64,000 bases of DNA from Paenibacillus sacheonensis. Lineage in GTDB: Bacteria; Bacillota; Bacilli; Paenibacillales; Paenibacillaceae. Where the stretch lies: assembly GCF_009909195.1 (NCBI RefSeq), contig NZ_JAAAMU010000003.1, positions 1 through 64,000 on the forward strand, written 5' to 3'. Of the stretch, positions 1 through 64,000 are shown piece by piece. Every line of letters starts with the position of its first letter. Within the stretch, counting starts at the first letter, position 1. The notes under the pieces were generated by a model. That model was not told the origin of the DNA, searched no databases, and saw only the letters and a list, made by a program, of their open reading frames with translations. The position numbers and the translations under genes were made by a program.

Positions 1-132
1 AGCGTGAAGCCCCCCTCAAGATGAGATTTCCCAGTATGTAAGACCCCTTGAAGACGACGAGGTTGATAGGTTCGAGGTGGAAGCGCAGCAATGCGTGGAG
101 CTGACGAATACTAATCGGTCGAGGGCTTATCC
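1..132 (+). rRNA. 23S ribosomal RNA, 3' end (partial)
   Basis: The first ~130 bases match the conserved 3' terminus of bacterial 23S rRNA, including the GACGAGGTTGATAGG helix and the terminal CTGACGAATACTAATCGGTC segment followed by GAGGGCTTATCC. The gene begins left of the window. The mature 3' end is estimated from the conserved terminus. The 94 bases up to the first tRNA are too short for a 5S gene (~117 nt) and show no 5S-like sequence, so the 5S of this operon is elsewhere or absent. Confidence 0.95.
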
Positions 133-226
133 TAGAAGTTATCCTGTTTGCTCAGCTAAGCAAGACACCTTTCGCAAAGGTTCGTATCCAGTTTTCAGGG
201 TGTAAGCTGCCCGAGTTACATACCGT

Positions 227-302
227 TCCCTGATAGCTCAGTTGGTAGAGCACTCGACTGTTAATCGAGTTGTCACAGGTTCGAGTCCTGTTCGGGGAGC
301 CA
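227..302 (+). tRNA. tRNA-Asn (GTT)
   Basis: The cloverleaf has a TCCCTGA/TCGGGGA acceptor stem, a GTT anticodon in the CTGTTAA loop, a TTCGAGT T-loop and an encoded CCA. It is the first of 13 tRNAs downstream of the 23S gene. Confidence 0.95.
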
Positions 303-306
303 TCAT

Positions 307-397
307 GGAGAAGTACCCAAGTGGCTCAAGGGGACCCTCTGCTAAGGGGTTAGACTGCGTAAGTGGTGCGAGGGTTCGAATCCCTCCTTCTCCGCCA
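307..397 (+). tRNA. tRNA-Ser (GCT)
   Basis: A class II tRNA of 91 nt with a long variable arm. The acceptor stem is GGAGAAG/CTTCTCC, the anticodon is GCT and CCA is encoded. Confidence 0.95.
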
Positions 398-419
398 GTT
401 CTTGTTTTAATGAAAGTAA

Positions 420-494
420 GGCCCGTTGGTCAAGTGGTTAAGACACCTCCCTTTCACGGAGGTAACAGGGGTTCGAGTCCCCTACGGGTCACCA
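420..494 (+). tRNA. tRNA-Glu (TTC)
   Basis: The acceptor stem GGCCCGT pairs with ACGGGTC. The anticodon is TTC in the CTTTCAC loop and CCA is encoded. Confidence 0.95.
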
Positions 495-499
495 ATAAT

Positions 500-575
500 G
501 GAGGCTTAGCTCAGCTGGGAGAGCATCTGCCTTACAAGCAGAGGGTCGGCGGTTCGATCCCGTCAGCCTCCACCA
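500..575 (+). tRNA. tRNA-Val (TAC)
   Basis: The acceptor stem is GGAGGCT/AGCCTCC. The anticodon is TAC in the CTTACAA loop and CCA is encoded. Confidence 0.95.
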
Positions 576-594
576 TCTTTATAGTAGTTAACGA

Positions 595-674
<80 letters not shown>

Positions 675-710
675 CAGACATGATCGGACAAGTTCCGAAG
701 TGAATATTAC

Positions 711-787
711 GGAGCCGTGGTGTAGTGGCCCAACATGCCTGCCTGTCACGCAGGAGACCGCGGGTTCGAATCCCGTCGGCTCCGCCA
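711..787 (+). tRNA. tRNA-Asp (GTC)
   Basis: The acceptor stem is GGAGCCG/CGGCTCC. The anticodon is GTC in the CTGTCAC loop, with G discriminator and encoded CCA. Confidence 0.95.
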
Positions 788-806
788 TTAATTCACTTGC
801 TCAAGC

Positions 807-882
<76 letters not shown>

Positions 883-905
883 TTCTTCAAATGTTTTATC
901 ACCAT

Positions 906-981
<76 letters not shown>

Positions 982-991
982 TTATTTCCTT

Positions 992-1064
992 GAGTCATTA
1001 GCTCAGTTGGTAGAGCACCTGACTTTTAATCAGGGTGTCGTAGGTTCGAATCCTACATGACTCA
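992..1064 (+). tRNA. tRNA-Lys (TTT), 3' CCA not encoded
   Basis: The acceptor stem is GAGTCAT/ATGACTC with TTT in the CTTTTAA loop. After discriminator A1064 the genome reads CTT rather than CCA. It is the only tRNA in the array that would need CCA addition by the nucleotidyltransferase. Confidence 0.93.
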
Positions 1065-1074
1065 CTTGTTTTGC

Positions 1075-1157
1075 GCGCGTATGGCGGAATTGGCAGACGC
1101 ACCAGACTTAGGATCTGGCGGGCAACCGTGGGGGTTCAAGTCCCTCTACGCGCACCA
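1075..1157 (+). tRNA. tRNA-Leu (TAG)
   Basis: A class II tRNA with a variable arm. The acceptor stem is GCGCGTA/TACGCGC, the anticodon TAG lies in the CTTAGGA loop and CCA is encoded. Confidence 0.95.
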
Positions 1158-1164
1158 TCAATAT

Positions 1165-1239
1165 GCGGAAGTGGCTCAGCGGTAGAGCATCGCCTTGCCA
1201 AGGCGAGGGTCGCGGGTTCGATTCCCGTCTTCCGCTCCA
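1165..1239 (+). tRNA. tRNA-Gly (GCC)
   Basis: The acceptor stem is GCGGAAG/CTTCCGC. The anticodon is GCC in the TTGCCAA loop and CCA is encoded. Confidence 0.95.
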
Positions 1240-1244
1240 TATTT

Positions 1245-1321
1245 GCGCCCTTAGCTCAGCTGGATAGAGCGTTTGACTACGAATCAAAAGGCCGGGAGTT
1301 CGAATCTCTCAGGGCGCGCCA
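1245..1321 (+). tRNA. tRNA-Arg (ACG)
   Basis: The acceptor stem is GCGCCCT/AGGGCGC. The anticodon is ACG in the CTACGAA loop (A34 is normally deaminated to inosine) and CCA is encoded. Confidence 0.95.
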
Positions 1322-1346
1322 TTTTTTCACGAAAGATCGGCATTAG

Positions 1347-1423
1347 CGGGATGTAGCTCAGCTTGGTAGAGCACCTGGTTTGGGACCAGGGGGTCGCATG
1401 TTCAAATCGTGTCATCCCGACCA
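1347..1423 (+). tRNA. tRNA-Pro (TGG)
   Basis: The acceptor stem is CGGGATG paired with CATCCCG. The anticodon is TGG in the TTTGGGA loop and CCA is encoded. It is the last tRNA before the terminator. Confidence 0.95.
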
Positions 1424-1437
1424 TATCTAAACGACGA

Positions 1438-1467
1438 AGCTCCTTGTGCAAGCAAGGGGCTTTTTTT
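1438..1467 (+). terminator. Terminator of the rRNA/tRNA operon
   Basis: The stem AGCTCCTTG (1438-1446) pairs with CAAGGGGCT (1453-1461, with a G-T pair) and runs into a seven-T tract. It sits 15 bases after the last tRNA. Confidence 0.9.
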
Positions 1468-1612
1468 GTTGTGTTCTAGTTGTGATTTTCAATACTTTTT
1501 GGTTGATAACCAAGTTGAGTAACCCAAGTCCAGCATGACACCTCTTGAGTTTCTTCAGCCTCAATAATAATCAGCCCCAATAAATTGACAGCTATTGTCA
1601 TTTTCGGTTGAC

Positions 1613-2077
1613 TTAACGCCGTAATCTTTTATTCAGCCGCGTTTGACATCGAAATGCATGCGGCAGAGCGGGTCCGCCTTGTGTGCTTGCAGCACCGACG
1701 ATGACGAATCCTGCCGATTCGTAAAATGCTTTCGCGAGGTTGGCGGTTACCTCTATACGCAGACCGCGGCGCGCGATGTCGGCGATCAGCGCACGCGCGA
1801 CGCCTCTACGCATCCAATCCGGATCGGTGAACAAATCCTCGAGCTCGAGGTAGTCCTCGACCGGTCGCGCCGATGCGAAGCCGACAACCTACCCGTCAAC
1901 GACAGCAACATGCGCGAACGGCAGCAATGCGGTGTCCCACACCAGCCCTTCGGGATGGGCGGCGATTAGATCGTGGTCAGCTTTGTTGGTCAGCGAAGAT
2001 CGCCGATAGACGTTGCGCAGTATGTCGATGTCGCCCGCGACTGCGCTCCGAATGACGAAGTCGGCCGAAGGGATCAA
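1613..2077 (-). pseudogene. GNAT-family acetyltransferase interrupted by an in-frame TAG
   Basis: Reading the reverse strand from a TTG at 2077, one continuous frame gives an N-terminal half (FVIRSAVAGDID..., ending VAVVDG) and, after a TAG codon at 1889-1891, the second half beginning VVGFASARPVEDYLELEDLF and containing the GNAT acetyl-CoA loop (MRRGVARALIADIARRG) and a FYESAGF segment. Both halves are in the same frame and together make ~154 residues, the usual size of a GNAT acetyltransferase. A typical sequence has Arg or Gln at the stop position (VVDGxVVGF). The start is uncertain, because no clear ribosome binding site is visible. Either a nonsense mutation or a base error explains this; the substrate cannot be inferred. 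Confidence 0.75.
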
Positions 2078-2109
2078 GAGTCTGATATGCTATAGTCATA
2101 CTGCCCCAT

Positions 2110-2256
2110 TCATTTCACTTCACGCTCAAGGTTTTCGATCCTGTCTCGGATTGACACATAGATAGGCGTATCAGCTTCTCCAGCTACGATTGCTTTCTTC
2201 AAGGCTTGAATCTCGATCAAGACGATAAACCGCTTGAGTTCAGCCAGATTTATCAT
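2110..2256 (-). CDS. Small hypothetical protein, 48 residues
   Basis: An ATG at 2256 preceded by GGCGAGGAGCG (AGGAG about 10 bases upstream) opens a 48-codon frame ending in TGA. The product (MINLAELKRF... ending RDRIENLEREVK) is charged and probably alpha-helical, with no signal peptide. It lies just upstream of the broken GNAT gene on the same strand, 32 bases away, so the two could share a transcript. I do not recognise the family. The ribosome binding site and protein-like composition are the support; it could also be a fragment of a larger lost gene. Confidence 0.45.
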   Translation of the reverse strand: MINLAELKRFIVLIEIQALKKAIVAGEADTPIYVSIRDRIENLEREVK

Positions 2257-2497
2257 GATCTAACGCTCCTCGCCCCACGTTTACCCCGTCACCGTGTACT
2301 GGATGTATATTATATCGGGGCTAATGTTAGTCTATTGAGCTGGCCGATCTCGGGTCGCTTAATATGCCTCGCGCTTAGCGCCCTTAGTCATTTCGGCGGG
2401 CAATGCTTAGAACAGCATCGTGGTTAGGATCATTCGCTTGTGGCAGGTGCCGAGTTTCAATGAGGTGGCGAGCCAGTGAACAGGATTAATTTTCATA
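2257..2497. other. Intergenic stretch without recognised features
   Basis: No convincing ORF, RNA or terminator is seen. Short AT-rich runs occur near 2308-2316 (TATATTATA). The base composition shifts to AT-rich rightwards, into the operator region that follows. Confidence 0.5.
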
Positions 2498-2741
2498 AAA
2501 ACGTTTTATATGGAGAGAGCGATAAACTGGATTTTTTGAAAGCGTTTTTATTGTTTTGCGCTCCTAACCCCAGTAACATCAAGGGTTTTAAAGTTATAAA
2601 AAACGTTTTAGTTTAATGTTGTTAGAAGTGCTGCTCTAATGGTAAGATGTGTCTATAGGCACATGTAAGTGCTTACAATCGATGAATCATCTTTCTCGAG
2701 GTGATGGTTCGCGATAAGAGAGGTCATTCTAAAACGTTTTA
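2498..2741 (+). promoter_or_regulatory. Regulatory region with repeated AAAACGTTTT operators and a cre-like site
   Basis: Three copies of the palindrome AAAACGTTTT occur at 2498-2507, 2600-2609 and 2731-2740; the last extends to TAAAACGTTTTA. A related site, TGAAAGCGTTTTTA, is at 2537-2550, and TGTAAGTGCTTACA is at 2664-2677. The central CG with flanking A and T tracts is typical of LacI/CcpA-family operators, and the last two resemble the CcpA cre consensus (TGAAARCGYTTTCA type). They lie directly upstream of a sugar-binding lipoprotein gene with the final copy 47 bases from its ATG. Inference: substrate-specific LacI-type control plus carbon catabolite repression. No LacI-type regulator gene is in the window. 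Confidence 0.6.
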
Positions 2742-2787
2742 AGTGTACAGCCTAAGTCATCATTATTCATTCTGGGGGGCTAAGTTC

Positions 2788-4434
2788 ATGCAAAACAAGA
2801 AAGTTATTGCAATACTTACCACGGCCGTGCTATCGACAACGCTTCTAGCGGCATGCGGATCGAACAACAATGATCCGAACACGAATACACCGGCTAATAC
2901 TGCGAATGACCAACCAGCGAACACGAACAACTCGACGGATGCACCGGCGAACGACGGAGGCAATAAAGCCGACGACACGCCGAAAGAAAACAAAACGATC
3001 ACGTTCTCGACGATTACGAACTACTATACGGCCGGCCTTGAGATCGCGGCTGAGGATTATCACAAGCTGCATCCGGAAACGACCGTGAAAATTGATATTG
3101 TAAGCGATAACACGACGTACCAAACGTCGTTCCAAGCAAAAATGGCAGCCGGCGGCGACGATGCGCCTGATATCGTGCACGCCAACTTGCTCGGCGACAC
3201 GCCGAACAATAACATCGCGAAAGGCTTTATTCTCAAGCTGAACGATTTTATCGAGCAGCCTAACCCGTACAATAATGGCACGTCGCTGAAAGACGGCATC
3301 GTTGCCGACTACTGGAAGAATGCAACAGACTCGGCGAACGAAGTCTACATGCTTCCATTCGACCTTGTAGGTACGGGCTTCTTCTATAACAAAGATATTT
3401 TCTCGAAAGCTGGCATTACGGAAGCGCCGACGACGTGGGAGGCATTATTTGATGCCTTGCAGAAGATCAAAGATGCCGGCACGATACCTCTCGCAATGTC
3501 GCAAGCGACCGGAAGCGATTACGAGGGCTGGATGGTAGGCGCGTTCCTGGATTGGTCTTCGCGTTCGCTTATCCCTGATACATGGCTGCAGCCTGGCGAT
3601 GCCAGAGACACGCCGGAAGCCGACAAAATCAACTCTACGCTCAAATACAGCCCGGATGATCCGTTCTTCGACGTAGGCGCGGTCGGCGACGTAGAACGTC
3701 AGCTCGCCCTTTGGAAATCCGGCAAGTACGACGCAACAGGACCGGCTGAACAAAAAACATGGACGACGCTGAAAAAGCTGTCCACTTACCTGCAGCCTGG
3801 TTACGCAACGATGAAAGACGCCGACGCTTATCAGCTGTTCATCTCCGGTAAAGCGGCGGCTTACTGGAACGGAAGCTGGCAGGTCGGCCAAATCTTGAAA
3901 GATCAAAAATCGCTCGGCGACAAAGCGTTCCAATGGGGAACATTCAAATTCCCGGACTTCGCTACGCCGGATCCGAACTTCCCGGGCCACCCGCGCGGTA
4001 TTCTCGTACCGGGCCACCAGCTGTCCGTTACGGCTAAGAAAGATCAGGAAACCGTTGCTCGCTCGAAGGACTTCCTGCAATTCCTGTACTCGCCGGCCGA
4101 AGCGCAAAAAGTATTCTCGGCTACGATTGATGCCGGACAATTCGTCCAAGGTCCTAGCTTGGTCAAAGGCGTAACGCTGCCGGATGAAATCAACGCATAT
4201 CTGGATGGGTTCAAGGTAGCCGGCAACATGGCGCCGATCTCCCTGCTGACTGGCGGTAACCCTGCTGCAGAGCCAAATGCAACGGCTGAAGGGAAAAGCC
4301 TTGAACTGCAATACTACAACGATAAAATTTCGCTCGACGAGTATCTGAAGAAGAGAGCCGCGCTTGCGAAGAAAACGAACGAACAGTACATCGCGGACAA
4401 CAAATACGACTTGGATCCGAAAACGAATCCTTAA
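2788..4434 (+). CDS. Sugar ABC transporter, solute-binding lipoprotein
   Basis: A 548-residue family-1 extracellular solute-binding protein. The ATG at 2788 follows CTGGGGGG and begins MQNKKVIAILTTAVL with a lipobox LLAAC, so the mature protein is anchored by Cys23 outside the membrane; an in-frame GTG at 2743 is upstream but has no suitable ribosome binding site. An Asn/Thr/Asp-rich tether follows the Cys. Family features include a central GxFYNKDIF segment (GTGFFYNKDIFSKAGI), ProThrThrTrp in the hinge region (EAPTTWEAL) and a C-terminal tract with AAYWNGSWQVGQ. It captures a sugar or oligosaccharide and delivers it to the two permeases that follow; the ATPase is probably a shared MsmX-type protein encoded elsewhere. 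The operators upstream suggest sugar-inducible expression. Confidence 0.93.
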   Translation: MQNKKVIAILTTAVLSTTLLAACGSNNNDPNTNTPANTANDQPANTNNSTDAPANDGGNKADDTPKENKTITFSTITNYYTAGLEIAAEDYHKLHPETTVKIDIVSDNTTYQTSFQAKMAAGGDDAPDIVHANLLGDTPNNNIAKGFILKLNDFIEQPNPYNNGTSLKDGIVADYWKNATDSANEVYMLPFDLVGTGFFYNKDIFSKAGITEAPTTWEALFDALQKIKDAGTIPLAMSQATGSDYEGWMVGAFLDWSSRSLIPDTWLQPGDARDTPEADKINSTLKYSPDDPFFDVGAVGDVERQLALWKSGKYDATGPAEQKTWTTLKKLSTYLQPGYATMKDADAYQLFISGKAAAYWNGSWQVGQILKDQKSLGDKAFQWGTFKFPDFATPDPNFPGHPRGILVPGHQLSVTAKKDQETVARSKDFLQFLYSPAEAQKVFSATIDAGQFVQGPSLVKGVTLPDEINAYLDGFKVAGNMAPISLLTGGNPAAEPNATAEGKSLELQYYNDKISLDEYLKKRAALAKKTNEQYIADNKYDLDPKTNP

Positions 4435-4449
4435 TCCTCATGAAACGGC

Positions 4450-4488
4450 GACGGGGCTGTGGCGAAAGCCACCCCCGTCCCCTCTTTT
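4450..4488 (+). terminator. Intercistronic hairpin with T tract (attenuating terminator)
   Basis: GACGGGG and GTGGC pair with GCCAC and CCCGTC across a GAAA tetraloop, followed by CCCTCTTTT. It sits between the binding-protein gene and the first permease. Partial termination or 3' protection here would give more binding protein than permease, which is common for such operons (inference). Confidence 0.7.
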
Positions 4489-4523
4489 AACCAAGTCATT
4501 TGCTATGGAAAGGAGATCCAATA

Positions 4524-5399
4524 ATGAACTTGGCCAAATGGAGAAGATACGGGATCTCGTATCTGTTCCTGATTCCGTCGTTTCTGTTCATTGCGACGTT
4601 CCTGTATTATCCGGTCCTCCTGGCTTTCTTTCATTCGTTTACGAAATGGAATCTCGTCACGTCGGAATGGGTAGGGTTGGATAACTTCAAGAAGTTCTTC
4701 AATGAAGGTACCTTTGCAACAGGTGCGAAGAACCAGTTAATCTATACGCTGACGGACGTTGTTAAAGCAATCGTGTTCCCGCTGATCGGCGCGGAGCTGG
4801 TGTACTTGGTCGGGGGCAATAAAATCAAGTACTTGTTTCGGACCGGCTTTATCTTGCCGATGCTGCTGCCTGGTGTCGTATCGATTCTTCTCTGGCAAAA
4901 TATTTACGATCCCACGAACGGGCTGCTGAATCAGCTGCTCCATGCGATGGGCTTCACTTCCACGCATGCATGGCTCGGTGAAGAAAAAACGGCTATCTGG
5001 TCCATTGTCATGATGGGACTGCCTTTTATATCCGGTCTTCCGTTTCTCATTTTCTATGCGGCGATCGGCAACATGAACCAGGAACAGCTGGAAGCAGCCC
5101 GCATCGACGGTGCAAACGGCTGGAATGTGTTTACGAAGATGCACTTGCCGTTCCTTATGCCGCAATTTAAGATCGTTATTATTTTGACGATTCTCGGCAG
5201 CCTGCAGGATTACGTAAAAATTATGATCTTGACCGGAGGCGGTCCGGGCGTCGCGACGACGAACCCGGCGATGATCATGTACAACGCGGCCTTCGGCAGC
5301 TCGCAGTACGGCTATGGATCCGCCATTGGCGTAGCGCTGTTCTTGGTGATTCTTGTCCTTACGATTTTTAATTTGAAATTCCTGAAAACGGACTATTAA
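4524..5399 (+). CDS. Sugar ABC transporter permease (MalF-type)
   Basis: A 291-residue integral membrane protein. The start ATG at 4524 has AAAGGAG 9-10 bases upstream; the frame is open further but without a better start. It begins MNLAKWRRYGISYLFLIPS with a first membrane helix at about residues 11-33 and has about six hydrophobic segments. The cytoplasmic EAA loop reads EAARIDGANGWNVFTKMHLP near residues 195-215, which docks the ATPase. The C-terminal part has the GGGPG segment typical of MalF/UgpA-like permeases. It pairs with the next gene as a heterodimeric channel. Confidence 0.93.
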   Translation: MNLAKWRRYGISYLFLIPSFLFIATFLYYPVLLAFFHSFTKWNLVTSEWVGLDNFKKFFNEGTFATGAKNQLIYTLTDVVKAIVFPLIGAELVYLVGGNKIKYLFRTGFILPMLLPGVVSILLWQNIYDPTNGLLNQLLHAMGFTSTHAWLGEEKTAIWSIVMMGLPFISGLPFLIFYAAIGNMNQEQLEAARIDGANGWNVFTKMHLPFLMPQFKIVIILTILGSLQDYVKIMILTGGGPGVATTNPAMIMYNAAFGSSQYGYGSAIGVALFLVILVLTIFNLKFLKTDY

Positions 5400-5415
5400 A
5401 AAGGGGGGCGCTCAC

Positions 5416-6231
5416 ATGACTGGTTCATTGACGAAATGGACAGGTGGGGTTCTGCTCACCATTTTGCTTATATTAACGTTGGTACCATTCGTATTGCTCA
5501 TCTTCTTCTCGTTCAAGACGCAGCTCGAGGTGCTGATCGACTTTTGGGGCATGCCGGATAAGCTTCATTTTGAGAACTACTCGGCGGCGTGGAAAGCGGT
5601 CAGGTCCAGCATCGGCAACTCGTTGTACGTATGCGTGATTACGGTAGCAGGCGCCGTATTGATCGGTTCTTTGTCGGGGTACGTTTTTGCGAGACATAAA
5701 TTCCCGCTCAAAAGTCCGCTTTACATGCTCTTGATCGGCGTCATGATGATCCCGTCCCTTCTAACTGTGGTACCGTTATATGCGATAATTACGAACCTGC
5801 ATATGACGCATTCTTTCTGGGGCTTGATACTTCCTTACATCTCCGGAACGCAGCTGCTCGGCATCATGCTGTGCCGTACGTTGTTCGAATCGCTCCCCGA
5901 GGAGTTGTTCGAAGCGGCTCGCATCGACGGCGGTAGCGAATTTTATTTGTACTCCCGGATAGCGCTGCCGCTCTGCGTGCCGATTCTCGTCACGATCGGC
6001 ATCGTTACGTTCTTGGCCGTATACAGCGATTATCTCTGGCCGTTCATTGTTTTGGATCAATCGCAGCAGACGTTTACGATGGCTGCCGTCGGATTGAACA
6101 AATCGGGCCGATCGGATATCGGACTTTCCTTCGCGGCCTATATCATCGGCAGCGTGCCGACCGTTCTCGTTATTCTATTCGGCATGAAATACTATATCGA
6201 GGGCATGGTTTCGGGCGCAGTTAAATCGTAA
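5416..6231 (+). CDS. Sugar ABC transporter permease (MalG-type)
   Basis: A 271-residue membrane protein starting at ATG 5416 behind AAGGGGGGCG. It has six predicted membrane segments, the conserved N-terminal FFSFKT segment, and the EAA loop EAARIDGGSEFYLYSRIALP near residues 173-192. The end (YYIEGMVSGAVKS) is typical of the MalG branch, where YFxxGxxxGAxKG closes the protein. The gap to the preceding permease is 16 bases, so the two are co-transcribed. Confidence 0.93.
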   Translation: MTGSLTKWTGGVLLTILLILTLVPFVLLIFFSFKTQLEVLIDFWGMPDKLHFENYSAAWKAVRSSIGNSLYVCVITVAGAVLIGSLSGYVFARHKFPLKSPLYMLLIGVMMIPSLLTVVPLYAIITNLHMTHSFWGLILPYISGTQLLGIMLCRTLFESLPEELFEAARIDGGSEFYLYSRIALPLCVPILVTIGIVTFLAVYSDYLWPFIVLDQSQQTFTMAAVGLNKSGRSDIGLSFAAYIIGSVPTVLVILFGMKYYIEGMVSGAVKS

Positions 6232-6248
6232 TCGAAAAGAGGATCAAT

Positions 6249-8414
6249 ATGGAGACGCATTCTGTTGATGTGAAGCTGCCGCTGTGGATCTGGCATCCAG
6301 AGCGGGAGAAGAGGCTCAGCCTCGTTCTGACCCGCACCTTCAAGGCGGAGCATGATATTTCCCAAGTCTCCTTCCATACCGCGTTTACTGGCGGAGCGCG
6401 AATCCTGCTTGACGGAGCACTGATTGCAACGGTAGACGAACAGGCCGGCAATGCCGGCGCATTCATGCAAATCGCTTCATTTCCGGCAGCGCTGGCAGCC
6501 GGGGAGCATGAGCTGCGATTAGAGCTGACCTGCAGCGAGATCGTTCCGCTTGCCGAAGTGAATTATTATTTGTGGGATCGCAGGGTTGGCGCAATCGCGT
6601 ACCTGCAAGGCGAGGGATTATGGCTGGCTTCGGACGAGGAATGGGCCGCCGACGAATCCCAAGCCGCGGTGATTTGTTTGCTTGGCGAAGAGCCTTTCGG
6701 CGATCTTGAGAACAGCCCGTCGTCGTTCGTAATCGGCGGATTCGGAGACATTCGGGCCTATGACTTAAATCACGTCACATTGCTGCAGGGCAAAGCGATT
6801 CAGGCTTCCGTAAGCGGTTCGTCGGTGCGACTGACCGGACAGCACGGCGCGGACGGGAATCTTACGCTTCCGAAGCAGGAGCAGCTTCAGCTGTTCTACC
6901 ATCTCCGCAAACAGGATGAATGGAAGGCGATGCGCGGCATTCAGAGCGAGATGGCTCTGGAGGAAGCTTCAACGGTCGTGCTGGATATCGGAGCGGAGCA
7001 TAATTGCCGATTTATCGCCGTAAATAACGGCTTAAGCGCCGTGAAATTGCTTTGGAACGGCGGCGAGTCGCAGCATGAGCTTAACCACTACGACGGCTGC
7101 ATTACGGAATGGGTGGTCGTAGAGCCGGGGCAGACCGTATGCACGCTTCCTCAAGGCTTTCGCTATATTCAGCTGCAAGTGCTCGGCGAAGCCGGACAGC
7201 CGTTCGACTTGGAGCTGACTTTCCAAACGGTTCATGTCGCGCTGAACCAAGTGGGACGGCTGGAAAGCGACTCGGAACAGCTGAACGAGATTTTCAACGT
7301 AGCCGCGCATACGAGCCGCATTTGTCATCAAATCGGCCTGTGGGACGGGATTAAGCGAGACCGGCTCAATTGGACGTTCGACTTTTACTTGGCGGCGAAA
7401 TCCGATTATTTCCTGTGGGACGATTATGCGGTCATTCGCCGTGCGGTGCGGGAGCTCGGCTTCGGCACGCCAAGCGGGCATTGGATGAACAGCATCTGCG
7501 AATACACGCTGTGGTGGATCAAGACCGTCTGCGAGTATTACGTTCAAACGGGAGACAAGGCTTTCGTGCTGGAGTTGAAGGAACCGCTGCAGCGCCATGT
7601 CGGATGGGTACAGCAAAATACGCGTTCTGGCGACGGACTCCTCGTGCAGGAAGGCATCCTCGTCGAGTGGGTGCCCATCTCCGATCACGAGAAGCGGATT
7701 GCACTGCAGGCGATATATGCACTGACGCTGCAGGATTTAAAGAAGCTGTCGGCAAATCTGCCCGAGCTGGAGCTGGAATTCAGCTGGCCGTTGAAGGCGC
7801 TGGCGAGCAGCGAGTTTATGAAGCCGGAGTACGCGCTCGCCGTCAAAACGCTCGGCATCGCCAGCGGATACGTCTCGGACGAGGCGGCGGTCGCATTCCT
7901 CGAGAGCTATACGATGCAGGATCCGCTGACCCCGCTGTCGGGGTTCCAATTGGCGGAGTGTTACTCCCGTTATGGCCGCCACGAGCAGGCGCATGATGTG
8001 ATCTCGCGGATCTGGGGCGGCATGCTGGATAATGGCGCGACTACCTTCTGGGAAGCTTGCAAGCTGGATATCACCGGTGCGCAGGATTTCCATGATGCCC
8101 TGACGACGTACACGGCTTACGGCTCCTATCGGATGAGCCTTTGCCATGCCTGGTCGAGCACGCCGGTCAAGTGGATTGGCGAAATCGTCCTTGGCGTGCA
8201 GCCGCTCGAGCCCGGCTACCGCAGCGTGCGCATTGCCCCGACGCCTGTCGGAGGCATTCGTGCCTGCAGCGGTACGGTGAACACGCCGCTTGGACCGCTT
8301 ACGGTCAAGTGGCATTTGGACGAGAAAGGCGAGCTGCAGACGTTCGTGACTGCGCCGGCGGGCATGAAGCTCGTGGAGCCAGATCGATTGAACATCGAGC
8401 AGGAGTCTCTATAA
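6249..8414 (+). CDS. GH78-like alpha-L-rhamnosidase family glycosidase
   Basis: A 721-residue protein without signal peptide, so cytoplasmic. The N-terminal ~300 residues are beta-rich accessory domains (WIWHPEREKR opening). The central part is an (alpha/alpha)6-barrel carrying GLWDGIKRDRLNWTFDF near residues 365-380, matching the acidic DGxxRDRxxW motif of the GH78 group. A GATTFWEA segment near 595-602 matches the GATTxWE catalytic stretch, and a small beta domain closes the protein. It lies 17 bases after the permease, so it should hydrolyse the imported substrate, probably a rhamnose-containing or related glycoside. Substrate specificity cannot be read from sequence; related six-hairpin families are possible. 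Confidence 0.8.
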   Translation: METHSVDVKLPLWIWHPEREKRLSLVLTRTFKAEHDISQVSFHTAFTGGARILLDGALIATVDEQAGNAGAFMQIASFPAALAAGEHELRLELTCSEIVPLAEVNYYLWDRRVGAIAYLQGEGLWLASDEEWAADESQAAVICLLGEEPFGDLENSPSSFVIGGFGDIRAYDLNHVTLLQGKAIQASVSGSSVRLTGQHGADGNLTLPKQEQLQLFYHLRKQDEWKAMRGIQSEMALEEASTVVLDIGAEHNCRFIAVNNGLSAVKLLWNGGESQHELNHYDGCITEWVVVEPGQTVCTLPQGFRYIQLQVLGEAGQPFDLELTFQTVHVALNQVGRLESDSEQLNEIFNVAAHTSRICHQIGLWDGIKRDRLNWTFDFYLAAKSDYFLWDDYAVIRRAVRELGFGTPSGHWMNSICEYTLWWIKTVCEYYVQTGDKAFVLELKEPLQRHVGWVQQNTRSGDGLLVQEGILVEWVPISDHEKRIALQAIYALTLQDLKKLSANLPELELEFSWPLKALASSEFMKPEYALAVKTLGIASGYVSDEAAVAFLESYTMQDPLTPLSGFQLAECYSRYGRHEQAHDVISRIWGGMLDNGATTFWEACKLDITGAQDFHDALTTYTAYGSYRMSLCHAWSSTPVKWIGEIVLGVQPLEPGYRSVRIAPTPVGGIRACSGTVNTPLGPLTVKWHLDEKGELQTFVTAPAGMKLVEPDRLNIEQESL

Positions 8415-8440
8415 CCAATAAATGAACAGCCAATCAGAGG

Positions 8441-8507
8441 CACCTTTCGAAGCAAATCGCGGACGGAGACTTAACGTCCCGCATCCTCGTGCTTCGAGAG
8501 GTGTTTT
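8441..8507 (+). terminator. Long stem-loop after the glycosidase operon
   Basis: CACCTTTCGAAGCA (8441-8454) pairs with TGCTTCGAGAGGTG (8490-8503) at 13 of 14 positions, with a nested GGACG/CGTCC hairpin inside and TTTT after the stem. This is a likely terminator for the 2788-8414 operon. Confidence 0.65.
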
Positions 8508-8663
8508 CTGCGCGGTGGAAATTTCTGGATAAAGGAAACAGGTCCGGATGGCTAGAAATAGGAGAGGGAAAGCGGATTACAATCCGGATGGCGGAAAGAC
8601 AGGCTTGAGTGCTGGCGTCAGCCCTTCTATGAACTCAGTACTCGCAGCTATTGAATAAGTAGA

Positions 8664-8701
8664 AAAACGTCCCTGCTGGTTGCGACCGGCGGGGACGTTT
8701 T
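8664..8701. terminator. Bidirectional terminator between convergent genes
   Basis: AAAACGTCCC pairs with GGGGACGTTTT around a GC-rich inner stem, giving T tracts on both strands. It lies 37 bases beyond the stop of the reverse-strand GntR gene and also backs up the forward operon. Confidence 0.8.
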
Positions 8702-8737
8702 ATGGCCGCGCACATTGAGTTTACGGCACGTGGATGA

Positions 8738-9373
8738 TTAGTTCCAAGTTATTTTCAGCAGATGCAAATAATGAAGCAGCGCGGCTTGGCAGGCTTCGCC
8801 GGATGCGGGCAAGCTTAGCAGAAACGACTGAAGAGCGGCTTCCGTTTCGATGCGATATGGCGCTGCCCAGCGTCTGCCCGCCGATTGCCAAAACAACCGG
8901 GAAGCGCTGCGGTTCAGCGTGTCCTGCATTTCCTGATTGCGGCTGAGCGTGATGATGCTGTCCAGGGCGTAAAGCTCGAATTCGCAGAGAGCGGTGCCGC
9001 TGCCGGCAGACGTATTCGATTGGAGCGTGGCGCGCAGCTCTTCCAACAGCGTGCTTGATCGCTCACGAAGTCCTTCCGGATCCAGCTGCCTGACGGTGAT
9101 GATAGCGAACAGCAGCATAGCGGCGATCAGCTCCAGCAGGTCACCGGCCCGCTGAGCGGAAGTATCCAGCACGAGCACGCCATGCTTCGGAATGATTTTG
9201 ACAAAGCCTTCCGTTTCCAACTGCTGAAGCGCCGCGCGGACCGGTGTCCGGCTCATGTCCAGCTGCGCGCTGAGCTGCACCTCGGAGGTTACCGTGCCTC
9301 TGGCAAGCGTGCCTGCAACGATTTGTTGATAGATGATATGATAGGCTTGATCGCGAAGCGTTTGATGGGGCAT
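8738..9373 (-). CDS. GntR-family transcriptional regulator
   Basis: A 211-residue protein. The ATG at 9373 follows GAGGAGGTG at about 11 bases; the frame is open much further upstream but that part reads through the divergent promoter region. The N-terminal winged helix (residues 1-70) reads LRDQAYHIIYQQIVAGTL... with the recognition segment LSAQLDMSRTPVRAALQQLE and EGFVKIIPKHGVLV, typical of the FadR subgroup. The remaining ~140 residues are helical but do not show the metal-binding His pattern of FCD domains clearly. It is divergent from a second GntR gene at 9495 and probably controls the dehydratase/lactonase pair to the right. Confidence 0.85.
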   Translation of the reverse strand: MPHQTLRDQAYHIIYQQIVAGTLARGTVTSEVQLSAQLDMSRTPVRAALQQLETEGFVKIIPKHGVLVLDTSAQRAGDLLELIAAMLLFAIITVRQLDPEGLRERSSTLLEELRATLQSNTSAGSGTALCEFELYALDSIITLSRNQEMQDTLNRSASRLFWQSAGRRWAAPYRIETEAALQSFLLSLPASGEACQAALLHYLHLLKITWN

Positions 9374-9494
9374 CCGGTTGTCGGCACCTCCTCTTGGAAA
9401 AGCGCAGTGTATGGTTGAAGTATAGCATAGACTGGAAACGTGCAAGTAGAGAGCAGATCGAGCGCATGCTGCGCTGCATAAGGAGATGGACGGA

Positions 9495-10136
9495 ATGAGC
9501 AAACCGGAGGGAGCCATGACGCTGCGGGAGACGGCGTTCCAGGTCATGAAGCAGCATATCGTGAATGGCGAATGGCCGGGCGGCATGTTCTTGTCCGAGA
9601 AGTATCTGAGCGAGCTGCTGGGGATGAGCAAGACGCCGATCCGTTCGGCGTTCGACAGGCTGGAGATGATGGGGCTCGTCAAGCTGTCCCCCAAGCAGGG
9701 CGTCTTCGTCCAGGAGCTGTCGCTGAAAAAGATTCTTGAATTCTACGAGCTGCGAATGTCACTGGAAACGTATGCGGTTCGGAAGCTGACAGGGCGGATG
9801 GACGCGGAGTTCTTCCGCAGGCTGGACGAGAATATCGAGCTGCAAGGCGAAGCGATCCGCCAGGATGATATTTCCCGCTATGTCGGGTTGGACCGCGAGT
9901 TTCACGCCATGATCGTCGGCGGACTCGATAATGAAGAGTACATGGAAGTGATGTCCCGCATCCAGGACAAGTTCCTGCTCGTCGTGCGCATGACGTTCGT
10001 CAAAAACAAACGGCGCCTGATCGGCAGCATCGACGAGCATCGGCAAATTCGGGATGCGCTGGCCGGGCAGGACGCCGCGCTGTCCGCACGGTTGATCGAG
10101 GCGCATATCGAGTATGTGAAGAAGATTATGTTTTGA
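9495..10136 (+). CDS. GntR-family (FCD domain) transcriptional regulator
   Basis: A 213-residue protein starting at ATG 9495, nine bases after AAGGAG; ATG 9516 behind GGAGG is an alternative. The winged helix spans residues ~8-75 (LSELLGMSKTPIRSAFDRLE). A helical effector domain spans ~85-210 with LDREFHAMIVGG and IDEHRQIRDALA, which match the FCD His ligands (D-x-x-FH and xEHxxI). FCD regulators usually bind sugar acids or other carboxylates through a metal ion. That fits the enolase-superfamily dehydratase and lactonase downstream. It is divergent from the GntR gene at 8738-9373, separated by 121 bases. Confidence 0.9.
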   Translation: MSKPEGAMTLRETAFQVMKQHIVNGEWPGGMFLSEKYLSELLGMSKTPIRSAFDRLEMMGLVKLSPKQGVFVQELSLKKILEFYELRMSLETYAVRKLTGRMDAEFFRRLDENIELQGEAIRQDDISRYVGLDREFHAMIVGGLDNEEYMEVMSRIQDKFLLVVRMTFVKNKRRLIGSIDEHRQIRDALAGQDAALSARLIEAHIEYVKKIMF

Positions 10137-10149
10137 GGGTTACCGTAGC

Positions 10150-10280
10150 TAACGGTTGTGTCAGAGGCTAATCTGCCCAAAATGGCTATTTCAAACAAGT
10201 AACGGTTGCCAGGGAGCTTAATCGGCGATTATTTCGCGCATCGGCCGCTCAGCTCTCAATAACGGCAGCTACAACCGTTA
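10150..10280. repeat. MITE-like inverted-repeat element A (131 bp)
   Basis: TAACGGTTGT at 10150-10159 is exactly inverted as ACAACCGTTA at 10271-10280. A further TAACGGTTG copy lies inside at 10200-10208. The element has no ORF. Its ends share the TAACG core with elements at 39825-40035 and 62784-62919. Confidence 0.55.
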
Positions 10281-10360
10281 AAGTTTTTGAAGTCGTATTT
10301 TTGTTGGATTAGTGACGCTGGCAAGCGTTAGAAACCTGAGCCTGTGCTCCAGCAGCAGGG

Positions 10361-10560
10361 AATGCTGCATTTTCCAGCCTTTCGCAGAAGCGAGCGCCTT
10401 GCTGCATTCTCCGGCCTTTCGAGAAAGTAGGCGAATGCTGCACTCCCCGACCTCCGTCGGTGAGCGCAAGCCAATCGCCAAGTCCATGCCCTCGAAGCGG
10501 GCGAATGCTGCACTCCCCGACCTCCGTCGGTGAGCGCAAACCAATCGCCTCACGCAAACC
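10361..10560. repeat. Degenerate intergenic direct repeats (GCTGCA units)
   Basis: A 49-base unit beginning GCGAATGCTGCACTCCCCGA occurs at 10431-10479 and 10501-10549 with one mismatch. Two diverged units starting near 10361 and 10399 share the GCTGCATT..CC..CCTTTCG pattern. The segment GCAAACCAATCGCCT is repeated once more at about 10553-10568. The unit contains a small hairpin, CGACCTCCGTCG. Frames through it are open by chance and look non-coding. Confidence 0.75.
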
Positions 10561-10581
10561 AATCGCCTTACCATTCATCTC

Positions 10582-10600
10582 ATGTATACAAGTCATACAT
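10582..10600 (+). promoter_or_regulatory. Candidate GntR operator
   Basis: ATGTAT (10582-10587) and ATACAT (10595-10600) form a perfect inverted repeat around a 7-base spacer, including the GTATAC core seen in several GntR-family operators. It lies 71 bases before the dehydratase start, next to two GntR regulator genes. Confidence 0.45.
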
Positions 10601-10670
10601 CTTGTTCCCTCTTCGCCGCTGTGCTACGTTGAAGCTAGCAGTTCACTTTTGGGGCAAGGGGAGAACAAGG

Positions 10671-11819
10671 ATGAAAATCACCGATATTCGCACGTTTATT
10701 TTGGGCAACCCATGGAAGAACTGGCTGTTCGTGCTCGTGGACACGGACGAGGGCGTGACCGGGCTGGGAGAGGGGACGCTGAACGGCTTTGCCAAGACGG
10801 TCGAGGCTGCCATTCATGAGCTGAAGCATCTCGTCGTCGGCCGCGATCCGTTCGATGTCGAGACGATCAGCTTGAAACTGTTCCGCGACGTGTATTCGGA
10901 CGGCGGCCAGATTCAAGGCTCCGCGCTGGCGGCGATTGAAACCGCTTGCTGGGACATCATGGGCAAGGTAACGAATCAGCCGCTGTATAAGCTGCTCGGC
11001 GGCCAATGCCACGATAAGCTGCGCGCTTACGCCAACGGCTGGTACCGCGGACCGAACACGCCGGAAAATTTCTTCGAGAAAGCCAAGGTCGTCGTGGGCA
11101 AAGGCTACACGGCGCTCAAATTCGATCCGTTCGGCGCGGCTTGGCGCACGGTAAGCCGGCAGGATTTCTCGGCGGCGATCGAGAATATCGCAGCCGTCCG
11201 GGAAGCGGTCGGCCAAGGCGTCGACATTCTCATCGAAGGGCATAACCGGTTCAGCGTATCCACCGCGCTGCAGTTCGCGGACGCCATGCTGAAATACGAG
11301 CCGACTTGGTTCGAAGCGCCGGTACCTCCTCATCTGATTACCTCCATGGTGGAGGTTGCCAGACGGAGTCCCGTACCGGTCGCTTGCGGCGAAGACTATT
11401 ACTCCCGCGAGCAGTTTGCGGAGCTGCTGCGCCATGACGCGGTGCATATCGTCCAGCTGGAGCCGCAATTCCTCGGCATCGCGGCATCGAAGCAGGTATG
11501 CGGCATGGTCCATGCGCATAACGGCGTCACGGCGCCGCACAGCGCGCAAGGCCCGGTCTGCTCCGTCGTCTGCAGCCATTTGAACATGGCGACGCCGAAC
11601 TTCTATCTTCATGAAATCTTCGACGAGTTCAACGAGCCTTGGGAAGAGCAGGTGCTGATGCCGCCGCTGAAGGTACAGAACGGCTACGTGATGCCGCCGG
11701 ACGGCCCGGGACTCGGCGTGGAGCTGAACTTGGAAGAGCTCGACAAGCATCCGTACCAGGTGGGCAATTGGCTGCCGCTGTTCAAGCAAGGCTGGGAGAA
11801 ACGCGAGTCGGTCAAATAG
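10671..11819 (+). CDS. Enolase-superfamily sugar-acid dehydratase (mandelate racemase/muconate lactonizing type)
   Basis: A 382-residue protein. The start ATG at 10671 follows GGGGAGAACAAGG; longer readings include the upstream repeat and are rejected. The N-terminal capping domain (1-125) has the TDIRTFILG opening, and the (beta/alpha)7-beta barrel follows with GYTALKFDPFG near residue 145, EGHNRFS (metal Glu region) near 190, WFEAPVPP near 215, and PVACGEDYYS near 240 (second acidic ligand). HNGVTAPHSAQGP near 290 supplies the general-base His region. This pattern is closest to galactonate/gluconate dehydratase-like members. It would convert an aldonic acid to the 2-keto-3-deoxy acid. The lactonase 15 bases downstream makes the acid, so the pair forms a non-phosphorylated sugar-oxidation route. 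The exact sugar is unknown. Confidence 0.87.
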   Translation: MKITDIRTFILGNPWKNWLFVLVDTDEGVTGLGEGTLNGFAKTVEAAIHELKHLVVGRDPFDVETISLKLFRDVYSDGGQIQGSALAAIETACWDIMGKVTNQPLYKLLGGQCHDKLRAYANGWYRGPNTPENFFEKAKVVVGKGYTALKFDPFGAAWRTVSRQDFSAAIENIAAVREAVGQGVDILIEGHNRFSVSTALQFADAMLKYEPTWFEAPVPPHLITSMVEVARRSPVPVACGEDYYSREQFAELLRHDAVHIVQLEPQFLGIAASKQVCGMVHAHNGVTAPHSAQGPVCSVVCSHLNMATPNFYLHEIFDEFNEPWEEQVLMPPLKVQNGYVMPPDGPGLGVELNLEELDKHPYQVGNWLPLFKQGWEKRESVK

Positions 11820-11833
11820 AGGAGCGATGAACG

Positions 11834-12757
11834 ATGACGCAAGAAATCGCGAGGCAGTTCGCGCGGAAGGCGGAGCTGCTGCTGGATGCGAAAGCAATCC
11901 TGGCGGAAGGACCGCATTGGAACGCGAACCAAAACAAGCTGTATTGGGTGGACATTCAAGGCTTGTCCTTCGGAAGGCTGGACTTGGCTTCCGGACGCAA
12001 CGAGCAATTCCCGATCGGCAAAACCGTCGGAGCCGTCGTAAGCGATGCCGTGGACGGCGAGATCGTCTATCTCGCGACGCGCGACGGATTCGAGCGTTAC
12101 GACTGCCGCACCGGGGGGCTGACCGGCGTGGCAGACCCGGAGGCCGATAAGCCGGCCAACCGGTTCAACGATGGCAAATGCGATGCTGCCGGGCGTTTCT
12201 GGGCCGGCACGATGGAGGATGCGGAGGCGAACGTCTCCGGCGCCTTGTACGTGCTGGACAACGATCTGAGCTGCCGCAAAACGCATGAGAACGTCGGCGT
12301 GTCGAACGGCATTGCGTGGAACGCGGACGAGACCGAAATGTATTATATCGACTCGATGAAAGGCACCGTAACCGCGTTCGATTACGACGCGTCTTCCGGC
12401 AGTATCGCCGCTCCGCGGATCATCATCGATTTCGCCGGCGAGCAGGGCGCGCCGGACGGCATGACGATCGACGCGGAGGGCATGCTGTGGATCGCGCACT
12501 GGGGCGGCTGGCAGGTATCCCGCTGGAATCCGCGTACGGGCGAGAAGCTGGGGGGCGTGTACGTGCCCGCGGCGAAAGCGACTTCCTGTACGTTCGGAGG
12601 GGATGAGCTGGATGTCATGTACATCACCACGGCTCGCATCGGCCTAACGGCGGAACAGCTGGAGGAGCAGCCGCATTCGGGCGGGATTTTCGTCTGCCGG
12701 CCTGGCGTAACGGGAACGCCGACGCATGCGTTTCGCGGCGCCGCGGGCTTAAGCTAA
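11834..12757 (+). CDS. SMP-30/gluconolactonase-like sugar lactonase
   Basis: A 307-residue six-bladed beta-propeller starting at ATG 11834 behind GAGGAGCG. Metal-ligand segments of the SMP-30 family are visible: AEGPHW (Glu, residues ~23-28), NRFNDGKCD (Asn and Asp, ~113-121), VSNGIAW (Asn, ~156-162) and APDGMTID (Asp, ~209-216). It would hydrolyse an aldonolactone to the aldonic acid, the substrate for the preceding dehydratase. No signal peptide is present, so it acts in the cytoplasm. Confidence 0.9.
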   Translation: MTQEIARQFARKAELLLDAKAILAEGPHWNANQNKLYWVDIQGLSFGRLDLASGRNEQFPIGKTVGAVVSDAVDGEIVYLATRDGFERYDCRTGGLTGVADPEADKPANRFNDGKCDAAGRFWAGTMEDAEANVSGALYVLDNDLSCRKTHENVGVSNGIAWNADETEMYYIDSMKGTVTAFDYDASSGSIAAPRIIIDFAGEQGAPDGMTIDAEGMLWIAHWGGWQVSRWNPRTGEKLGGVYVPAAKATSCTFGGDELDVMYITTARIGLTAEQLEEQPHSGGIFVCRPGVTGTPTHAFRGAAGLS

Positions 12758-12880
12758 ACTTTAACAAAAACCAGACTCAAGTCGGCTATCAAAGTCTCTT
12801 AAATGGGGTATAGTAGAGATAGAGACGGATGCGGAACGGAAGATCACGCTGCGTCCAGATGCGAGGAGATGGTGTTTGTT

Positions 12881-13393
12881 ATGAAGAGGCATGTACTGGG
12901 AATCGCGCTGACCATTCTAGGTGTATCGGCTTGCATTTCAACGGTGTCGGCTGTTGATAACGAGTACACGCCAGTCAAGCAAACGCCGGATACGATCACG
13001 GCATTCATTCACGGAATCGACGTGCAGAACGGCAAGGAAACGCTGCAGGCAGACCCGATCGAGTGGTTCGAAGGCAAAGCGGCGGACGAGGAATTCCTGA
13101 AGCGCGAGGCGGATTCCGGTCTCGACGGCGCGCCGGACGGCTATTATATCGTCAACGACGACGAGAAGCTGGAGACGCTCGAGGTGGACCCGCAGGCTGC
13201 CGTCGTCATGCAGATCTATGACCGCACGGGCAGCCTGGTGGACGCGACGACGGAGTGGAACCAATCGATCTCACTGGCGAAGTTCAACGCGATCTACCGG
13301 AACAAGGCCGTTCTCGACGTGAGCGCTTATCCGTATCACTTGACGATAAAGGACGGCAAGGTCGTCCGCATCGTGCAGCAGTTCGTGCCTTGA
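12881..13393 (+). CDS. Secreted protein of unknown function
   Basis: A 170-residue product with start ATG 12881 downstream of GAGGAG (12 bases). MKRHVLGIALTILGVSAC is a signal sequence; the VSAC stretch fits a lipobox, although a signal-peptidase-I site after SAVA is also possible. The mature part is acidic and includes two repeats of short EFLK/YDRTG-type segments without a recognised domain. It closes with HLTIKDGKVVRIVQQF, which resembles the beta-hairpin end of small extracytoplasmic proteins. It stands alone between the lactonase and a terminator. I do not recognise its family. Confidence 0.7.
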   Translation: MKRHVLGIALTILGVSACISTVSAVDNEYTPVKQTPDTITAFIHGIDVQNGKETLQADPIEWFEGKAADEEFLKREADSGLDGAPDGYYIVNDDEKLETLEVDPQAAVVMQIYDRTGSLVDATTEWNQSISLAKFNAIYRNKAVLDVSAYPYHLTIKDGKVVRIVQQFVP

Positions 13394-13445
13394 TCGGGCG
13401 CGCACCGCACGCATAACGCACGTACGTTCCAACGAACATAAATTC

Positions 13446-13475
13446 AAACCCTTCCGCGATGGCGGAAGGGTTTTT
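13446..13475 (+). terminator. Rho-independent terminator
   Basis: AAACCCTTCCGC pairs with GCGGAAGGGTTT across a short loop, with TTTTT at the end. It terminates the secreted-protein gene 53 bases upstream. Confidence 0.92.
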
Positions 13476-13541
13476 CGTTTGCCCGGCGTAAGTTAAGGGA
13501 GACAGGCTTTTGGATGGCCGACAACGAAGGAGCTGATCCGC

Positions 13542-14072
13542 ATGTTCGATCCCACGATATTCGATAACCTGAAGGTGGCCGTCGAGAATTACGTCTACGA
13601 CATGGACAACTTGGATGCCCGCGTCGTCATTACGCATCGCATCGACCGGCTGGAGATGGCCGTCATGGCACGGGTGTTCGCGCTGCAGTTTACGCTTGCG
13701 GAGGGCAGCGGCATCACCGCCGAGATTCGGTTGGAGTCGTCGCTGAAGGATTTGGCCGCCGAAATCCTCGAACAGGACGGGGCCGCTGGCTGCGCGGTCA
13801 GATTGCGTTTCTACATGCCCGTGGATGAAGTAGAATCGGCGTGCGCTTACGTGGAGCAGCAGTTGACCGAGCTTTGGCAGACGGACATGCCGCCCACGCA
13901 AATGATCAGTTATCTGTATGGCGAAGGAGCGGTCCCGTCGTATCAGAACGAGATCGAAGTGCATTTTAACCGCAAAATCAACGAAGAACAGATGGAGGAT
14001 TTGCCCGGGTTGATCGAGCATATGGTGCAAACGCTGGAAACGCTGGAGGCGTTCGCGGGAGAGCTGGCGTAA
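13542..14072 (+). CDS. Conserved-looking hypothetical cytoplasmic protein
   Basis: A 176-residue acidic protein from ATG 13542 (AAGGAGCTG 11-12 bases upstream). It has no signal peptide or membrane segment. Alternating hydrophobic strands (ARVVITHRIDRLEMAVMARV and AVRLRFYMPV) and a C-terminal helix (LPGLIEHMVQTLETLEAF) suggest a small alpha/beta fold. No catalytic motif is visible and I do not recognise the family. Codon use matches its neighbours. Confidence 0.75.
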   Translation: MFDPTIFDNLKVAVENYVYDMDNLDARVVITHRIDRLEMAVMARVFALQFTLAEGSGITAEIRLESSLKDLAAEILEQDGAAGCAVRLRFYMPVDEVESACAYVEQQLTELWQTDMPPTQMISYLYGEGAVPSYQNEIEVHFNRKINEEQMEDLPGLIEHMVQTLETLEAFAGELA

Positions 14073-14237
14073 TCGCATGATCGGCTTGGCAATCATCGCA
14101 CTGCTTCGGCGGGTCCAACCTGCCGTCGGGGTCCGCAGCCGGAACATAGGCCAAACCAATGACGGATATAGGAACTTCGTATTTCACGCGCGCCGCCCTT
14201 TCCGATTATGATCGTTATACACTTGGAGGTGGACGTT

Positions 14238-14921
14238 ATGGATAATATGAACCATGTGCGCGCGACGTTCGACGGAGCGGCCGGCGGCTACGACGAACAG
14301 CGGCGCAAATTGATTCCTTGCTTTGATGATTTCTACGGGACCGCAGTCGCGCTGGCCGAGACGAGCGAGTCTCGGCCTCGAATACTCGACCTTGGCGCGG
14401 GTACGGGCTTGCTGTCCTCCCTGCTTCTGAAGAAGCTTCCGGAGGCCCGGCTCACGTTAATCGACTTGTCGGATAACATGCTGGCCGTCGCGAAGGAACG
14501 TTTTGCAGGACGGACGGGCATTGAATACGTGCGCGAGGATTATACGTCTTACACGGCGGAGCAGGCATGCGACCTGATCGTATCGGGCTTGTCGATCCAT
14601 CATCTGACGGACGAGGGCAAGCAGGCCGTATATCGGAACGCTTATAACAATTTGAAGCCGGGCGGTATCTTCATCAACGCCGATCAGGTACTTGGTCATA
14701 CTCCGTTCATCGATGCGCATTATAAGGAAGACTGGAAGCGCAAAATCGAAGCGAGCGGACTAACGCGCGCGGAGCTGGACGCCGCCTACGAACGGACCCG
14801 AATCGACCGCATGGCGGGCCTCGCCGAACAGCTGGTATGGCTGGCGCAGGCCGGCTTCTCGGACGTGGACTGCGTCTATAAATCTTACAATTTCGTCGTC
14901 TTGTTCGGCAGAAAAGCCTAA
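14238..14921 (+). CDS. Class I SAM-dependent methyltransferase
   Basis: A 227-residue protein starting at ATG 14238, seven bases after TTGGAGGTGG. SAM-binding motif I reads ILDLGAGTGLLSS near residues 49-61, the acidic ribose-binding end of strand 2 is LTLIDLS (~75-81), and motif IV-like DLIVSGLSIHHL is near 113-124. The layout resembles the Tam/UbiE-like group of small-molecule methyltransferases. No substrate can be assigned. It is monocistronic, closed by the hairpin at 14946-14976. Confidence 0.88.
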   Translation: MDNMNHVRATFDGAAGGYDEQRRKLIPCFDDFYGTAVALAETSESRPRILDLGAGTGLLSSLLLKKLPEARLTLIDLSDNMLAVAKERFAGRTGIEYVREDYTSYTAEQACDLIVSGLSIHHLTDEGKQAVYRNAYNNLKPGGIFINADQVLGHTPFIDAHYKEDWKRKIEASGLTRAELDAAYERTRIDRMAGLAEQLVWLAQAGFSDVDCVYKSYNFVVLFGRKA

Positions 14922-14945
14922 TGCGGAGGCTGCCGTTTCTTTGCT

Positions 14946-14976
14946 GCCGATATTCTTGAGGGAATGCCGGCTTTTT
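14946..14976 (+). terminator. Probable terminator after the methyltransferase
   Basis: GCCG and ATTC pair with GAAT and CGGC in an interrupted stem followed by TTTTTG. The stem is weaker than others in the window. Confidence 0.55.
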
Positions 14977-15102
14977 GTTGATCTAAGGACAGAGCCCTAT
15001 CCTTAAAATCCCGAAGCCGTCGTCCGATATAGTACATGGCACCTAAATTGCGGGACTGGACGACGTTGTAGCTCCACGGAAGAATGTTCTATTTTACCGA
15101 TG

Positions 15103-15129
15103 TTGAATTTTTCCAGCGCCTGCTATAAT
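15103..15129 (+). promoter_or_regulatory. Candidate sigma-A promoter of the amidase gene
   Basis: A consensus TATAAT is at 15124-15129, with TTGAAT at 15103-15108 (15-base spacing) or TGTTGA at 15101-15106 (17-base spacing) as the -35 element. The amidase start codon is 38 bases downstream. Confidence 0.6.
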
Positions 15130-15166
15130 GGTAGTCTACCTTTTCAATAGCCTGGAAGGAGATTCT

Positions 15167-16291
15167 ATGCGAACTAAATGGATTGGTTGTCTGGCACTTA
15201 TTTTCATTGTCATCGTCGGCGGTTTCGGCTTGCGTGCTCACGACGCCTCGGCCGTAACCAAGCTTCCTTATCAAGCGAAAGTCACGACCACGGCGCTTAA
15301 CGTCCGAAGCGAGCCTTCCCTGCAGGCTTCCGTCGTCGGGCAATTGAGGTCAGGGGCCGTAGTCACCGTCACCGAGGAAGACGACGACGGCTGGGTACAG
15401 ATCAAAGGATCCAAAATTTCCGGCTACGCGGCCGGCTATTTGCTGCATCGGACGGACAGCAGCGGCCAAACGGCAGGCTCGTCCTCGTCCTCGGTCGGCG
15501 GCAAGGCAAGCTCGAGCCCGGGATCTACCGCGACCGTCACCGCGGATTCCCTGCGCATTCGTTCCGGGCCCGGGACCGGCTACTCCGTGATCGGTTCCTT
15601 GAAGCAGGGAGAGCAGGTCAGCGTCGCGGGCAGCCAAAGCGACTGGCTGAAGATCCGCACGTCGGGCGGCTCGACGGGCTGGGTAGCCAAGGAGTACGTC
15701 GGCCAAGGCGCGCCGCGGCAGACGGAGCAAACGCATTCTTCCGGCAACGGCATCAAGGGCAAGCTGATCGTCGTCGATGCCGGCCATGGGGGAAGCGATC
15801 CCGGCATGATCGGAACGACGTACGAGACGCAGGAGAAGGAGCTGACGCTCAGCACCGCGCAGTACGTGAAGCAGGAGCTGACCCGGCTCGGCGCGAAGGT
15901 GATCATGACGCGGACGACGGACGTGAAGCCGGAATTGTCGGAGCGGGTGCACATCAGCGAAACGAACCGCGCGGATGCGTTCGTCAGCATCCACTACAAC
16001 TCCTCGGAGAAGAAGACCAGCGGCACGCTGACGTTCTTCTATTCCGAAAAGAAGGACAAGCCGCTTGCGTACGCGATCGAGGCGCAGCTGGACAAGTCCG
16101 GCATCGGCCTTCGCAGCAACGGCCTCTCCTTCGGCGATCTGTACGTGCTTCGGGAAAACAGCACGGTGGCCGCGCTGGTCGAACTGGGCTTCCTCTCGAA
16201 CGCCAAGGACGAGTCGATCGTCCGCGGATCGGGATATCAGAGGAACGCTGCCGCGGCGATCGCGCGCGGTTTGGCGAATTATTTCGACTGA
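15167..16291 (+). CDS. N-acetylmuramoyl-L-alanine amidase with two SH3b domains
   Basis: A 374-residue secreted wall hydrolase starting at ATG 15167 behind GGAAGGAG. An N-terminal signal sequence (MRTKWIGCLALIFIVIVGGFGL) is followed by two bacterial SH3 domains, about residues 35-92 (TTALNVRSEPS) and 125-183 (ADSLRIRSGPG), joined by a Ser/Gly linker. The Amidase_3 catalytic domain spans about 197-374, with zinc ligands His207 in DAGHGG and His276 in SIHYN, a Glu in the TQEKEL segment, and Glu339 in VELGFLSN as the catalytic base. It would cut the MurNAc-L-Ala bond of peptidoglycan; the SH3b domains bind the wall. The role (growth, separation or germination) cannot be told from sequence. Confidence 0.95.
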   Translation: MRTKWIGCLALIFIVIVGGFGLRAHDASAVTKLPYQAKVTTTALNVRSEPSLQASVVGQLRSGAVVTVTEEDDDGWVQIKGSKISGYAAGYLLHRTDSSGQTAGSSSSSVGGKASSSPGSTATVTADSLRIRSGPGTGYSVIGSLKQGEQVSVAGSQSDWLKIRTSGGSTGWVAKEYVGQGAPRQTEQTHSSGNGIKGKLIVVDAGHGGSDPGMIGTTYETQEKELTLSTAQYVKQELTRLGAKVIMTRTTDVKPELSERVHISETNRADAFVSIHYNSSEKKTSGTLTFFYSEKKDKPLAYAIEAQLDKSGIGLRSNGLSFGDLYVLRENSTVAALVELGFLSNAKDESIVRGSGYQRNAAAAIARGLANYFD

Positions 16292-16346
16292 TTCGGCGCG
16301 AGCTCGGCTCGGAGTCTAGGCACGACGTTTGCCGAAGGCGGGAAGC

Positions 16347-16390
16347 AGCGAGTCAACAGCGAATCAGCAGCGAATCAACAACGAATCAAC
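16347..16390. repeat. Four tandem 11-base repeats
   Basis: Units AGCGAGTCAAC, AGCGAATCAGC, AGCGAATCAAC and AACGAATCAAC run head to tail between the amidase stop and its terminator. They are probably slippage-generated. Confidence 0.8.
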
Positions 16391-16394
16391 AGTG

Positions 16395-16429
16395 AAAGAC
16401 CTTCAGCTATGCATGCTGAGGGTCTTTTT
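16395..16429 (+). terminator. Terminator after the amidase gene
   Basis: AAAGACCTTCAGC pairs with GCTGAGGGTCTTT around TATGCAT, ending in TTTTT. Confidence 0.9.
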
Positions 16430-16541
16430 CGTGCGCTGCGGCAGCATGGAAGACTCGAAGCGTTTTCTAAAATAGTTGTCCACCATCGGCGGTAATTCCA
16501 TTACAATGAAAATCAATCAGACCCCGCGGAGGAGAATGCCC

Positions 16542-17477
16542 GTGAAGATCGATTTTCGTACGATCGCGCCCTACGTCCGTTTCGTTCAGGATTATCATGG
16601 CTACGACGATTACAAGATTCAGCCCCGCGTCATTTACGATCATGAGATCATTTTCGTCAAGAAGGGCAAATGCGTGTACCGGATCGGCGAGAAGGAATAC
16701 ACGCTTCGCAGCGGGGACGTGCATTTCATGCCGCCGAACGTGCTGCATTCGTGCCATGTGCCGAAGGGGGAGGATTTCTCGTATTTCGCGGTGCATTTCG
16801 ATCTTGTCTATATGGGGGAGAAGCTGGACTTCTCCGCGGACGATGTTTATGTGCTGCCGTATGGCGAGATCGACGAGGTGCCGTACGACGAGGAATTGGC
16901 CGGGCGTCCGGCACCGGAGTTCCGGGAGGTGCAGTTTCCGTTCGTCATGCAGGCGGCCGATACCATCGTGCTGCACGAGTGGTTTCAGCGCATGCTGGCG
17001 GCGTACAGGTCGAAGCATTTCGGCTACGAGATGGAGCTGCGCGCGTTCCTGCTGCTCATCCTTGCCCGGATGACGGCCTCGGTGGCGAACAATGCCGGCA
17101 TCGCGAAGGAACATGCGCACGGCGGCAAGATCGCCTATGCGATGCAATATATGGAGCAGCGTTATGAGGAACAGGTGGATCTGCGGCGGCTGGCAGATGA
17201 CGCCGGCATGTCGCCTTCTTATTTTCGGGCCTTGTTCAAAGGAGCGACCGGCCGGACGCCGCTCGAGTTCCTGACCGCGGTTCGCATGGAGCGGGCCAAG
17301 GCGCTGCTGCACGAGGGGGATTATCCGATCCACGACATATCGGCGCGCGTCGGCTATGCGGACATCCATTATTTCAGCAATTTGTTCAAAAAAATCGAAG
17401 GGCTCTCGCCGAGAAATTATCGGTTGTCCGTCCAGCGCGGAATCGGCGTGGGGAAGAGGGAACGCAATGCCGAATAA
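16542..17477 (+). CDS. AraC-family regulator with cupin-type sensor
   Basis: A 311-residue protein. The chosen start is GTG 16542, seven bases after GGAGGAG; longer readings lack a ribosome binding site. The N-terminal ~170 residues form an AraC-type sugar-binding cupin (YTLRSGDVHFMPPNVLHSC and YFAVHFDLVY). The C-terminal ~100 residues contain two helix-turn-helix motifs, LRRLADDAGMSPSYFRALFK and IHDISARVGYADIHYFSNLF, with FKKIEGLSPRNYR closing the domain. The gene is 118 bases upstream of, and in the same direction as, the secreted beta-helix protein, which it probably controls. Confidence 0.9.
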   Translation: MKIDFRTIAPYVRFVQDYHGYDDYKIQPRVIYDHEIIFVKKGKCVYRIGEKEYTLRSGDVHFMPPNVLHSCHVPKGEDFSYFAVHFDLVYMGEKLDFSADDVYVLPYGEIDEVPYDEELAGRPAPEFREVQFPFVMQAADTIVLHEWFQRMLAAYRSKHFGYEMELRAFLLLILARMTASVANNAGIAKEHAHGGKIAYAMQYMEQRYEEQVDLRRLADDAGMSPSYFRALFKGATGRTPLEFLTAVRMERAKALLHEGDYPIHDISARVGYADIHYFSNLFKKIEGLSPRNYRLSVQRGIGVGKRERNAE

Positions 17478-17536
17478 GAGGGAACAGCGTCGATAATTAC
17501 AACTTTCCAGGCGCGTTTCCTTCAAACATAACTTAA

Positions 17537-17552
17537 AGAAAGCGGTTACAAT
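17537..17552 (+). promoter_or_regulatory. cre-like site overlapping a -10 element
   Basis: AGAAAGCGGTTACA (17537-17550) matches the CcpA cre pattern at 12 of 14 positions and overlaps TACAAT (17547-17552), 44 bases before the start of the beta-helix gene. This would place the enzyme under carbon catabolite repression (inference). Confidence 0.45.
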
Positions 17553-17595
17553 TGAGGAGTCAGCCCATTTTCGAAAGCGAGAGGGGACTTCAGTT

Positions 17596-20196
17596 ATGAA
17601 CCGATTTTGGAAGAAGCTGTCCGTAAGCGCGGCAAGCTTGGCGCTGCTGCTCGGCGCCGGAGAGGGAGTCGGATTAACGGGCGCGGGCGGAATTGCGCAC
17701 GCGAACAACACGACGTACTACGTCAACAACCAGAGCGGCTCCGGCTGCAGCAATGCGGGAGCGGGCACATCCAGCGCGGCGCCGTGGTGCGACTTCACGC
17801 CGGTCAACGCGGCGACGTTCCAGCCGGGCGATCAGATTCTGCTGGCTCGGGGCGCGGTGTGGAACCAAGTGCTGCAGCTGCACGGCTCCGGCACGAGCGG
17901 CTCGTGGATTACGCTCGATGCGTACGGCAGCGGCAGCAAACCGAAGATCCAGCGCAGCGGCAGCGCGAACGATCGAACGGTGTACATGTACGACCCTTCC
18001 TACTGGAACGTGCGCAACCTGGAGGTCGCGAACGCCGGCGACGGCATCCGGGTCAGCTATTCCACGCTTGGCCACGAGGGGCTGCGTTTCGATAACCTCT
18101 ACATCCACAACATCGACAACGTGGTCAACGCCAGCCCGACGACGCCGGACGGCGTCTATTATTCGACGGGCATTCTCATCGACGCGAACGCGGCGCCCTT
18201 CCCGAATACGAGCCAGTGGGTGAGCCGGGATATCGTCATCTCGAATTCGGAGATCGCCTACACGACCGCGCCGATCACCATTATCGACCAGGTGACGTCG
18301 AGCAGCGAGGAGACGAAGAACGCCTTTCTGAACGTGAGGCTTAAAAACCTGAACATTCATCATGCCAAAGGGCCGATGGGCATCCGCAACACGACCGACT
18401 TCATTATGATGGACTCCCGCATGGACAGCATCGGCTACGTGGCGCTGCCGCAGGGCACGACGGGCATTTTCGTCTGGAAAACCGACAATTACGGCTTCAT
18501 CAACAACGTGTTGAACAACGTGCCCGCCACCGGTTCGCCGGACGAGACGATGATCGACATGGAAGGATACACGAACAACACGTACTACTACGGCAATTAC
18601 ATTTCGAATACGAACGGTCCGGGGATGGAATTTCTGCAATTAGGCGGAGGCAATCCGCCGAGAAACCCGGCGCTCGACCATAATACGAACAACACGGTAG
18701 CCGGCAATACGTTCGATTCCAATCACGGTTATGCGATGAAGACGATCAACAGCTCCAGCAACCCGACGGGCACGATCAGCGACAATCTCTATTACGAGCT
18801 GGGCTCCGGCTTGACGACGGGCAGCTTCGCGGGCTTCACGCAGACGAACAATATCAGCATTTCCTCCGCAAGCAGCCTCTACAATGGCGGCAAGCAGTAC
18901 AGCGGCACGGCCAATACGGGTGGCAGCTCCTGCACGACGGGCAGCGCATGCTGGTCTTACCAGCTCTACAACGGCAGCAGCTACGGCGCGCTCAGCTACG
19001 ATTCCGGCAATGATTGGTGGGGCACTTCGGGCGGCAACGTATCGCGCTTCAACCTGCTTCCGAATGCGACGTCCAGCAGCTGGGCAGCCAAGGCATGGAC
19101 GGCGCCGAGCACGGGCACGATCAGCCTTCGCGGACGCGTACTGAAGAGCGACATCTCCGGCGGCGACGGCGTAAAGGCGCGCATCACGAAGAACGGCAGC
19201 GTCATCTGGCCGGCTTCGGGAACGCCGCAGACGATCGGATATAATGATCAATCCGGTTACGCGGCGAATTTGGACGCCGTTGCCGTCAGCGCGGGGGACG
19301 TTATCCGCTTCGAAGTGAACAACGGGGGCAGCGGCAATGCGACGGCGGATACGGTCAGCTGGTCGCCGACGGTCGCCTATACGGGAACCAGCTGCACGAC
19401 GGGCGTGAATCTCGGCTTATGCCGCACGTACAGCTCTTCCTCGCAGTGGGACGGTTCGCAGACGGCGGACAAAGCGTTCGACGGCAACTCGTCGACGAAC
19501 TGGCAGTCCGCCCCGGGTTCCTACAACGGGCAATGGCTCGAAGTGAATTTCGGCGCCAATACGACCTTCGACAAGGTGGTGCTCTCGGAATACGGAAGCC
19601 GCACGAGCGGATTCCGCATCGAATATTGGAACGGCTCGGCGTGGACGACGGCCTACACCGGCACGTCGATCGGCAGCGTCGCGTCTCCGAGCACGCACAC
19701 GTTCGCTCCGGTCACGGGCAGCAAGGCGCGGATTTACTATACGGGCGGCACGAGTACGCCGATCCTGTACGAATTTGAGCTTTACAATTCCGGCTGCGGC
19801 GGCGCGAATCTGACGCGCTGCAAGACGTACGGCAGCTCCTCCAACTGGGATGCGACCCGCACGGCGGCGCAGGCGTTCGACGGCGATTATACGACCGTCT
19901 GGCAGACGGCCGGCGGCGCGGCGGTGAACGGCAGCTGGGTGGAAGTGAATTTCGGCGCGAGCACGACGTTCAGCCGGGCCGTCCTGTCGGAATACGGCAG
20001 CCGCACGACGGGCTACCGCATCGAATACTGGAACGGCACGTCGTGGGCGACCGCGTACACGGGCACCTCGATGGGCAGCGTGACGACGCCGAGCACGCAT
20101 ACGTTCGCGGCGGTGACGGGGACGAAGGCAAGAATTTATTTTACGTCCGGCATCGATATCCCGTTAATCTATGAATTCGAATTGTACGCGACTTAA
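17596..20196 (+). CDS. Secreted parallel beta-helix protein with two discoidin-like domains
   Basis: An 866-residue exported protein. Residues 1-36 are a signal peptide cleaved after AHA (GAGGIAHA-NN). Residues ~37-430 form a right-handed parallel beta-helix (YYVNNQSGSG opening, many NN and GNxI turns), as in polysaccharide lyases and related glycan-active proteins. A beta-sandwich module spans ~435-590. Two tandem F5/8-type C (discoidin) domains occupy ~600-733 and ~735-866; they are closely related to each other (WLEVNFGA..VVLSEYGSRTSGFRIEYWNG versus WVEVNFGA..AVLSEYGSRTTGYRIEYWNG), which indicates an internal duplication. It probably binds and may cleave an extracellular polysaccharide. 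No catalytic residues could be assigned. The AraC regulator precedes it and a GH99/WbsX-like protein follows. Confidence 0.88.
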   Translation: MNRFWKKLSVSAASLALLLGAGEGVGLTGAGGIAHANNTTYYVNNQSGSGCSNAGAGTSSAAPWCDFTPVNAATFQPGDQILLARGAVWNQVLQLHGSGTSGSWITLDAYGSGSKPKIQRSGSANDRTVYMYDPSYWNVRNLEVANAGDGIRVSYSTLGHEGLRFDNLYIHNIDNVVNASPTTPDGVYYSTGILIDANAAPFPNTSQWVSRDIVISNSEIAYTTAPITIIDQVTSSSEETKNAFLNVRLKNLNIHHAKGPMGIRNTTDFIMMDSRMDSIGYVALPQGTTGIFVWKTDNYGFINNVLNNVPATGSPDETMIDMEGYTNNTYYYGNYISNTNGPGMEFLQLGGGNPPRNPALDHNTNNTVAGNTFDSNHGYAMKTINSSSNPTGTISDNLYYELGSGLTTGSFAGFTQTNNISISSASSLYNGGKQYSGTANTGGSSCTTGSACWSYQLYNGSSYGALSYDSGNDWWGTSGGNVSRFNLLPNATSSSWAAKAWTAPSTGTISLRGRVLKSDISGGDGVKARITKNGSVIWPASGTPQTIGYNDQSGYAANLDAVAVSAGDVIRFEVNNGGSGNATADTVSWSPTVAYTGTSCTTGVNLGLCRTYSSSSQWDGSQTADKAFDGNSSTNWQSAPGSYNGQWLEVNFGANTTFDKVVLSEYGSRTSGFRIEYWNGSAWTTAYTGTSIGSVASPSTHTFAPVTGSKARIYYTGGTSTPILYEFELYNSGCGGANLTRCKTYGSSSNWDATRTAAQAFDGDYTTVWQTAGGAAVNGSWVEVNFGASTTFSRAVLSEYGSRTTGYRIEYWNGTSWATAYTGTSMGSVTTPSTHTFAAVTGTKARIYFTSGIDIPLIYEFELYAT

Positions 20197-20359
20197 TAGC
20201 TTAGGCGGCAGACGATAATGGGGACCCGAAGACAATGGGAGCCCGATGACCTGAGAAACGAAGCGGAAGACATGACAGCAGGAATGAACGTTCATGTAAC
20301 GTAAACGTACGACGGGCTCGACTAACAAATGACATCAGGAACGATGGAGGGACTTGCAA

Positions 20360-21799
20360 GTGAACGAAACGACTGGAACTTTTCTCGCTGGCGCCATTCG
20401 ATGGGATGCTTGGTTTCCGACGAATGCCTCTTACCCGGGGTTCGTGGATCCCTCGCTGTACGCGCGGTACGGCAGCAGGGAACCGATCGACGGCTGGTTC
20501 GATTCGGAAGTGCCGGATCATGCGGAGCGCGTCGATAAGCAGATCCAAGCGGCCGCGGACGGGATGCTCGATTTCTGGGCATTCGTCTGGTACCCTGACG
20601 ACGATGCCCACGAAGGCATTCGGAAGCTGAACAATCCGCTGAAGGACTATCTGGCTTCCGCCAAGCACGGCCTGCTGCAATTTGCGCTCGTGCTGCAGAC
20701 GGGCTGGGTTGCGGGACGGCAGCAGCAAGAGCGCAGAGGATGGCGCGAGCGGAACGTTCCTGAGTTTTTGACGCTCATGGAGGACCCGCAGTATGTGCTC
20801 GTGAACGGCAATCGCCCCCTCGTGTTCTGGATGGATACGGAATTTCTCGATCACGAGGAACGGGGCTTCGGGGCGGCATGGGCGGAGGAGCTGGCTTATC
20901 TAGCCGATGCCTGCAAGCTGGCGGGACTTGGCGCACCGTACTTGGTCGACATGCGAAATGACTACGAATCGGCGGCGCGCTTCGGGTTCGACGGCGTATC
21001 GGATTACGGGCCGGCATCCCACAAGGGCGAAGGGCATTACAGCTTCGCGGAGCTGGCGCGCCATGACCGCGACAAACGGAAGCCCGAGCACGGGCTTGCG
21101 ATCGTCCCTGGCGTGAGCGCGGTCATCGATCCGAGCCCGCGGCATAACGACGCATGGACGCAAGCGGTCGGAGCCAGCTACTACGGCTTCTCGTTCGAGT
21201 ATCCGACCTATGCCGAATGGTTCGGGCACTTAAGCGAAATGCGGGATTGGATGCATGCGAATCCGCAGCATACCTGCTCGCCGCCCGTGATGGCCATCTA
21301 TGCCTGGAACGAGCTGGACGAAGGCGGGCCCGGCATCATGCCGACGAAGCAGGAAGGGACGATGTTCCTCGATGCGCTCCGCGCGGCCAAGACGGGCGTT
21401 CATCCGGAGCGGATCGAGAACCGGGTGAACGACTCCAATCCGGCGATCGATTACGTCGGGAACTGGCGGCGCGAACGCGGCATCGCCGGCTGCTACAACG
21501 ACGACTTCACGTGGAGCGGGGCAGCGGGGGATTCGTTCTCGTTCTCGTTCGAGGGAACATGGCTTCAATTGTGCGGCGAGCTCAATAACGCCGTCGCGGT
21601 CGTCGAGCTGGACGGCGTGCCGGTCCAGGAGGCGAAGGATTGTGCGGCTCATGGAGATGGGCTCTCTCGTTCGGCCGCATGGTTCGATGCGTCCGGCCTT
21701 GCCCCGGGCAGCCATAGGGTGAAGGTGACCGTCGGCAGCCATGCGGAGGGAGAAGCCGCCGATACCCGCGTGGCGCTGGACGTTATCCGATTCGGGTGA
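20360..21799 (+). CDS. GH99/WbsX-like TIM-barrel protein
   Basis: A 479-residue protein. The start is GTG 20360, eight bases after GATGGAGGG; a TTG at 20354 is too close to that site. There is no signal peptide. Residues ~5-355 resemble the GH99/WbsX group of TIM-barrel glycan enzymes: AGAIRWDAWFP, a glutamine-rich ADGMLDFWAFVWYPDDD, and later IVPGVSAVIDPSPRHNDAW and MAIYAWNELDEGG with acidic residues at strand ends. The last ~110 residues form a beta-sandwich (FSFSFEGTWLQLCGELN, ending RVALDVIRF) similar to carbohydrate-binding jelly-rolls. It lies 163 bases after the beta-helix gene and may act on its products. Substrate is unknown. Confidence 0.72.
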   Translation: MNETTGTFLAGAIRWDAWFPTNASYPGFVDPSLYARYGSREPIDGWFDSEVPDHAERVDKQIQAAADGMLDFWAFVWYPDDDAHEGIRKLNNPLKDYLASAKHGLLQFALVLQTGWVAGRQQQERRGWRERNVPEFLTLMEDPQYVLVNGNRPLVFWMDTEFLDHEERGFGAAWAEELAYLADACKLAGLGAPYLVDMRNDYESAARFGFDGVSDYGPASHKGEGHYSFAELARHDRDKRKPEHGLAIVPGVSAVIDPSPRHNDAWTQAVGASYYGFSFEYPTYAEWFGHLSEMRDWMHANPQHTCSPPVMAIYAWNELDEGGPGIMPTKQEGTMFLDALRAAKTGVHPERIENRVNDSNPAIDYVGNWRRERGIAGCYNDDFTWSGAAGDSFSFSFEGTWLQLCGELNNAVAVVELDGVPVQEAKDCAAHGDGLSRSAAWFDASGLAPGSHRVKVTVGSHAEGEAADTRVALDVIRFG

Positions 21800-21815
21800 T
21801 TCGCCGTTACGGGTT

Positions 21816-21845
21816 CAGCTGCGATTGGGACAGCTGCGATTGGGA
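21816..21845. repeat. Two tandem copies of a 15-base unit
   Basis: CAGCTGCGATTGGGA is repeated exactly at 21816-21830 and 21831-21845, just after the GH99-like gene. A second small repeat, CCCGAGCTCAG, occurs twice near 21929-21955. The 200 bases up to 22040 show nothing else. Confidence 0.75.
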
Positions 21846-22065
21846 CGGCCGACGAAAAAAGGCTGCAGTTGCCGATCAATCGCTGCGTTCAGCAGCTTTG
21901 CGGCCTGCTTAGTCCCGAGCACGATCCCGAGCTCAGCCCCGAGCTCAGTCCCAGCGCGGCTCCGAATTGTCCGAACGCGAAATAGGCTGCTGCTTTTATG
22001 ATGAGCATGGAATAAAAGAGAGAAATCCATCGTTAATTTAAACATGGGCTTCTCTCGTGATTCGA

Positions 22066-22099
22066 GAAGGAAGGGCCACTGGGCCTTTCCTTCTTTTTT
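22066..22099 (+). terminator. Strong rho-independent terminator
   Basis: GAAGGAAGGGCC pairs perfectly with GGCCTTTCCTTC across a short loop and is followed by six T. It closes the 20360-21799 transcription unit. Confidence 0.92.
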
Positions 22100-22292
22100 G
22101 TTCGTTCGGGATGCGGCATGGCCAGGCAAAAAGCAGGCGCAGCAGGACAACCGCGCTAATTTAATGCCGAGTTGTAACTCTTCTGTAACGACATTAATTA
22201 GGGGACGATTTATAATCGTCCATGTAGCCGAAATCAGCGGTAATTATAGACAGCAAGAGGGGTCATTTCCCCTTCTGGAAGGAGAATGCTTT

Positions 22293-24494
22293 ATGCCAAA
22301 ACCTGTTGGAAGCAGCCGGTATATGCCAGGACTCGACGGATTGCGGGCGATCGCGGTTCTAGCGGTCATTGCGTATCATCTTAACCTCTCGTGGGTGCCG
22401 GGCGGCTTGCTGGGTGTCGGTATATTCTTCGTCCTTTCCGGCTACCTCATTACGGACATTTTACTGAAGCAGTATGCCAAATCGGGACGGCTCGATCTGA
22501 GAGATTTCTGGATCCGCCGCGCGCGAAGGCTCCTCCCGGCGATGATGATCATGCTCGCCCTCGTTACCGCGTGGCTGCTGATTACCGATTCGGAGCGGCT
22601 CGCCTCCATGAAGGGCGAGATCGTCTCGGCGCTGCTCTACTATAGCAATTGGCGGCTTATCTTTCACGATGTCTCTTATTTCGAAAGCTTCGGACCGCCT
22701 TCCCCGCTGGGGCATCTGTGGTCGCTGGCGGTCGAAGAGCAATTCTACCTCGTATGGCCGATGGCGCTCCTGCTGCTGATCCGCGGCGTGAAGCGGCGCG
22801 GCAGGCTGATGCTGTGGATGCTGGCGGGAGCCGCTGCATCCGCGGGCGCGATGGCCTGGATCTACGTACCTGGCCTTGATCCCAGCCGTGTCTATTACGG
22901 CACGGACACGCGTGCGTTCGGTTTGCTGATCGGGGCTGCATTGGCGGTCGTCTGGCCGAGCTGGAAGTTGAACGCGTCGATCTCGCGCCGCGCCAGGCTG
23001 GCGGTGGATGCCATCGGAACAGGCGGTCTGCTCGTTGTGGCACTGATGATTGCGCTGGTCGGCGAATACGACGCTTTCTTGTACCGGGGCGGCATGGTGG
23101 TGCTGTCCATAGCGGCAGCCGCGGTCGTCGCCGCGATGGCCCATCCCGCAAGCAGGCTGGCCCGCGCGATCGGCTGCAGGCCGATGCAATGGCTCGGCGC
23201 CCGCTCTTACGGCATCTATTTGTACCATTATCCGGTTATCGCGCTGACGACGCCGGCGGCACAGGTCGACGAGTTCCATCCGCTGCGCGCGCTGCTTCAG
23301 GTGCTTGCTTCCATGGCGCTCGCGGAATTGTCCTGGCGTTACGTGGAGGAGCCGATCCGCCATGGCGCGCTCGGCAAGCTGCGCAGCTGGCTGGTGGCCG
23401 GTAGCGGGGTACGCCGGACCGGACGAAGCCGCGGCTTGATGCTTGCAGGCATCTGCGCGCTTGTCGTCGCGAGCGTGTCCTGTTCCAATCAGAACAACCT
23501 GGTGCAAGGAGACAATGGCAAAGCGCAGACGGGAGAAGGCCAAACGGTCGGCGTCGGCGCGTCGGACAGCCAAGGCGAGGGCGTTTCGGATTCGGGTACG
23601 CAAGGGACGACACCGGACGTCGGCTCAGGATCGACGCATCAAGACGAGGGAAGCGAAAGCGATATAGGTTCGGAAGCCCCGGGCATGGACACGGGCACGG
23701 ACATGGGCGGGGCGCATAACGGCGGCTCGGACAGCGTAAAGCCTGGCTCTCCTGACGGAACAGCGATTGGATCGAATGGAGATTCGAACGGCGGAAAGGA
23801 TACTGCGGGCGGCTCGCCTGCCGATTCCGGCACTGCGGGCGAAACCGTCGATAATGGCAGCTCTGGCGGAGCGGGAACCGCCGGGGGCTCGCATGGCGGA
23901 AGCGGCGTAAAAGATCCCGCAGGCACGGGCGGCTCGACGGATAAGCCGGGTTCTTCCGGATCGGGCGGCGATTCCGCACCGCCCGCGGATGACGACGGCG
24001 ACGAGCAGGCCGAGATCCCGCCGGCAATTGCGGCAGACGGGATTACCGTCATCGGCGACTCCGTGATTCTGGATGCGAAGCCATTTCTGGAGAAGCTTAT
24101 TCAAGGCATCGTCGTGGACGGCAAGGTCGGCAGGCAATTTACGCAGGCGGACGACGTCGTCGCCGATCTGAAAAAACAGAACCGGCTGGGCAAGACGGTC
24201 GTCATCGAGCTCGGCACGAACGGATCCTTCACGGAGAAGCAGCTCGACCAGCTGATGGAGGCCATTGGCGCGGACCATACCGTGTACTTCGTGAATACGC
24301 GGGTGCCGCGCAAGTGGCAGGATACCGTCAACGACATGCTGTCCGATGCCGCCGCAAACCTGCCGAACACGAAGCTGATCGATTGGTATGCCGCAAGCAA
24401 GGATCATTTGGATTTCTTCGGCAAAGACGGCGTTCACTTGAAACGAAGCGGCGGCGAATTCTTCGCTGACTTGATCGCAGGCTCGCTTCAATAG
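22293..24494 (+). CDS. OatA-type membrane acyltransferase with SGNH domain
   Basis: A 733-residue protein starting at ATG 22293, eight bases after GGAAGGAG. Residues ~8-345 are an acyltransferase-3 membrane domain with about ten helices: YMPGLDGLRAIAVLAVIAYH holds the catalytic-type His, followed by FFVLSGYLITDILL and WIRRARRLLPA. A helix near 375-395 is followed by an unusually long Gly/Ser/Asp/Thr-rich linker (~400-580). An extracytoplasmic SGNH hydrolase-like domain ends the protein, with IGDSV (Ser590) and DGVHL (Asp712, His715) forming the catalytic set. Such proteins move acetyl groups across the membrane to peptidoglycan or other surface glycans. O-acetylation of wall glycan is the best guess. 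Confidence 0.9.
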   Translation: MPKPVGSSRYMPGLDGLRAIAVLAVIAYHLNLSWVPGGLLGVGIFFVLSGYLITDILLKQYAKSGRLDLRDFWIRRARRLLPAMMIMLALVTAWLLITDSERLASMKGEIVSALLYYSNWRLIFHDVSYFESFGPPSPLGHLWSLAVEEQFYLVWPMALLLLIRGVKRRGRLMLWMLAGAAASAGAMAWIYVPGLDPSRVYYGTDTRAFGLLIGAALAVVWPSWKLNASISRRARLAVDAIGTGGLLVVALMIALVGEYDAFLYRGGMVVLSIAAAAVVAAMAHPASRLARAIGCRPMQWLGARSYGIYLYHYPVIALTTPAAQVDEFHPLRALLQVLASMALAELSWRYVEEPIRHGALGKLRSWLVAGSGVRRTGRSRGLMLAGICALVVASVSCSNQNNLVQGDNGKAQTGEGQTVGVGASDSQGEGVSDSGTQGTTPDVGSGSTHQDEGSESDIGSEAPGMDTGTDMGGAHNGGSDSVKPGSPDGTAIGSNGDSNGGKDTAGGSPADSGTAGETVDNGSSGGAGTAGGSHGGSGVKDPAGTGGSTDKPGSSGSGGDSAPPADDDGDEQAEIPPAIAADGITVIGDSVILDAKPFLEKLIQGIVVDGKVGRQFTQADDVVADLKKQNRLGKTVVIELGTNGSFTEKQLDQLMEAIGADHTVYFVNTRVPRKWQDTVNDMLSDAAANLPNTKLIDWYAASKDHLDFFGKDGVHLKRSGGEFFADLIAGSLQ

Positions 24495-24577
24495 AAGAGG
24501 ATAGGACACGAGGGAGGCCGAGAGGCCTCTCTTGTTCGTGGCTGGATGCAAGAAGCCGCGCTCGGAGATGCGACAAC

Positions 24578-24604
24578 AAAAGCGCCGGTATCGGACGGCG
24601 CTTT
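24578..24604 (-). terminator. Terminator of the small reverse-strand gene
   Basis: On the reverse strand AAAGCGCCG pairs with CGGCGCTTT and continues into TTTTGTTG. It lies 61 bases past the stop at 24665. A weaker GAGGCC/GGCCTC hairpin at 24514-24532 may serve the OatA gene. Confidence 0.7.
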
Positions 24605-24664
24605 CAGGTATTCGTACATTCAACTCGTTTGTTTAACAATTCGTACATTTAGCAATGCGTTCCT

Positions 24665-24904
24665 TTAGCAGTTCGGATAGTGATAGATATCGTTGATTTG
24701 GTTGAACGGATAGTGGAAGGTAGCGAATTGCGAGGTGTACATGTATTGCAGGACGTATACTTCGCCGCCCTGCACGCCGCACAGCTTGCCGGATACTCCT
24801 TGTCCGTTGCGCATGGAAATGCCTACATGGGTCCCGACGAGATACGTCGCCTTTTGCTGCAGCTGCATGCTGCCTTGGGATTGGCTTGAATTGGGCATGA
24901 ACAT
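24665..24904 (-). CDS. Small uncharacterised protein, 79 residues
   Basis: The start ATG at 24904 is nine bases from AAAGGAG on the reverse strand. The N-terminal ~18 residues are Ser/Gln-rich (MFMPNSSQSQG). The rest is a compact beta-rich domain: ATYLVGTHVGISMRNGQGVSG..CGVQGGEVYVLQYMYTSQFATF, with one internal Cys and a final Cys. The strand pattern with a GGEV turn recalls an Sm-like beta barrel of the kind found in some spore-coat-associated proteins; that is only a resemblance. Function unknown. Confidence 0.7.
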   Translation of the reverse strand: MFMPNSSQSQGSMQLQQKATYLVGTHVGISMRNGQGVSGKLCGVQGGEVYVLQYMYTSQFATFHYPFNQINDIYHYPNC

Positions 24905-25440
24905 AACGGATCGCTCCTTTGGAAGCATAGATGGGAAGCTGTAGTAAACGTATGCCCCGGTATACGGCTGGGGTACAGCGAATGCCCACCTCGGGCGTAA
25001 TTATATGTCCCGCTTGCAACCGGCAGCTCCGGGGAGAGGGCAGGCTGCAGATGGATGCTGTACCGATCCCCGCTGCGCGATCCAGCGTCTCTCTTGGTTT
25101 TGGTTGATCGACTGCTCATGGTTACGACGGATCTCAATGCAGACGGGAGAGTGCCTAATGAGGAAAGGATCGTTTGCGGAAGTTTGCGGAATTGTCCCAT
25201 AGGGTAAATTATTCCTGAAGCGATCTTATCTCCGCAGCCGGTAGATTACGGGAACGAAGGGAAGACGGTTGATAACCGTACAGCCAGAGGGGACGCTTGC
25301 CCCTCCGAATCGGTTCATGGCGAGGCTCGCGTTCATGTTTTCTTCAAAATGACGGACGAGCCGAGGTTCAAGCAAGCTGAAAAAACGGCAGAAATTTGGA
25401 AGAATTCCATCCTTTCGGGAATACTATCCGGGTAAAAGAG
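24905..25440. other. Long intergenic region with unassigned hairpins
   Basis: No convincing gene is seen. A GC-rich segment at 25257-25320 holds consecutive hairpins: GACGGTTGATAACCGT and AGAGGGGACGCTTGCCCCTCC. It does not match the purine, preQ1, c-di-AMP, c-di-GMP or cobalamin riboswitch patterns that I could recall. It lies about 320 bases upstream of the nucleoside-binding lipoprotein gene. Confidence 0.4.
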
Positions 25441-25446
25441 CATATG

Positions 25447-25491
25447 TGAACATTGTGTCAACTAAATTAACACAGATGTCCGGAAGTTCAC
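25447..25491 (+). promoter_or_regulatory. Nested inverted repeats upstream of the nucleoside importer
   Basis: GTGTCAA and TTAACAC (25455-25473) form a 19-base palindrome with one mismatch. It is nested inside GTGAAC (25447-25452) and GTTCAC (25486-25491). The sites end 20 bases before the -35 element at 25512. They are candidates for binding of DeoR or another regulator. Confidence 0.45.
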
Positions 25492-25511
25492 GTTCTTTTT
25501 AACAAAACTTA

Positions 25512-25540
25512 TTTACAAAATAGCTAAATCCCCGTATATT
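25512..25540 (+). promoter_or_regulatory. Sigma-A promoter of the nucleoside importer
   Basis: TTTACA (25512-25517) and TATATT (25535-25540) are separated by exactly 17 bases. The first gene starts about 100 bases downstream. Confidence 0.7.
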
Positions 25541-25640
25541 TGATACATATCCAAACAAATGTTAAATAGGGATCTTTACAAATGTTCAGTTCAGGGGCGG
25601 CAGTACACTACTTAATTTTAGGAAATGAGGCGTTTCGAAC

Positions 25641-26777
25641 ATGAAGAAAAGTTTAAGCTTGCTAGTCATTTGCATGCTGGTATTGGCATTGGCTGCATGC
25701 GGCAGCAAAAATAACGGCGGCAACAACACGGATACAGGCAGCAATAGCGGTACGAACAACGGTGCCAACAACGGCGGGGAGAAACCATCATTCAAGGCCG
25801 GCATGGTAACAGACTCTGGCACGATTGATGACAAATCCTTCAACCAAGGTACTTGGGAAGGCTTGGAGCGCGCGACGAAAGAACTCGGCGTGGCAAGCAA
25901 ATACCTGAAACCGGCCGGTACGACCGAAGCCGACTACATGAAAGAAATCGGCAACCTGTACGACGCAGGCTACAAAATGATCGTCGTGCCGGGCTTCAAA
26001 TTCGAAACGGCCATCTATGCGTCCCAAGATAAATACAAAGACGCCAACTTCGTTCTGATCGACGGCTCGCCGCATACGGCGGAAGACCCGACGCCGAAAG
26101 TCGGCACGAACACGGTATCGATCTTCTTCGCGGAGCATGAGTCCGGCTTCCTCGCCGGCGTAGCGACTGCGGTTCAACTGAAGGAAGGCGAAGCCGGCTT
26201 CATCGGCGGCATGGAAATTCCGCCGGTCCAGAAGTACAACTGGGGCTTCCAGCAAGGCGTGAAATACGCGAACGATAACCTCGGCACGAAGATCAGCATG
26301 AAGAAAGAGAACGTTGTTTACCAAGGCAGCTTCGACAACTCGGCGGCAGGCGGACAGCTTGCGGCGCAAATGTACGACCGCGGCGTGAACGTCATCTTCA
26401 CCGCGGCGGGCGGCGTAGGCGTGGGCGCGATCAACGAAGCGAAGAACCGCGCGAAAGCAGGCAAAACCGCTTGGATCATCGGCGTCGACGGCGACCAATA
26501 CAAAGACGGCGTATATGAAGGCGACAAATCCGTTATCTTGACATCGGCAATGAAGAAAGTCAACGAGGCTTCCTTCGACATGGTGAAAGCATTGCAGGAA
26601 GGCAAATTCCCGGGCGGCCAAACGTTGACGTTCGACATCAAGAACGACGGCGTCGGCATTCCATCGGAGAACCCGAACCTGACGGAAGACACCATGACCA
26701 AAGTGAACGAAGCGATTACGAAGCTGAAGAGCGGCGACGTGAAAGTAGCTGCCGAAAAAGGCGACTTGATCAAGTAA
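25641..26777 (+). CDS. nupN: BMP-family nucleoside-binding lipoprotein
   Basis: A 378-residue lipoprotein: MKKSLSLLVICMLVLALAAC has lipobox LAAC (Cys20) and an Asn/Gly-rich tether. The BMP (basic membrane protein/PnrA) fold starts with FKAGMVTDSGTIDDKSFNQGTWEGLE, whose Asp and Asn side chains bind nucleosides. It continues with NTVSIFFAEHESGFLAGVAT and AAGGVGVGAINEAK. The next three genes encode the matching ATPase and two permeases, as in Bacillus NupNOPQ (guanosine and other nucleosides). The ATG follows GAAATGAGGCG. The terminator-like hairpin at 26807-26831 probably lets through only part of transcription, giving excess binding protein. Confidence 0.92.
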   Translation: MKKSLSLLVICMLVLALAACGSKNNGGNNTDTGSNSGTNNGANNGGEKPSFKAGMVTDSGTIDDKSFNQGTWEGLERATKELGVASKYLKPAGTTEADYMKEIGNLYDAGYKMIVVPGFKFETAIYASQDKYKDANFVLIDGSPHTAEDPTPKVGTNTVSIFFAEHESGFLAGVATAVQLKEGEAGFIGGMEIPPVQKYNWGFQQGVKYANDNLGTKISMKKENVVYQGSFDNSAAGGQLAAQMYDRGVNVIFTAAGGVGVGAINEAKNRAKAGKTAWIIGVDGDQYKDGVYEGDKSVILTSAMKKVNEASFDMVKALQEGKFPGGQTLTFDIKNDGVGIPSENPNLTEDTMTKVNEAITKLKSGDVKVAAEKGDLIK

Positions 26778-26806
26778 ACGATTGCCATAAGCATGTCATA
26801 TCCAGA

Positions 26807-26831
26807 AGAGACGGAGGCTCCGTCTCTTTTT
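26807..26831 (+). terminator. Intercistronic terminator (partial read-through likely)
   Basis: GAGACGGAG pairs with CCGTCTC across GCT, ending in TTTTT, between the binding protein and the ATPase gene of the same importer. Confidence 0.85.
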
Positions 26832-26896
26832 GGTTACTATTTATCGATCGTGTACGCAAAGCATGATGCGAATAAGGCGAAAAGGGGCCGTAACGT

Positions 26897-28420
26897 ATGG
26901 ATTTTGTAGTGGAAATGCTCAATATTCGCAAAGAGTTTCCGGGCGTCGTAGCCAACGACGACATTACGCTGCAGCTTCGGAGAGGCGAGATTCACGCGCT
27001 TCTCGGCGAGAACGGAGCCGGCAAATCCACGCTCATGAGCATTTTGTTCGGCATGTATCAGCCGGACCAGGGAAGCATCCAAATCAACGGGACTCCGGTG
27101 AAAATCGCGAATCCCAATATCGCGAACAATTACGGCATCGGCATGGTCCATCAGCATTTTAAGCTGGTCAGCAATTTTACCGTTACCGAAAATATCATCT
27201 TGGGCAACGAGCTTACGTCATGGGGCATGCTTAACCTGCAGGGAGCCGCTCGCCGAATCAGGGAGCTGTCGCAGCACTACGGCCTGAACGTCGATCCGGA
27301 CGCGAAGATCGAAGACATCTCGGTCGGCATGCAGCAGCGCGTCGAGATTTTGAAAATGCTGTATCGGGACGCCGAAGTGCTCATTCTCGACGAGCCGTCG
27401 GCCGTTCTGACGCCGAAGGAAATCGAAGAACTGATCAAGATCATGCTTAATCTGGTCAAAGAGGGCAAATCGATCATCGTCATCACCCATAAGCTTAAGG
27501 AAATCAAAGCGGCCGCCGACCGGTGCACCGTCATTCGCCGCGGCAAGACGATCGGCACGGTCGACGTCAAGACGACGAGCGAAGCCAAGATGGCGGAAAT
27601 GATGGTCGGGCGGGACGTTACGTTTACCGTCTCGAAGGAAAGCAGCAAGCCGGGCGAAGTGATCTTGCAGCTCAGCGACCTGACCGTTAAGAACAACAAG
27701 AACGTCGCGGGACTAAAGCAATTCTCGCTGGACGTGCGCGCCGGAGAAATCGTGGGCATAGCCGGCGTGGAAGGAAACGGGCAGACGGAGCTGGTCGAGG
27801 CGATTACCGGCCTGCGCAAAGCGGAAAGCGGAAGCATATTCTTGGATGGACAAGACATTACCCGGGATTCCATCCGTTCGCGGATCGACAAAGGGATCGC
27901 GCATATCCCCGAGGATCGGCAGAAGCGCGGTCTCGTGCTGGACTATACGCTGGAGGATAACATGATTCTCGAAGTTTATAACCGGCAGCCGTTCTCCAAG
28001 CGGGGCATTCTGAACCGGTCGGCCATTCGCAAATACGCAAGCGCCATTCTAAGCAGCTTCGACGTGCGTTCGGGCCGCGGGCCGCTGTCCGTAACCCGCT
28101 CGCTGTCCGGCGGCAATCAGCAGAAGGCGATCATCGGCCGCGAAATCGAGCTCAATCCTTCGCTGCTCATCGCCGTTCAGCCTACGCGCGGTCTCGACGT
28201 CGGCTCGATCGAATACATTCATAAGCGGCTCATCGAGCATCGGGACAACGGAAAAGCGGTTCTGCTGATCTCGCTTGAGCTCGACGAGGTCATTAACGTA
28301 TCCGACCGCATCGCGGTCGTGAATAATGGGGAATTGATCGGCGTCGTAAACGCATCCGAGACGAACGAACAAGAGATCGGCCTGATGATGGCCGGCGTAG
28401 GCAAAGGGGGAGAACAATGA
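26897..28420 (+). CDS. nupO: Nucleoside ABC transporter, double ATPase subunit
   Basis: A 507-residue protein with two ABC modules in tandem. Module 1 (~1-235) has Walker A GENGAGKST (~37-45), signature SVGMQQRVEI and Walker B LILDEPSAVLTP. Module 2 (~250-500) has a Walker A lacking the usual Lys (GVEGNGQTELVE), signature SGGNQQKAI and a non-standard Walker B (LLIAVQPTRGLD). One degenerate site is the rule for the RbsA/MglA/NupO group. It overlaps the next permease gene by four bases (ATGA), a sign of translational coupling. Confidence 0.93.
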   Translation: MDFVVEMLNIRKEFPGVVANDDITLQLRRGEIHALLGENGAGKSTLMSILFGMYQPDQGSIQINGTPVKIANPNIANNYGIGMVHQHFKLVSNFTVTENIILGNELTSWGMLNLQGAARRIRELSQHYGLNVDPDAKIEDISVGMQQRVEILKMLYRDAEVLILDEPSAVLTPKEIEELIKIMLNLVKEGKSIIVITHKLKEIKAAADRCTVIRRGKTIGTVDVKTTSEAKMAEMMVGRDVTFTVSKESSKPGEVILQLSDLTVKNNKNVAGLKQFSLDVRAGEIVGIAGVEGNGQTELVEAITGLRKAESGSIFLDGQDITRDSIRSRIDKGIAHIPEDRQKRGLVLDYTLEDNMILEVYNRQPFSKRGILNRSAIRKYASAILSSFDVRSGRGPLSVTRSLSGGNQQKAIIGREIELNPSLLIAVQPTRGLDVGSIEYIHKRLIEHRDNGKAVLLISLELDEVINVSDRIAVVNNGELIGVVNASETNEQEIGLMMAGVGKGGEQ

Positions 28421-29505
28421 GAAACCTCATCATATCCCTGTGCGCCGTGCTGTTCGGCTTGATCGGCGGCGGCGTGCTGATGGCTGTCACGGGGCATGAT
28501 CCTTTCGAAGGCTATAAATTCCTGTTCCAAGGGGGCCTCAAGAATTCGCAGCGCCTCGGCGATACGCTCGCGACGGGAACGCCGCTCATCTTCACGGGAT
28601 TGTCGGTGGCATTTGCTTTCCGTACGGGCCTCTTCAATATCGGCGCCGCGGGCCAAATGCTGTTCGGCGGCTTCTGCGCGACCGTAATCGGCTTGAACGT
28701 CGATACGTCCAGGCCGCTGCTGCTGCTCATGATGATCGTGGCGGCATTGCTTGGAGGCGCCGTGTGGGCGTTCATCCCGGGGCTGCTGAAAGCGCGGTTC
28801 AACGTTCACGAGGTCGTATCCACCATCATGATGAACTGGATTGCCTATTGGACGATCTATTACGCGGTACCGGCATACCTCAAGGCGGAATCCGTGGAAA
28901 CGGAATCCCGGCTACTGCCGGACAAAGCAACGCTCAAATCGACGTTCCTCTCCGACATGTTCGGCGGCTCGTATATCAACATGGGGCTTTACGTCGCGGT
29001 GATCGCGGTCATCATCATTGCGTTCATCATCAATAAGACGACGCTCGGGTATGAGCTTAAGGCCGTCGGCTATAACCGCCATTCCGCGGAATACGCGGGC
29101 ATCAAGGTGAACCGGAGCATCATCACCTCGATGCTGATCTCCGGCGCGCTCGCGGGTCTCGGCGGCATGGCCCAGTTCGCGGGCAACGGCGCCAACATTC
29201 AGATCGGCGTGCTGCCTACGCAAGGATACGACGGAATCGCCGTAGCGCTCCTCGGCGCGAACTCGCCGCTCGGCGTATTGATCTCCGCGTTGTTCTTCGG
29301 CCTGTTGTACTCGGGCCGGGGCTTCATGAACGCCATGACGGATATTCCGCCGGAAATCGCGGATTCCATCATCGCGATCATTATCTATTTCGCCGCGACG
29401 AGCGTGCTGATGGACAGATTGATCACCCGTATCGTCAACCGCCGGCGGGCTGCCACGGGCGGCGCAGGCACGAGCGGACCGGTCAGCGGAAAGGAGAACG
29501 CATAA
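28417..29505 (+). CDS. nupP: Nucleoside ABC transporter permease
   Basis: A 362-residue membrane protein of the BPD_transp_2 family (RbsC/LivH-like fold) with about nine hydrophobic segments. Family stretches include GLSVAFAFRTGLFNIGAAGQ (~63-82), AGIKVNRSIITSMLISGALAGLGGMAQ and YDGIAVALLGANSPLGV. It starts inside the ATPase stop codon and is followed after three bases by the second permease, so both are expressed together as a heterodimer. Confidence 0.93.
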   Translation: MRNLIISLCAVLFGLIGGGVLMAVTGHDPFEGYKFLFQGGLKNSQRLGDTLATGTPLIFTGLSVAFAFRTGLFNIGAAGQMLFGGFCATVIGLNVDTSRPLLLLMMIVAALLGGAVWAFIPGLLKARFNVHEVVSTIMMNWIAYWTIYYAVPAYLKAESVETESRLLPDKATLKSTFLSDMFGGSYINMGLYVAVIAVIIIAFIINKTTLGYELKAVGYNRHSAEYAGIKVNRSIITSMLISGALAGLGGMAQFAGNGANIQIGVLPTQGYDGIAVALLGANSPLGVLISALFFGLLYSGRGFMNAMTDIPPEIADSIIAIIIYFAATSVLMDRLITRIVNRRRAATGGAGTSGPVSGKENA

Positions 29506-29508
29506 CCT

Positions 29509-30465
29509 ATGTGGACGACAATCGAGCAAATTTTCCCGTACGCGATCATGTTCACCATTCCGCTGCTCATCACCGCTCTGGGCGGTCTGTTCAGCGAACG
29601 AAGCGGCGTCGTCAATATCGGCCTGGAAGGGCTGATGGTCATGGGCTCCTTCATCGGCGCGCTGACGATCAGCAAGCTGCAGACGGCATGGCCGCAGCAT
29701 ATGGTGGGCGCTATATGGATTGGCCTTCTGGTCGCGCTGGCGGCGGGAGTCCTCTTCTCCTTGCTGCATGCTTTCGCGAGCGTTCATCTGAGCGCGAACC
29801 AGGTCATCAGCGGAACGGCGATCAATATGATCGCGGGCGCCATTACGGTATTCTTGTCCCGAAACATTACGGGCAGCGGCAACATCCGCTTGACGAACGG
29901 CTTCCAGTCCTTCGACGTTCCGTGGCTGTCCGATATTCCGATCCTTGGACCGCTGCTGTTCACGAAGACCTACTGGACGACGTGGCTTATTCTGGCCGTC
30001 GTGCTGATTAGCGCTTGGGTGCTGAAGAAAACGCCGTTCGGCCTGCGATTGCGCGCTTGCGGCGAATATCCGCAGGCAGCCGAAGCAGCAGGTGTCAACG
30101 TGCGCAGAATGCGTTATATTGGGGTTATGATTTCCGGTGCATTCGCCTCGCTCGGCGGCGCGATTCTGCTTGTCACGATAGCCGGCGAATTCACGGGCAC
30201 GGTCGCCGGTCTTGGCTTCCTGTCCTTGGCGGCGCTGATCTTCGGCCAATGGCGGCCGCTCGGCATCCTGGCGGCGACGCTGTTCTTCGGCTTCGCCAGC
30301 ACGGTCGCCAACGTTTCGCAGGTCATCCCTGCGCTGCAGGATATTCCTCCGATCATCCTTAAACTGTTTCCATACGTGATTACGCTGATCGCGCTCGTTA
30401 TTTTCTCCAAGAGCTCGCAGGCGCCGAAAGCGGCAGGGGAGGTATTCGATTCCGGAAAACGCTAA
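29509..30465 (+). CDS. nupQ: Nucleoside ABC transporter permease
   Basis: A 318-residue membrane protein, the second BPD_transp_2 subunit. AAGGAG lies 13 bases before ATG 29509. The sequence has GGLFSERSGVVNIGLEGLMV near the N-terminus and RLRACGEYPQAAEAAGVNV in the cytoplasmic coupling loop. It pairs with the preceding permease. Confidence 0.93.
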   Translation: MWTTIEQIFPYAIMFTIPLLITALGGLFSERSGVVNIGLEGLMVMGSFIGALTISKLQTAWPQHMVGAIWIGLLVALAAGVLFSLLHAFASVHLSANQVISGTAINMIAGAITVFLSRNITGSGNIRLTNGFQSFDVPWLSDIPILGPLLFTKTYWTTWLILAVVLISAWVLKKTPFGLRLRACGEYPQAAEAAGVNVRRMRYIGVMISGAFASLGGAILLVTIAGEFTGTVAGLGFLSLAALIFGQWRPLGILAATLFFGFASTVANVSQVIPALQDIPPIILKLFPYVITLIALVIFSKSSQAPKAAGEVFDSGKR

Positions 30466-30498
30466 CGATTGCATGGGATAGGGGAGTGTTGGGAACAA

Positions 30499-31452
30499 AT
30501 GTATGACGAACGCACAGACGACAAACGAGGCAAAATGCTTGACGCCGTTCGTATGTATTACCAGTTGGACTACAGCCAACAGGAAATCGCCAAGCAGCTC
30601 GGCGTGTCCAGGCCGACAGTCAGCCGTTTCATTCAGCAGGCAAAGGAAGAAGGGTACGTGGTCATCAGCATCATCGACCCGCTCGAGAACAACGATCTGC
30701 TTGCCGGCAAAATCGAACGTAAATTTGGGCTCAAGAAAGTCGTTATTGTCAACGTACCGAACTACACGGACGTCGTCGTCAGGAAATACCTGGGCGTAGC
30801 GGCGGCCAAGTACTTGGACAATATCATCAAGGATGGCGACATCGTGGCGGCGACGTGGGGAACGACGCTGTACGAGGTCGCGCTGAACCTGCAGGATAAG
30901 CACGTGAAGGATGTCAAGGTCGTGCAGCTGAACGGCGGGGTCAGCCATTCGGAGACGAGCACGTATGCCAGCGAGATCATCAGCTTATTCGGCAAGGCCT
31001 TTCACACCGTCCCGTACTTCATTCCCCTGCCGGCAATCGTCGATCACCCGATCGTGAAGAAGACGATCGAGACCGACCGTCATATCCGCAACATATTGGA
31101 GCTGGGCAAGAAGGCGAATATCGCGATGGTGACGGTCGGCGCCCCGACGGAAGATTCGGTGCTGATCAAGGCGAACTATTTCAACGAGGCAGAGCTGAAG
31201 CTGATCTATGAGAAAGGGGCGGGAGACATCTGCTCCCGCTATTTCAATATCAACGGCACGATCTGTTCGCAGGAGCTCGATCAACGCACGATCGGCATCG
31301 ACTTGAACGACCTGAAGAAGAAGGAGCAGTCCATCCTCGTGGCGGGCGGCATTCGGAAGGTGGACGGCATCTACGGGGCATTGCGCGGGCGCTACACGAA
31401 CGTGCTGATTACGGACCAGTTCTCGGCGAAATATCTGATGGAGCGCCCATAA
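30499..31452 (+). CDS. deoR: DeoR/SorC-type transcriptional regulator
   Basis: A 317-residue regulator; ATG 30499 is chosen because GGGGAGTG lies upstream, while the ATG at 30469 is preceded by no site. The N-terminal helix-turn-helix is QEIAKQLGVSRPTVSRF (residues ~23-39), and the effector domain (~60-317) has the SorC/DeoR sugar-binding fold with WGTTLYEVA near 117 and LNGGVSH near 142. The B. subtilis DeoR relative binds deoxyribose-5-phosphate. The position between nucleoside importer genes and deoC supports the same effector. Confidence 0.88.
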   Translation: MYDERTDDKRGKMLDAVRMYYQLDYSQQEIAKQLGVSRPTVSRFIQQAKEEGYVVISIIDPLENNDLLAGKIERKFGLKKVVIVNVPNYTDVVVRKYLGVAAAKYLDNIIKDGDIVAATWGTTLYEVALNLQDKHVKDVKVVQLNGGVSHSETSTYASEIISLFGKAFHTVPYFIPLPAIVDHPIVKKTIETDRHIRNILELGKKANIAMVTVGAPTEDSVLIKANYFNEAELKLIYEKGAGDICSRYFNINGTICSQELDQRTIGIDLNDLKKKEQSILVAGGIRKVDGIYGALRGRYTNVLITDQFSAKYLMERP

Positions 31453-31478
31453 CTTAGAGAGAGAAAGGAAAGATCGAC

Positions 31479-32162
31479 ATGGATAAGGAACTGGCAGGAG
31501 CAGCCTTGGCTGCGTACTTTGATCATACGGCATTGAAGCCGGAGACGGCGTTCGCGGACATCGTGAAACTATGCTCCGAGGCGAAGGAGCACGGATTCGC
31601 GACCGTATGCGTCAATCCATACTGGGTCGGGGAAGCGAAGGAGCAGCTGAACGGCACGGGAGTCGGCATCACGACCGTGATCGGATTCCCGCTCGGAGCG
31701 AACAGCACGTTCGTCAAAGTAGCGGAGACGAGAGACGCGATCGCAAGCGGCGCAACCGAAATCGATATGGTGCTCAATGTAGGCGCCTTGAAGTCGGGAC
31801 GTCTCGAGGTCGTGGAGAAGGACGTGCGGGCGGTGGCGGAAGCTTGCCAAGGAAGCGCGTTACTGAAGGTTATTCTCGAAGTCGGCCTGCTGACGGACGC
31901 AGAGAAAGTAACGGCAAGCGAGATCTGCAAGCGCGCCGGAGCCGATTACGTCAAGACGTCCACGGGCTTCGGTCCCGGCGGCGCGACCGTGAAGGATATC
32001 GCCTTGATGCGCAAGACGGTCGGACCCGACATGGGCGTGAAAGCATCGGGCGGCGTGCGCGATCTGGAGACCGCCCGCGCGCTCATCGCGGCAGGCGCGA
32101 CGCGGATCGGCGCGAGCGCCGGCGTCGCGATCGTAAGCGGCGGCAAAGGCGAAGGGTATTGA
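31479..32162 (+). CDS. deoC: Deoxyribose-phosphate aldolase
   Basis: A 227-residue class I aldolase, full length for bacterial DeoC. It cleaves 2-deoxyribose-5-phosphate to glyceraldehyde-3-phosphate and acetaldehyde. The Schiff-base lysine is Lys159 in DYVKTSTGF, the acidic partner lies in EIDMVLNVG, and KASGGVRD forms the phosphate region. The ATG at 31479 is preceded by AAAGGAA and lies 26 bases after deoR. The upstream nup genes feed this step with nucleosides. A phosphorylase and deaminase are not in the window. Confidence 0.96.
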
Positions 32163-32261
32163 TGGGTTAACTTCCGATAATCGCAAGCCGCACGGCAAGA
32201 ATTGCACGGCAACAAGGCTGATAAGTGCGCAGCCTGGAGCGAATTTCAAACCATACGCGAA

Positions 32262-32302
32262 GGAGCTGCCCCCGGTCATGTTCATGACACGGAGGCAGCT
32301 CC
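32262..32302. terminator. Weak stem-loop between convergent deoC and DinB genes
   Basis: GGAGCTGCC (32262-32270) pairs with GGCAGCTCC (32294-32302), with an inner GTCATG/CATGAC hairpin. No T tract is present on either strand, so it may only stabilise 3' ends. Confidence 0.4.
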
Positions 32303-32316
32303 TCGGTGATTGTAGG

Positions 32317-32835
32317 TCAGGATTGCAAGTAGCGGTCGCGAACCACGTTCAAGTGATGCAGCTCGTGTCCGGCGATGACGCAGGCGAACGCGCGGGCGGA
32401 CATCGTCGTATTGCTGGCGGTTCCCTTATGCAGCCAAGCGTCCGGCGCAATCGTGGATGCCAGGCTGATCGTCGCGGCGCGCACCGCTTGGCAATCGCTT
32501 AGCAGCTGCTTCACGGAGAAGCCGTCGAAGTTCGCGGCGGCAATGTAATCGTCCTGCTCGAAGCCGGGCAGAGGCGTCGTATCGCCGCGGGCGATGCGCA
32601 TCATGCGGTAGCTCATGACGCGCTCCGTATCGGCCAGATGGCCGAGCACCTCTTTGAGGCTCCATTTGCCGGGCGCGTACCGGAAGAGGGCTTGTTCTTC
32701 GGACATGCCGGAGAATAAGGCTTGCAATAGGCTGCTGTTGCTTTCGAATTGGGCCAAGACGTCGTCTGTCTGAACGAGACCGATGTAATTGCCAAAGTGG
32801 CCGCCGAATTCGTCTGCGAGCGGTCGGTTGAGCAT
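32317..32835 (-). CDS. DinB/YfiT-like putative metal-dependent hydrolase
   Basis: A 172-residue four-helix-bundle protein. An ATG at 32844 overlaps the GAGGAG site, so the second ATG at 32835 is chosen. Metal-ligand His residues appear in GHLADTER (~residue 65) and AGHELHHLNVV near the C-terminus, the usual DinB three-His pattern. These proteins often act as thiol-S-transferases or hydrolases. The substrate is not known. It is divergent from queF. Confidence 0.88.
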   Translation of the reverse strand: MLNRPLADEFGGHFGNYIGLVQTDDVLAQFESNSSLLQALFSGMSEEQALFRYAPGKWSLKEVLGHLADTERVMSYRMMRIARGDTTPLPGFEQDDYIAAANFDGFSVKQLLSDCQAVRAATISLASTIAPDAWLHKGTASNTTMSARAFACVIAGHELHHLNVVRDRYLQS

Positions 32836-32940
32836 CGTCTTCATCTCCTCACAAAGGTTGAATTTCTAGCGCATATGGGTGTAAGCTACTAGAACAAGCG
32901 TAACCCCCGCGAACGATAATGACAAGGAGTGTTTACAAGA

Positions 32941-33444
32941 ATGGCAGGAAGATCGAAGGAAGAATTGCAGCATGGCGGCATCTCGCATTTGGGCAATCAA
33001 GGCACGCAGTATTCGTTTAACTACAGCCCGGAAGTGTTGGAATCGTTCGAGAACAAGCATGTCGGCCGGGATTATTTCGTCAAGTTCAATACGCCGGAGT
33101 TTACGAGCCTCTGCCCGATTACGGGCCAGCCGGACTTCGCGTCCCTCTACATCTCGTACATCCCGGACGTCAAAATGGTGGAAAGCAAATCTCTCAAACT
33201 GTATCTGTTCAGCTTCCGCAATCATGGCGACTTCCATGAGGACTGCATGAACATCATCATGAACGACCTGATCGCCTTGATGAATCCGCGTTACATCGAG
33301 GTATGGGGCAAATTCACGCCGCGCGGCGGCATCTCGATCGACCCTTACACGAACTGGGGCCGTCCGGGAACCAAATTCGAAGAAATGGCGCATTATCGTC
33401 TCATGAATCATGATCTGTATCCGGAGAAAGTCGACAACCGGTAA
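32941..33444 (+). CDS. queF: NADPH-dependent 7-cyano-7-deazaguanine reductase
   Basis: A 167-residue QueF of the short T-fold class. It reduces preQ0 to preQ1 for queuosine in tRNA. The catalytic Cys58 is in [11 protein letters not shown] with the Asp a few residues later, and [13 protein letters not shown] holds the substrate Glu. [10 protein letters not shown] and [13 protein letters not shown] are family signatures. ATG 32941 is preceded by AAGGAG at about 11 bases; the GTG at 32929 overlaps that site. No other queuosine gene lies nearby, so it stands alone. Confidence 0.96.
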
Positions 33445-33671
33445 TCCGCCTCTCCTTCGGCGGTCGGAACAGGCTGTCGAACCGTAACCAAGACCCCGGC
33501 GACTTTCATCGGATAAGCCGCACTCAGCACAAAGGAATTCTCTCTTGCATTCTCGGCCTCCTTGGATGATGCGTCATCGAAGCGATCCGAGACTGATGAG
33601 GGGAGGAGCCGCGCGAGCCGTCGAACGGCAGATCGGCTTCTTCCAATGGCGAAAGGACGTGGCTGCAAGCA

Positions 33672-34874
33672 ATGAAATTTTCGTGGGAACGCAATCTGAT
33701 CGTACTTTGGACGGGCGTATTTTTCTGCAGCATGGCCTATTCCATCTCCATCCCTTTCCTGCCGATCTTCCTCAATACGGAGCTTGGCGTGGAGCATCAT
33801 CTAGAAGCTTGGTCGGGCATCGCCTTCGGCATTACGTTTCTGGCAAGCGCGCTGATCTCGCCCTATTGGGGTTCGCTTGCCGACAAATACGGGCGCAAGC
33901 CGATGTTGATCCGGTCGGGCTTCAGCCTGGCCGCTCTTTATTTGATTAATTACTTCGTTCATGATCCGTACTGGTTCCTGGTCATCCGGATTTTCCAAGG
34001 GCTGCTGGCCGGCTTCGTGCCCGCCTCGATCGCCCTGGTCGCGACGAATACGCCGGAAGAGAAGACGGGATATGCGCTCGGCATCATGTCGACGGCAGGA
34101 GCGACGGGCAGCATTCTCGGGCCTCTCGTCGGCGGTTTGGTCAGTCATTATATCGGTAACCGCGAGGCGTTCCTGTTCTCCAGTGCCATCGTGCTCGTCT
34201 CCGCGCTGGTCGCGGTCTTCCTCGTGAAAGAGCAGAATTTCAACCGGAAGGCGGCGCGCTCGCATGTACTGGACGACCTGAAGCATGCATTGTCGAATCG
34301 CAGCTTCACGATTCTGCTGACGATGGTCGCGATCAGCACGTTCTCCGTCATGATTCTAGAGCCGCTCATTACGGTCTACGTGCTTCGGATGGGCGTCCCC
34401 AAGGACACGGCGTCGCTGAGCTCCGGCATCGTCTTCTCGGCGGTCGGCATCGCCACGGTCATCATGGCGCCCCGATGGGGCAAGATCGGCCGGAAGATCG
34501 GCTACGAGAAAGTATTGTTCATCGGTCTGATCGGCGGCGGAATCGGGAATATGCTGCAGGTGCTGACGACCAATTATATCGGTTTCGGCATTCTTCGTTT
34601 CGGCTATGGCTTGTTCTTCGCCGCGGTGAACCCGTCGATTAACGCGATGATCGTGCAGACGACGGAATCGGATTTTCGGGGACGGGCGTTCAGTCTGAAT
34701 CAATCTTCCTCGCAGATCGCCACGATGGCCGGGCCGATCATCGGCGGACTATTGGGCGGCTGGATGCCGATCCGCTGGATATTCGTCATCAACGGCAGCG
34801 CGCTGCTGCTGGCCGCCCTGCTGTTCAAGTCGCGGAATCATGGCAAGGCGTCGGTTGCCGCGAGACATAGCTGA
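33672..34874 (+). CDS. MFS multidrug-type efflux transporter
   Basis: A 400-residue protein with 12 predicted helices. It has the MFS motif A between helices 2 and 3 (GSLADKYGRKPMLIRSG), motif C-like GPLVGGLVSHYIG, and RIFQGLLAGFVPASIALVA in helix 4. The C-terminal half is as long as the first. This is the DHA1-type drug:H+ antiporter pattern. It is preceded by 227 bases without an evident gene. Substrate unknown. Confidence 0.88.
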   Translation: MKFSWERNLIVLWTGVFFCSMAYSISIPFLPIFLNTELGVEHHLEAWSGIAFGITFLASALISPYWGSLADKYGRKPMLIRSGFSLAALYLINYFVHDPYWFLVIRIFQGLLAGFVPASIALVATNTPEEKTGYALGIMSTAGATGSILGPLVGGLVSHYIGNREAFLFSSAIVLVSALVAVFLVKEQNFNRKAARSHVLDDLKHALSNRSFTILLTMVAISTFSVMILEPLITVYVLRMGVPKDTASLSSGIVFSAVGIATVIMAPRWGKIGRKIGYEKVLFIGLIGGGIGNMLQVLTTNYIGFGILRFGYGLFFAAVNPSINAMIVQTTESDFRGRAFSLNQSSSQIATMAGPIIGGLLGGWMPIRWIFVINGSALLLAALLFKSRNHGKASVAARHS

Positions 34875-34949
34875 GCTAGCTAAAACGCAGCTACTGCAAA
34901 GTAAAAGCATGGCTGCAGCATCCCTGCGTGCGGATGCATCCATAAGAGA

Positions 34950-34976
34950 GGCTGCCTCTTCAGGAGGCGGCCTTTT
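34950..34976 (+). terminator. Terminator after the MFS gene
   Basis: GGCTGCCTC pairs with GAGGCGGCC across TTCA with one G-T pair, followed by TTTT. Confidence 0.8.
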
Positions 34977-35151
34977 CGTCATGTTCTGACATTTTTCTCT
35001 AATTCTCGTTCTCTATTGAATCGGCGCATGGTATAGTAATCGGTAGAATAAGGCAGTTATTGCCGACTGGTCAGCGTTGCTTTCGAAATCGCTTTGCAAG
35101 ACAGGCGGTTCATAGATTAATAGTGTGATCGTTAGGGGGACAATATCGTTC

Positions 35152-37458
35152 ATGGCCAAGAAAAAGAGCAAGAAACGGCAGCATTCGGCGAGAAGGGCAG
35201 CCCGGATGATCGGAGCGGCCGCCGCGGTCATGCCGCTGGCAATTTCAGTGCCGATTATAGCGAGTGCGTATACCGAACAGGGGCCGCAATCGATTGCGAA
35301 TATCGACGGACTGCTGGCAAATGCGTACAGCGCCGCGCTGATCGCGGGCAACAGTTTTACGATCGATTTGGATGAGGTCTTCCAGAATGCGGACGAGCTC
35401 GAATATACCGTCATTGTACAGAATGCGCCGGTAGCGGATGTCTACGTAGCCGAAGACGGCGAGACGGGCAAGAGCCTTCGCATCGGGCTGAATAAAACCG
35501 GCATGACGAAGGTAGATCTGCAAGTACGGAATCCGGAGAGCGATACAATCGTCCATGAGCGATTCACGCTGAACGTGCGGCCGAATTCGGACCTGAACAG
35601 CTCGGGCACCGCGACCGTCGGCGACGTCGTCCGCTACTACAATGCGCATCCCGAGCGCTTCACGACGGCGGAGGATGCCCGCCGCCTGCTGCAGGCTGCC
35701 GTAACGAGTTCCGCGCCGCCGGTCAATCATGCGCCGCAGGCAAATCCGGAGACGCAGCACGTCAATCTGCTGCTGGACGAAGAAGACGAAAGCACGATGT
35801 ACGCGTCGATCGAGCTGAGCGATTATTTCAGCGACGAGGATGGAGATTCGCTGGCTTATGAAATGATTGACGGTCCGGGTCCTGCGTCGAGCGGTTCGTT
35901 CGCTTACGGCAAGATCGTCGAAGGCTCCACGCTGGAGCTGCATGCGCGCGGGAGCTCCGGCGAAGGCGCGGAGGAGTTCGTGGTGGAGGCGACGGACGAG
36001 AGCGGCGAGAAGGCGACGAAGACGTTCCGGTTAACGGCGGCGTGGGCGCCTGAGCCAGAGAATCATGCGCCCGTCGCGCACACGATCGGCGATGAGAATA
36101 CGTTCAGCATTCGGTACGGGCAGTCGGCGGACATTGACTTATCGCAAATGTTCGAGGATATCGACGGGGATGAACTAGTATACGATTTCGATATCGATTC
36201 GGAGTATGTCGGCGTCACGCCAAACGGCTCGAAGCTGGAGCTGCACACGACCGGTTCCCCCAGCGTGACGAAACTCACGGTCATGGCGAGCGACGATGGC
36301 GAAGAGAATTGGGTGCCGCAGACGATTACGATCATTCCTGAAGGATGGGCTGATCTTCTGACCGATAAGACGTATTCAAACGCGCAGGCGACGACGACGA
36401 TCGATTTATCTGTCTACTTTGACGGCACCGCTACTTACAGTGCTTCCGCGGAAGGTTCAGTCCAGCCATCCGTCGCCGGCACGAAGCTCAAGCTAGAGCT
36501 GACGCCGGATTCCAATTCTTCGGTGAATGTGGATGCTTCGGACGGTCACGGATTGACGATTCATGATACGTTTGACGTACACGTCGTTCCAGGCATCGTC
36601 GTCCAAGATATCGGTCAGCAATATTTGCAGGATAACGGGGATGGCGGCTTTAATGCCGAGATCGATTTGAGCAGCGTTTTCTCGGGAGCGACGTCGTACA
36701 GAGTGACGGACCACGACGTCGATTTATTCGGGAGCCTTAGCAGTCATATGGAATGGTCGAATAACGCCCTGCTGTCGCTGCAGACCTTGGGCTCGGTATA
36801 CGGAACGTCCGTAACCGTTGAAGGCAAGGATAGCGAGGGAGAAACGGCTTCCTGTAGGATTTACCTCCGTCGTAACACCGCGCCTTATGTCTGGTCCCCC
36901 AACGAGTCTCCGGACGGAGTCTTCGTCAAGAAAGGCGCCGAGCCGGTCAAAGTGTGGCTTTCGGACGGCGAGGAGGATGCGATTCGAAAGCTGAAGGCTG
37001 TTTCAAATGAGGAGACCATCAGCGCAAAACCGGATATCGAGGAAGGCGCCATCATCATCAGCGGGACGGAGCCTGGCAGCGGGAACGTCGTCGTCGATGT
37101 TACTGACGGTCTGCCAGGCGGTGCCGCACACTTCACGCTGCCGGTGTACGTTTATGAGGAAAAAGTCGACTTCGATGGCTGGAATGATTGGAGCGCTTCG
37201 CTTGACGTATCGGCCTACCTAGACGAGCTCGATACCTCCGAGAATTCGGAGCTGACGGTCACGGTTAACGGAAGTTCACTCATCGATGCCGACGGCGCGA
37301 GCATGGATGGCGCATTCGTTTATTTTAATGCCAAGGCGGACCCTCAGTATCCGGAAGCGCCGATGCTTGGCAGAGAGCTTGTCACGTTAAGCATTAGTGA
37401 CGGGCATAAAACGAAGCTAATTACCGTCTACATTAATCACTTGGACATCTCCGCTTAA
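35152..37458 (+). CDS. Large surface protein with cadherin-like repeats
   Basis: A 768-residue exported protein. The ATG at 35152 is chosen (AGGGGGAC 13 bases upstream); an in-frame GTG at 35125 is an alternative. The N-terminus MAKKKSKKRQHSARRAARMIGAAAAVMPLAISVPIIASAY is a long lysine-rich signal sequence. A short segment DLNSSGTATVGDVVRYYN (~146-163) looks like half of a dockerin/EF-hand pair. Repeated acidic stretches FSDEDGDSLAYEM and FEDIDGDELVYDF are the calcium-binding loops of cadherin/Ig-like repeats. The C-terminal half continues as beta-sandwich repeats without an anchor motif. It probably sits at the cell surface or is secreted. Confidence 0.72.
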   Translation: MAKKKSKKRQHSARRAARMIGAAAAVMPLAISVPIIASAYTEQGPQSIANIDGLLANAYSAALIAGNSFTIDLDEVFQNADELEYTVIVQNAPVADVYVAEDGETGKSLRIGLNKTGMTKVDLQVRNPESDTIVHERFTLNVRPNSDLNSSGTATVGDVVRYYNAHPERFTTAEDARRLLQAAVTSSAPPVNHAPQANPETQHVNLLLDEEDESTMYASIELSDYFSDEDGDSLAYEMIDGPGPASSGSFAYGKIVEGSTLELHARGSSGEGAEEFVVEATDESGEKATKTFRLTAAWAPEPENHAPVAHTIGDENTFSIRYGQSADIDLSQMFEDIDGDELVYDFDIDSEYVGVTPNGSKLELHTTGSPSVTKLTVMASDDGEENWVPQTITIIPEGWADLLTDKTYSNAQATTTIDLSVYFDGTATYSASAEGSVQPSVAGTKLKLELTPDSNSSVNVDASDGHGLTIHDTFDVHVVPGIVVQDIGQQYLQDNGDGGFNAEIDLSSVFSGATSYRVTDHDVDLFGSLSSHMEWSNNALLSLQTLGSVYGTSVTVEGKDSEGETASCRIYLRRNTAPYVWSPNESPDGVFVKKGAEPVKVWLSDGEEDAIRKLKAVSNEETISAKPDIEEGAIIISGTEPGSGNVVVDVTDGLPGGAAHFTLPVYVYEEKVDFDGWNDWSASLDVSAYLDELDTSENSELTVTVNGSSLIDADGASMDGAFVYFNAKADPQYPEAPMLGRELVTLSISDGHKTKLITVYINHLDISA

Positions 37459-37489
37459 AGAACGGAGAAGTAACGGACGGATTGCAGGA

Positions 37490-37516
37490 AAGGCCAGCTT
37501 GCGAAGCTGGCCTTCT
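37490..37516 (+). terminator. Terminator between surface protein and glycosyltransferase
   Basis: AAGGCCAGCTT pairs perfectly with AAGCTGGCCTT around GCG, followed by CTT. The T tract is short. Confidence 0.75.
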
Positions 37517-37557
37517 TGCCGTCCCGGGACAGGGATGCAGGAAAGGATGGCGCAAAG

Positions 37558-38982
37558 ATGAACAAACCGGACGATCGGAATGCCGTCCGTGAAGCGCTGC
37601 GGGCTGGCAGATACGACGAGGCCGAGCAGCTCGCGACAGCGGGCATACAGGCCGAACCGCTCGCTCCGCAAAGCTGGGTCTATCTGGGAGAAGCGCTGCT
37701 TCATGGCGGATATGCGAATGCGGCGCGCCGCGTGTTCGATCGGGCAGCGCTGTTGGATCCTCAAGCACGGTGGATGCCGGACGTGGAACGGGCTCTTGTG
37801 TCTCGTTCGGCTGGACCGGATCGAGCGGATATCGTACGGCTGCTTGAGCCGCCGTACATCGTCTCGGTTGCTGCGGCTGTTCTGACGCGCAATGAAGCGC
37901 GCAGCATCGGGCGCTGCATCGAGAGCCTGCTCGGTGCCGTGGACGAAATCATCATCGTCGATTCCAATTCGACGGACGGCACGATCGAGATCGCCGCGCG
38001 TTATCCGAACGTGAAGATTCTGCAGGGCGTTGCGCTGAAGGACGACTTTGCGGGCAAACGGAACGCAGCCCTGCCGCATATTCAGAGCGATTGGGTGCTG
38101 TGGGTCGATGCCGACGAATGGCTGTTTCCGGAGGATGCTCGAGCGGTCCGAGAGACGGCGGGACTCTTCCATCGCGTGCGCGAGCATATCGTGCTGAATA
38201 TCAGCCAGGTCAATCACGTGTCGGGCAAGCAAATGACGGACTTCGGCATGCCGCGGTTGTTTCCGATGAACCGAGGCTTGCGTTATTACGGCCGGGTGCA
38301 TGAGCAGGTCGTCATCCAGGGCGAGGACATGTACGACGAAGCCATTCTGCGCCGCAATGTGCGCATTCGTCTGCATCACGACGGGTACGAGCCGGAGCGA
38401 ATGGCGGAGAAGGGAAAAGTCGCCCGCAATCTGCGGCTGCTCGCGATCATGACGGAGGAAGAGCCGGACAATCCCGGATGGCTGCTCTATTATGCGCGCG
38501 AATCGCTTGCAGCCGGGCACAGCGGCGCCGCGAAGGAAGCGCTGCTGAAGGCGGAGGCGGCCGCCGAGTCCACGCCGGGCTTTGGCAGGCATCTGCAGAT
38601 CTATCAGCTGCTGCATAACATCCATATGTCGGAGCGGGATTTCCGCGAAGCGGAACTCGCGTGCCGCAAGGCGCTGGCCGTGCAGCCGGATTTCCCGGAT
38701 GCGCTGTATCATCTGGCTCAGGCCCAGGCTGCGCTTGCCGCGGAGGCGCTGCGTCAGGCGCAGCAGCATGCGGAAGAGGCGAAGTCCGCCTTCCGGACTT
38801 ACAGGGGAGCGGTCTCGGCGGACGAAGCGATCGCCGACTGGAAGGCGGATTTGTTGATCGCCGACCTGGAGTCCATGAGAGGAAGACGGACGGAGGCCAA
38901 AGCGAAATACGAGGCGCTGTTCGCCCGCCATCCGGAGCTTGCCGAGCGGCGCATGAAACGGAGGGGAAAGGACCTTTCGTAA
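37558..38982 (+). CDS. Family 2 glycosyltransferase flanked by TPR repeats
   Basis: A 474-residue protein starting at ATG 37558, after GGAAAGGATGG. Residues 1-80 are TPR-like (AGRYDEAEQLATAGIQAEPLAP), ~100-270 form a GT-A glycosyltransferase domain (AAVLTRNEARSIGRCIESLL, EIIIVDSNSTDGT, WVLWVDADEWL with the DxD motif), and ~300-460 are further TPR helices. This GT2-TPR arrangement is common for surface or spore glycoprotein modification in Bacillales. The surface protein just upstream could be its acceptor, but nothing in the sequence proves it. Confidence 0.85.
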   Translation: MNKPDDRNAVREALRAGRYDEAEQLATAGIQAEPLAPQSWVYLGEALLHGGYANAARRVFDRAALLDPQARWMPDVERALVSRSAGPDRADIVRLLEPPYIVSVAAAVLTRNEARSIGRCIESLLGAVDEIIIVDSNSTDGTIEIAARYPNVKILQGVALKDDFAGKRNAALPHIQSDWVLWVDADEWLFPEDARAVRETAGLFHRVREHIVLNISQVNHVSGKQMTDFGMPRLFPMNRGLRYYGRVHEQVVIQGEDMYDEAILRRNVRIRLHHDGYEPERMAEKGKVARNLRLLAIMTEEEPDNPGWLLYYARESLAAGHSGAAKEALLKAEAAAESTPGFGRHLQIYQLLHNIHMSERDFREAELACRKALAVQPDFPDALYHLAQAQAALAAEALRQAQQHAEEAKSAFRTYRGAVSADEAIADWKADLLIADLESMRGRRTEAKAKYEALFARHPELAERRMKRRGKDLS

Positions 38983-39074
38983 ACGTTCGCGATTCACTGA
39001 CAGGCTGTTGTCAGGGAATGAGGGGTATAGTAGGAACAAGAGCGGCCTATTAGATCACTTGGAGGCGAACGAAT

Positions 39075-39575
39075 ATGTTTACAAGCGTTAGCGAGTTTAT
39101 CGGAGAGTACCGTATGGAGTCGAACGCGACCCAGAAGCTGCTGGATGTCCTGACGGACGAATCGCTCCAGCGTCAGGTCGGGGAAGGCTACCGCACGCTG
39201 GGCCAATTGGCTTGGCATCTCGTGCATGACGACTCGGGCATGCTGCAGCGCATCGGATTGAAGTTCCAAGCGCCGCCGGCATCCGCGGAGCCGCCGCAAT
39301 CGGCCGTCGCAATCGCGCAGGCGTACCGGACGACGGCAGCATCGCTGTTGGAGGCAGCGGCGGGTTGGAGCGATGGCAGGCTGCTGGAGAACAACGATAT
39401 GTTCGGTCAGCAGTGGTCTAATGCATATACGTTGTACGCGTTCCTGAAGCACGAGATCCATCACCGCGGACAGCTGACGGTTCTGATGCGTCAAGCCGGC
39501 TTGCCTGTTGCGGGCATGTACGGCCCGTCCAAGCAGGAATGGGAAACCATGGGCATTCCGGCGCCGACGAAGTAA
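39075..39575 (+). CDS. DinB family protein
   Basis: A 166-residue DinB-fold protein, start ATG 39075 preceded by TTGGAGGCG. His ligands are in LGQLAWHLVHD (~residue 40) and FLKHEIHHRGQLTVLMRQAG, the typical motif spacing. It is a second, distantly related member beside the one at 32317-32835. The hydrolase or transferase activity is unassigned. Confidence 0.9.
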   Translation: MFTSVSEFIGEYRMESNATQKLLDVLTDESLQRQVGEGYRTLGQLAWHLVHDDSGMLQRIGLKFQAPPASAEPPQSAVAIAQAYRTTAASLLEAAAGWSDGRLLENNDMFGQQWSNAYTLYAFLKHEIHHRGQLTVLMRQAGLPVAGMYGPSKQEWETMGIPAPTK

Positions 39576-39700
39576 GCGGATGAAAGAAGACTGGTTATTG
39601 GCGCAAATGCGGTGACTAAGAGAGTTGAAATTCTAAGAGGTTGCCCGCATAATGCAAGGATCGCAGTGATTACAGTGATCGCATTGAACGAAAATTCACA

Positions 39701-39732
39701 AAGGCCGCAGTCCCAATGGGATTGCGGTCTTT
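39701..39732 (+). terminator. Terminator after the DinB gene
   Basis: GGCCGCAGTCCC pairs with GGGATTGCGGTC (two G-T pairs) and ends in TTT. Confidence 0.75.
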
Positions 39733-39824
39733 GCTGTATATAAGCGTACAGGAAACTGCGAAGACCCGGGTAGCTTTAGGGCACTAAGCAGGGCAGGAAG
39801 CCTACCGAATATGTTACCGAAACT

Positions 39825-40035
39825 GCTAACGAACCTGCTGCCGAAAACTCTAACGCAACCTGAAGTCCTTATTGTCCCGAAAATGACCCCCTCCGCTGGG
39901 CTAACGAATCTCAGCAGCGTTATTCGGCAGAAAATCCTGAACGGGGGAGCAGCTGAGGCGAAAAACGATTGAGAGGTTCGTTACATTTTAAAAACCTGAC
40001 ATGCAAGGCAAATAGAGCTCGTCAGGTTCGTTAGC
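39825..40035. repeat. MITE-like inverted-repeat element B (211 bp)
   Basis: GCTAACGAACCTG (39825-39837) is exactly inverted as CAGGTTCGTTAGC (40023-40035). Internal diverged copies occur (CTAACGCAACCTGA from 39850, CTAACGAATC at 39901, GAGGTTCGTTAC near 39973). There is no ORF. The 13-base perfect ends and shared TAACG core relate it to the elements at 10150-10280 and 62784-62919. Confidence 0.6.
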
Positions 40036-40126
40036 GATCCACCGGCAACCGCGGGCCGTGGCCCGTAACCCAGCGGATCGGAGGCGGCGAGTGCGGCCAG
40101 ACCGGGGCATCACCCGGCCAGAAGCT

Positions 40127-40216
40127 TTATGCCGCTTGAGGCGTGCTCTCGTTTTGAGCCTGCCAAGCGTCTCGCCAGGCAAGCAGCTTTGATTTCAATT
40201 TGCGCAGCCGTTTCAT
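40127..40216 (-). CDS. Possible very small protein, 29 residues
   Basis: The reverse strand has AGGAGG, a 13-base gap and an ATG at 40216 opening a basic 29-codon frame (MKRLRKLKSKLLAWRDAWQ..., ending STPQAA). The gap is longer than ideal. It may be a real small alpha-helical peptide or chance; no family is recognised. Confidence 0.3.
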   Translation of the reverse strand: MKRLRKLKSKLLAWRDAWQAQNESTPQAA

Positions 40217-40320
40217 GATCGTCGACGAACCTCCTAACCGCTTCATTTTGCTGTTTCCAGCTTAACGCGGCTTTGTTATCGGGCCGTTAGCGGAAAGTTA
40301 GGGGGGCGAGAAGAAAATGT

Positions 40321-40363
40321 AAAGATCCCGCGATTGCCGATTGCGGCGGCGCGGGATCTTTTT
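40321..40363. terminator. Bidirectional terminator beside the ankyrin gene
   Basis: AAAGATCCCGCG pairs with CGCGGGATCTTT, then TT on the forward side and ATCTTT on the reverse side. It lies 35 bases past the stop of the ankyrin gene. Confidence 0.8.
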
Positions 40364-40398
40364 GCCGCGGCCTGCAGCTAGGCCAGGCAGGCTGTTCG

Positions 40399-41295
40399 TT
40401 ACCCTTCGGAGGCGGCCTGACGCAGAAGCGCCTCGTTCGCCTGCCGTCCGAAATGCTCGGCCCAGCCGAGCGGCGTGCTGCCGTATCGGGCGTCCTTCAG
40501 CGAGAGGTCCGCGCCGCGGCGGATGAGCATGGCCGTCAGCTCCGCATTGTCGCCGGCCGCTGCCCAGTGAATTGCCGCCGCTCCCGTTCGGTCGAATCCG
40601 GAGGGAACGCCGTTCACGTCGGCGCCGCGATCCAGCAGGCAGGCGGCGCATTCCAGACTGCCGCCGATGACGGCGTAGATGAGCGCTTGCTGCAGCAGCT
40701 CTTCCGGCTTGGCGCCGCCCGGAATCGGTATGTTCACCGGTTCGCGATGGCGTCCGGCGCTGGGCAGCAGTCCGCCATCCGGGCCGAAGAACGAGGGAAG
40801 CAGGTCGACGCGTCCCGCGGCTGCGGCCAGCTCCAGGTCCAGGGCGGCTCCGCGCTCCAGCAGCAAATCCCTGACCTTGCGGCAGCCGTACCAGACCGAC
40901 TGGGCGAGCGGCCTCCTGTCGTCGTTCAGCCCGTCGACCGGGGATCCGGCGTCGATGAGGAGCCCCGCCATGGCGGGGTCGTCATTGCTGGCCGCCCACT
41001 GCAGGCCGGTTTCCCCATGCTCGGGATCGATCGCCCTGGCGTTGACGTCGGCACCCGCCGCAAGCAGCAGCTTGCCTGTCTCGAGCTGGCGCGGATAGTG
41101 TCCCGGCCAGTCGCACAGCTGATGCAGCAGCGTGCGGCCTTGGGCCGAGCGTGCATTCGCGAGCCCGGGGTGCTCGGCTAGAAGCTCGCGCAGCCGCTCG
41201 GTCTCCCCGAGCTTGACGGCTTGATAAGCGGCGCGATAGCTCTCTCGAAAGTTCTCGTTCGCGGCTTGGTCATCGATATCGTTGGCGCAGGTCAA
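40399..41295 (-). CDS. Ankyrin-repeat protein
   Basis: A 298-residue cytoplasmic protein. The best start is TTG 41295, ten bases after AAAAGGAG on the reverse strand. Ankyrin-type repeats of ~33 residues are visible: GRTLLHQLCDWPGHYPR..LLLAAGADVN, GETGLQWAASNDDPAMAGLLIDAG, GAAAIHWAAAGDNAELTAMLIRRG and YGSTPLGWAEHFGRQANEALL. Repeats of this type mediate protein binding; the partner is unknown. It is divergent from the acyl-CoA dehydrogenase operon. Confidence 0.88.
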   Translation of the reverse strand: MTCANDIDDQAANENFRESYRAAYQAVKLGETERLRELLAEHPGLANARSAQGRTLLHQLCDWPGHYPRQLETGKLLLAAGADVNARAIDPEHGETGLQWAASNDDPAMAGLLIDAGSPVDGLNDDRRPLAQSVWYGCRKVRDLLLERGAALDLELAAAAGRVDLLPSFFGPDGGLLPSAGRHREPVNIPIPGGAKPEELLQQALIYAVIGGSLECAACLLDRGADVNGVPSGFDRTGAAAIHWAAAGDNAELTAMLIRRGADLSLKDARYGSTPLGWAEHFGRQANEALLRQAASEG

Positions 41296-41431
41296 CGGGA
41301 ATCAGCTCCTTTTTTTGGGAAGGACAGCTTTTCTATCGCCTTCACTCTATCATGAATCGCCGCGGGGGAAAATACGATGTAATAAGCGGTTGTAGCATGG
41401 GGCGCTCTGTCTGTTTCGGGAAGGGGGCGTT

Positions 41432-42604
41432 ATGCGCATGGAATTCGGGCTTTCGGAGGAGCAATCGATGATCCGGGACATGGCGGCGCGGTATGCGGAG
41501 CAGGAGGCCGCACGCAGGGCCGGACCATTAGACGAGTCGGAAACGTTCGACAAGGAATCGTTCGGCGAACTGGCGGAGCTGGGCTTTACGGCGCTGCCGT
41601 GGCCGGAGGAGGACGGCGGAGCCGGCGGCGGCTTCATTGGCTTCGCGCTGGTGCTGCAGGAGCTGTCGCGGGCGAACGCCTCGCTTGCCGCGGCGTTATG
41701 GGCCCATGTGTATCTGGCCGCTTGGCCGCTCATGCGGTACGGAGGCGAAGAAGCGATTCGGCGATACGGGGATCCGCTGCTTACGGGGAGCATGCTTGGC
41801 GGCGGCGTCCTGCCGGGAGCAGCCGGCAGCGCTTCACGGCTTCGGGTAGGTTTGACGGCAGCGCGGGACGGATCCGATTACGTGCTGGAAGGGCAGCAGA
41901 AATACGTACTGGGCGGCTCGCAGGCGGATCTCTTCGTCGTCTACGCGGAGACGGGCGGGGAGAAGAGGCGAAGCGGCGGCCGCAAACGGTACAGCGCCTT
42001 CATCGTCGGCAAAGACTGCCTGGGGCTCGACATTCAGCCCGTGACGAAGAAGCTGGGCCTGCGTGCCGCGGGCATGGCGCATCTGACGTTCAAGGGCTGC
42101 CGCGTGCCGGAGGGCTGCCGGCTCGGCCGCGAAGGTCAGGGAAGCCTGCTTGCGCGCGAAGCCGCGGCTGGCGTGCGCTGCGGATTGGCGGCCATCGCCG
42201 CAGGCATCGCGCGGGGAGCCGCGGATGCGGCGCTGGGGTACGCGCGGACCCGGACGCAGTTCGGCAGGCCGATCGCGAAGCATCAGGCGATCGCGAGCAT
42301 CCTCGCGGACTTGGATACCGGCGCGGACGCCGCGCAGCTGCTCGTACGCCAGGCGGCATGGCGCGCGGATGAGGGGCTGGAGGATGAAGGAGCGGCGGGT
42401 CTGGCGCTGCGGTTTGCGGCCGACGCGGCGATGTCGGGCAGCATTCAAGCCGTGCAGGTTTATGGAGGTTACGGCTACATGAAGGAATATCCCGTCGAAC
42501 GTTACATGCGGGATGCGAAGGCGGTGCAAATGTTCAAAGGGCTCGACGGGCCCGATCTCATGCCGCCGCAGCGGCGGGCGGGGAAGGGAAAAGAACGTGT
42601 CTGA
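41432..42604 (+). CDS. Acyl-CoA dehydrogenase-like protein lacking the catalytic Glu
   Basis: A 390-residue protein of the acyl-CoA dehydrogenase fold, start ATG 41432 behind GGAAGGGGGCG. It keeps the middle beta domain and the FAD-binding segment RTRTQFGRPIAKHQAI (~270-285) and QVYGGYGYMKEYPVERYMRDAK. The C-terminal catalytic stretch, normally xxYEGTxEI, reads QMFKGLDGPDL, so the Glu is Lys. The usual FALTEPxAGSD stretch is GGVLPGAAGSASRL. The alternative Glu position used by isovaleryl-CoA dehydrogenases is also not acidic (GVRCGLAA). It may be a modified or inactive dehydrogenase. It starts the operon and overlaps the thiolase gene by eight bases. Confidence 0.85.
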   Translation: MRMEFGLSEEQSMIRDMAARYAEQEAARRAGPLDESETFDKESFGELAELGFTALPWPEEDGGAGGGFIGFALVLQELSRANASLAAALWAHVYLAAWPLMRYGGEEAIRRYGDPLLTGSMLGGGVLPGAAGSASRLRVGLTAARDGSDYVLEGQQKYVLGGSQADLFVVYAETGGEKRRSGGRKRYSAFIVGKDCLGLDIQPVTKKLGLRAAGMAHLTFKGCRVPEGCRLGREGQGSLLAREAAAGVRCGLAAIAAGIARGAADAALGYARTRTQFGRPIAKHQAIASILADLDTGADAAQLLVRQAAWRADEGLEDEGAAGLALRFAADAAMSGSIQAVQVYGGYGYMKEYPVERYMRDAKAVQMFKGLDGPDLMPPQRRAGKGKERV

Positions 42605-43886
42605 GACGGTTATCATCGGCAGCGCGCGCACGCCTTTCGGCAAATTCGGCGGCGCTCTGAAAGGGAGAACGGCGGCGGAGCTTGGCGGCATTGCCCTGCA
42701 GGGCGCGCTGCAGCGGAGCGGATTGGCATCCTCTTCGGTCGACGAAGTGATCATGGGCATGGCGATCCAAGCAGGAGCGGGGCAAAATCCGGCGCGCCAA
42801 GCGGCCTTGCATGCCGGATTCGGCGCCGAGATACCGGCGGAGACCGTGAACAAGGTCTGCGCTTCCGGCTTGCGGAGCATCACCATGGGGGCCCAGATCA
42901 TCGCGGCGGGAGATGCGGAGATTATCGCGGCCGGCGGCATGGAAAGCATGAGCGGCGTACCCCATGCCCTGCGGGACTACCGCTTCGGCCGGCGCATGGG
43001 GGATGGCGCCGCCGCGGACCTGATGCTGGGAGACGGGCTGCGCTGCGCGGCCGGGGGCGGGCATATGGGCGATTATGCCGACAGCCTCGCGGCTTCATAC
43101 GGCATCTCCCGCACGGAGCAGGACGAGTGGGCGCTGCGCAGTCACGAACGAGCGGTACAGGGCATTTTGCATCGTATCTTCGAGACGGAGATCGTACCGG
43201 TACCGCTCGCGGACGGGACGCCAGCCGCCAGTCACGTCTTCGCCGTCGATACCGACGAACCGCCGCGCGGCGACACGAGCATGGAGAAGCTTGCCGCCTT
43301 GCGGCCGATTTTCAACGCGGGGGGAGCCGCCGCTGGCGCAGTCTCCATCTCGGGTGCGGGCTCTGGTGCAGGTTCGAGCCCGGGTGCAGGCGCCTTCGCA
43401 GAATCGGGCGCGGGCAGAGGCACGATTACGGCGGGCAACGCGCCGGGGGTGAACGATGGGGCCGCGGCCGTCATCGTCGCCTCGCAGGCGCGCGCGCTGC
43501 GCGAAGGATGGGCGCCGCTCGCGACGATCATCGGGCATGCGGCGATCAGCGTAGAGCCGCATCTGTACCCGATCGCGCCGGCGCTGGCCGTGCAGAAGCT
43601 GCTCCGGCGTGAGGGGCTTCAGCTCGATGCGGTAGACCGCATCGAGCTGAACGAAGCGTTCGCCGCCGTCGTGCTGGCCTGCGGCAAGCTCCTCGGCTGG
43701 GATGCCGACAAGGTGAACGTGCACGGCGGCGCCATCGCGCTCGGGCATCCCGTCGGGGCAAGCGGGGCGCGGATCGTCGTCACGCTGATCAATGGACTTC
43801 GGCGGCGCGGCGGCGGTCTCGGCATAGCCGCGATCTGCAGCGGCGGCGGTCAGGGAGATGCGCTGCTCATCAAGGTCGAAGGTTAG
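42597..43886 (+). CDS. mmgA: Acetyl-CoA acetyltransferase (thiolase) with low-complexity insertion
   Basis: A 429-residue thiolase. The start is GTG 42597 (GGGGAAGGG about 8 bases upstream), inside the end of the preceding gene. Catalytic residues are present: Cys88 in [18 protein letters not shown], His in [16 protein letters not shown] and Cys in CSGGGQGDA. It condenses or cleaves acetoacetyl-CoA-type thioesters. Residues ~243-275 are an Ala/Gly/Ser-rich insertion between FNAGG and TITAGN; typical thiolases are ~393 residues and lack it. The gene corresponds to the first gene of the Bacillus mmg operon. Confidence 0.93.
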
Positions 43887-43973
43887 CGGCGAGAAGCACG
43901 GGATGAACGAGCGCAGACTGCCGGCTGGCGGATCTCATGGTTATGCATCCACAATTCCCGGAAAGGAGCTGGC

Positions 43974-44843
43974 ATGGTGACGATTCAGAACGTATCCGTA
44001 GTCGGAGCGGGGCAGATGGGCAGAGGAATCACGCAGGTCGCGGCGCTGGCAGGCTGCCGGGTACTGCTTCACGATACCGACGACGCTCGAGTCTCCGCGG
44101 CGCTCGAGGCGATCGGCAGCGCGCTGGCATCCGGCGCCTCCAAAGGTCGCATCTCCCCGGAAGAGGCGGCGATGGCGCTTGCGCGCATCGTCCCCTGCGG
44201 CAATTTGAGCGCGGCGGCCGAGGTCGAGCTGGTCATCGAAGCGGCGACGGAGAACATGGCGGTGAAGAAGAAGATTTTCAACAATCTGGACGGGATCTGC
44301 GGGAGACGGACCATCCTGGCCAGCAACACGTCTTCGCTGTCCTTGACGGAGCTGGCGGCGGCGACCCGGCGGCCGGAACGGGTGATCGGCATGCATTTTA
44401 TGAACCCCGTGCCGGTTATGAAGCTGGTCGAAATCATCCGCGGGCTGCGAACGAGCGACGAGACGTACGCGGAGACGGCGGCTCTCGTGGCGAGGATGGG
44501 CAAGACCGCGCTGGAGGTGCGGGATTTTCCGGGCTTCGTGAGCAATCGGGTGCTGATGCCGATGATCAACGAGGCCATCTATGCGGTGTACGAGGGCGTG
44601 GCGTCCGCCGAGACGGTGGACGGCATCATGAAGCTGGGCATGAACCATCCGATGGGGCCGCTCGCGCTGGCCGATCTGATCGGGCTGGATACGTGTCTGG
44701 CCGTCATGGAGACGCTGCACGAGGGGTTCGGCGATTCCAAATACAGGCCATGTCCCTTGCTGCGAAGCTACGTCCACGCAGGCTGGTTGGGTCGCAAGAG
44801 CGGCCGAGGGTTTCACGGCTATGACGATGCGGAGGGGAGCTGA
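43974..44843 (+). CDS. mmgB: 3-hydroxybutyryl-CoA dehydrogenase
   Basis: A 289-residue protein, start ATG 43974 with GAAAGGAG five bases upstream. It has the NAD-binding Rossmann loop VSVVGAGQMGRGI, the substrate-binding ILASNTSSLSL and the catalytic His in GMHFMNPVPVMKLVE, and MGPLALADLIGLDTCL in the C-terminal domain. It interconverts 3-hydroxyacyl-CoA and 3-ketoacyl-CoA. No low-complexity insertion is visible, unlike the genes on either side. The next gene starts eight bases after its stop. Confidence 0.95.
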   Translation: MVTIQNVSVVGAGQMGRGITQVAALAGCRVLLHDTDDARVSAALEAIGSALASGASKGRISPEEAAMALARIVPCGNLSAAAEVELVIEAATENMAVKKKIFNNLDGICGRRTILASNTSSLSLTELAAATRRPERVIGMHFMNPVPVMKLVEIIRGLRTSDETYAETAALVARMGKTALEVRDFPGFVSNRVLMPMINEAIYAVYEGVASAETVDGIMKLGMNHPMGPLALADLIGLDTCLAVMETLHEGFGDSKYRPCPLLRSYVHAGWLGRKSGRGFHGYDDAEGS

Positions 44844-44850
44844 ACTCCCA

Positions 44851-46017
44851 ATGAGGTTTCGGTTTTCGCAAGAACAGGAGGCGCTGCGGGAGCGGGTGAG
44901 GACGTTTGCACGGGCCGAAGTGGCGCCGGCGGTAATAGGAATGGAAGAGAACGATGCTTTTCCGCGCGAGCTGGTGAAGAAAATGGGGCGCGAGGGCTTG
45001 CTCGGCCTGCCGATCGCGGCCGAATGGGGCGGGAGCGGCTGCGACATGGTTTCCTACATGCTGGCAATCGAGGAGATCTCTCGTGTCAGCGCTGCCGCGG
45101 GGGTTATTCTGGCGGTGCATACGTCCGTCGGCACGCTGCCGATCGTCTACCATGGAACGTCCGGGCAGCAAAGCCGCTGCTTGCCGCGGTTAGCCTCGGG
45201 CGCTTGGCTGGGGGCGTTTGCGCTGACGGAACCGCATGCCGGCTCGGATGCATCGGCCATCCGGACAATCGCCCTTCGCAGGGAGGGCGGTTATGCGCTG
45301 TCGGGCACCAAGGTGTTTATCACCAACGCGGGCGAGGCGGACCAGTACGTGTTGTTCGCCGTCGTGCAGGACGATGCGGCGCAGACGAAGACAGGGAGCT
45401 CCAGTACCGGCGGCAGCGCCGGCGGAGGCATCACGGCTTTCCTGGTGAGCAAAGACACCCCGGGATTCACCGTAGGCCGCAAGGAGAAGAAAATGGGGCT
45501 GCGCGGCTCCAATACCTGCGAACTCATACTGGAGAACGTTCAGGTACCGGCGTCGCAGCGGCTAGGCGCGGAGGGGCAGGGCTTCCGCATTGCCAAATCG
45601 GCGCTGAGCGGGGGCCGCATCGGCATCGGCGCGCAGGCGCTCGGCATCGCGCGCGCGGCGCTGGCGCTGGCGGAACGCGAGCTGCCGCAGGTGCCGCGGC
45701 GCCAGCGGGCCAGAGCCGATGCGGAGCTGCTCGACCTGGCCGCTGCGACGGAGGCCGCCGCGCTGCTCGTCTACCGCGCGGCGGAGCTGCTGCAGCGCGG
45801 GCGTCCCTGCACGAAGGAGGCGTCCATGGCGAAAATGTTCGCCAGCGACACGGCCGTTCGCGTGGCGACGCGGGCACTGCAGTGGTGCGGTCCGGAAGGA
45901 CTGACGGAGGAGCACGCGGCGGAGCGTTACTTCCGCGATGCGAAGGTTACGCAGATTTACGAAGGGACCAACGAGATTCACCGAATCGTGATCTCGGGCG
46001 AGCTGCTGAAAGGATAA
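44851..46017 (+). CDS. mmgC: Acyl-CoA dehydrogenase
   Basis: A 388-residue acyl-CoA dehydrogenase with start ATG 44851 behind GGAGGGGAGC. The catalytic Glu is present (QIYEGTNEIHRIV), as are FALTEPHAGSDAS and GGRIGIGAQALGIARAAL. Two deviations: a Gly/Ser-rich stretch (KTGSSSTGGSAGGG) lies at ~180-193, and the RxQFGxPIxxFQ flavin segment is replaced by a short unrelated stretch (ERELPQVPRRQRARADAELL). The final GGYGYxxEY region is WCGPEGLTEEH. It is in-frame throughout, so expression is expected. Confidence 0.9.
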   Translation: MRFRFSQEQEALRERVRTFARAEVAPAVIGMEENDAFPRELVKKMGREGLLGLPIAAEWGGSGCDMVSYMLAIEEISRVSAAAGVILAVHTSVGTLPIVYHGTSGQQSRCLPRLASGAWLGAFALTEPHAGSDASAIRTIALRREGGYALSGTKVFITNAGEADQYVLFAVVQDDAAQTKTGSSSTGGSAGGGITAFLVSKDTPGFTVGRKEKKMGLRGSNTCELILENVQVPASQRLGAEGQGFRIAKSALSGGRIGIGAQALGIARAALALAERELPQVPRRQRARADAELLDLAAATEAAALLVYRAAELLQRGRPCTKEASMAKMFASDTAVRVATRALQWCGPEGLTEEHAAERYFRDAKVTQIYEGTNEIHRIVISGELLKG

Positions 46018-46044
46018 CGCCATCATTGGAAAGGAGGGATTGCG

Positions 46045-47118
46045 ATGGACGGAAGCGGTGGGAACGGTTATCGCTGCGACGTTGACAAAGGGACTGATTT
46101 TGGCGCCGGAGGTAATGGCGGCGTTGAAGGTGCGCTCGGCGAGGGCACTAGCGGAAGCGGGGTTAGCGGCAGCACCTCTATTGGCGCCAACGGCGCCGCG
46201 GGCGAGCACCGGCGCGGCGGCGGTAACCGAGCTTCCCCCGGCAAGCGCTTCAGGGAAGCAATTCGGCAAGAGAGGCCGCTGCAAATCGCGGGCGCCGTCA
46301 ATGCGTACGCCGCGATGCTGGCGCAGGCGACCGGATTCCGCGCGCTGTACGTCTCCGGCGCCGGCGTGGCCAACGCGTCCTTCGGACTGCCGGACCTTGG
46401 CATCACGACGCTGAACGACGTCGCGGAGGACGTGCGGCGCATCGCGGGCGCGGTGAATCTCCCCATCCTGGCGGACGCGGATACGGGCTTCGGATCCGCG
46501 TTCAACATCGCGCGTACGGTACGCGAGATGATCCGGGCGGGCGCCGCGGGCATTCATATCGAGGACCAAGTCGCCGCGAAGCGGTGCGGCCACCGGCCGA
46601 ACAAGGCGATCGTGCCGCAGGGCGAGATGGAGGACCGAATCGCCAGCGCGGCGGACGCGAGGCACGACGAGCATTTCGTGCTGATGGCCCGGACGGATGC
46701 GCTGGCTTCGGAAGGCATGGAGGGAGCGATCGCGCGCGCGCTGGCTTACGTGGACGCGGGGGCGGATATGATTTTCCTGGAAGCGGCGACCACGCTCGAG
46801 GAGTACCGGACGTTCACGGCCCGGGTGAAGGTACCGGTGCTCGCGAACGTGACGGAGTTCGGACGCACGCCGCTTATGACCGCGGAGGAGCTGGGCGGAG
46901 CGGGAGTGGCCATGGTGCTGTATCCGTTGTCGGCATTCCGGGCGATGAACGCCGCCGCGCTGCAGGTGTACCGGACGATTCGGGGGAAGGGAACCCAGGC
47001 GGACGCCGTTCATCTGATGCAGACGAGGGAGGACCTGTACGGGTATTTGGACTACTACGCTTACGAGCGCAAGCTGGATGCGCTGTTCGATGCAGGGAGG
47101 AAGCCGGAGGAGGGATGA
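46045..47118 (+). CDS. prpB: Methylisocitrate lyase with glycine-rich N-terminal extension
   Basis: A 357-residue enzyme of the isocitrate lyase/PEP mutase family. Residues ~67-357 are a complete Prp[19 protein letters not shown], metal-binding LADADTGFG, and the catalytic KRCGHR (normally KKCGHR). It splits methylisocitrate to pyruvate and succinate. The first ~65 residues are a Gly/Ala/Ser-rich extension not found in typical ~300-residue PrpB. Support for this start is the strong AAGGAGGG seven bases before ATG 46045. The next gene starts after three bases. Confidence 0.92.
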
Positions 47119-47121
47119 AGG

Positions 47122-48684
47122 ATGGCGGCGAAGAAGCCAGGAGGGCTGGCCGGGGTCGAGGCAGGCACGACGGCGATCAGCACGGTGGGAAAAGACGGCT
47201 GCGGGCTGACGTACCGCGGATATGCGATCGAGGATTTGGCGGAGCACGGCAGCTTCGAGGAAACGGCGTACCTGCTCATACGCGGCAAGCTGCCGAACGT
47301 CGACGAGCTGACGGATTACAGGCGCAAGCTGGAGGCCGCAAGCCGGCTGCCGGCAGCGCTGCAGCGGATCTTGGAGCTGCTGCCGGCGGACGCGCATCCG
47401 ATGGAGGTGCTGCAGGCCGGCTGCGTCGCGCTCGGGACGCTGGAGCCCGAGCTCCCGGAGCGGCCGGCGGCCGATCTGGCGGACCGGCTCATCGCGTTGA
47501 CGGGGCCGATGCTGCTGCATTGGTACCATTATCACCGGCGGGGCGATGAGGACGACAGCCCCGTCAGCATCGCAGGCATCGGCAATGGGCAGACGCCGGA
47601 TCGGTCCGCCGATATCCGGAGGCCGCAATTCAGCGCGGATACGGATGACGGTCTGCCCGAGTCCGTCGGGCCGGAGGCAGACGGGGCAGCGTCCGATGAG
47701 CGAAGATCGGCCTCGGGCCGGGCCACGGTCAGCGGCCGGCAGCTCGCCCGCGAACCGAAAAGGGGGCGCGGCGATTCGGCGCCTGCCCGGAATGCGCCCC
47801 CCGTCGTGACCGGGGGTCCGCAGCCCGGGAGCGATTCGACGGCCGGATCCGCCCCGGGCAGCGCCGGGCGCGCGGCCCAAAGCATCCCCGCGTCTGGCGG
47901 CGGCGCTGCTCCGAGCAGTCCTGCTCCAAACGCCGCTCTAAGCCCTGCACCAAGCCCCGCGCCGGGCAGCCCGCAGTTTGCGGACATCGCAGCCGATGCT
48001 GCCGACGAGGACTATACCGTCGCAGGCCATTTTCTCTACCTGCTGCACGGCAAGCACGCCGCTATCCGGCACCGGCGCGTGTTCGACATCTCGCTCACGC
48101 TGTACGCGGAGCACGAGTTCAATGCATCCACCTTCGCCGCCCGCGTCACGGCGTCTACGCTGTCGAATTTCCATGCCTGCATCGCGACGGGCATCGGCAC
48201 GCTGCGCGGCAACCTGCACGGCGGAGCGAACGAAGCCGTCATGGAGCTGATCGAGCGATTCGGGACGCCGGAGGAAGCGGCAGAGGCCACGCGCGCTCGA
48301 CTGGCGGAGAAGCAGCTGATCATGGGCTTCGGCCATCGGGTGTACAGCGTGTCCGATCCGCGCTCCGACATTATCAAGAAATGGTCCGAGACGTTGTCGT
48401 ACTGGTCGGAGGACGGTTACTTGTACCCGGTCTCGGAGGCGGTCGAAGCCGTCATGCGGGAGGAGAAGGCCTTATTCCCGAATCTAGACTTCTACAGCGC
48501 GACGGCCTATCATTTCATGGGCATTCCGACCGCCATGTTCACGCCGATCTTCGTCATCGCGAGGCTGGCCGGCTGGACCGCCCATATTATAGAGCAGCGG
48601 AGGAACAATCGCATTATCCGGCCGTCGGCCGCCTACGACGGACCGGAGGTGCAGCCGTGGCTGGAGCTGCATGCCAGGCGTTAG
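47122..48684 (+). CDS. mmgD: 2-methylcitrate/citrate synthase with ~150-residue low-complexity insertion
   Basis: A 520-residue protein, while such synthases are usually ~370. Residues 1-141 are a normal N-terminal part (GLTYRGYAIEDLAEHGSFEE; LLHWYHYHRRG). Residues ~142-294 are an Ala/Gly/Ser/Pro/Arg-rich segment without secondary-structure pattern. The core resumes at DEDYTVAGHFLYLLHG, with catalytic His in NLHGGANEAV, His in FGHRVY and the Asp in LDFYSA. It condenses propionyl-CoA (or acetyl-CoA) with oxaloacetate. All catalytic segments are intact and in frame, so the insertion does not look like decay. Confidence 0.92.
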   Translation: MAAKKPGGLAGVEAGTTAISTVGKDGCGLTYRGYAIEDLAEHGSFEETAYLLIRGKLPNVDELTDYRRKLEAASRLPAALQRILELLPADAHPMEVLQAGCVALGTLEPELPERPAADLADRLIALTGPMLLHWYHYHRRGDEDDSPVSIAGIGNGQTPDRSADIRRPQFSADTDDGLPESVGPEADGAASDERRSASGRATVSGRQLAREPKRGRGDSAPARNAPPVVTGGPQPGSDSTAGSAPGSAGRAAQSIPASGGGAAPSSPAPNAALSPAPSPAPGSPQFADIAADAADEDYTVAGHFLYLLHGKHAAIRHRRVFDISLTLYAEHEFNASTFAARVTASTLSNFHACIATGIGTLRGNLHGGANEAVMELIERFGTPEEAAEATRARLAEKQLIMGFGHRVYSVSDPRSDIIKKWSETLSYWSEDGYLYPVSEAVEAVMREEKALFPNLDFYSATAYHFMGIPTAMFTPIFVIARLAGWTAHIIEQRRNNRIIRPSAAYDGPEVQPWLELHARR

Positions 48685-48713
48685 AACGACTAACGAGAGC
48701 GAGGTGATGGAGC

Positions 48714-50159
48714 GTGTCGCAAGCGCATGAACCGAACGTAAGACCCGAGCCGGATCAACTGCTCGTCGACATCGCCGATTATGCGGCGAATTACCGCATC
48801 CGGAGCGAGACGGCGTACGAGACGGCCCGTTATTGTTTGATGGATACGCTGGGCTGCGGCATTCTGGCCTTGAAATACCCGGCCTGCACGAAGCTGCTCG
48901 GACCCGTCGTTCCGGGAGCGGACCTGCCCGGAGGCGTCCGAATTCCCGGAACGTCCTACGAGCTTGATCCCGTGACGGCGGCGTTCAACATTGGGTGCAT
49001 GATTCGCTGGCTGGACTTCAACGATACGTGGCTGGCGGCGGAATGGGGTCATCCATCCGATAATCTCGGCGCGATCCTGTCCGCGGCCGACTATGTCAGC
49101 AGACGGAACGACGCCGCCGGCAAGCAGCCGCTCACGATGCGCGACGTGCTGACGGCCATGATCAAGGCGCATGAGATTCAGGGCGTCCTGGCGCTCGGAA
49201 ACAGCTTCAACCGCGTCGGGCTCGATCACGTCATTCTCGTCAAGGTCGCGTCGACGGCCGTCGCCGCAGGCCTGCTAGGCGGAACGAAGGACGATATCGT
49301 CAACGCGCTCTCGCATGCTTGGCTCGACGGCCATCCGCTGCGCGTTTATCGGCACGCGCCCAACACGGGCTCGCGCAAATCCTGGGCCGCGGGCGACGCG
49401 GCAGGCCGGGCCATCCAGCTGTCCTTCCTCACGCTGCGCGGCGAGATGGGCTATCCGTCCGCGGTAACGGCCAAAGGCTGGGGCTTCAGCGACGCGCTGT
49501 TCCGAGGCAAGCCCATCGCCCTCGAACGGCCCCTCGGCTCCTACGTCATGGAAAATGTCCTGTTCAAGGTCGCCTACCCGGCCGAGTTTCACGCCCAAAC
49601 GGCGGTCGAAAGCGCCGTCCGGCTTCATCCGGTCGTGTCGGGAAGGCTGGACGATATTGCCCGAATCGTCATCTCGACGCATGAATCGGCGATCCGCATC
49701 ATCGACAAGACCGGTCCGCTTCACAATCCGGCCGATCGCGATCACTGCCTCCAGTATATGACTGCGGTCGGGCTGCTCCACGGCAATCTGACGGCGGACC
49801 ATTACGAGGAGAACGCGGCGGCGGACCCCCGTATCGACAGGCTGCGCGGGCTGATGAAGGTGACGGAGAACGCGCAGTTCTCGCGCGATTACTTCGATCC
49901 GGATAAGCGGTCCATCGCGAATGGCGTCCAGGTGTTCTTCCGCGACGGCAGCATGACGGAGCAGGAGGTCACGGAGTATCCCATCGGCCATCGCCGCAGG
50001 CGGGAAGAAGGCATTCCGCTGCTGCTGCAGAAATTCGAAGCGAACCTGGCGACCCATTACAAGAGCGAGCGGGTGCAGCGGCTCGTTCAGCTGTGCGGCA
50101 ACCCGCAGGAGCTGGAAACGATGGCCGTCCATCGCTTCATGGACCTGCTCGCGAACTAG
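48714..50159 (+). CDS. mmgE: 2-methylcitrate dehydratase
   Basis: A 481-residue MmgE/PrpD protein, start GTG 48714 behind GAGGTGATGG. The N-terminal helical domain includes [12 protein letters not shown] and the active-site region [10 protein letters not shown], and [14 protein letters not shown]. The lid domain begins near 270. It dehydrates 2-methylcitrate to 2-methylaconitate. It ends the operon, with a terminator 17 bases on. Confidence 0.95.
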
Positions 50160-50176
50160 CGGCATGCTCTGCGCGA

Positions 50177-50216
50177 AGCCAAGGCAGCGGCTCTCCGCCG
50201 CCTTGGCTCACGACTT
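50177..50216 (+). terminator. Terminator of the mmg-like operon
   Basis: AGCCAAGGC and GCGG pair with CCGC and GCCTTGGCT, then TCACGACTTTTTC supplies the T tract. Confidence 0.9.
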
Positions 50217-50290
50217 TTTCGGCTTAACTGTGCTATGATGCTAGCAGATAGAGACGCTAGCAGCGAGCTGAGAGGAGGCCGGCAATCGGC

Positions 50291-51136
50291 ATGGGAAACT
50301 CGATTTTCAATCCTGATCGACTCTACAACGGGAGTTCGGATTTGCAGCTGCTCTACTGGGGCAAGGAAAGCTGCGCTCCCGGCCATTCTGTCGGTCCGGG
50401 CATCCGAGAGTGCTGGAAAGTGCATTTTATTCACGACGGGTTCGGGCACGTGACCGTCGGCGATTATACGTATCGGCTGTCGGCGGGCGAGGGCTTCATC
50501 GTCTACCCGCAGGTCGTGACCCACTACGAGGCCGACACGGACGAGCCATGGACCTATTCGTGGGTGGCGTTCCAAGGCGCGCAGCTGCGCGAGATCTTGG
50601 CCGGGACAAGCCTGTCTCCGGAGCATCCGGTATTCCCGATGGATCTGCGGACGATGCCGGGCCTCTACGACGCTCTGAACGAAGCGGTATCCCACGGAGG
50701 CGCGGCTGGCCTGCGGCTCACCGCATTGCTATATGAGTTCATGTTCGCGTTGACGGAAGCGGCTCCGGCCTCGTCGGCAACGCCGGCCGCCCGCAAACAA
50801 GACGGCTACGTGCACCGCAGCATCGGTTTTATCCAAACCCACTTCTGCGAAAATATTTCCGTCGGCCAGCTTGCCGCCCACATCGGCTTGGACCGCAAAT
50901 ATTTCTCCGTCCTGTTCAAGGAAGCGCTGGGCATGCCGCCGCAGCGGTATTTGCTTCACTATCGGATGGACAAGGCATGCGAGCTCCTGGAGAGCGGGGC
51001 CTATACCGTAGGCGAAGTGGCGCGTTCGGTCGGGTATCAGGATGCGCTGCTGTTCTCGAAAATGTTCAAAAAAGTGAAGGGCGCCTCCCCGAAGCGCTTC
51101 ATACCGGCTGGCATAAAGCCTGACTTTGTGACATAA
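50291..51136 (+). CDS. AraC-family regulator
   Basis: A 281-residue regulator, start ATG 50291 (GAGAGGAGG 12 bases before). The N-terminal cupin includes YTYRLSAGEGFIVYPQVVTHY; the C-terminal pair of helix-turn-helix motifs is ISVGQLAAHIGLDRKYFSVLF and YTVGEVARSVGYQDALLFSKMF with KVKGASPKRFIP. It lies 80 bases upstream of the aldo/keto reductase gene, which it may control. There is no nearby transporter before 53643. Confidence 0.9.
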   Translation: MGNSIFNPDRLYNGSSDLQLLYWGKESCAPGHSVGPGIRECWKVHFIHDGFGHVTVGDYTYRLSAGEGFIVYPQVVTHYEADTDEPWTYSWVAFQGAQLREILAGTSLSPEHPVFPMDLRTMPGLYDALNEAVSHGGAAGLRLTALLYEFMFALTEAAPASSATPAARKQDGYVHRSIGFIQTHFCENISVGQLAAHIGLDRKYFSVLFKEALGMPPQRYLLHYRMDKACELLESGAYTVGEVARSVGYQDALLFSKMFKKVKGASPKRFIPAGIKPDFVT

Positions 51137-51215
51137 CAATCAGCCTTGCTGACATTGGCTCGTCCTTCGCCTTCCAGTAAGATGGGAGGAGTGAAACGAT
51201 GAGGAGGATGGAGCA

Positions 51216-52208
51216 ATGACGTATATAGCAGAACAAGAACGATACGACAAAATGACATACAACCGTTCCGGAAAGAGCGGCCTTCGCCTGCCGGCGATCT
51301 CGCTCGGGCTGTGGCATAACTTCGGCGGCATCAACGTGCTGGAGAATCAGCGCGCGATGGCGAGAAGGGCATTCGACCTCGGCATTACCCATTTCGACTT
51401 GGCCAACAACTACGGGCCGCCGCCGGGTTCCGCGGAAGAGAACTTCGGCACGCTGCTGAAGCAGGACCTCGCGCCGTACCGGGACGAGCTCATCATCTCG
51501 ACGAAGGCCGGGTATTACATGTGGCCGGGGCCTTACGGCGAATGGGGCTCCAAGAAGAATCTCGTCGCGAGCCTGAACCAAAGCTTGACGCGGATGGGTC
51601 TCGACTATGTCGATATTTTCTACCACCACCGTCCGGACCCGAACACGCCGCTGGAAGAAACGATGAGCGCGCTCGATCTGATCGTCCGCCAGGGCAAGGC
51701 GCTGTACGTCGGCCTGTCCAACTACTCGGCGGAGCAGACCCGCGAAGCGTCGCGGATTCTCAAGTCGCTCGGCACGCCTTGCCTCATCCACCAGCCGAGC
51801 TATTCGATGCTGAACCGATGGATCGAGGACGGCCTGCAGGATGTGCTGGACGAAGAGGGAATCGGCTCCATCGCCTTCTCCCCGCTTGCCGGAGGCATGC
51901 TGACGGACCGCTACTTGAACGGCATCGCGCCGGATTCGCGCGCCGCCGGCCCTTCGGTCTTCATGAAGCCGGAGCAGGTGACGGAGGAGCGTCTGGCCAA
52001 GGTCCGCAAGCTGGACGAGCTGGCGAAGTCCCGCGGCCAGAAAATGTCGCAGCTGGCCCTCGCTTGGGTGCTCCGCGGCGGCCGCGTCACTTCCGCCCTC
52101 ATCGGCGCGAGCAAGGTCAGCCAGATCGAGGATGCCGTCGGCGCGCTGGCCGCGCTTGAATTTACCGGCGAAGAGCTGGCCTTGATCGAAGGTATTTTGC
52201 AAGGGTAA
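51216..52208 (+). CDS. Aldo/keto reductase (YghZ-like)
   Basis: A 330-residue NADPH-dependent reductase. The catalytic tetrad is visible as Asp in HFDLANNYG, Tyr in the same segment, Lys in STKAGYYMW and His in IFYHHRPD. The long loop GPYGEWGSKKNL is typical of the YghZ/Kv-beta-like group acting on L-glyceraldehyde-3-phosphate, methylglyoxal or similar carbonyls. The ATG at 51216 follows GAGGATGGAG. A physiological substrate is not shown. Confidence 0.93.
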   Translation: MTYIAEQERYDKMTYNRSGKSGLRLPAISLGLWHNFGGINVLENQRAMARRAFDLGITHFDLANNYGPPPGSAEENFGTLLKQDLAPYRDELIISTKAGYYMWPGPYGEWGSKKNLVASLNQSLTRMGLDYVDIFYHHRPDPNTPLEETMSALDLIVRQGKALYVGLSNYSAEQTREASRILKSLGTPCLIHQPSYSMLNRWIEDGLQDVLDEEGIGSIAFSPLAGGMLTDRYLNGIAPDSRAAGPSVFMKPEQVTEERLAKVRKLDELAKSRGQKMSQLALAWVLRGGRVTSALIGASKVSQIEDAVGALAALEFTGEELALIEGILQG

Positions 52209-52219
52209 CCCAGTAGAAT

Positions 52220-52247
52220 GCAGCGTATTTTCGGATACGCTGCGTTT
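52220..52247 (+). terminator. Terminator after the aldo/keto reductase gene
   Basis: GCAGCGTAT pairs with ATACGCTGC across TTTCGG, followed by GTTTCATTT. Confidence 0.8.
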
Positions 52248-52278
52248 CATTTCGCCGGCGGAGCATGCGCCGGCTGCA

Positions 52279-52324
52279 TGACCCCAATCGGGACACTTGG
52301 AAAAAAGTGTACTGGTTGGGGTTA
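52279..52324. repeat. 46-base imperfect inverted repeat resembling abutted IS ends
   Basis: TGACCCCAATCGGGACACTT (52279-52298) and its diverged inverse (52305-52324) match at 16 of 20 positions and are separated by only six bases. The TGACC...GACACTT ends resemble IS3/IS150-type terminal repeats. It could instead be a weak terminator, as TATTTG follows. Confidence 0.35.
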
Positions 52325-52457
52325 TTTGTGCTTTAATGAATGCATTCCGAGGGCCAAGCCCCGAATGAAGCATCTTTAGCAGAGAACGGGCACCCGGGCC
52401 GAGCTGTTTTCTCATGCCGGGGAATGCCCGCTAATCCCATGCACAGGAGGTTTTATT

Positions 52458-53360
52458 TTGGCGCATGACCGCAAACGATTTCATTTCGATAACTTGTATT
52501 TCTTGAATCCCAAGCAGTACGAGCTGTTCACGCTTTATCAGATCGGAGACTTGAGCTGCGATTCCGGGTATGTTCTGCAGGAGCATACGCAGGTCTGCTA
52601 CGAGATCACGTACATCATGTCGGGGAAGGGATGGTTCTCGACCAACGGCAGGCGAAGCGAAGTGGAGGCGGGGGACCTATATATCAATATCCCAGGCGAG
52701 GTGCATACGGGCGGCGCCGACGATAAGGAGCCGTTCCGTTATTTCTACATGGGGTTTCTGTTTAACTTGCAGCAGGACGACGACTACCGCGAGAGCTACG
52801 AGAGTCCGTTCATCCATATTCAGAAAATGCTGGACAAGCGGGAGAATCCGCTGACGAAGGACCGCCTGGACATGCAGCACACGTTCTTGAGCGCGCTGAA
52901 GGAATTCCGCAGCATGTCGCATTATTCGCAGATGATGACGCAGACGTATTTGAATCAATTGATCGTGCTGATGTACCGCAATTTCTTCTCCGATTGGGAC
53001 AGCACGTACCACTATGACCAAGGCAGCGGCGGAACGAAGGAGATCGTCTACAACGCCATCAGCTATATCGACAACAACATGCTGACGATGCAGGATTTGG
53101 CGGAGGTATCGAGGGTGCTCGGGTACAGCTATTCCTATCTCTCGCATCTGTTCACCGAGGAGACGGGGATCAGCCTGCGCAACTTCTATTCGCAGAAGCG
53201 GCTGCAGAAAATGATCGAGCTGATGAAATCGCAGACCTGCAGCATCACGGAAATCGCCTCGACCATGCAGTATCAGTCCATACATTCGTTCAGCCGCGCG
53301 TTCAAGAAGGCAGTGGGCTTGTCGCCTACGGAGTACATTCGTTTGTATGTCAAAGAGTGA
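52458..53360 (+). CDS. AraC-family regulator of the sugar cluster
   Basis: A 300-residue regulator. The start is TTG 52458, seven bases after CAGGAGG, and no other start fits. A cupin (YEITYIMSGKGWFSTNGR, YINIPGEVHTGG) is followed by the helix-turn-helix pair LTMQDLAEVSRVLGYSYSYLS and SITEIASTMQYQSIHSFSRAF. It is upstream of, and co-directional with, the ABC importer and oxidoreductase genes, which is the standard setting for a sugar-responsive activator. The 282 bases to the next gene hold only short palindromes (GCGTGAGCGCTCGC at 53415-53428). Confidence 0.9.
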   Translation: MAHDRKRFHFDNLYFLNPKQYELFTLYQIGDLSCDSGYVLQEHTQVCYEITYIMSGKGWFSTNGRRSEVEAGDLYINIPGEVHTGGADDKEPFRYFYMGFLFNLQQDDDYRESYESPFIHIQKMLDKRENPLTKDRLDMQHTFLSALKEFRSMSHYSQMMTQTYLNQLIVLMYRNFFSDWDSTYHYDQGSGGTKEIVYNAISYIDNNMLTMQDLAEVSRVLGYSYSYLSHLFTEETGISLRNFYSQKRLQKMIELMKSQTCSITEIASTMQYQSIHSFSRAFKKAVGLSPTEYIRLYVKE

Positions 53361-53642
53361 CTTGTTGTGTTCAATGTTTGGGGAGTGACCGGAGTGTCGA
53401 TATGGAGTCGGAAAAGCGTGAGCGCTCGCCTTTGTAGTCAGATTTCTACCTATACTCACTTATATGATCAAAGAAATTAGAACTACAACAGCGATTGGAA
53501 ATCCATATCGACCGCAGGTCATGCCCTTGCCATCATCTAAACAATGGCACAACTTTAAAGCATGAATGGTTAAATACAGCCCATCCCGATTCAGGTAAGA
53601 TCACCTTAAGCAACGCACTCTTGAAGAGGAAGAGGGGACGAT

Positions 53643-55043
53643 ATGGGAAATGCGAGACGGTTGGCTTCCATCGCATTGGCGGGCAGCATGGCATTTGCGA
53701 TGTTGTCGGCATGCGGCAACGGGAATTCGAATGACGGCAATGGATCATCTGCGAATGCGAATTCGCCCGACGGGAAAGCGGCGGATACGAACGCGAACGG
53801 CAAGAACGCAGGGGGCACGAACGCGGCGGGTACGACGAACGACAAGCCGAAGAAGGACATCACCTTGAATTTCTGGACCATTTCGCTCAGCCCGAACTTC
53901 GACGATTACATCAACGGCCGCATCAAGAAGTATCAAGACGAGCATCCGGGCATCACGGTGAAATGGACCGATCTGCCTTACGGCTCCATGGAGAACAAGC
54001 TGCTGACTTCCATTGCCGGCGGCAATTCCCCCGATGTCGTCAACCTCAATACCGGCATGGCGCTGACGCTCGCCGCCAAGAACGCCCTTGTCGACTTGAA
54101 CAAGGAAGCGACGGAAGAGCAGCGTTCGATCTATTTTCCCGACCTCTACAATTCCACCAAGCTCGGCGACAGCGCCTATGCCTTTCCTTGGTACTTCGGC
54201 TTATCCGTCTTCATGTACAACAAGAAAATTTACGAAGAAGCAGGGCTCGACCCGAACAAACCGCCCGTCACGCTCGACGAGCTGAAGCAGCAGGCGGTTC
54301 AGATCAAGGAAAAGACCGGCAAGTACGGCTTCACGCTCGTCTCCAATCCGCCTGCCGATCTGTATTTCTCCGGCGTGCCGATGATCAGCGAGGACAAGAA
54401 GACGATCATTCTCAACACGCCCGAAGCGCTGGCGTGGGCGAAATGGAACAAGGCGCTGTACGACGAGGGCGTCATTCCGAAGGACAGCGTCGGGGCCGAT
54501 GCCAATTACGCGACCGACAAATACCAAGGCGGACAGATCGCGACGCTGACGACGGGCGCGAATTTCCTGAACCGCGTCAAGACGAACGCGAAGGACGTGT
54601 TCGACAACACGCTTGTCGCCAAGATGCCGGCCAAGAAGGAAGGCGGCAACTATCAGGCCAGCCTGATGGACGTCGTCGTGCCGACGATGAGCAAAAACCA
54701 TCCCGAAGCGATCGACTTCGCCAATTACATCACGAATGACGAATCGCAGCTGGAATTCTGCAAAGTGGTCAATATTTTGCCATCCACGAAGAAAGCGGCA
54801 GCCGATCCGTTCTTTACGCAAGGCGGCGACGATCCGGAATCGAAGGCGAAGATCATCGCGGCCTCGATGGTCGGCCAGGCCAAGGACTTCACGCTCGGCA
54901 TCAAGGACGAATCGAAGGTGCTGGATCCGCTCTGGAAAGGCTGGACGAAGATGATGCTCGGCCAGCAGTCGCCGGAGGACATGCTGAAGACGGCCGAAGC
55001 GGAGATGCAGAAGCAATTGGATGCGGTCAATGCGGGAGGGTAA
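53643..55043 (+). CDS. Sugar ABC transporter, solute-binding lipoprotein
   Basis: A 466-residue family-1 binding lipoprotein: MGNARRLASIALAGSMAFAMLSAC ends in the lipobox LSAC, then an Asn/Ala/Gly tether. It contains ITLNFWTISLSPNFDDYING, the ligand-loop region SIAGGNSPDVVNLNTGMALTL and FPWYFGLSVFMYNKKIYEEAG. ATG 53643 is five bases after GAGGGG. Two permeases follow; the ATPase is expected elsewhere. It is the second sugar importer in the window and is not closely similar to that at 2788-4434. Confidence 0.92.
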   Translation: MGNARRLASIALAGSMAFAMLSACGNGNSNDGNGSSANANSPDGKAADTNANGKNAGGTNAAGTTNDKPKKDITLNFWTISLSPNFDDYINGRIKKYQDEHPGITVKWTDLPYGSMENKLLTSIAGGNSPDVVNLNTGMALTLAAKNALVDLNKEATEEQRSIYFPDLYNSTKLGDSAYAFPWYFGLSVFMYNKKIYEEAGLDPNKPPVTLDELKQQAVQIKEKTGKYGFTLVSNPPADLYFSGVPMISEDKKTIILNTPEALAWAKWNKALYDEGVIPKDSVGADANYATDKYQGGQIATLTTGANFLNRVKTNAKDVFDNTLVAKMPAKKEGGNYQASLMDVVVPTMSKNHPEAIDFANYITNDESQLEFCKVVNILPSTKKAAADPFFTQGGDDPESKAKIIAASMVGQAKDFTLGIKDESKVLDPLWKGWTKMMLGQQSPEDMLKTAEAEMQKQLDAVNAGG

Positions 55044-55053
55044 GTCGACTTGC

Positions 55054-55076
55054 GGGGAGTGAGCTTCTCTCTCCCC
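55054..55076 (+). terminator. Intercistronic hairpin after the binding-protein gene
   Basis: GGGGAG and GAG pair with CTC and CTCCCC in a symmetrical stem (GGGGAGTGAG / CTCTCTCCCC), then TTTA. It probably stabilises the binding-protein message or partly terminates. Confidence 0.6.
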
Positions 55077-55103
55077 TTTATCTAGGGGAAGGGGGAAATC
55101 CCG

Positions 55104-56006
55104 TTGGCTGCAAAATGGTCCAAACAGCAGAGGAGCCGCGCCCGTTTCGCGTATCTCATGATCGCTCCGGGCGTCCTGCTGCTGATCGTGTTTACCTTTT
55201 ATCCGATCCTATACGGCCTTCCTCTCGCGTTCACCAATTACTCCGCCCTCGATACGACGAAATGGATCGGGATGAAAAACTTCCAGCGGGCGTTCAACGA
55301 TCCGGACTTCTACGTAGCGCTCAAGAACTCGTTGATCTACGTGATCGTCGTGCCGATTATCCAGATCATCGCGATCTTGATGGCCGTGCTGGTGAATACG
55401 AAGCTGAAGTTCGTCGGCTTGTTCCGGGTCGCCTTCTTCATTCCGGTCGTTACGTCCATGGTCGCGGCGGCGATCGCTTGGAAGTGGATGTACGAGGAGC
55501 AGGGAATCATCAACTATATCCTGCGCAGCCTCGGCCTTACCCATCACGATATCGCGTTCATGGTCGAGCCGAAGTATGCGCTGGCAGGCGTCATGCTGGT
55601 GACGATTTGGAAAGGACTCGGTTATTACATGATGATCTACTTGGCCGGGCTCCAGTCCATTCCGAGCGAGCTGCAGGAAGCGGCCCGAATCGACGGGGCT
55701 AACCGCCTCCAGGTCATCCGCCTGATCACCATTCCGCTGCTGATGCCATTCGTGCTGCTCTGCTCGCTGCTTTCCGTCATGGGCGCGATCCGCGTGTTCG
55801 ACGAGATCTTCGTCATGCACGGTCCCAAGGGCGATCCGATCAACTCGACGCTGGTGGCGAGCGTGTACACGTACAAAGTGGCGTTCCAGGATTTCGACTT
55901 CGGCTATGCGGCCGCCATCGGGCTCGTCGTCGCGCTGATCATTCTGGTGTTCTCCTTGTTCATGTTCCGGTACACGAGGAAGGGAGGGCTGACCTATTAT
56001 GAATAA
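55104..56006 (+). CDS. Sugar ABC transporter permease (MalF-type)
   Basis: A 300-residue protein starting at TTG 55104 after AAGGGGGAAATC. It has six hydrophobic segments, MIAPGVLLLIVFTFYPILYG as the first, and a complete EAA loop EAARIDGANRLQVIRLITIPL near 190-210. Its last eight bases overlap the next permease. Confidence 0.92.
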   Translation: MAAKWSKQQRSRARFAYLMIAPGVLLLIVFTFYPILYGLPLAFTNYSALDTTKWIGMKNFQRAFNDPDFYVALKNSLIYVIVVPIIQIIAILMAVLVNTKLKFVGLFRVAFFIPVVTSMVAAAIAWKWMYEEQGIINYILRSLGLTHHDIAFMVEPKYALAGVMLVTIWKGLGYYMMIYLAGLQSIPSELQEAARIDGANRLQVIRLITIPLLMPFVLLCSLLSVMGAIRVFDEIFVMHGPKGDPINSTLVASVYTYKVAFQDFDFGYAAAIGLVVALIILVFSLFMFRYTRKGGLTYYE

Positions 56007-56835
56007 TGCCGCCTCGCTCCGGAAGATCGCCTCCGGTATTATCCTGTACGCGCTGCTGGTACTGACGGCGCTGCTGTGCCTGGGCCCTTTTCTATGGCTG
56101 CTCTCCACTTCGCTCAAGGTAAACGCGAACGTCTATAAATTCCCGCCGCAGCTCATTCCGTGGCCCCTCAACTTCAAGAACTTCAGCGACGTGTTCCATA
56201 TCATGCCGCTTTGGACGTATATCAAGAACACGGTGCTGATGACGGGAATGGGCGTCCTGCTGAACGTGATCATCTGCACGATGACGGCGTATCCGCTCGC
56301 GCGCATCGCGTTCCCGGCGCGGAATTTCGTCTTCTATGCCATCGTGAGCACGATGATTCTGCCGAATGCCGCCGGGATGATCGTCAACTTCATCATCATC
56401 CAGAAGCTGCATCTGTATAACACGATTCTCGGCATCGTCCTCCCGTCGGCGGTCAGCGTATTCAACGTTTTCCTGCTCCGGCAGGCGTTCATTACCATCC
56501 CGAACGATATGGAATATTCCGGGCGGATCGACGGGGCGGGCGAGTTTCGGATCTTCTGGAACATCATGGTGCCGATGGTGCGGCCCGCGATCGCGACGGT
56601 CGTCATCTTCGACTTCATGGCCTTCTGGAACAGCATGATCTGGCCGATCATCATCCTGGACGACAAGGAGAAATATCCGCTCGCCGCGGCGCTGCAATAT
56701 TTGCAAGGGAACTTGTCCTATAACTTCCCGTATATCGCGGCCGGCACGATCATCTCCGTGATTCCGATCATCGTTATTTTCCTGGTGCTGCAGAAACAGT
56801 TCATTAACGGGATGGTCGGCGCGGTCAAAGGGTGA
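55999..56835 (+). CDS. Sugar ABC transporter permease (MalG-type) with divergent EAA loop
   Basis: A 278-residue protein with the MalG-branch ending FINGMVGAVKG. The cytoplasmic loop normally reading EAARIDGAG reads EYSGRIDGAGEFRIFWNI: the first two Ala are replaced, although RIDGAGEF is intact. Six membrane segments are visible. It is translationally coupled to the first permease. Confidence 0.92.
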   Translation: MNNAASLRKIASGIILYALLVLTALLCLGPFLWLLSTSLKVNANVYKFPPQLIPWPLNFKNFSDVFHIMPLWTYIKNTVLMTGMGVLLNVIICTMTAYPLARIAFPARNFVFYAIVSTMILPNAAGMIVNFIIIQKLHLYNTILGIVLPSAVSVFNVFLLRQAFITIPNDMEYSGRIDGAGEFRIFWNIMVPMVRPAIATVVIFDFMAFWNSMIWPIIILDDKEKYPLAAALQYLQGNLSYNFPYIAAGTIISVIPIIVIFLVLQKQFINGMVGAVKG

Positions 56836-56882
56836 TGCAGCGCGGGCCCGCGATCCCGAATTCGAGATAATGAGGAGTGGTT

Positions 56883-57962
56883 ATGTTGAAACGTAAAATC
56901 GCATTGGCAGTGTCCCTCGGTCTGATTGGCGCAAGCACGGCTTTCGCGGCAGCGGCTCCGACGCCGGAGACGGTTCCGGTTGCTTCCCTTCTGCCCGCCG
57001 TTCACCTCGAGAAGCCGCAGCTGACGGGCACGGGCGGCAAGCTGCTGCTCAGCGATTCTCCGGAAACGTTCGCAACCGCCGGCGCGTTCTACCGGGATAC
57101 GGCCGAAGGCGAGTTCCGCGTGTTCTGGCATCATCAGAACGAGGCGCCGCAAACGCTGACGGTCGGCGTCGCGATCACGAACACTTCGGCGGATACGGTC
57201 TCGTTGTATCTCGAAGGCAACGGCATCGGAACGAACATCTATGTCGACGTCGCCGGCCAGTCGGCGCTCGCCGACTTCATCGCTTCCGAGAACAAACGAA
57301 CGCTGGCGGCGGAGCTCGCCCCGGGCGAGAGCTATTACCTCGACGCGCCGACGGACAACAACATTACGAACAGCGGCATCGTGCAGTTCGAGGCCGTGTC
57401 GGGCAAGAAGAACGCCCCTGCGCAAGTAACGGCCACCGTATTAAGCTATGACGCGAAGCCGGAACATCCGGAGCAGGTCGCGGTGCTTCCGGAAGATTCG
57501 CATACGCGGGGGACGTTCCCCCACTTTGACCGGACCGGCACGATTCAGTACGATACGTCGATCGGCAGCGCCTACTTGCGCATCGATTCCGCGGCATACG
57601 GCCAGTGGAGCGACGCCATGCCAGGCGAATACGAGGATGGCTGGGATGCGGTGGACGGCAACAAGCCCGTCATCAACAACGGCAACTACGGCGTGATGTA
57701 CCATCTGAACACGGAGATCGTCAACAGCTTCCACCATCCGCGGCAGGTCGGCTTATTCTTGAATCCGTCGGGCGGATACGGACACTACGTCGTCAAATGG
57801 AACAAGAACATCTTCCAATCGGGGTACCTGACGTACGAGAACGCTTGGAACATCACCGACTTCAAGCTGAATCCGAACGGCGGGACGTACAAGTCCGAAT
57901 TGAGCCTCACCGGCGGGGCGGCCGGTCCGCAAGTCATCTATTTCACGAATCAGCAGAAATAA
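56883..57962 (+). CDS. Secreted protein of unknown function in a sugar cluster
   Basis: A 359-residue exported protein. ATG 56883 is five bases after GAGGAG; a GTG six bases earlier overlaps that site. MLKRKIALAVSLGLIGASTAFAAAA is the signal peptide, cleaved near AFA-AAA. The mature part is beta-rich with two sections: ~30-190 (FRVFWHHQNEAPQTLTVGVAITN, fibronectin-like) and ~195-359 with FPHFDRTGTIQYDTSIGSAY and HHPRQVGLFLNPSGGYGHYVV. No catalytic motif or anchor is seen. It lies between the importer and the FAD enzyme, and co-transcription suggests a role in binding or processing the substrate outside the cell. Confidence 0.72.
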   Translation: MLKRKIALAVSLGLIGASTAFAAAAPTPETVPVASLLPAVHLEKPQLTGTGGKLLLSDSPETFATAGAFYRDTAEGEFRVFWHHQNEAPQTLTVGVAITNTSADTVSLYLEGNGIGTNIYVDVAGQSALADFIASENKRTLAAELAPGESYYLDAPTDNNITNSGIVQFEAVSGKKNAPAQVTATVLSYDAKPEHPEQVAVLPEDSHTRGTFPHFDRTGTIQYDTSIGSAYLRIDSAAYGQWSDAMPGEYEDGWDAVDGNKPVINNGNYGVMYHLNTEIVNSFHHPRQVGLFLNPSGGYGHYVVKWNKNIFQSGYLTYENAWNITDFKLNPNGGTYKSELSLTGGAAGPQVIYFTNQQK

Positions 57963-57984
57963 TAGGATCGAGGGGGCTTACCCG

Positions 57985-59559
57985 ATGAGCAAGGAGATGC
58001 ATGCCGATCTGGTCGTTATCGGCGGCGGGACCGGCGGCTGCGCGGCGGCGCTGGCGGCTGCCAAGATGGGCCTGACCGTCATCATGACCGAAGAAACGCC
58101 GTGGATCGGCGGCCAGCTGACGAGTCAAGCCGTGCCTCCCGACGAACATCCCTGGATCGAGCAGTTCGGCTGCACGAGGAGCTACCGGCGGTTTCGCGAG
58201 GGCGTGCGGCAGTACTACCGGGACTATTTTCCGTTAACGGCCGAAGCCAGGGCGAACGTCATGCTGAATCCGGGCAACGGCTGGGTAAGCCGCATTTGCC
58301 ATGAGCCGCGAACCGCGCTCGCCGTGCTTCGCCATATGATGGCTCCTTACGTCCATAGCGGCCGACTGTCGATTCTGACCCGTTACCGGGTGGAGTCGGC
58401 CCGCACGGAAGGAGATAACGTTCTATCGATTACGGTGGCAGGGTCGGAGCAGCTGGACCGTCTTGAGCTGACGGCCCCTTATTTCCTGGATGCGACGGAA
58501 TGCGGCGACGTTCTGCCGCTCGCCGGCGTCGAGTACGTCACCGGCGCGGAATCGCAGCGTCAGACGGGGGAACCCCACGCGCTCGAGGGCGACCCGCAGC
58601 CGATGGACATGCAGGCGTTTACGTATTGCTTCGCCATGGATTATCTCGAAGGGGAGAACCATACGATCGACAAACCCGGGCAGTACGACTTCTGGCGCGA
58701 GTACAAGGCGGACTTCTGGCCGGATCGTCTGCTCAGCTGGACGGGCGTAAAACCGGCGACGCTGGAGCCGATTCCATTCGACCTGTTCCCGGACCGAGAC
58801 TGGATGTCGCTGATGGGGTACCGAAGGATCGTCGACCGGAGCAATTTTGCGCCGGGAACGTATCGCAGCGATATCTCGCTGGTGAATTGGCAGCAGAACG
58901 ACTATTGGCTCGGCCCCGTGATCGATGTGAGCGAGGAAGAGAAGGCGCGGCACCTCGAGGCGGCCAAGCAGCTGAGCCTGTCCCTGTTGTACTGGATGCA
59001 GACGGAGGCTCCCCGGCCGGACGGCAAGCAGGGCTATCCCGGCCTGCGCCTGCGTAATGACGTCGTCGGCACGGCGGATGGGCTTGCCATGGCGCCATAC
59101 ATCCGCGAATCGCGCCGGATCAAAGCCGAGTTCACGGTGCTGGAGCAGCATCTGAGCACGGAATGCCGCGGCACGGAAGAAGCGGAGCCGTTCACCGATT
59201 CCGTCGGCATCGGGTGCTACCGGATCGATCTTCACCCGAGCACGGGGCTGCGCCATTACATCGATATTTCCAGCCTGCCGTTCCAAATTCCGCTCGGCAG
59301 CCTGATTCCCGTTCGCGTCAACAATCTATTGCCCGCAGGCAAAAACATCGGCGTCACCCATATCACGAACGGCTGTTATCGGCTCCATCCCGTTGAATGG
59401 AACATCGGCGAGGCGGCGGGCTATCTGGCTTCCTACTGCCTGCAGCATGGCGTCAAGCCGCGGGATATCCGCAATCGGCAGGAGCAGCTGCTTGCGTTCC
59501 AAAAGCTGTTGATCCAAGAAGGAATCGAACTCGCCTGGCCGGAGTCCCGTCCGGTCTAA
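57985..59559 (+). CDS. FAD-dependent oxidoreductase
   Basis: A 524-residue protein, start ATG 57985 behind GAGGGGG. The N-terminal FAD Rossmann motif is ADLVVIGGGTGGCAAALAAAK (residues ~8-28), then TPWIGGQLTSQ. YFLDATECGDVLPLAGVEY near 165-180 and GCYRLHPVEWNIGEAAGYLA at the C-terminus belong to the FAD_oxidored family found in sugar and cyclitol clusters. It has no signal peptide, so works in the cytoplasm on the imported compound. The substrate is not known. Confidence 0.87.
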   Translation: MSKEMHADLVVIGGGTGGCAAALAAAKMGLTVIMTEETPWIGGQLTSQAVPPDEHPWIEQFGCTRSYRRFREGVRQYYRDYFPLTAEARANVMLNPGNGWVSRICHEPRTALAVLRHMMAPYVHSGRLSILTRYRVESARTEGDNVLSITVAGSEQLDRLELTAPYFLDATECGDVLPLAGVEYVTGAESQRQTGEPHALEGDPQPMDMQAFTYCFAMDYLEGENHTIDKPGQYDFWREYKADFWPDRLLSWTGVKPATLEPIPFDLFPDRDWMSLMGYRRIVDRSNFAPGTYRSDISLVNWQQNDYWLGPVIDVSEEEKARHLEAAKQLSLSLLYWMQTEAPRPDGKQGYPGLRLRNDVVGTADGLAMAPYIRESRRIKAEFTVLEQHLSTECRGTEEAEPFTDSVGIGCYRIDLHPSTGLRHYIDISSLPFQIPLGSLIPVRVNNLLPAGKNIGVTHITNGCYRLHPVEWNIGEAAGYLASYCLQHGVKPRDIRNRQEQLLAFQKLLIQEGIELAWPESRPV

Positions 59560-59594
59560 GCTTCACGACTACCTATAAGCAGGGAGTGTCTACT

Positions 59595-60656
59595 ATGACG
59601 AACACCATTCGGATTGGCGTTATCGGAGCGGGCTCGATCTCGGAGAGTCATCTGAAATCCTACCTCAAGAACCCGAATGCCGAGCTTTACGCCATATGCG
59701 ATTTGAACGAGCAGCGAGCGCGGGCCAAGGCCGACAAGTATGATATCGCGCATGTCTATACGGACTATCTCGAGCTGCTTGCGAACCCCGAGATCGATGC
59801 GGTCAGCATCTGCACGTGGAACAACAGCCACGCGGCAATCAGCATCGCGGCCGTGAATGCGGGCAAGCACGTGCTGTGCGAGAAGCCGCTGTGCCGGACG
59901 GTCGAAGAGGCGCTTCAGGTGGAGCAGGCCGTGGGGCAAAGCGGCAAAATCCTGCAGGTCGGCTTTGTCCGGCGGTACAGCGCGAATACGCGGATCGTCA
60001 AGGAAATGGCGGATCACGGCGAGTTCGGCGAGATCTACTACGCGAGAGCGTCCTGTATCCGGAAGCTCGGCAACCCCGGAGGCTGGTTCTCCGACCGGGA
60101 GCGCTCCGGCGGCGGGCCGCTGATCGACGTCGGCGTTCACGTCATCGACCTGTGCTGGTATCTCATGGGCCGGCCCAAGGCGAAGTCGATCAGCGGCAAT
60201 ACGTACAAGAAGCTCGGCAACCGGGCGAACGTACAGAACTTGGCCTATTACAAGTCATCCGATTACGACGCGGAGCAGAATACGGTGGAAGATATGGCGA
60301 ACGCGCTCATTCGCTTCGAGAACGGGGCATCGCTGTACGTGGATGTCAGCTTCGCGCTTCACGCGAAGGAGGACGAGCTGACGGTCAAGCTGTACGGGGA
60401 GAAGGGCGGCGTGGAGCTGGAGCCGTCGCTGACCTTCATCACGGAGAAATACGATACCATTCTCAACGTGACTCCGCAGATCAACAACCTTTCGTTTGAT
60501 TTCGCGGCCGGCTTTCAGGATGAGATCAATCATTTCGTCGCGGCATGCAGCGGCGGCAAGCAGACGTTGAGTCCGGTCGAAGACGGCGTCGAGATGATGA
60601 AAATGCTTTGCGGCATCTACGAGTCGGCCGCGAGGGGAGAAGAAATCCGGTTATAA
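59595..60656 (+). CDS. Gfo/Idh/MocA-family oxidoreductase
   Basis: A 353-residue NAD(P)-dependent dehydrogenase. ATG 59595 follows AGGGAGTG. The Rossmann motif is IGVIGAGSISESHLKSYL, the family hallmark is VLCEKPLCRT near residue 100, and the C-terminal domain includes GGGPLIDVGVHVIDLCWYL with the conserved Asp and His. Such enzymes oxidise or epimerise sugars and cyclitols at a ring hydroxyl. It is 35 bases after the FAD enzyme and 21 bases before another dehydrogenase of the same family. Confidence 0.92.
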   Translation: MTNTIRIGVIGAGSISESHLKSYLKNPNAELYAICDLNEQRARAKADKYDIAHVYTDYLELLANPEIDAVSICTWNNSHAAISIAAVNAGKHVLCEKPLCRTVEEALQVEQAVGQSGKILQVGFVRRYSANTRIVKEMADHGEFGEIYYARASCIRKLGNPGGWFSDRERSGGGPLIDVGVHVIDLCWYLMGRPKAKSISGNTYKKLGNRANVQNLAYYKSSDYDAEQNTVEDMANALIRFENGASLYVDVSFALHAKEDELTVKLYGEKGGVELEPSLTFITEKYDTILNVTPQINNLSFDFAAGFQDEINHFVAACSGGKQTLSPVEDGVEMMKMLCGIYESAARGEEIRL

Positions 60657-60677
60657 CGGCGGATGTGGGGTGCGAGC

Positions 60678-61556
60678 ATGAGAACGATCGGGTTCATCGA
60701 TTATTATTTGGACGAGTGGCATGCCGAGCATTACCCGGCGTGGATCGAGCAGGCGTCGAACGGCGAGATGAAGGTTGTCTGTGCGTACGGCAAAGTCGAT
60801 AAGATCGGCGGGCTGACGAACGCCGCCTGGTGCGAGAAGAAAGGCATTCGGCTGATGGCCTCCATAGAGGAGATCGTTGCGGCGAGCGACTATCTGGTCG
60901 TGCTGTCGCCCGATCATCCGGAGTATCACGAGGAGCTGGCGGGGCTTCCGCTGCGTTCGGGCAAGCCGACTTACGTGGACAAAACGTTCGCGCCCGACCG
61001 GAAAACGGCGCTTACGTTGTTCGAAACCGCGCGCAGGCACGGTACGCCGCTCTATTCCAGCTCCGCGCTTCGTTATGCAGCGGAATATGCCGAAGCGGAT
61101 AAGCAAGGAATCGCGGTCATCGGCAGCCTGGGACCGGGAACGTACGACAATTACGCGATTCATCAAATCGAGCCGATCGTAGCGCTCATGGGCTGCGAAG
61201 CCAACCGCGTGATGTACATCGGCAATCCGGCCTCGCCCGCGCTGCTGATCGGGTTCGCGGACGGCAGGCAGGCGGAGATCCGGCATTTCGGCTGGAATTG
61301 CCCGTTCGGCATGACGGTGCAATACGAGACGGGGACCGCCGTAACCTTGAAGCCGGAATCGGATTATTTCGGAGCGTTTATCCGGGCGATGCTGGCGTTC
61401 TTCGATAGCGGCGTCTCCCCGGTGGATCCGGCCGAGACGATCGCGATCATGACCATTATGGAGTATGGGCGATTGGCGGCGCAGCAGCCTTATGTATGGA
61501 TGGAGCTGCCGGCGGCGGGGAAGGAACTTGGCGAGGCAGCAAGCGGAATAAAGTAA
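60678..61556 (+). CDS. Short Gfo/Idh/MocA-like protein
   Basis: A 292-residue protein, start ATG 60678 (an upstream ATG at 60663 is less likely). It opens MRTIGFIDYYLDEWHAEHYP; the usual GxGxxG glycine loop is absent, and KPTYVDKTFAPD replaces the EKP segment (Asp-Lys in place of Glu-Lys). The C-terminal part has YDNYAIHQIEPIVALMG. This suggests a dehydrogenase-like protein with an altered cofactor site, perhaps non-catalytic or with a different reaction. It ends the operon at the terminator at 61586. Confidence 0.75.
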   Translation: MRTIGFIDYYLDEWHAEHYPAWIEQASNGEMKVVCAYGKVDKIGGLTNAAWCEKKGIRLMASIEEIVAASDYLVVLSPDHPEYHEELAGLPLRSGKPTYVDKTFAPDRKTALTLFETARRHGTPLYSSSALRYAAEYAEADKQGIAVIGSLGPGTYDNYAIHQIEPIVALMGCEANRVMYIGNPASPALLIGFADGRQAEIRHFGWNCPFGMTVQYETGTAVTLKPESDYFGAFIRAMLAFFDSGVSPVDPAETIAIMTIMEYGRLAAQQPYVWMELPAAGKELGEAASGIK

Positions 61557-61585
61557 ATCGACGGCGATAGTGTCGATAGGAAGCG

Positions 61586-61614
61586 AAAAGCTTGCCCTGA
61601 TTGGGCAAGCTTTT
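61586..61614 (+). terminator. Terminator of the sugar cluster
   Basis: AAAAGCTTGCCC pairs perfectly with GGGCAAGCTTTT across TGATT. Confidence 0.92.
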
Positions 61615-61683
61615 ACTTTGTTCATTTAATATAATGCGACTCTTAAGGCAGGACGTCTTGGTTTCTTTGCGCTCGAATAGGGT

Positions 61684-62649
61684 TCAATGGCCGCTCTGCT
61701 CGATAACTTCCGAGACGACCGGCACGAAGCGCTTCATGACTTCGAGGTGATCGGACAACGCCGCGGCGGCGAGCCCGACGTCCAGATCCTGTCCGGCGCC
61801 CAGGGCAATCGTCGTTCGGTAGCGCAGCTCGCCGTCTTCGATGTCCATCTCGTAGCTGCCCGAAGTGCTCCCGTAGTTCTCGCCAATGAAGGCCAATGCG
61901 GTTTCCTCGCGCAGGGCAGAGGGAATCGCAGTCGGGAAGACGGAGTAAAGGACGATCGTGCGCGCCGCCTCTTCCACTTGAATGACGCTGCCCCATTCGG
62001 CTTCGTCCGTGTAGAAACGCAGCCGCATGAGCTCATCGTTGACCGGTTCCACGATAAGCGCCTTGGCTTCCAGGTAGCGTTGCATTTGTGCATAGAGGGG
62101 AGTGGCGCGGACCGGATCGTGGGCGGTCTTCTCGCGCCAATTCGTTCGCAGGCTGATGGTCAAGCGTCCGTTCTCGTCGCCTTCCTCAGGCTGTTGAACC
62201 AATTGCTTCAGTTCGAGCGCGAGCCAGCTCTCCGTCTGCTTCAATTGAACGGAGAGGGAGGACTTCGCCGATTCGCCGGACGGTAACAAAGCATCGAGAA
62301 CGTCTTCCGCATCCATCCCTTGCGAGATGAGCCCGCGGACGATGGCCGGACGCAAGGCGACGAGCAGCTCGGCTGGCCGCCCCGGCTCGAAGGTCGCTTG
62401 ATTCAACCTGACGCTGCCGAAGCAATGAAACCATTCCTGCGCCACGATGGCCGCGCACGTCTCGCCGTCGACTTCCAGAAGCATCTCGCAGGATCCGGCC
62501 GCGGAACCCGAATCGTCGTAGTGCAGCTCGATATGAACGATGACTGCAGATAGGGAAGCTCCGTCCAAGGTACGGAACAGGAGAGGCAGTTGCGTCTTTA
62601 CGCTGGATCGTTGAATGGCCATGTCGGGCAGATCTCCTTGTTCTTTCAT
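61684..62649 (-). CDS. YbjN-like domain protein
   Basis: A 321-residue cytoplasmic protein on the reverse strand. The C-terminal ~140 residues match the YbjN-like pattern: YLEAKALIVEPVNDELMRLRFY, then IVLYSVFPTAIPSALREETALAFIGENYGS, GSYEMDIEDGELRYRTTIAL, ending with DLDVGLAAAALSDHLEVMKRF. YbjN folds resemble secretion chaperones. The N-terminal ~170 residues are beta-rich and unrecognised. The start ATG at 62649 is uncertain, because no strong site is seen; ATG 62622 (MAIQRSS) is possible. Its neighbour is an unrecognised large protein on the same strand. Confidence 0.7.
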   Translation of the reverse strand: MKEQGDLPDMAIQRSSVKTQLPLLFRTLDGASLSAVIVHIELHYDDSGSAAGSCEMLLEVDGETCAAIVAQEWFHCFGSVRLNQATFEPGRPAELLVALRPAIVRGLISQGMDAEDVLDALLPSGESAKSSLSVQLKQTESWLALELKQLVQQPEEGDENGRLTISLRTNWREKTAHDPVRATPLYAQMQRYLEAKALIVEPVNDELMRLRFYTDEAEWGSVIQVEEAARTIVLYSVFPTAIPSALREETALAFIGENYGSTSGSYEMDIEDGELRYRTTIALGAGQDLDVGLAAAALSDHLEVMKRFVPVVSEVIEQSGH

Positions 62650-62783
62650 TCTAAGTATATAATCGGCTATAAAGTTTCCCTTCGCAACAACCGGCTAAAC
62701 GAACGCGCCATACGCCTCGTCCTGAGGGGGATGCTAACGATCGCCAGACACGTTATTTCCCTGTTTTGGCCACTTTTCATTTT

Positions 62784-62919
62784 CTAACGCTCGCCACGGT
62801 GCTTATCTGCCGACTAACGACCCATTTCGCTTGAAAATAGTCAACTAACCATGCTAGCGATCGTTTTAGATTTTAAAACGAGGCGATTGGAGCGAAATAG
62901 CCACTGTCACGAGCGTTAG
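62784..62919. repeat. MITE-like inverted-repeat element C (136 bp)
   Basis: CTAACGCTCG (62784-62793) is exactly inverted as CGAGCGTTAG (62910-62919). A further CTAACGATCGCC copy is at 62734-62745. There is no ORF. TTATCTGCC (62811-62819) resembles TAATCTGCC (10169-10177) in element A. Confidence 0.55.
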
Positions 62920-62977
62920 AGACGCCGCACATCACCGCTTACTTCGATTACGCGTCTCGCACGCTTAGGACGCGCGC

Positions 62978-64000
62978 TTACGTCTCGAAACCAAGGAACC
63001 CGCCCTTGAATTCCAATTCGCCGTTGTCGTTCGTGCCGAAGCCTAGCTTGCCCAAGCTCTTGGATTTCTCGACGGACACTTTGGCGATCTCCGCATCCAC
63101 TTCGAACGTCTTCGTCTCGGCGGCTCCAAGCGAAATTTCCCATTCCTTTGGCGTGCCGGTCTTGGTCCATTCCTTATCGAACGAGAGCGAGAGATCCAGG
63201 GAACTGGACAGCAGAATCTTGTTTACCTTCTCGGTGGCGCTCGTGGTCGGCTTGCCGGTTATCCAGCCCTTGACCGTATCGTTGATCGTCTCGTCCCCTT
63301 TGATCTTCTCCACGAGGCCTTTGCCGACGGAGTCGAATTGAGGAAGGGTGAACATGACGTCCGAACCGGTGTCGAGCACGCCGCCCATCCCTTTCTTGAC
63401 GCCTTCTTCGTCGCCCCTCATCTTGCTCTGGAGGAGGCCGGCCACGTTCTTGGCTCCGCCGACGATCGGGGTAACCCACTTGGAGGCGATCTTCGCCCAA
63501 TCGGAGACATCCTCGCCGTAAGCGAACGGAATAGAGCCTTTGGCTTCGATGGACAAGCTGCGCATCTTGTCGTTCACGAAGGCGAGCGAGCCTTCGAGTC
63601 CGAAGGCCACGCTCGTGCTGCCAAGCTTGACCTCGGTCGTGGCGCCGGCTTCCCAAACGCGTTTATTCGATTTGAAGCCGAGCGCCGACGCTTTGTCCTT
63701 CAGGGAGGCGACGTCGGTCTTGTCGCCGAAGCCGGTCTTGCCGGGCGCGGCCGTCTTTCCGGTCTTGGTGTTGTGTTCCGCTACTTTGTCTTCGATCGTC
63801 TCTTGGTCGTAATGATGCAGGCGCTTGTAACCCAATTCGCCGCCCATCTTGGCCACGCCGGCGTTGATGTCGGCTTGGAGCTTGGCCATGAGGCCGACGT
63901 CGACGTAGTTGCCTTCCTTCATGTGCGTCTGCTCGATCATCGCCGCCCACAGCTCGGCTTCCTCGGTCTTCTCCATGCCGGACTTGCCGCCTTGACCCCA
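62978..64000 (-). CDS. Unrecognised protein, C-terminal part (5' end outside window)
   Basis: The reverse-strand frame is open from the right edge to the TAA at 62978, giving at least 340 residues; the ATG at 63974-63976 is internal, as the frame continues upstream (WGQGGKSG). The sequence is polar, Lys/Glu/Gly-rich and mostly helical, for example AELWAAMIEQTHMKEGNYVD. It then has amphipathic beta strands (VAFGLEGSLAFVNDKMRSLSIEAKGSIPFAYGE) that recall membrane-inserting or porin-like segments, and ends with LGFGTNDNGELEFKGGFLGF. I do not recognise the family. Confidence 0.7.
   Translation of the reverse strand, partial: WGQGGKSGMEKTEEAELWAAMIEQTHMKEGNYVDVGLMAKLQADINAGVAKMGGELGYKRLHHYDQETIEDKVAEHNTKTGKTAAPGKTGFGDKTDVASLKDKASALGFKSNKRVWEAGATTEVKLGSTSVAFGLEGSLAFVNDKMRSLSIEAKGSIPFAYGEDVSDWAKIASKWVTPIVGGAKNVAGLLQSKMRGDEEGVKKGMGGVLDTGSDVMFTLPQFDSVGKGLVEKIKGDETINDTVKGWITGKPTTSATEKVNKILLSSSLDLSLSFDKEWTKTGTPKEWEISLGAAETKTFEVDAEIAKVSVEKSKSLGKLGFGTNDNGELEFKGGFLGFET

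Follow-up and report, generated by a model that had tools for sequence, protein, structure and literature searches.

Complementary motif loss in two acyl-CoA dehydrogenases of a Paenibacillus methylcitrate operon suggests an obligate heteromeric enzyme

In a 64,000-nucleotide stretch of the Paenibacillus sacheonensis genome (hereafter the window), a single operon encodes two acyl-CoA dehydrogenases (ACADs), ACAD1 and ACAD2. We consider it very probable that these proteins together make up an obligate heteromeric ACAD, with ACAD2 as its alpha and ACAD1 as its beta subunit, most likely assembled as alpha2beta2 with two flavins. Probably neither protein works alone, and the mixed pair would be needed. 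The partition of the motifs between the two proteins, its conservation in relatives, the linkage of the genes in operons and the selection acting on both were read directly from the sequences. On the basis of the operon content, the substrate would be a short or branched acyl-CoA, the breakdown of which ends in propionyl-CoA and so leads into the methylcitrate cycle.

Gene layout and partition of the motifs

The source genome has a size of 7.4 Mb, and positions 41432-50159 of the window read as a single operon, in which ACAD1, thiolase, 3-hydroxybutyryl-CoA dehydrogenase (HBD), ACAD2 (MmgC), PrpB, methylcitrate synthase and PrpD follow one another:

41438..42604, forward strand: ACAD1, putative beta subunit, 388 aa, without catalytic Glu or flavin and substrate motifs of its own (Pfam ACAD domains; tree clade)
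42597..43886, forward strand: thiolase, MmgA-like (NCBIfam TIGR01930, above cut-off)
43974..44843, forward strand: HBD, MmgB-like (NCBIfam NF004474, above cut-off)
44851..46017, forward strand: ACAD2, putative alpha subunit and MmgC orthologue, 388 aa (Pfam ACAD N, M and C domains; 5lnx nearest; MmgC clade)
46045..47118, forward strand: methylisocitrate lyase PrpB (NCBIfam TIGR02317 and NF008455, above cut-off)
47122..48684, forward strand: 2-methylcitrate/citrate synthase, MmgD-like (NCBIfam TIGR01800, above cut-off)
48714..50159, forward strand: 2-methylcitrate dehydratase PrpD (NCBIfam TIGR02330, above cut-off)

With the GTG start chosen for the thiolase, its gene overlaps the end of the beta gene, stop included, by 8 bases. 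ACAD1 and MmgC are co-oriented, and in most of the operons fetched they flank thiolase and HBD. Besides alpha and beta, the source genome gave just three further matches to alpha at E 0.001, namely one long ACAD in two pieces (37 and 39% identity) and one protein with 25% identity, which suggests that the genome has no ACAD of this type apart from the pair.

Low-complexity inserts or extensions rich in Gly, Ala, Ser and Pro occur in several enzymes of the operon: the thiolase (43300-43430), MmgC (45385-45429), the N-terminus of PrpB (46045-46225) and methylcitrate synthase, which has a large one (about 47550-48000). The latter enzyme is 520 aa long and its family match is split into two stretches. 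At the MmgC insert site, a longer insert is seen in relative G007 and inferred, from a split match, in G014.

The motifs of the two ACADs, located by alignment, are the following:

41810..41836, forward strand: beta, LPGAAGSAS at the LTEPxAGSD site
41900..41914, forward strand: beta, KYVLG at the xFITN site
42251..42274, forward strand: beta, RTQFGRPI, intact; short strands follow helix 235-271 in the predicted model
42455..42478, forward strand: beta, QVYGGYGY, intact
42533..42544, forward strand: beta, FKGL at the YEGT site, with Lys367 in the column of the catalytic Glu
45223..45249, forward strand: alpha, LTEPHAGSD, own flavin site, intact
45316..45327, forward strand: alpha, FITN, own flavin site, intact
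45649..45744, forward strand: alpha, decayed segment at the RxQFGxPI site, residues 267-298 of 388 (also by six-frame check and predicted model)
45880..45903, forward strand: alpha, QWCGPEGL, a degraded QxxGGxGY, the second element that reaches the neighbour
45958..45975, forward strand: alpha, YEGTNE with the catalytic Glu371, intact

The decayed alpha segment reads ARAALALAERELPQVPRRQRARADAELLDLAA. At this place canonical relatives have ...YAKxRxQFGxPIxxxQAIxFKLADM..., and alpha is 5 residues shorter. The initial annotation had claimed that the second dehydrogenase lacks RxQFGxPI and keeps the catalytic Glu of YEGT, and that the first one shows the complementary loss. Each of these claims held. 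In particular, the absence of RxQFGxPI from alpha is not a misreading, because RxQFG is found in no frame of 45600-45820 when all six are considered; a frame error was rejected for this reason and because the relatives agree, their MmgC proteins likewise lacking RQF when ACAD1 is present. The division goes further than had been claimed, since alpha has also degraded its QxxGGxGY, and beta has also lost TEPxAGSD and ITN. Alpha has the clade membership and the operon placement of a canonical MmgC and lacks the RxQFG and QxxGGxGY of a self-sufficient homotetramer. In beta, R272, Q274 and F275 of the first retained element and Q340, G343, G344, G346 and Y347 of the second are invariant in the 34 rows aligned (29 beta and 5 canonical).

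Single-chain models gave the ACAD fold for both proteins, with a mean pLDDT of 87.3 for alpha and 88.8 for beta. The beta model has short strands after helix G (residues 235-271) and a break at 342-344, which in the alpha model are replaced by longer helices: a helix-turn-helix made of helix 244-280, a short turn and helix 283-315, and an unbroken helix 321-351. MmgC of Bacillus subtilis (5lnx) was both the best Foldseek match of alpha and its nearest solved sequence (53-54% identity, TM 0.84-0.87 over eight chains). In a second structure comparison it reached Z 50.6 (2.0 A over 356 residues), tied with butyryl-CoA dehydrogenases. ChsE4-ChsE5 was not among the structure matches listed (best 50 or 60 each), which excludes nothing.

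In homotetrameric ACADs, as MCAD structures show, RxQFG and QxxGG of one subunit extend to the FAD bound by its neighbour. The partition was quantified on 108 of the rows used for the tree (58 canonical, 25 alpha and 25 beta), over the 107 columns that are at least 95% conserved in the 58 canonical ACADs, a column being counted as kept at 0.8 or more. Of these columns, 37 are kept in both groups and 2 are lost in both; alpha alone has lost 14 and beta alone 31, the other 23 being intermediate. Thirteen of the 14 alpha-only losses fall in reference positions 270-294 and 342-349, the remaining one being E63; from the MCAD structures, we take these two patches to be the ones that extend to the neighbour's FAD. 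R274, Q276, F277, G278 and Q342 stand at 1.00 in the 25 beta rows. The beta losses include E133 (0.08), D139 (0.04), I163, T164 (0.00), R249 (0.40), Y368, E369 (0.04) and N372, among which are, presumably, on the same structural grounds, the flavin, substrate and base residues of beta's own pocket.

Canonical ACADs have an invariant Glu at reference position 63 (window 45019-45021, Ala57 in alpha), which 0.96 of the beta rows retain and 24 of the 25 alpha rows have lost. It may cooperate with the lost bracing elements.

The complex, its stoichiometry and a contact of the retained beta elements with the FAD of alpha would fit together as follows. Alpha would bind the isoalloxazine ring and the acyl-CoA and supply Glu371 as base; in the alpha-beta dimer, RTQFGRPI and QVYGGYGY of beta would cross the interface and hold the ADP half of the alpha FAD. 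The flavin pocket of beta would be dead, and with it the second site of each dimer. The bracing elements of alpha may have decayed because, with this pocket dead, there would be nothing left for them to hold. If this is correct, neither protein is a complete dehydrogenase alone, despite the domain matches.

Conservation across MmgC operons and alternative explanations

The sample consisted of relatives of the window together with 80 named loci (the best 80 of 585 confirmed matches), so that the counts given here are not prevalences. After removal of 21 duplicates from 134 MmgC operons, 113 distinct ones remained; L068, L105-L110 and second copies within a locus were left out. MmgC lacks RQF in all 54 operons that contain ACAD1, the window included, and retains it in 56 of the 59 that do not; these 59 include L200, where the ACAD sequence is limited to a truncated fragment at the end of a contig. 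In 52 of the 54, again with the window included, ACAD1 bears RQF and lacks the Glu, and the operon has a single Glu-bearing subunit; in the other two (L085 and L175), the catalytic column of beta does hold a Glu, but the motif around it is absent. Two ACAD genes per operon, complementary retention of motifs and one Glu subunit are what would be expected of a heteromer.

Three operons without ACAD1 have an RQF-less MmgC. In L053 and L083 the contig stops at the thiolase or inside it, and for this reason an ACAD1 would not be visible; in fact, the L053 genome has a cut ACAD1 at the end of another contig (L068). The true exception is L187, from Paenibacillus radicibacter, where the RQF-less MmgC is preceded, 5.5 kb upstream in the same operon, by an intact ACAD. 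By reading of the open reading frames, thiolase, HBD and three putative parts of a branched-chain 2-oxoacid dehydrogenase lie between the two, a gene content that hints at branched-chain acyl-CoA substrates. The decayed MmgC, the intact ACAD and the branched-chain 2-oxoacid dehydrogenase-like genes span L187:285-8158.

The loss of RQF in alpha is complete. The loss of the second element is less clean, since Q and both G are retained in 7 alpha rows (L052, L056, L058, L060 and L124-L126); its Tyr pair stands at 0.00 and 0.08 in alpha. Small changes in a retained element occur in two beta rows, with QIFGAYGY in L061 and RKQFS in L084.

The gene arrangement also varies. In L124, L125 and L126 (P. 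ehimensis/elgii group) HBD is not between thiolase and MmgC, and their MmgC has QLxGGSGW and IYEGTNQ. In L065:4499-7786 and in L162 (P. phyllosphaerae), the interval from ACAD1 to HBD showed no thiolase.

A class-wide search with beta at E 1e-60 matched 225 of 398 genomes, with identities of 42-47% among the matches listed, the window aside. Ten loci were fetched, one of them the window, and the six placed in the tree all have canonical motifs; the matches were read at the fetched loci only, and this result does not establish that beta is absent outside Paenibacillus.

Alpha might instead be a homo-oligomeric dehydrogenase that holds its FAD by other contacts, and beta an independent pseudoenzyme that acts, for instance, as a regulator or as a partner for flavin or ETF. 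This would agree with the motifs that alpha retains in its own pocket and with alpha-specific conserved residues such as a His at reference position 375 (25 of 25 rows). However, it leaves unexplained both the retention in beta of exactly the elements that alpha has lost, invariant in the 25 rows, and the presence of RQF wherever MmgC stands without beta, with the few exceptions described above. We regard this explanation as unlikely.

Some ACADs, such as isovaleryl-CoA dehydrogenase, carry the catalytic base on another helix, and beta could be an independent dehydrogenase whose base is placed in this way; the Glu found in the usual column of 2 of the 54 beta proteins goes in this direction. 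An alternative base was looked for at the aligned positions and none was found: positions 247 and 248 are free of both Glu and Asp in all 25 beta rows, two rows have Asp at 249, and position 246, with 6 Asp and 1 Glu in beta, is also Asp in 45 of the 58 canonical ACADs. Considering also the near-complete loss in beta of E133 and D139 (TEPxAGSD) and of T164 (ITN), a self-sufficient beta is very improbable.

The dN/dS values, 0.05-0.21 for alpha and 0.08-0.22 for beta in 14 pairs, with synonymous change near saturation in several of them (pS up to 0.66), indicate purifying selection on both genes. That one or both genes are decaying and functionless, as the losses in each protein of residues invariant in canonical ACADs and the longer beta branches could suggest, is hardly credible, given that dN/dS stays well below 1 for either gene in every one of the 14 pairs, which led us to reject pseudogenes, that there are no internal stops in the matched frames among the matches listed, and that many columns are invariant within each group.

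The heteromer is thus the reading that we retain, and the possibility of a hetero-oligomer with shared active sites, raised in the initial annotation, gains support from the comparative evidence: complementary columns, a shared operon, selection, and RQF kept by MmgC where the partner is missing. The correlation of alpha and beta distances, given the other operon genes, does not add to this evidence, being no stronger (partial r 0.22) than that of PrpB and beta (0.22) or of HBD and beta (0.20); this test is not specific to the alpha-beta pair.

Phylogeny and possible intermediates

A tree was built from 117 rows picked by hand from the loci fetched, after removal of the trait columns, with a quick search and midpoint rooting. 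Alpha forms one clade (25 rows, SH-aLRT 99) inside MmgC. Beta also forms one clade (25 rows, SH-aLRT 100), which attaches near acadX and not within MmgC; this placement is less sure, because of the quick search, the long beta branches and the midpoint root. The same nine rows are split from the same sixteen in both alpha and beta, the sixteen-row side being weak in beta (51). Since each of the two traits, that of alpha and that of beta, had a single origin in the main clade, the species counts given above do not represent independent events.

In another genus of the same family (g12), four loci contain ACAD pairs in which one copy is decayed or decaying and the other has the motifs (L105:4185-6497, L106:4010-9876, L107:3992-7469 and L108:4066-6499). 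The decayed copy has lost RxQFG and GGxGY and retains the Glu; the motif-bearing copy of L105 has D in place of E in LTEP. That this is a second, separate case of decay is well supported by the tree, and the process is perhaps still ongoing. The MmgC of L187 is placed outside alpha by the tree, and an AU test does not reject its joining alpha (p 0.2); it may represent a third decay event. In L187 and in g12 the decayed copies sit beside a Glu-bearing ACAD, so that decay does not need a Glu-less partner. The fact that these partners still have the Glu suggests that the loss of the bracing elements comes first.

The sequences and the tree point to an origin of the alpha/beta pair in Bacillota separate from that of the steroid degraders. 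We lean towards the view that obligate two-subunit ACADs have evolved in Bacillota more than once and independently of the steroid-degrader lineage, with living intermediates, the g12 pairs and P. radicibacter, in which a decayed catalytic subunit has a Glu-bearing partner. If this is true, the order of the steps from homomer to obligate heteromer becomes testable, and the intact, half-decayed and obligate pairs would make up a natural series for its study.

Comparison with known ACAD systems

MmgC of B. subtilis (5lnx) is orthologous to alpha but retains RxQFGRP and GGYGY, and the 15-kb neighbourhoods of mmgC in five Bacillus (L167, L169, L171, L176 and L185) showed no further ACAD. In Brevibacillus, Aneurinibacillus, Thermoactinomycetaceae and others, the MmgC operon has a second, intact ACAD, acadX, which belongs to the tree region where beta attaches; unlike beta, acadX has intact motifs, and its place is downstream of mmgC instead of upstream of the thiolase. 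Pimeloyl-CoA dehydrogenase, with large and small subunits (NCBIfam TIGR03204 and TIGR03203; PimC/PimD), is by its name a two-subunit ACAD too, and our proteins score far below the cut-offs of these families (alpha 70.7 of 623.85 and 47.5 of 652.7 bits, beta 85.8 of 652.7). Among the literature matches listed, no title, abstract opening or passage mentioned a heteromeric ACAD in Paenibacillus or Bacillota.

The closest parallel is with the alpha2beta2 ACADs of steroid degradation, a group made of ChsE4-ChsE5, ChsE1-ChsE2, IpdE1-IpdE2 and Scd1AB, with the fused CasC. Passages of two papers describe ChsE4-ChsE5 and ChsE1-ChsE2 as alpha2beta2 (PMC11153573, PMC8399759), with an alpha subunit that carries the Glu and binds both isoalloxazine and substrate, and a beta subunit that meets the ADP-ribose of FAD (PMC11153573). 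As in these enzymes, according to the same passages, there are two ACADs per gene cluster, one being the Glu, isoalloxazine and substrate subunit and the other serving the ADP-ribose side, here as judged by sequence motifs, the steroid side of the comparison being taken from the published descriptions. In contrast to the steroid ACADs, the Paenibacillus pair has a Bacillota host and a methylcitrate/beta-oxidation operon, its genes are separated by thiolase and HBD, alpha belongs to the MmgC clade, and beta scores 39.6 and 62.1 bits against the IpdE2 family NF050027, the cut-off of which is 450. The heteromeric architecture has thus already been described in steroid degraders, and the pair reported here would be a variant of it in Bacillota; if so, the ACAD with a composite active site extends from steroid catabolism to the short-chain metabolism of Paenibacillus.
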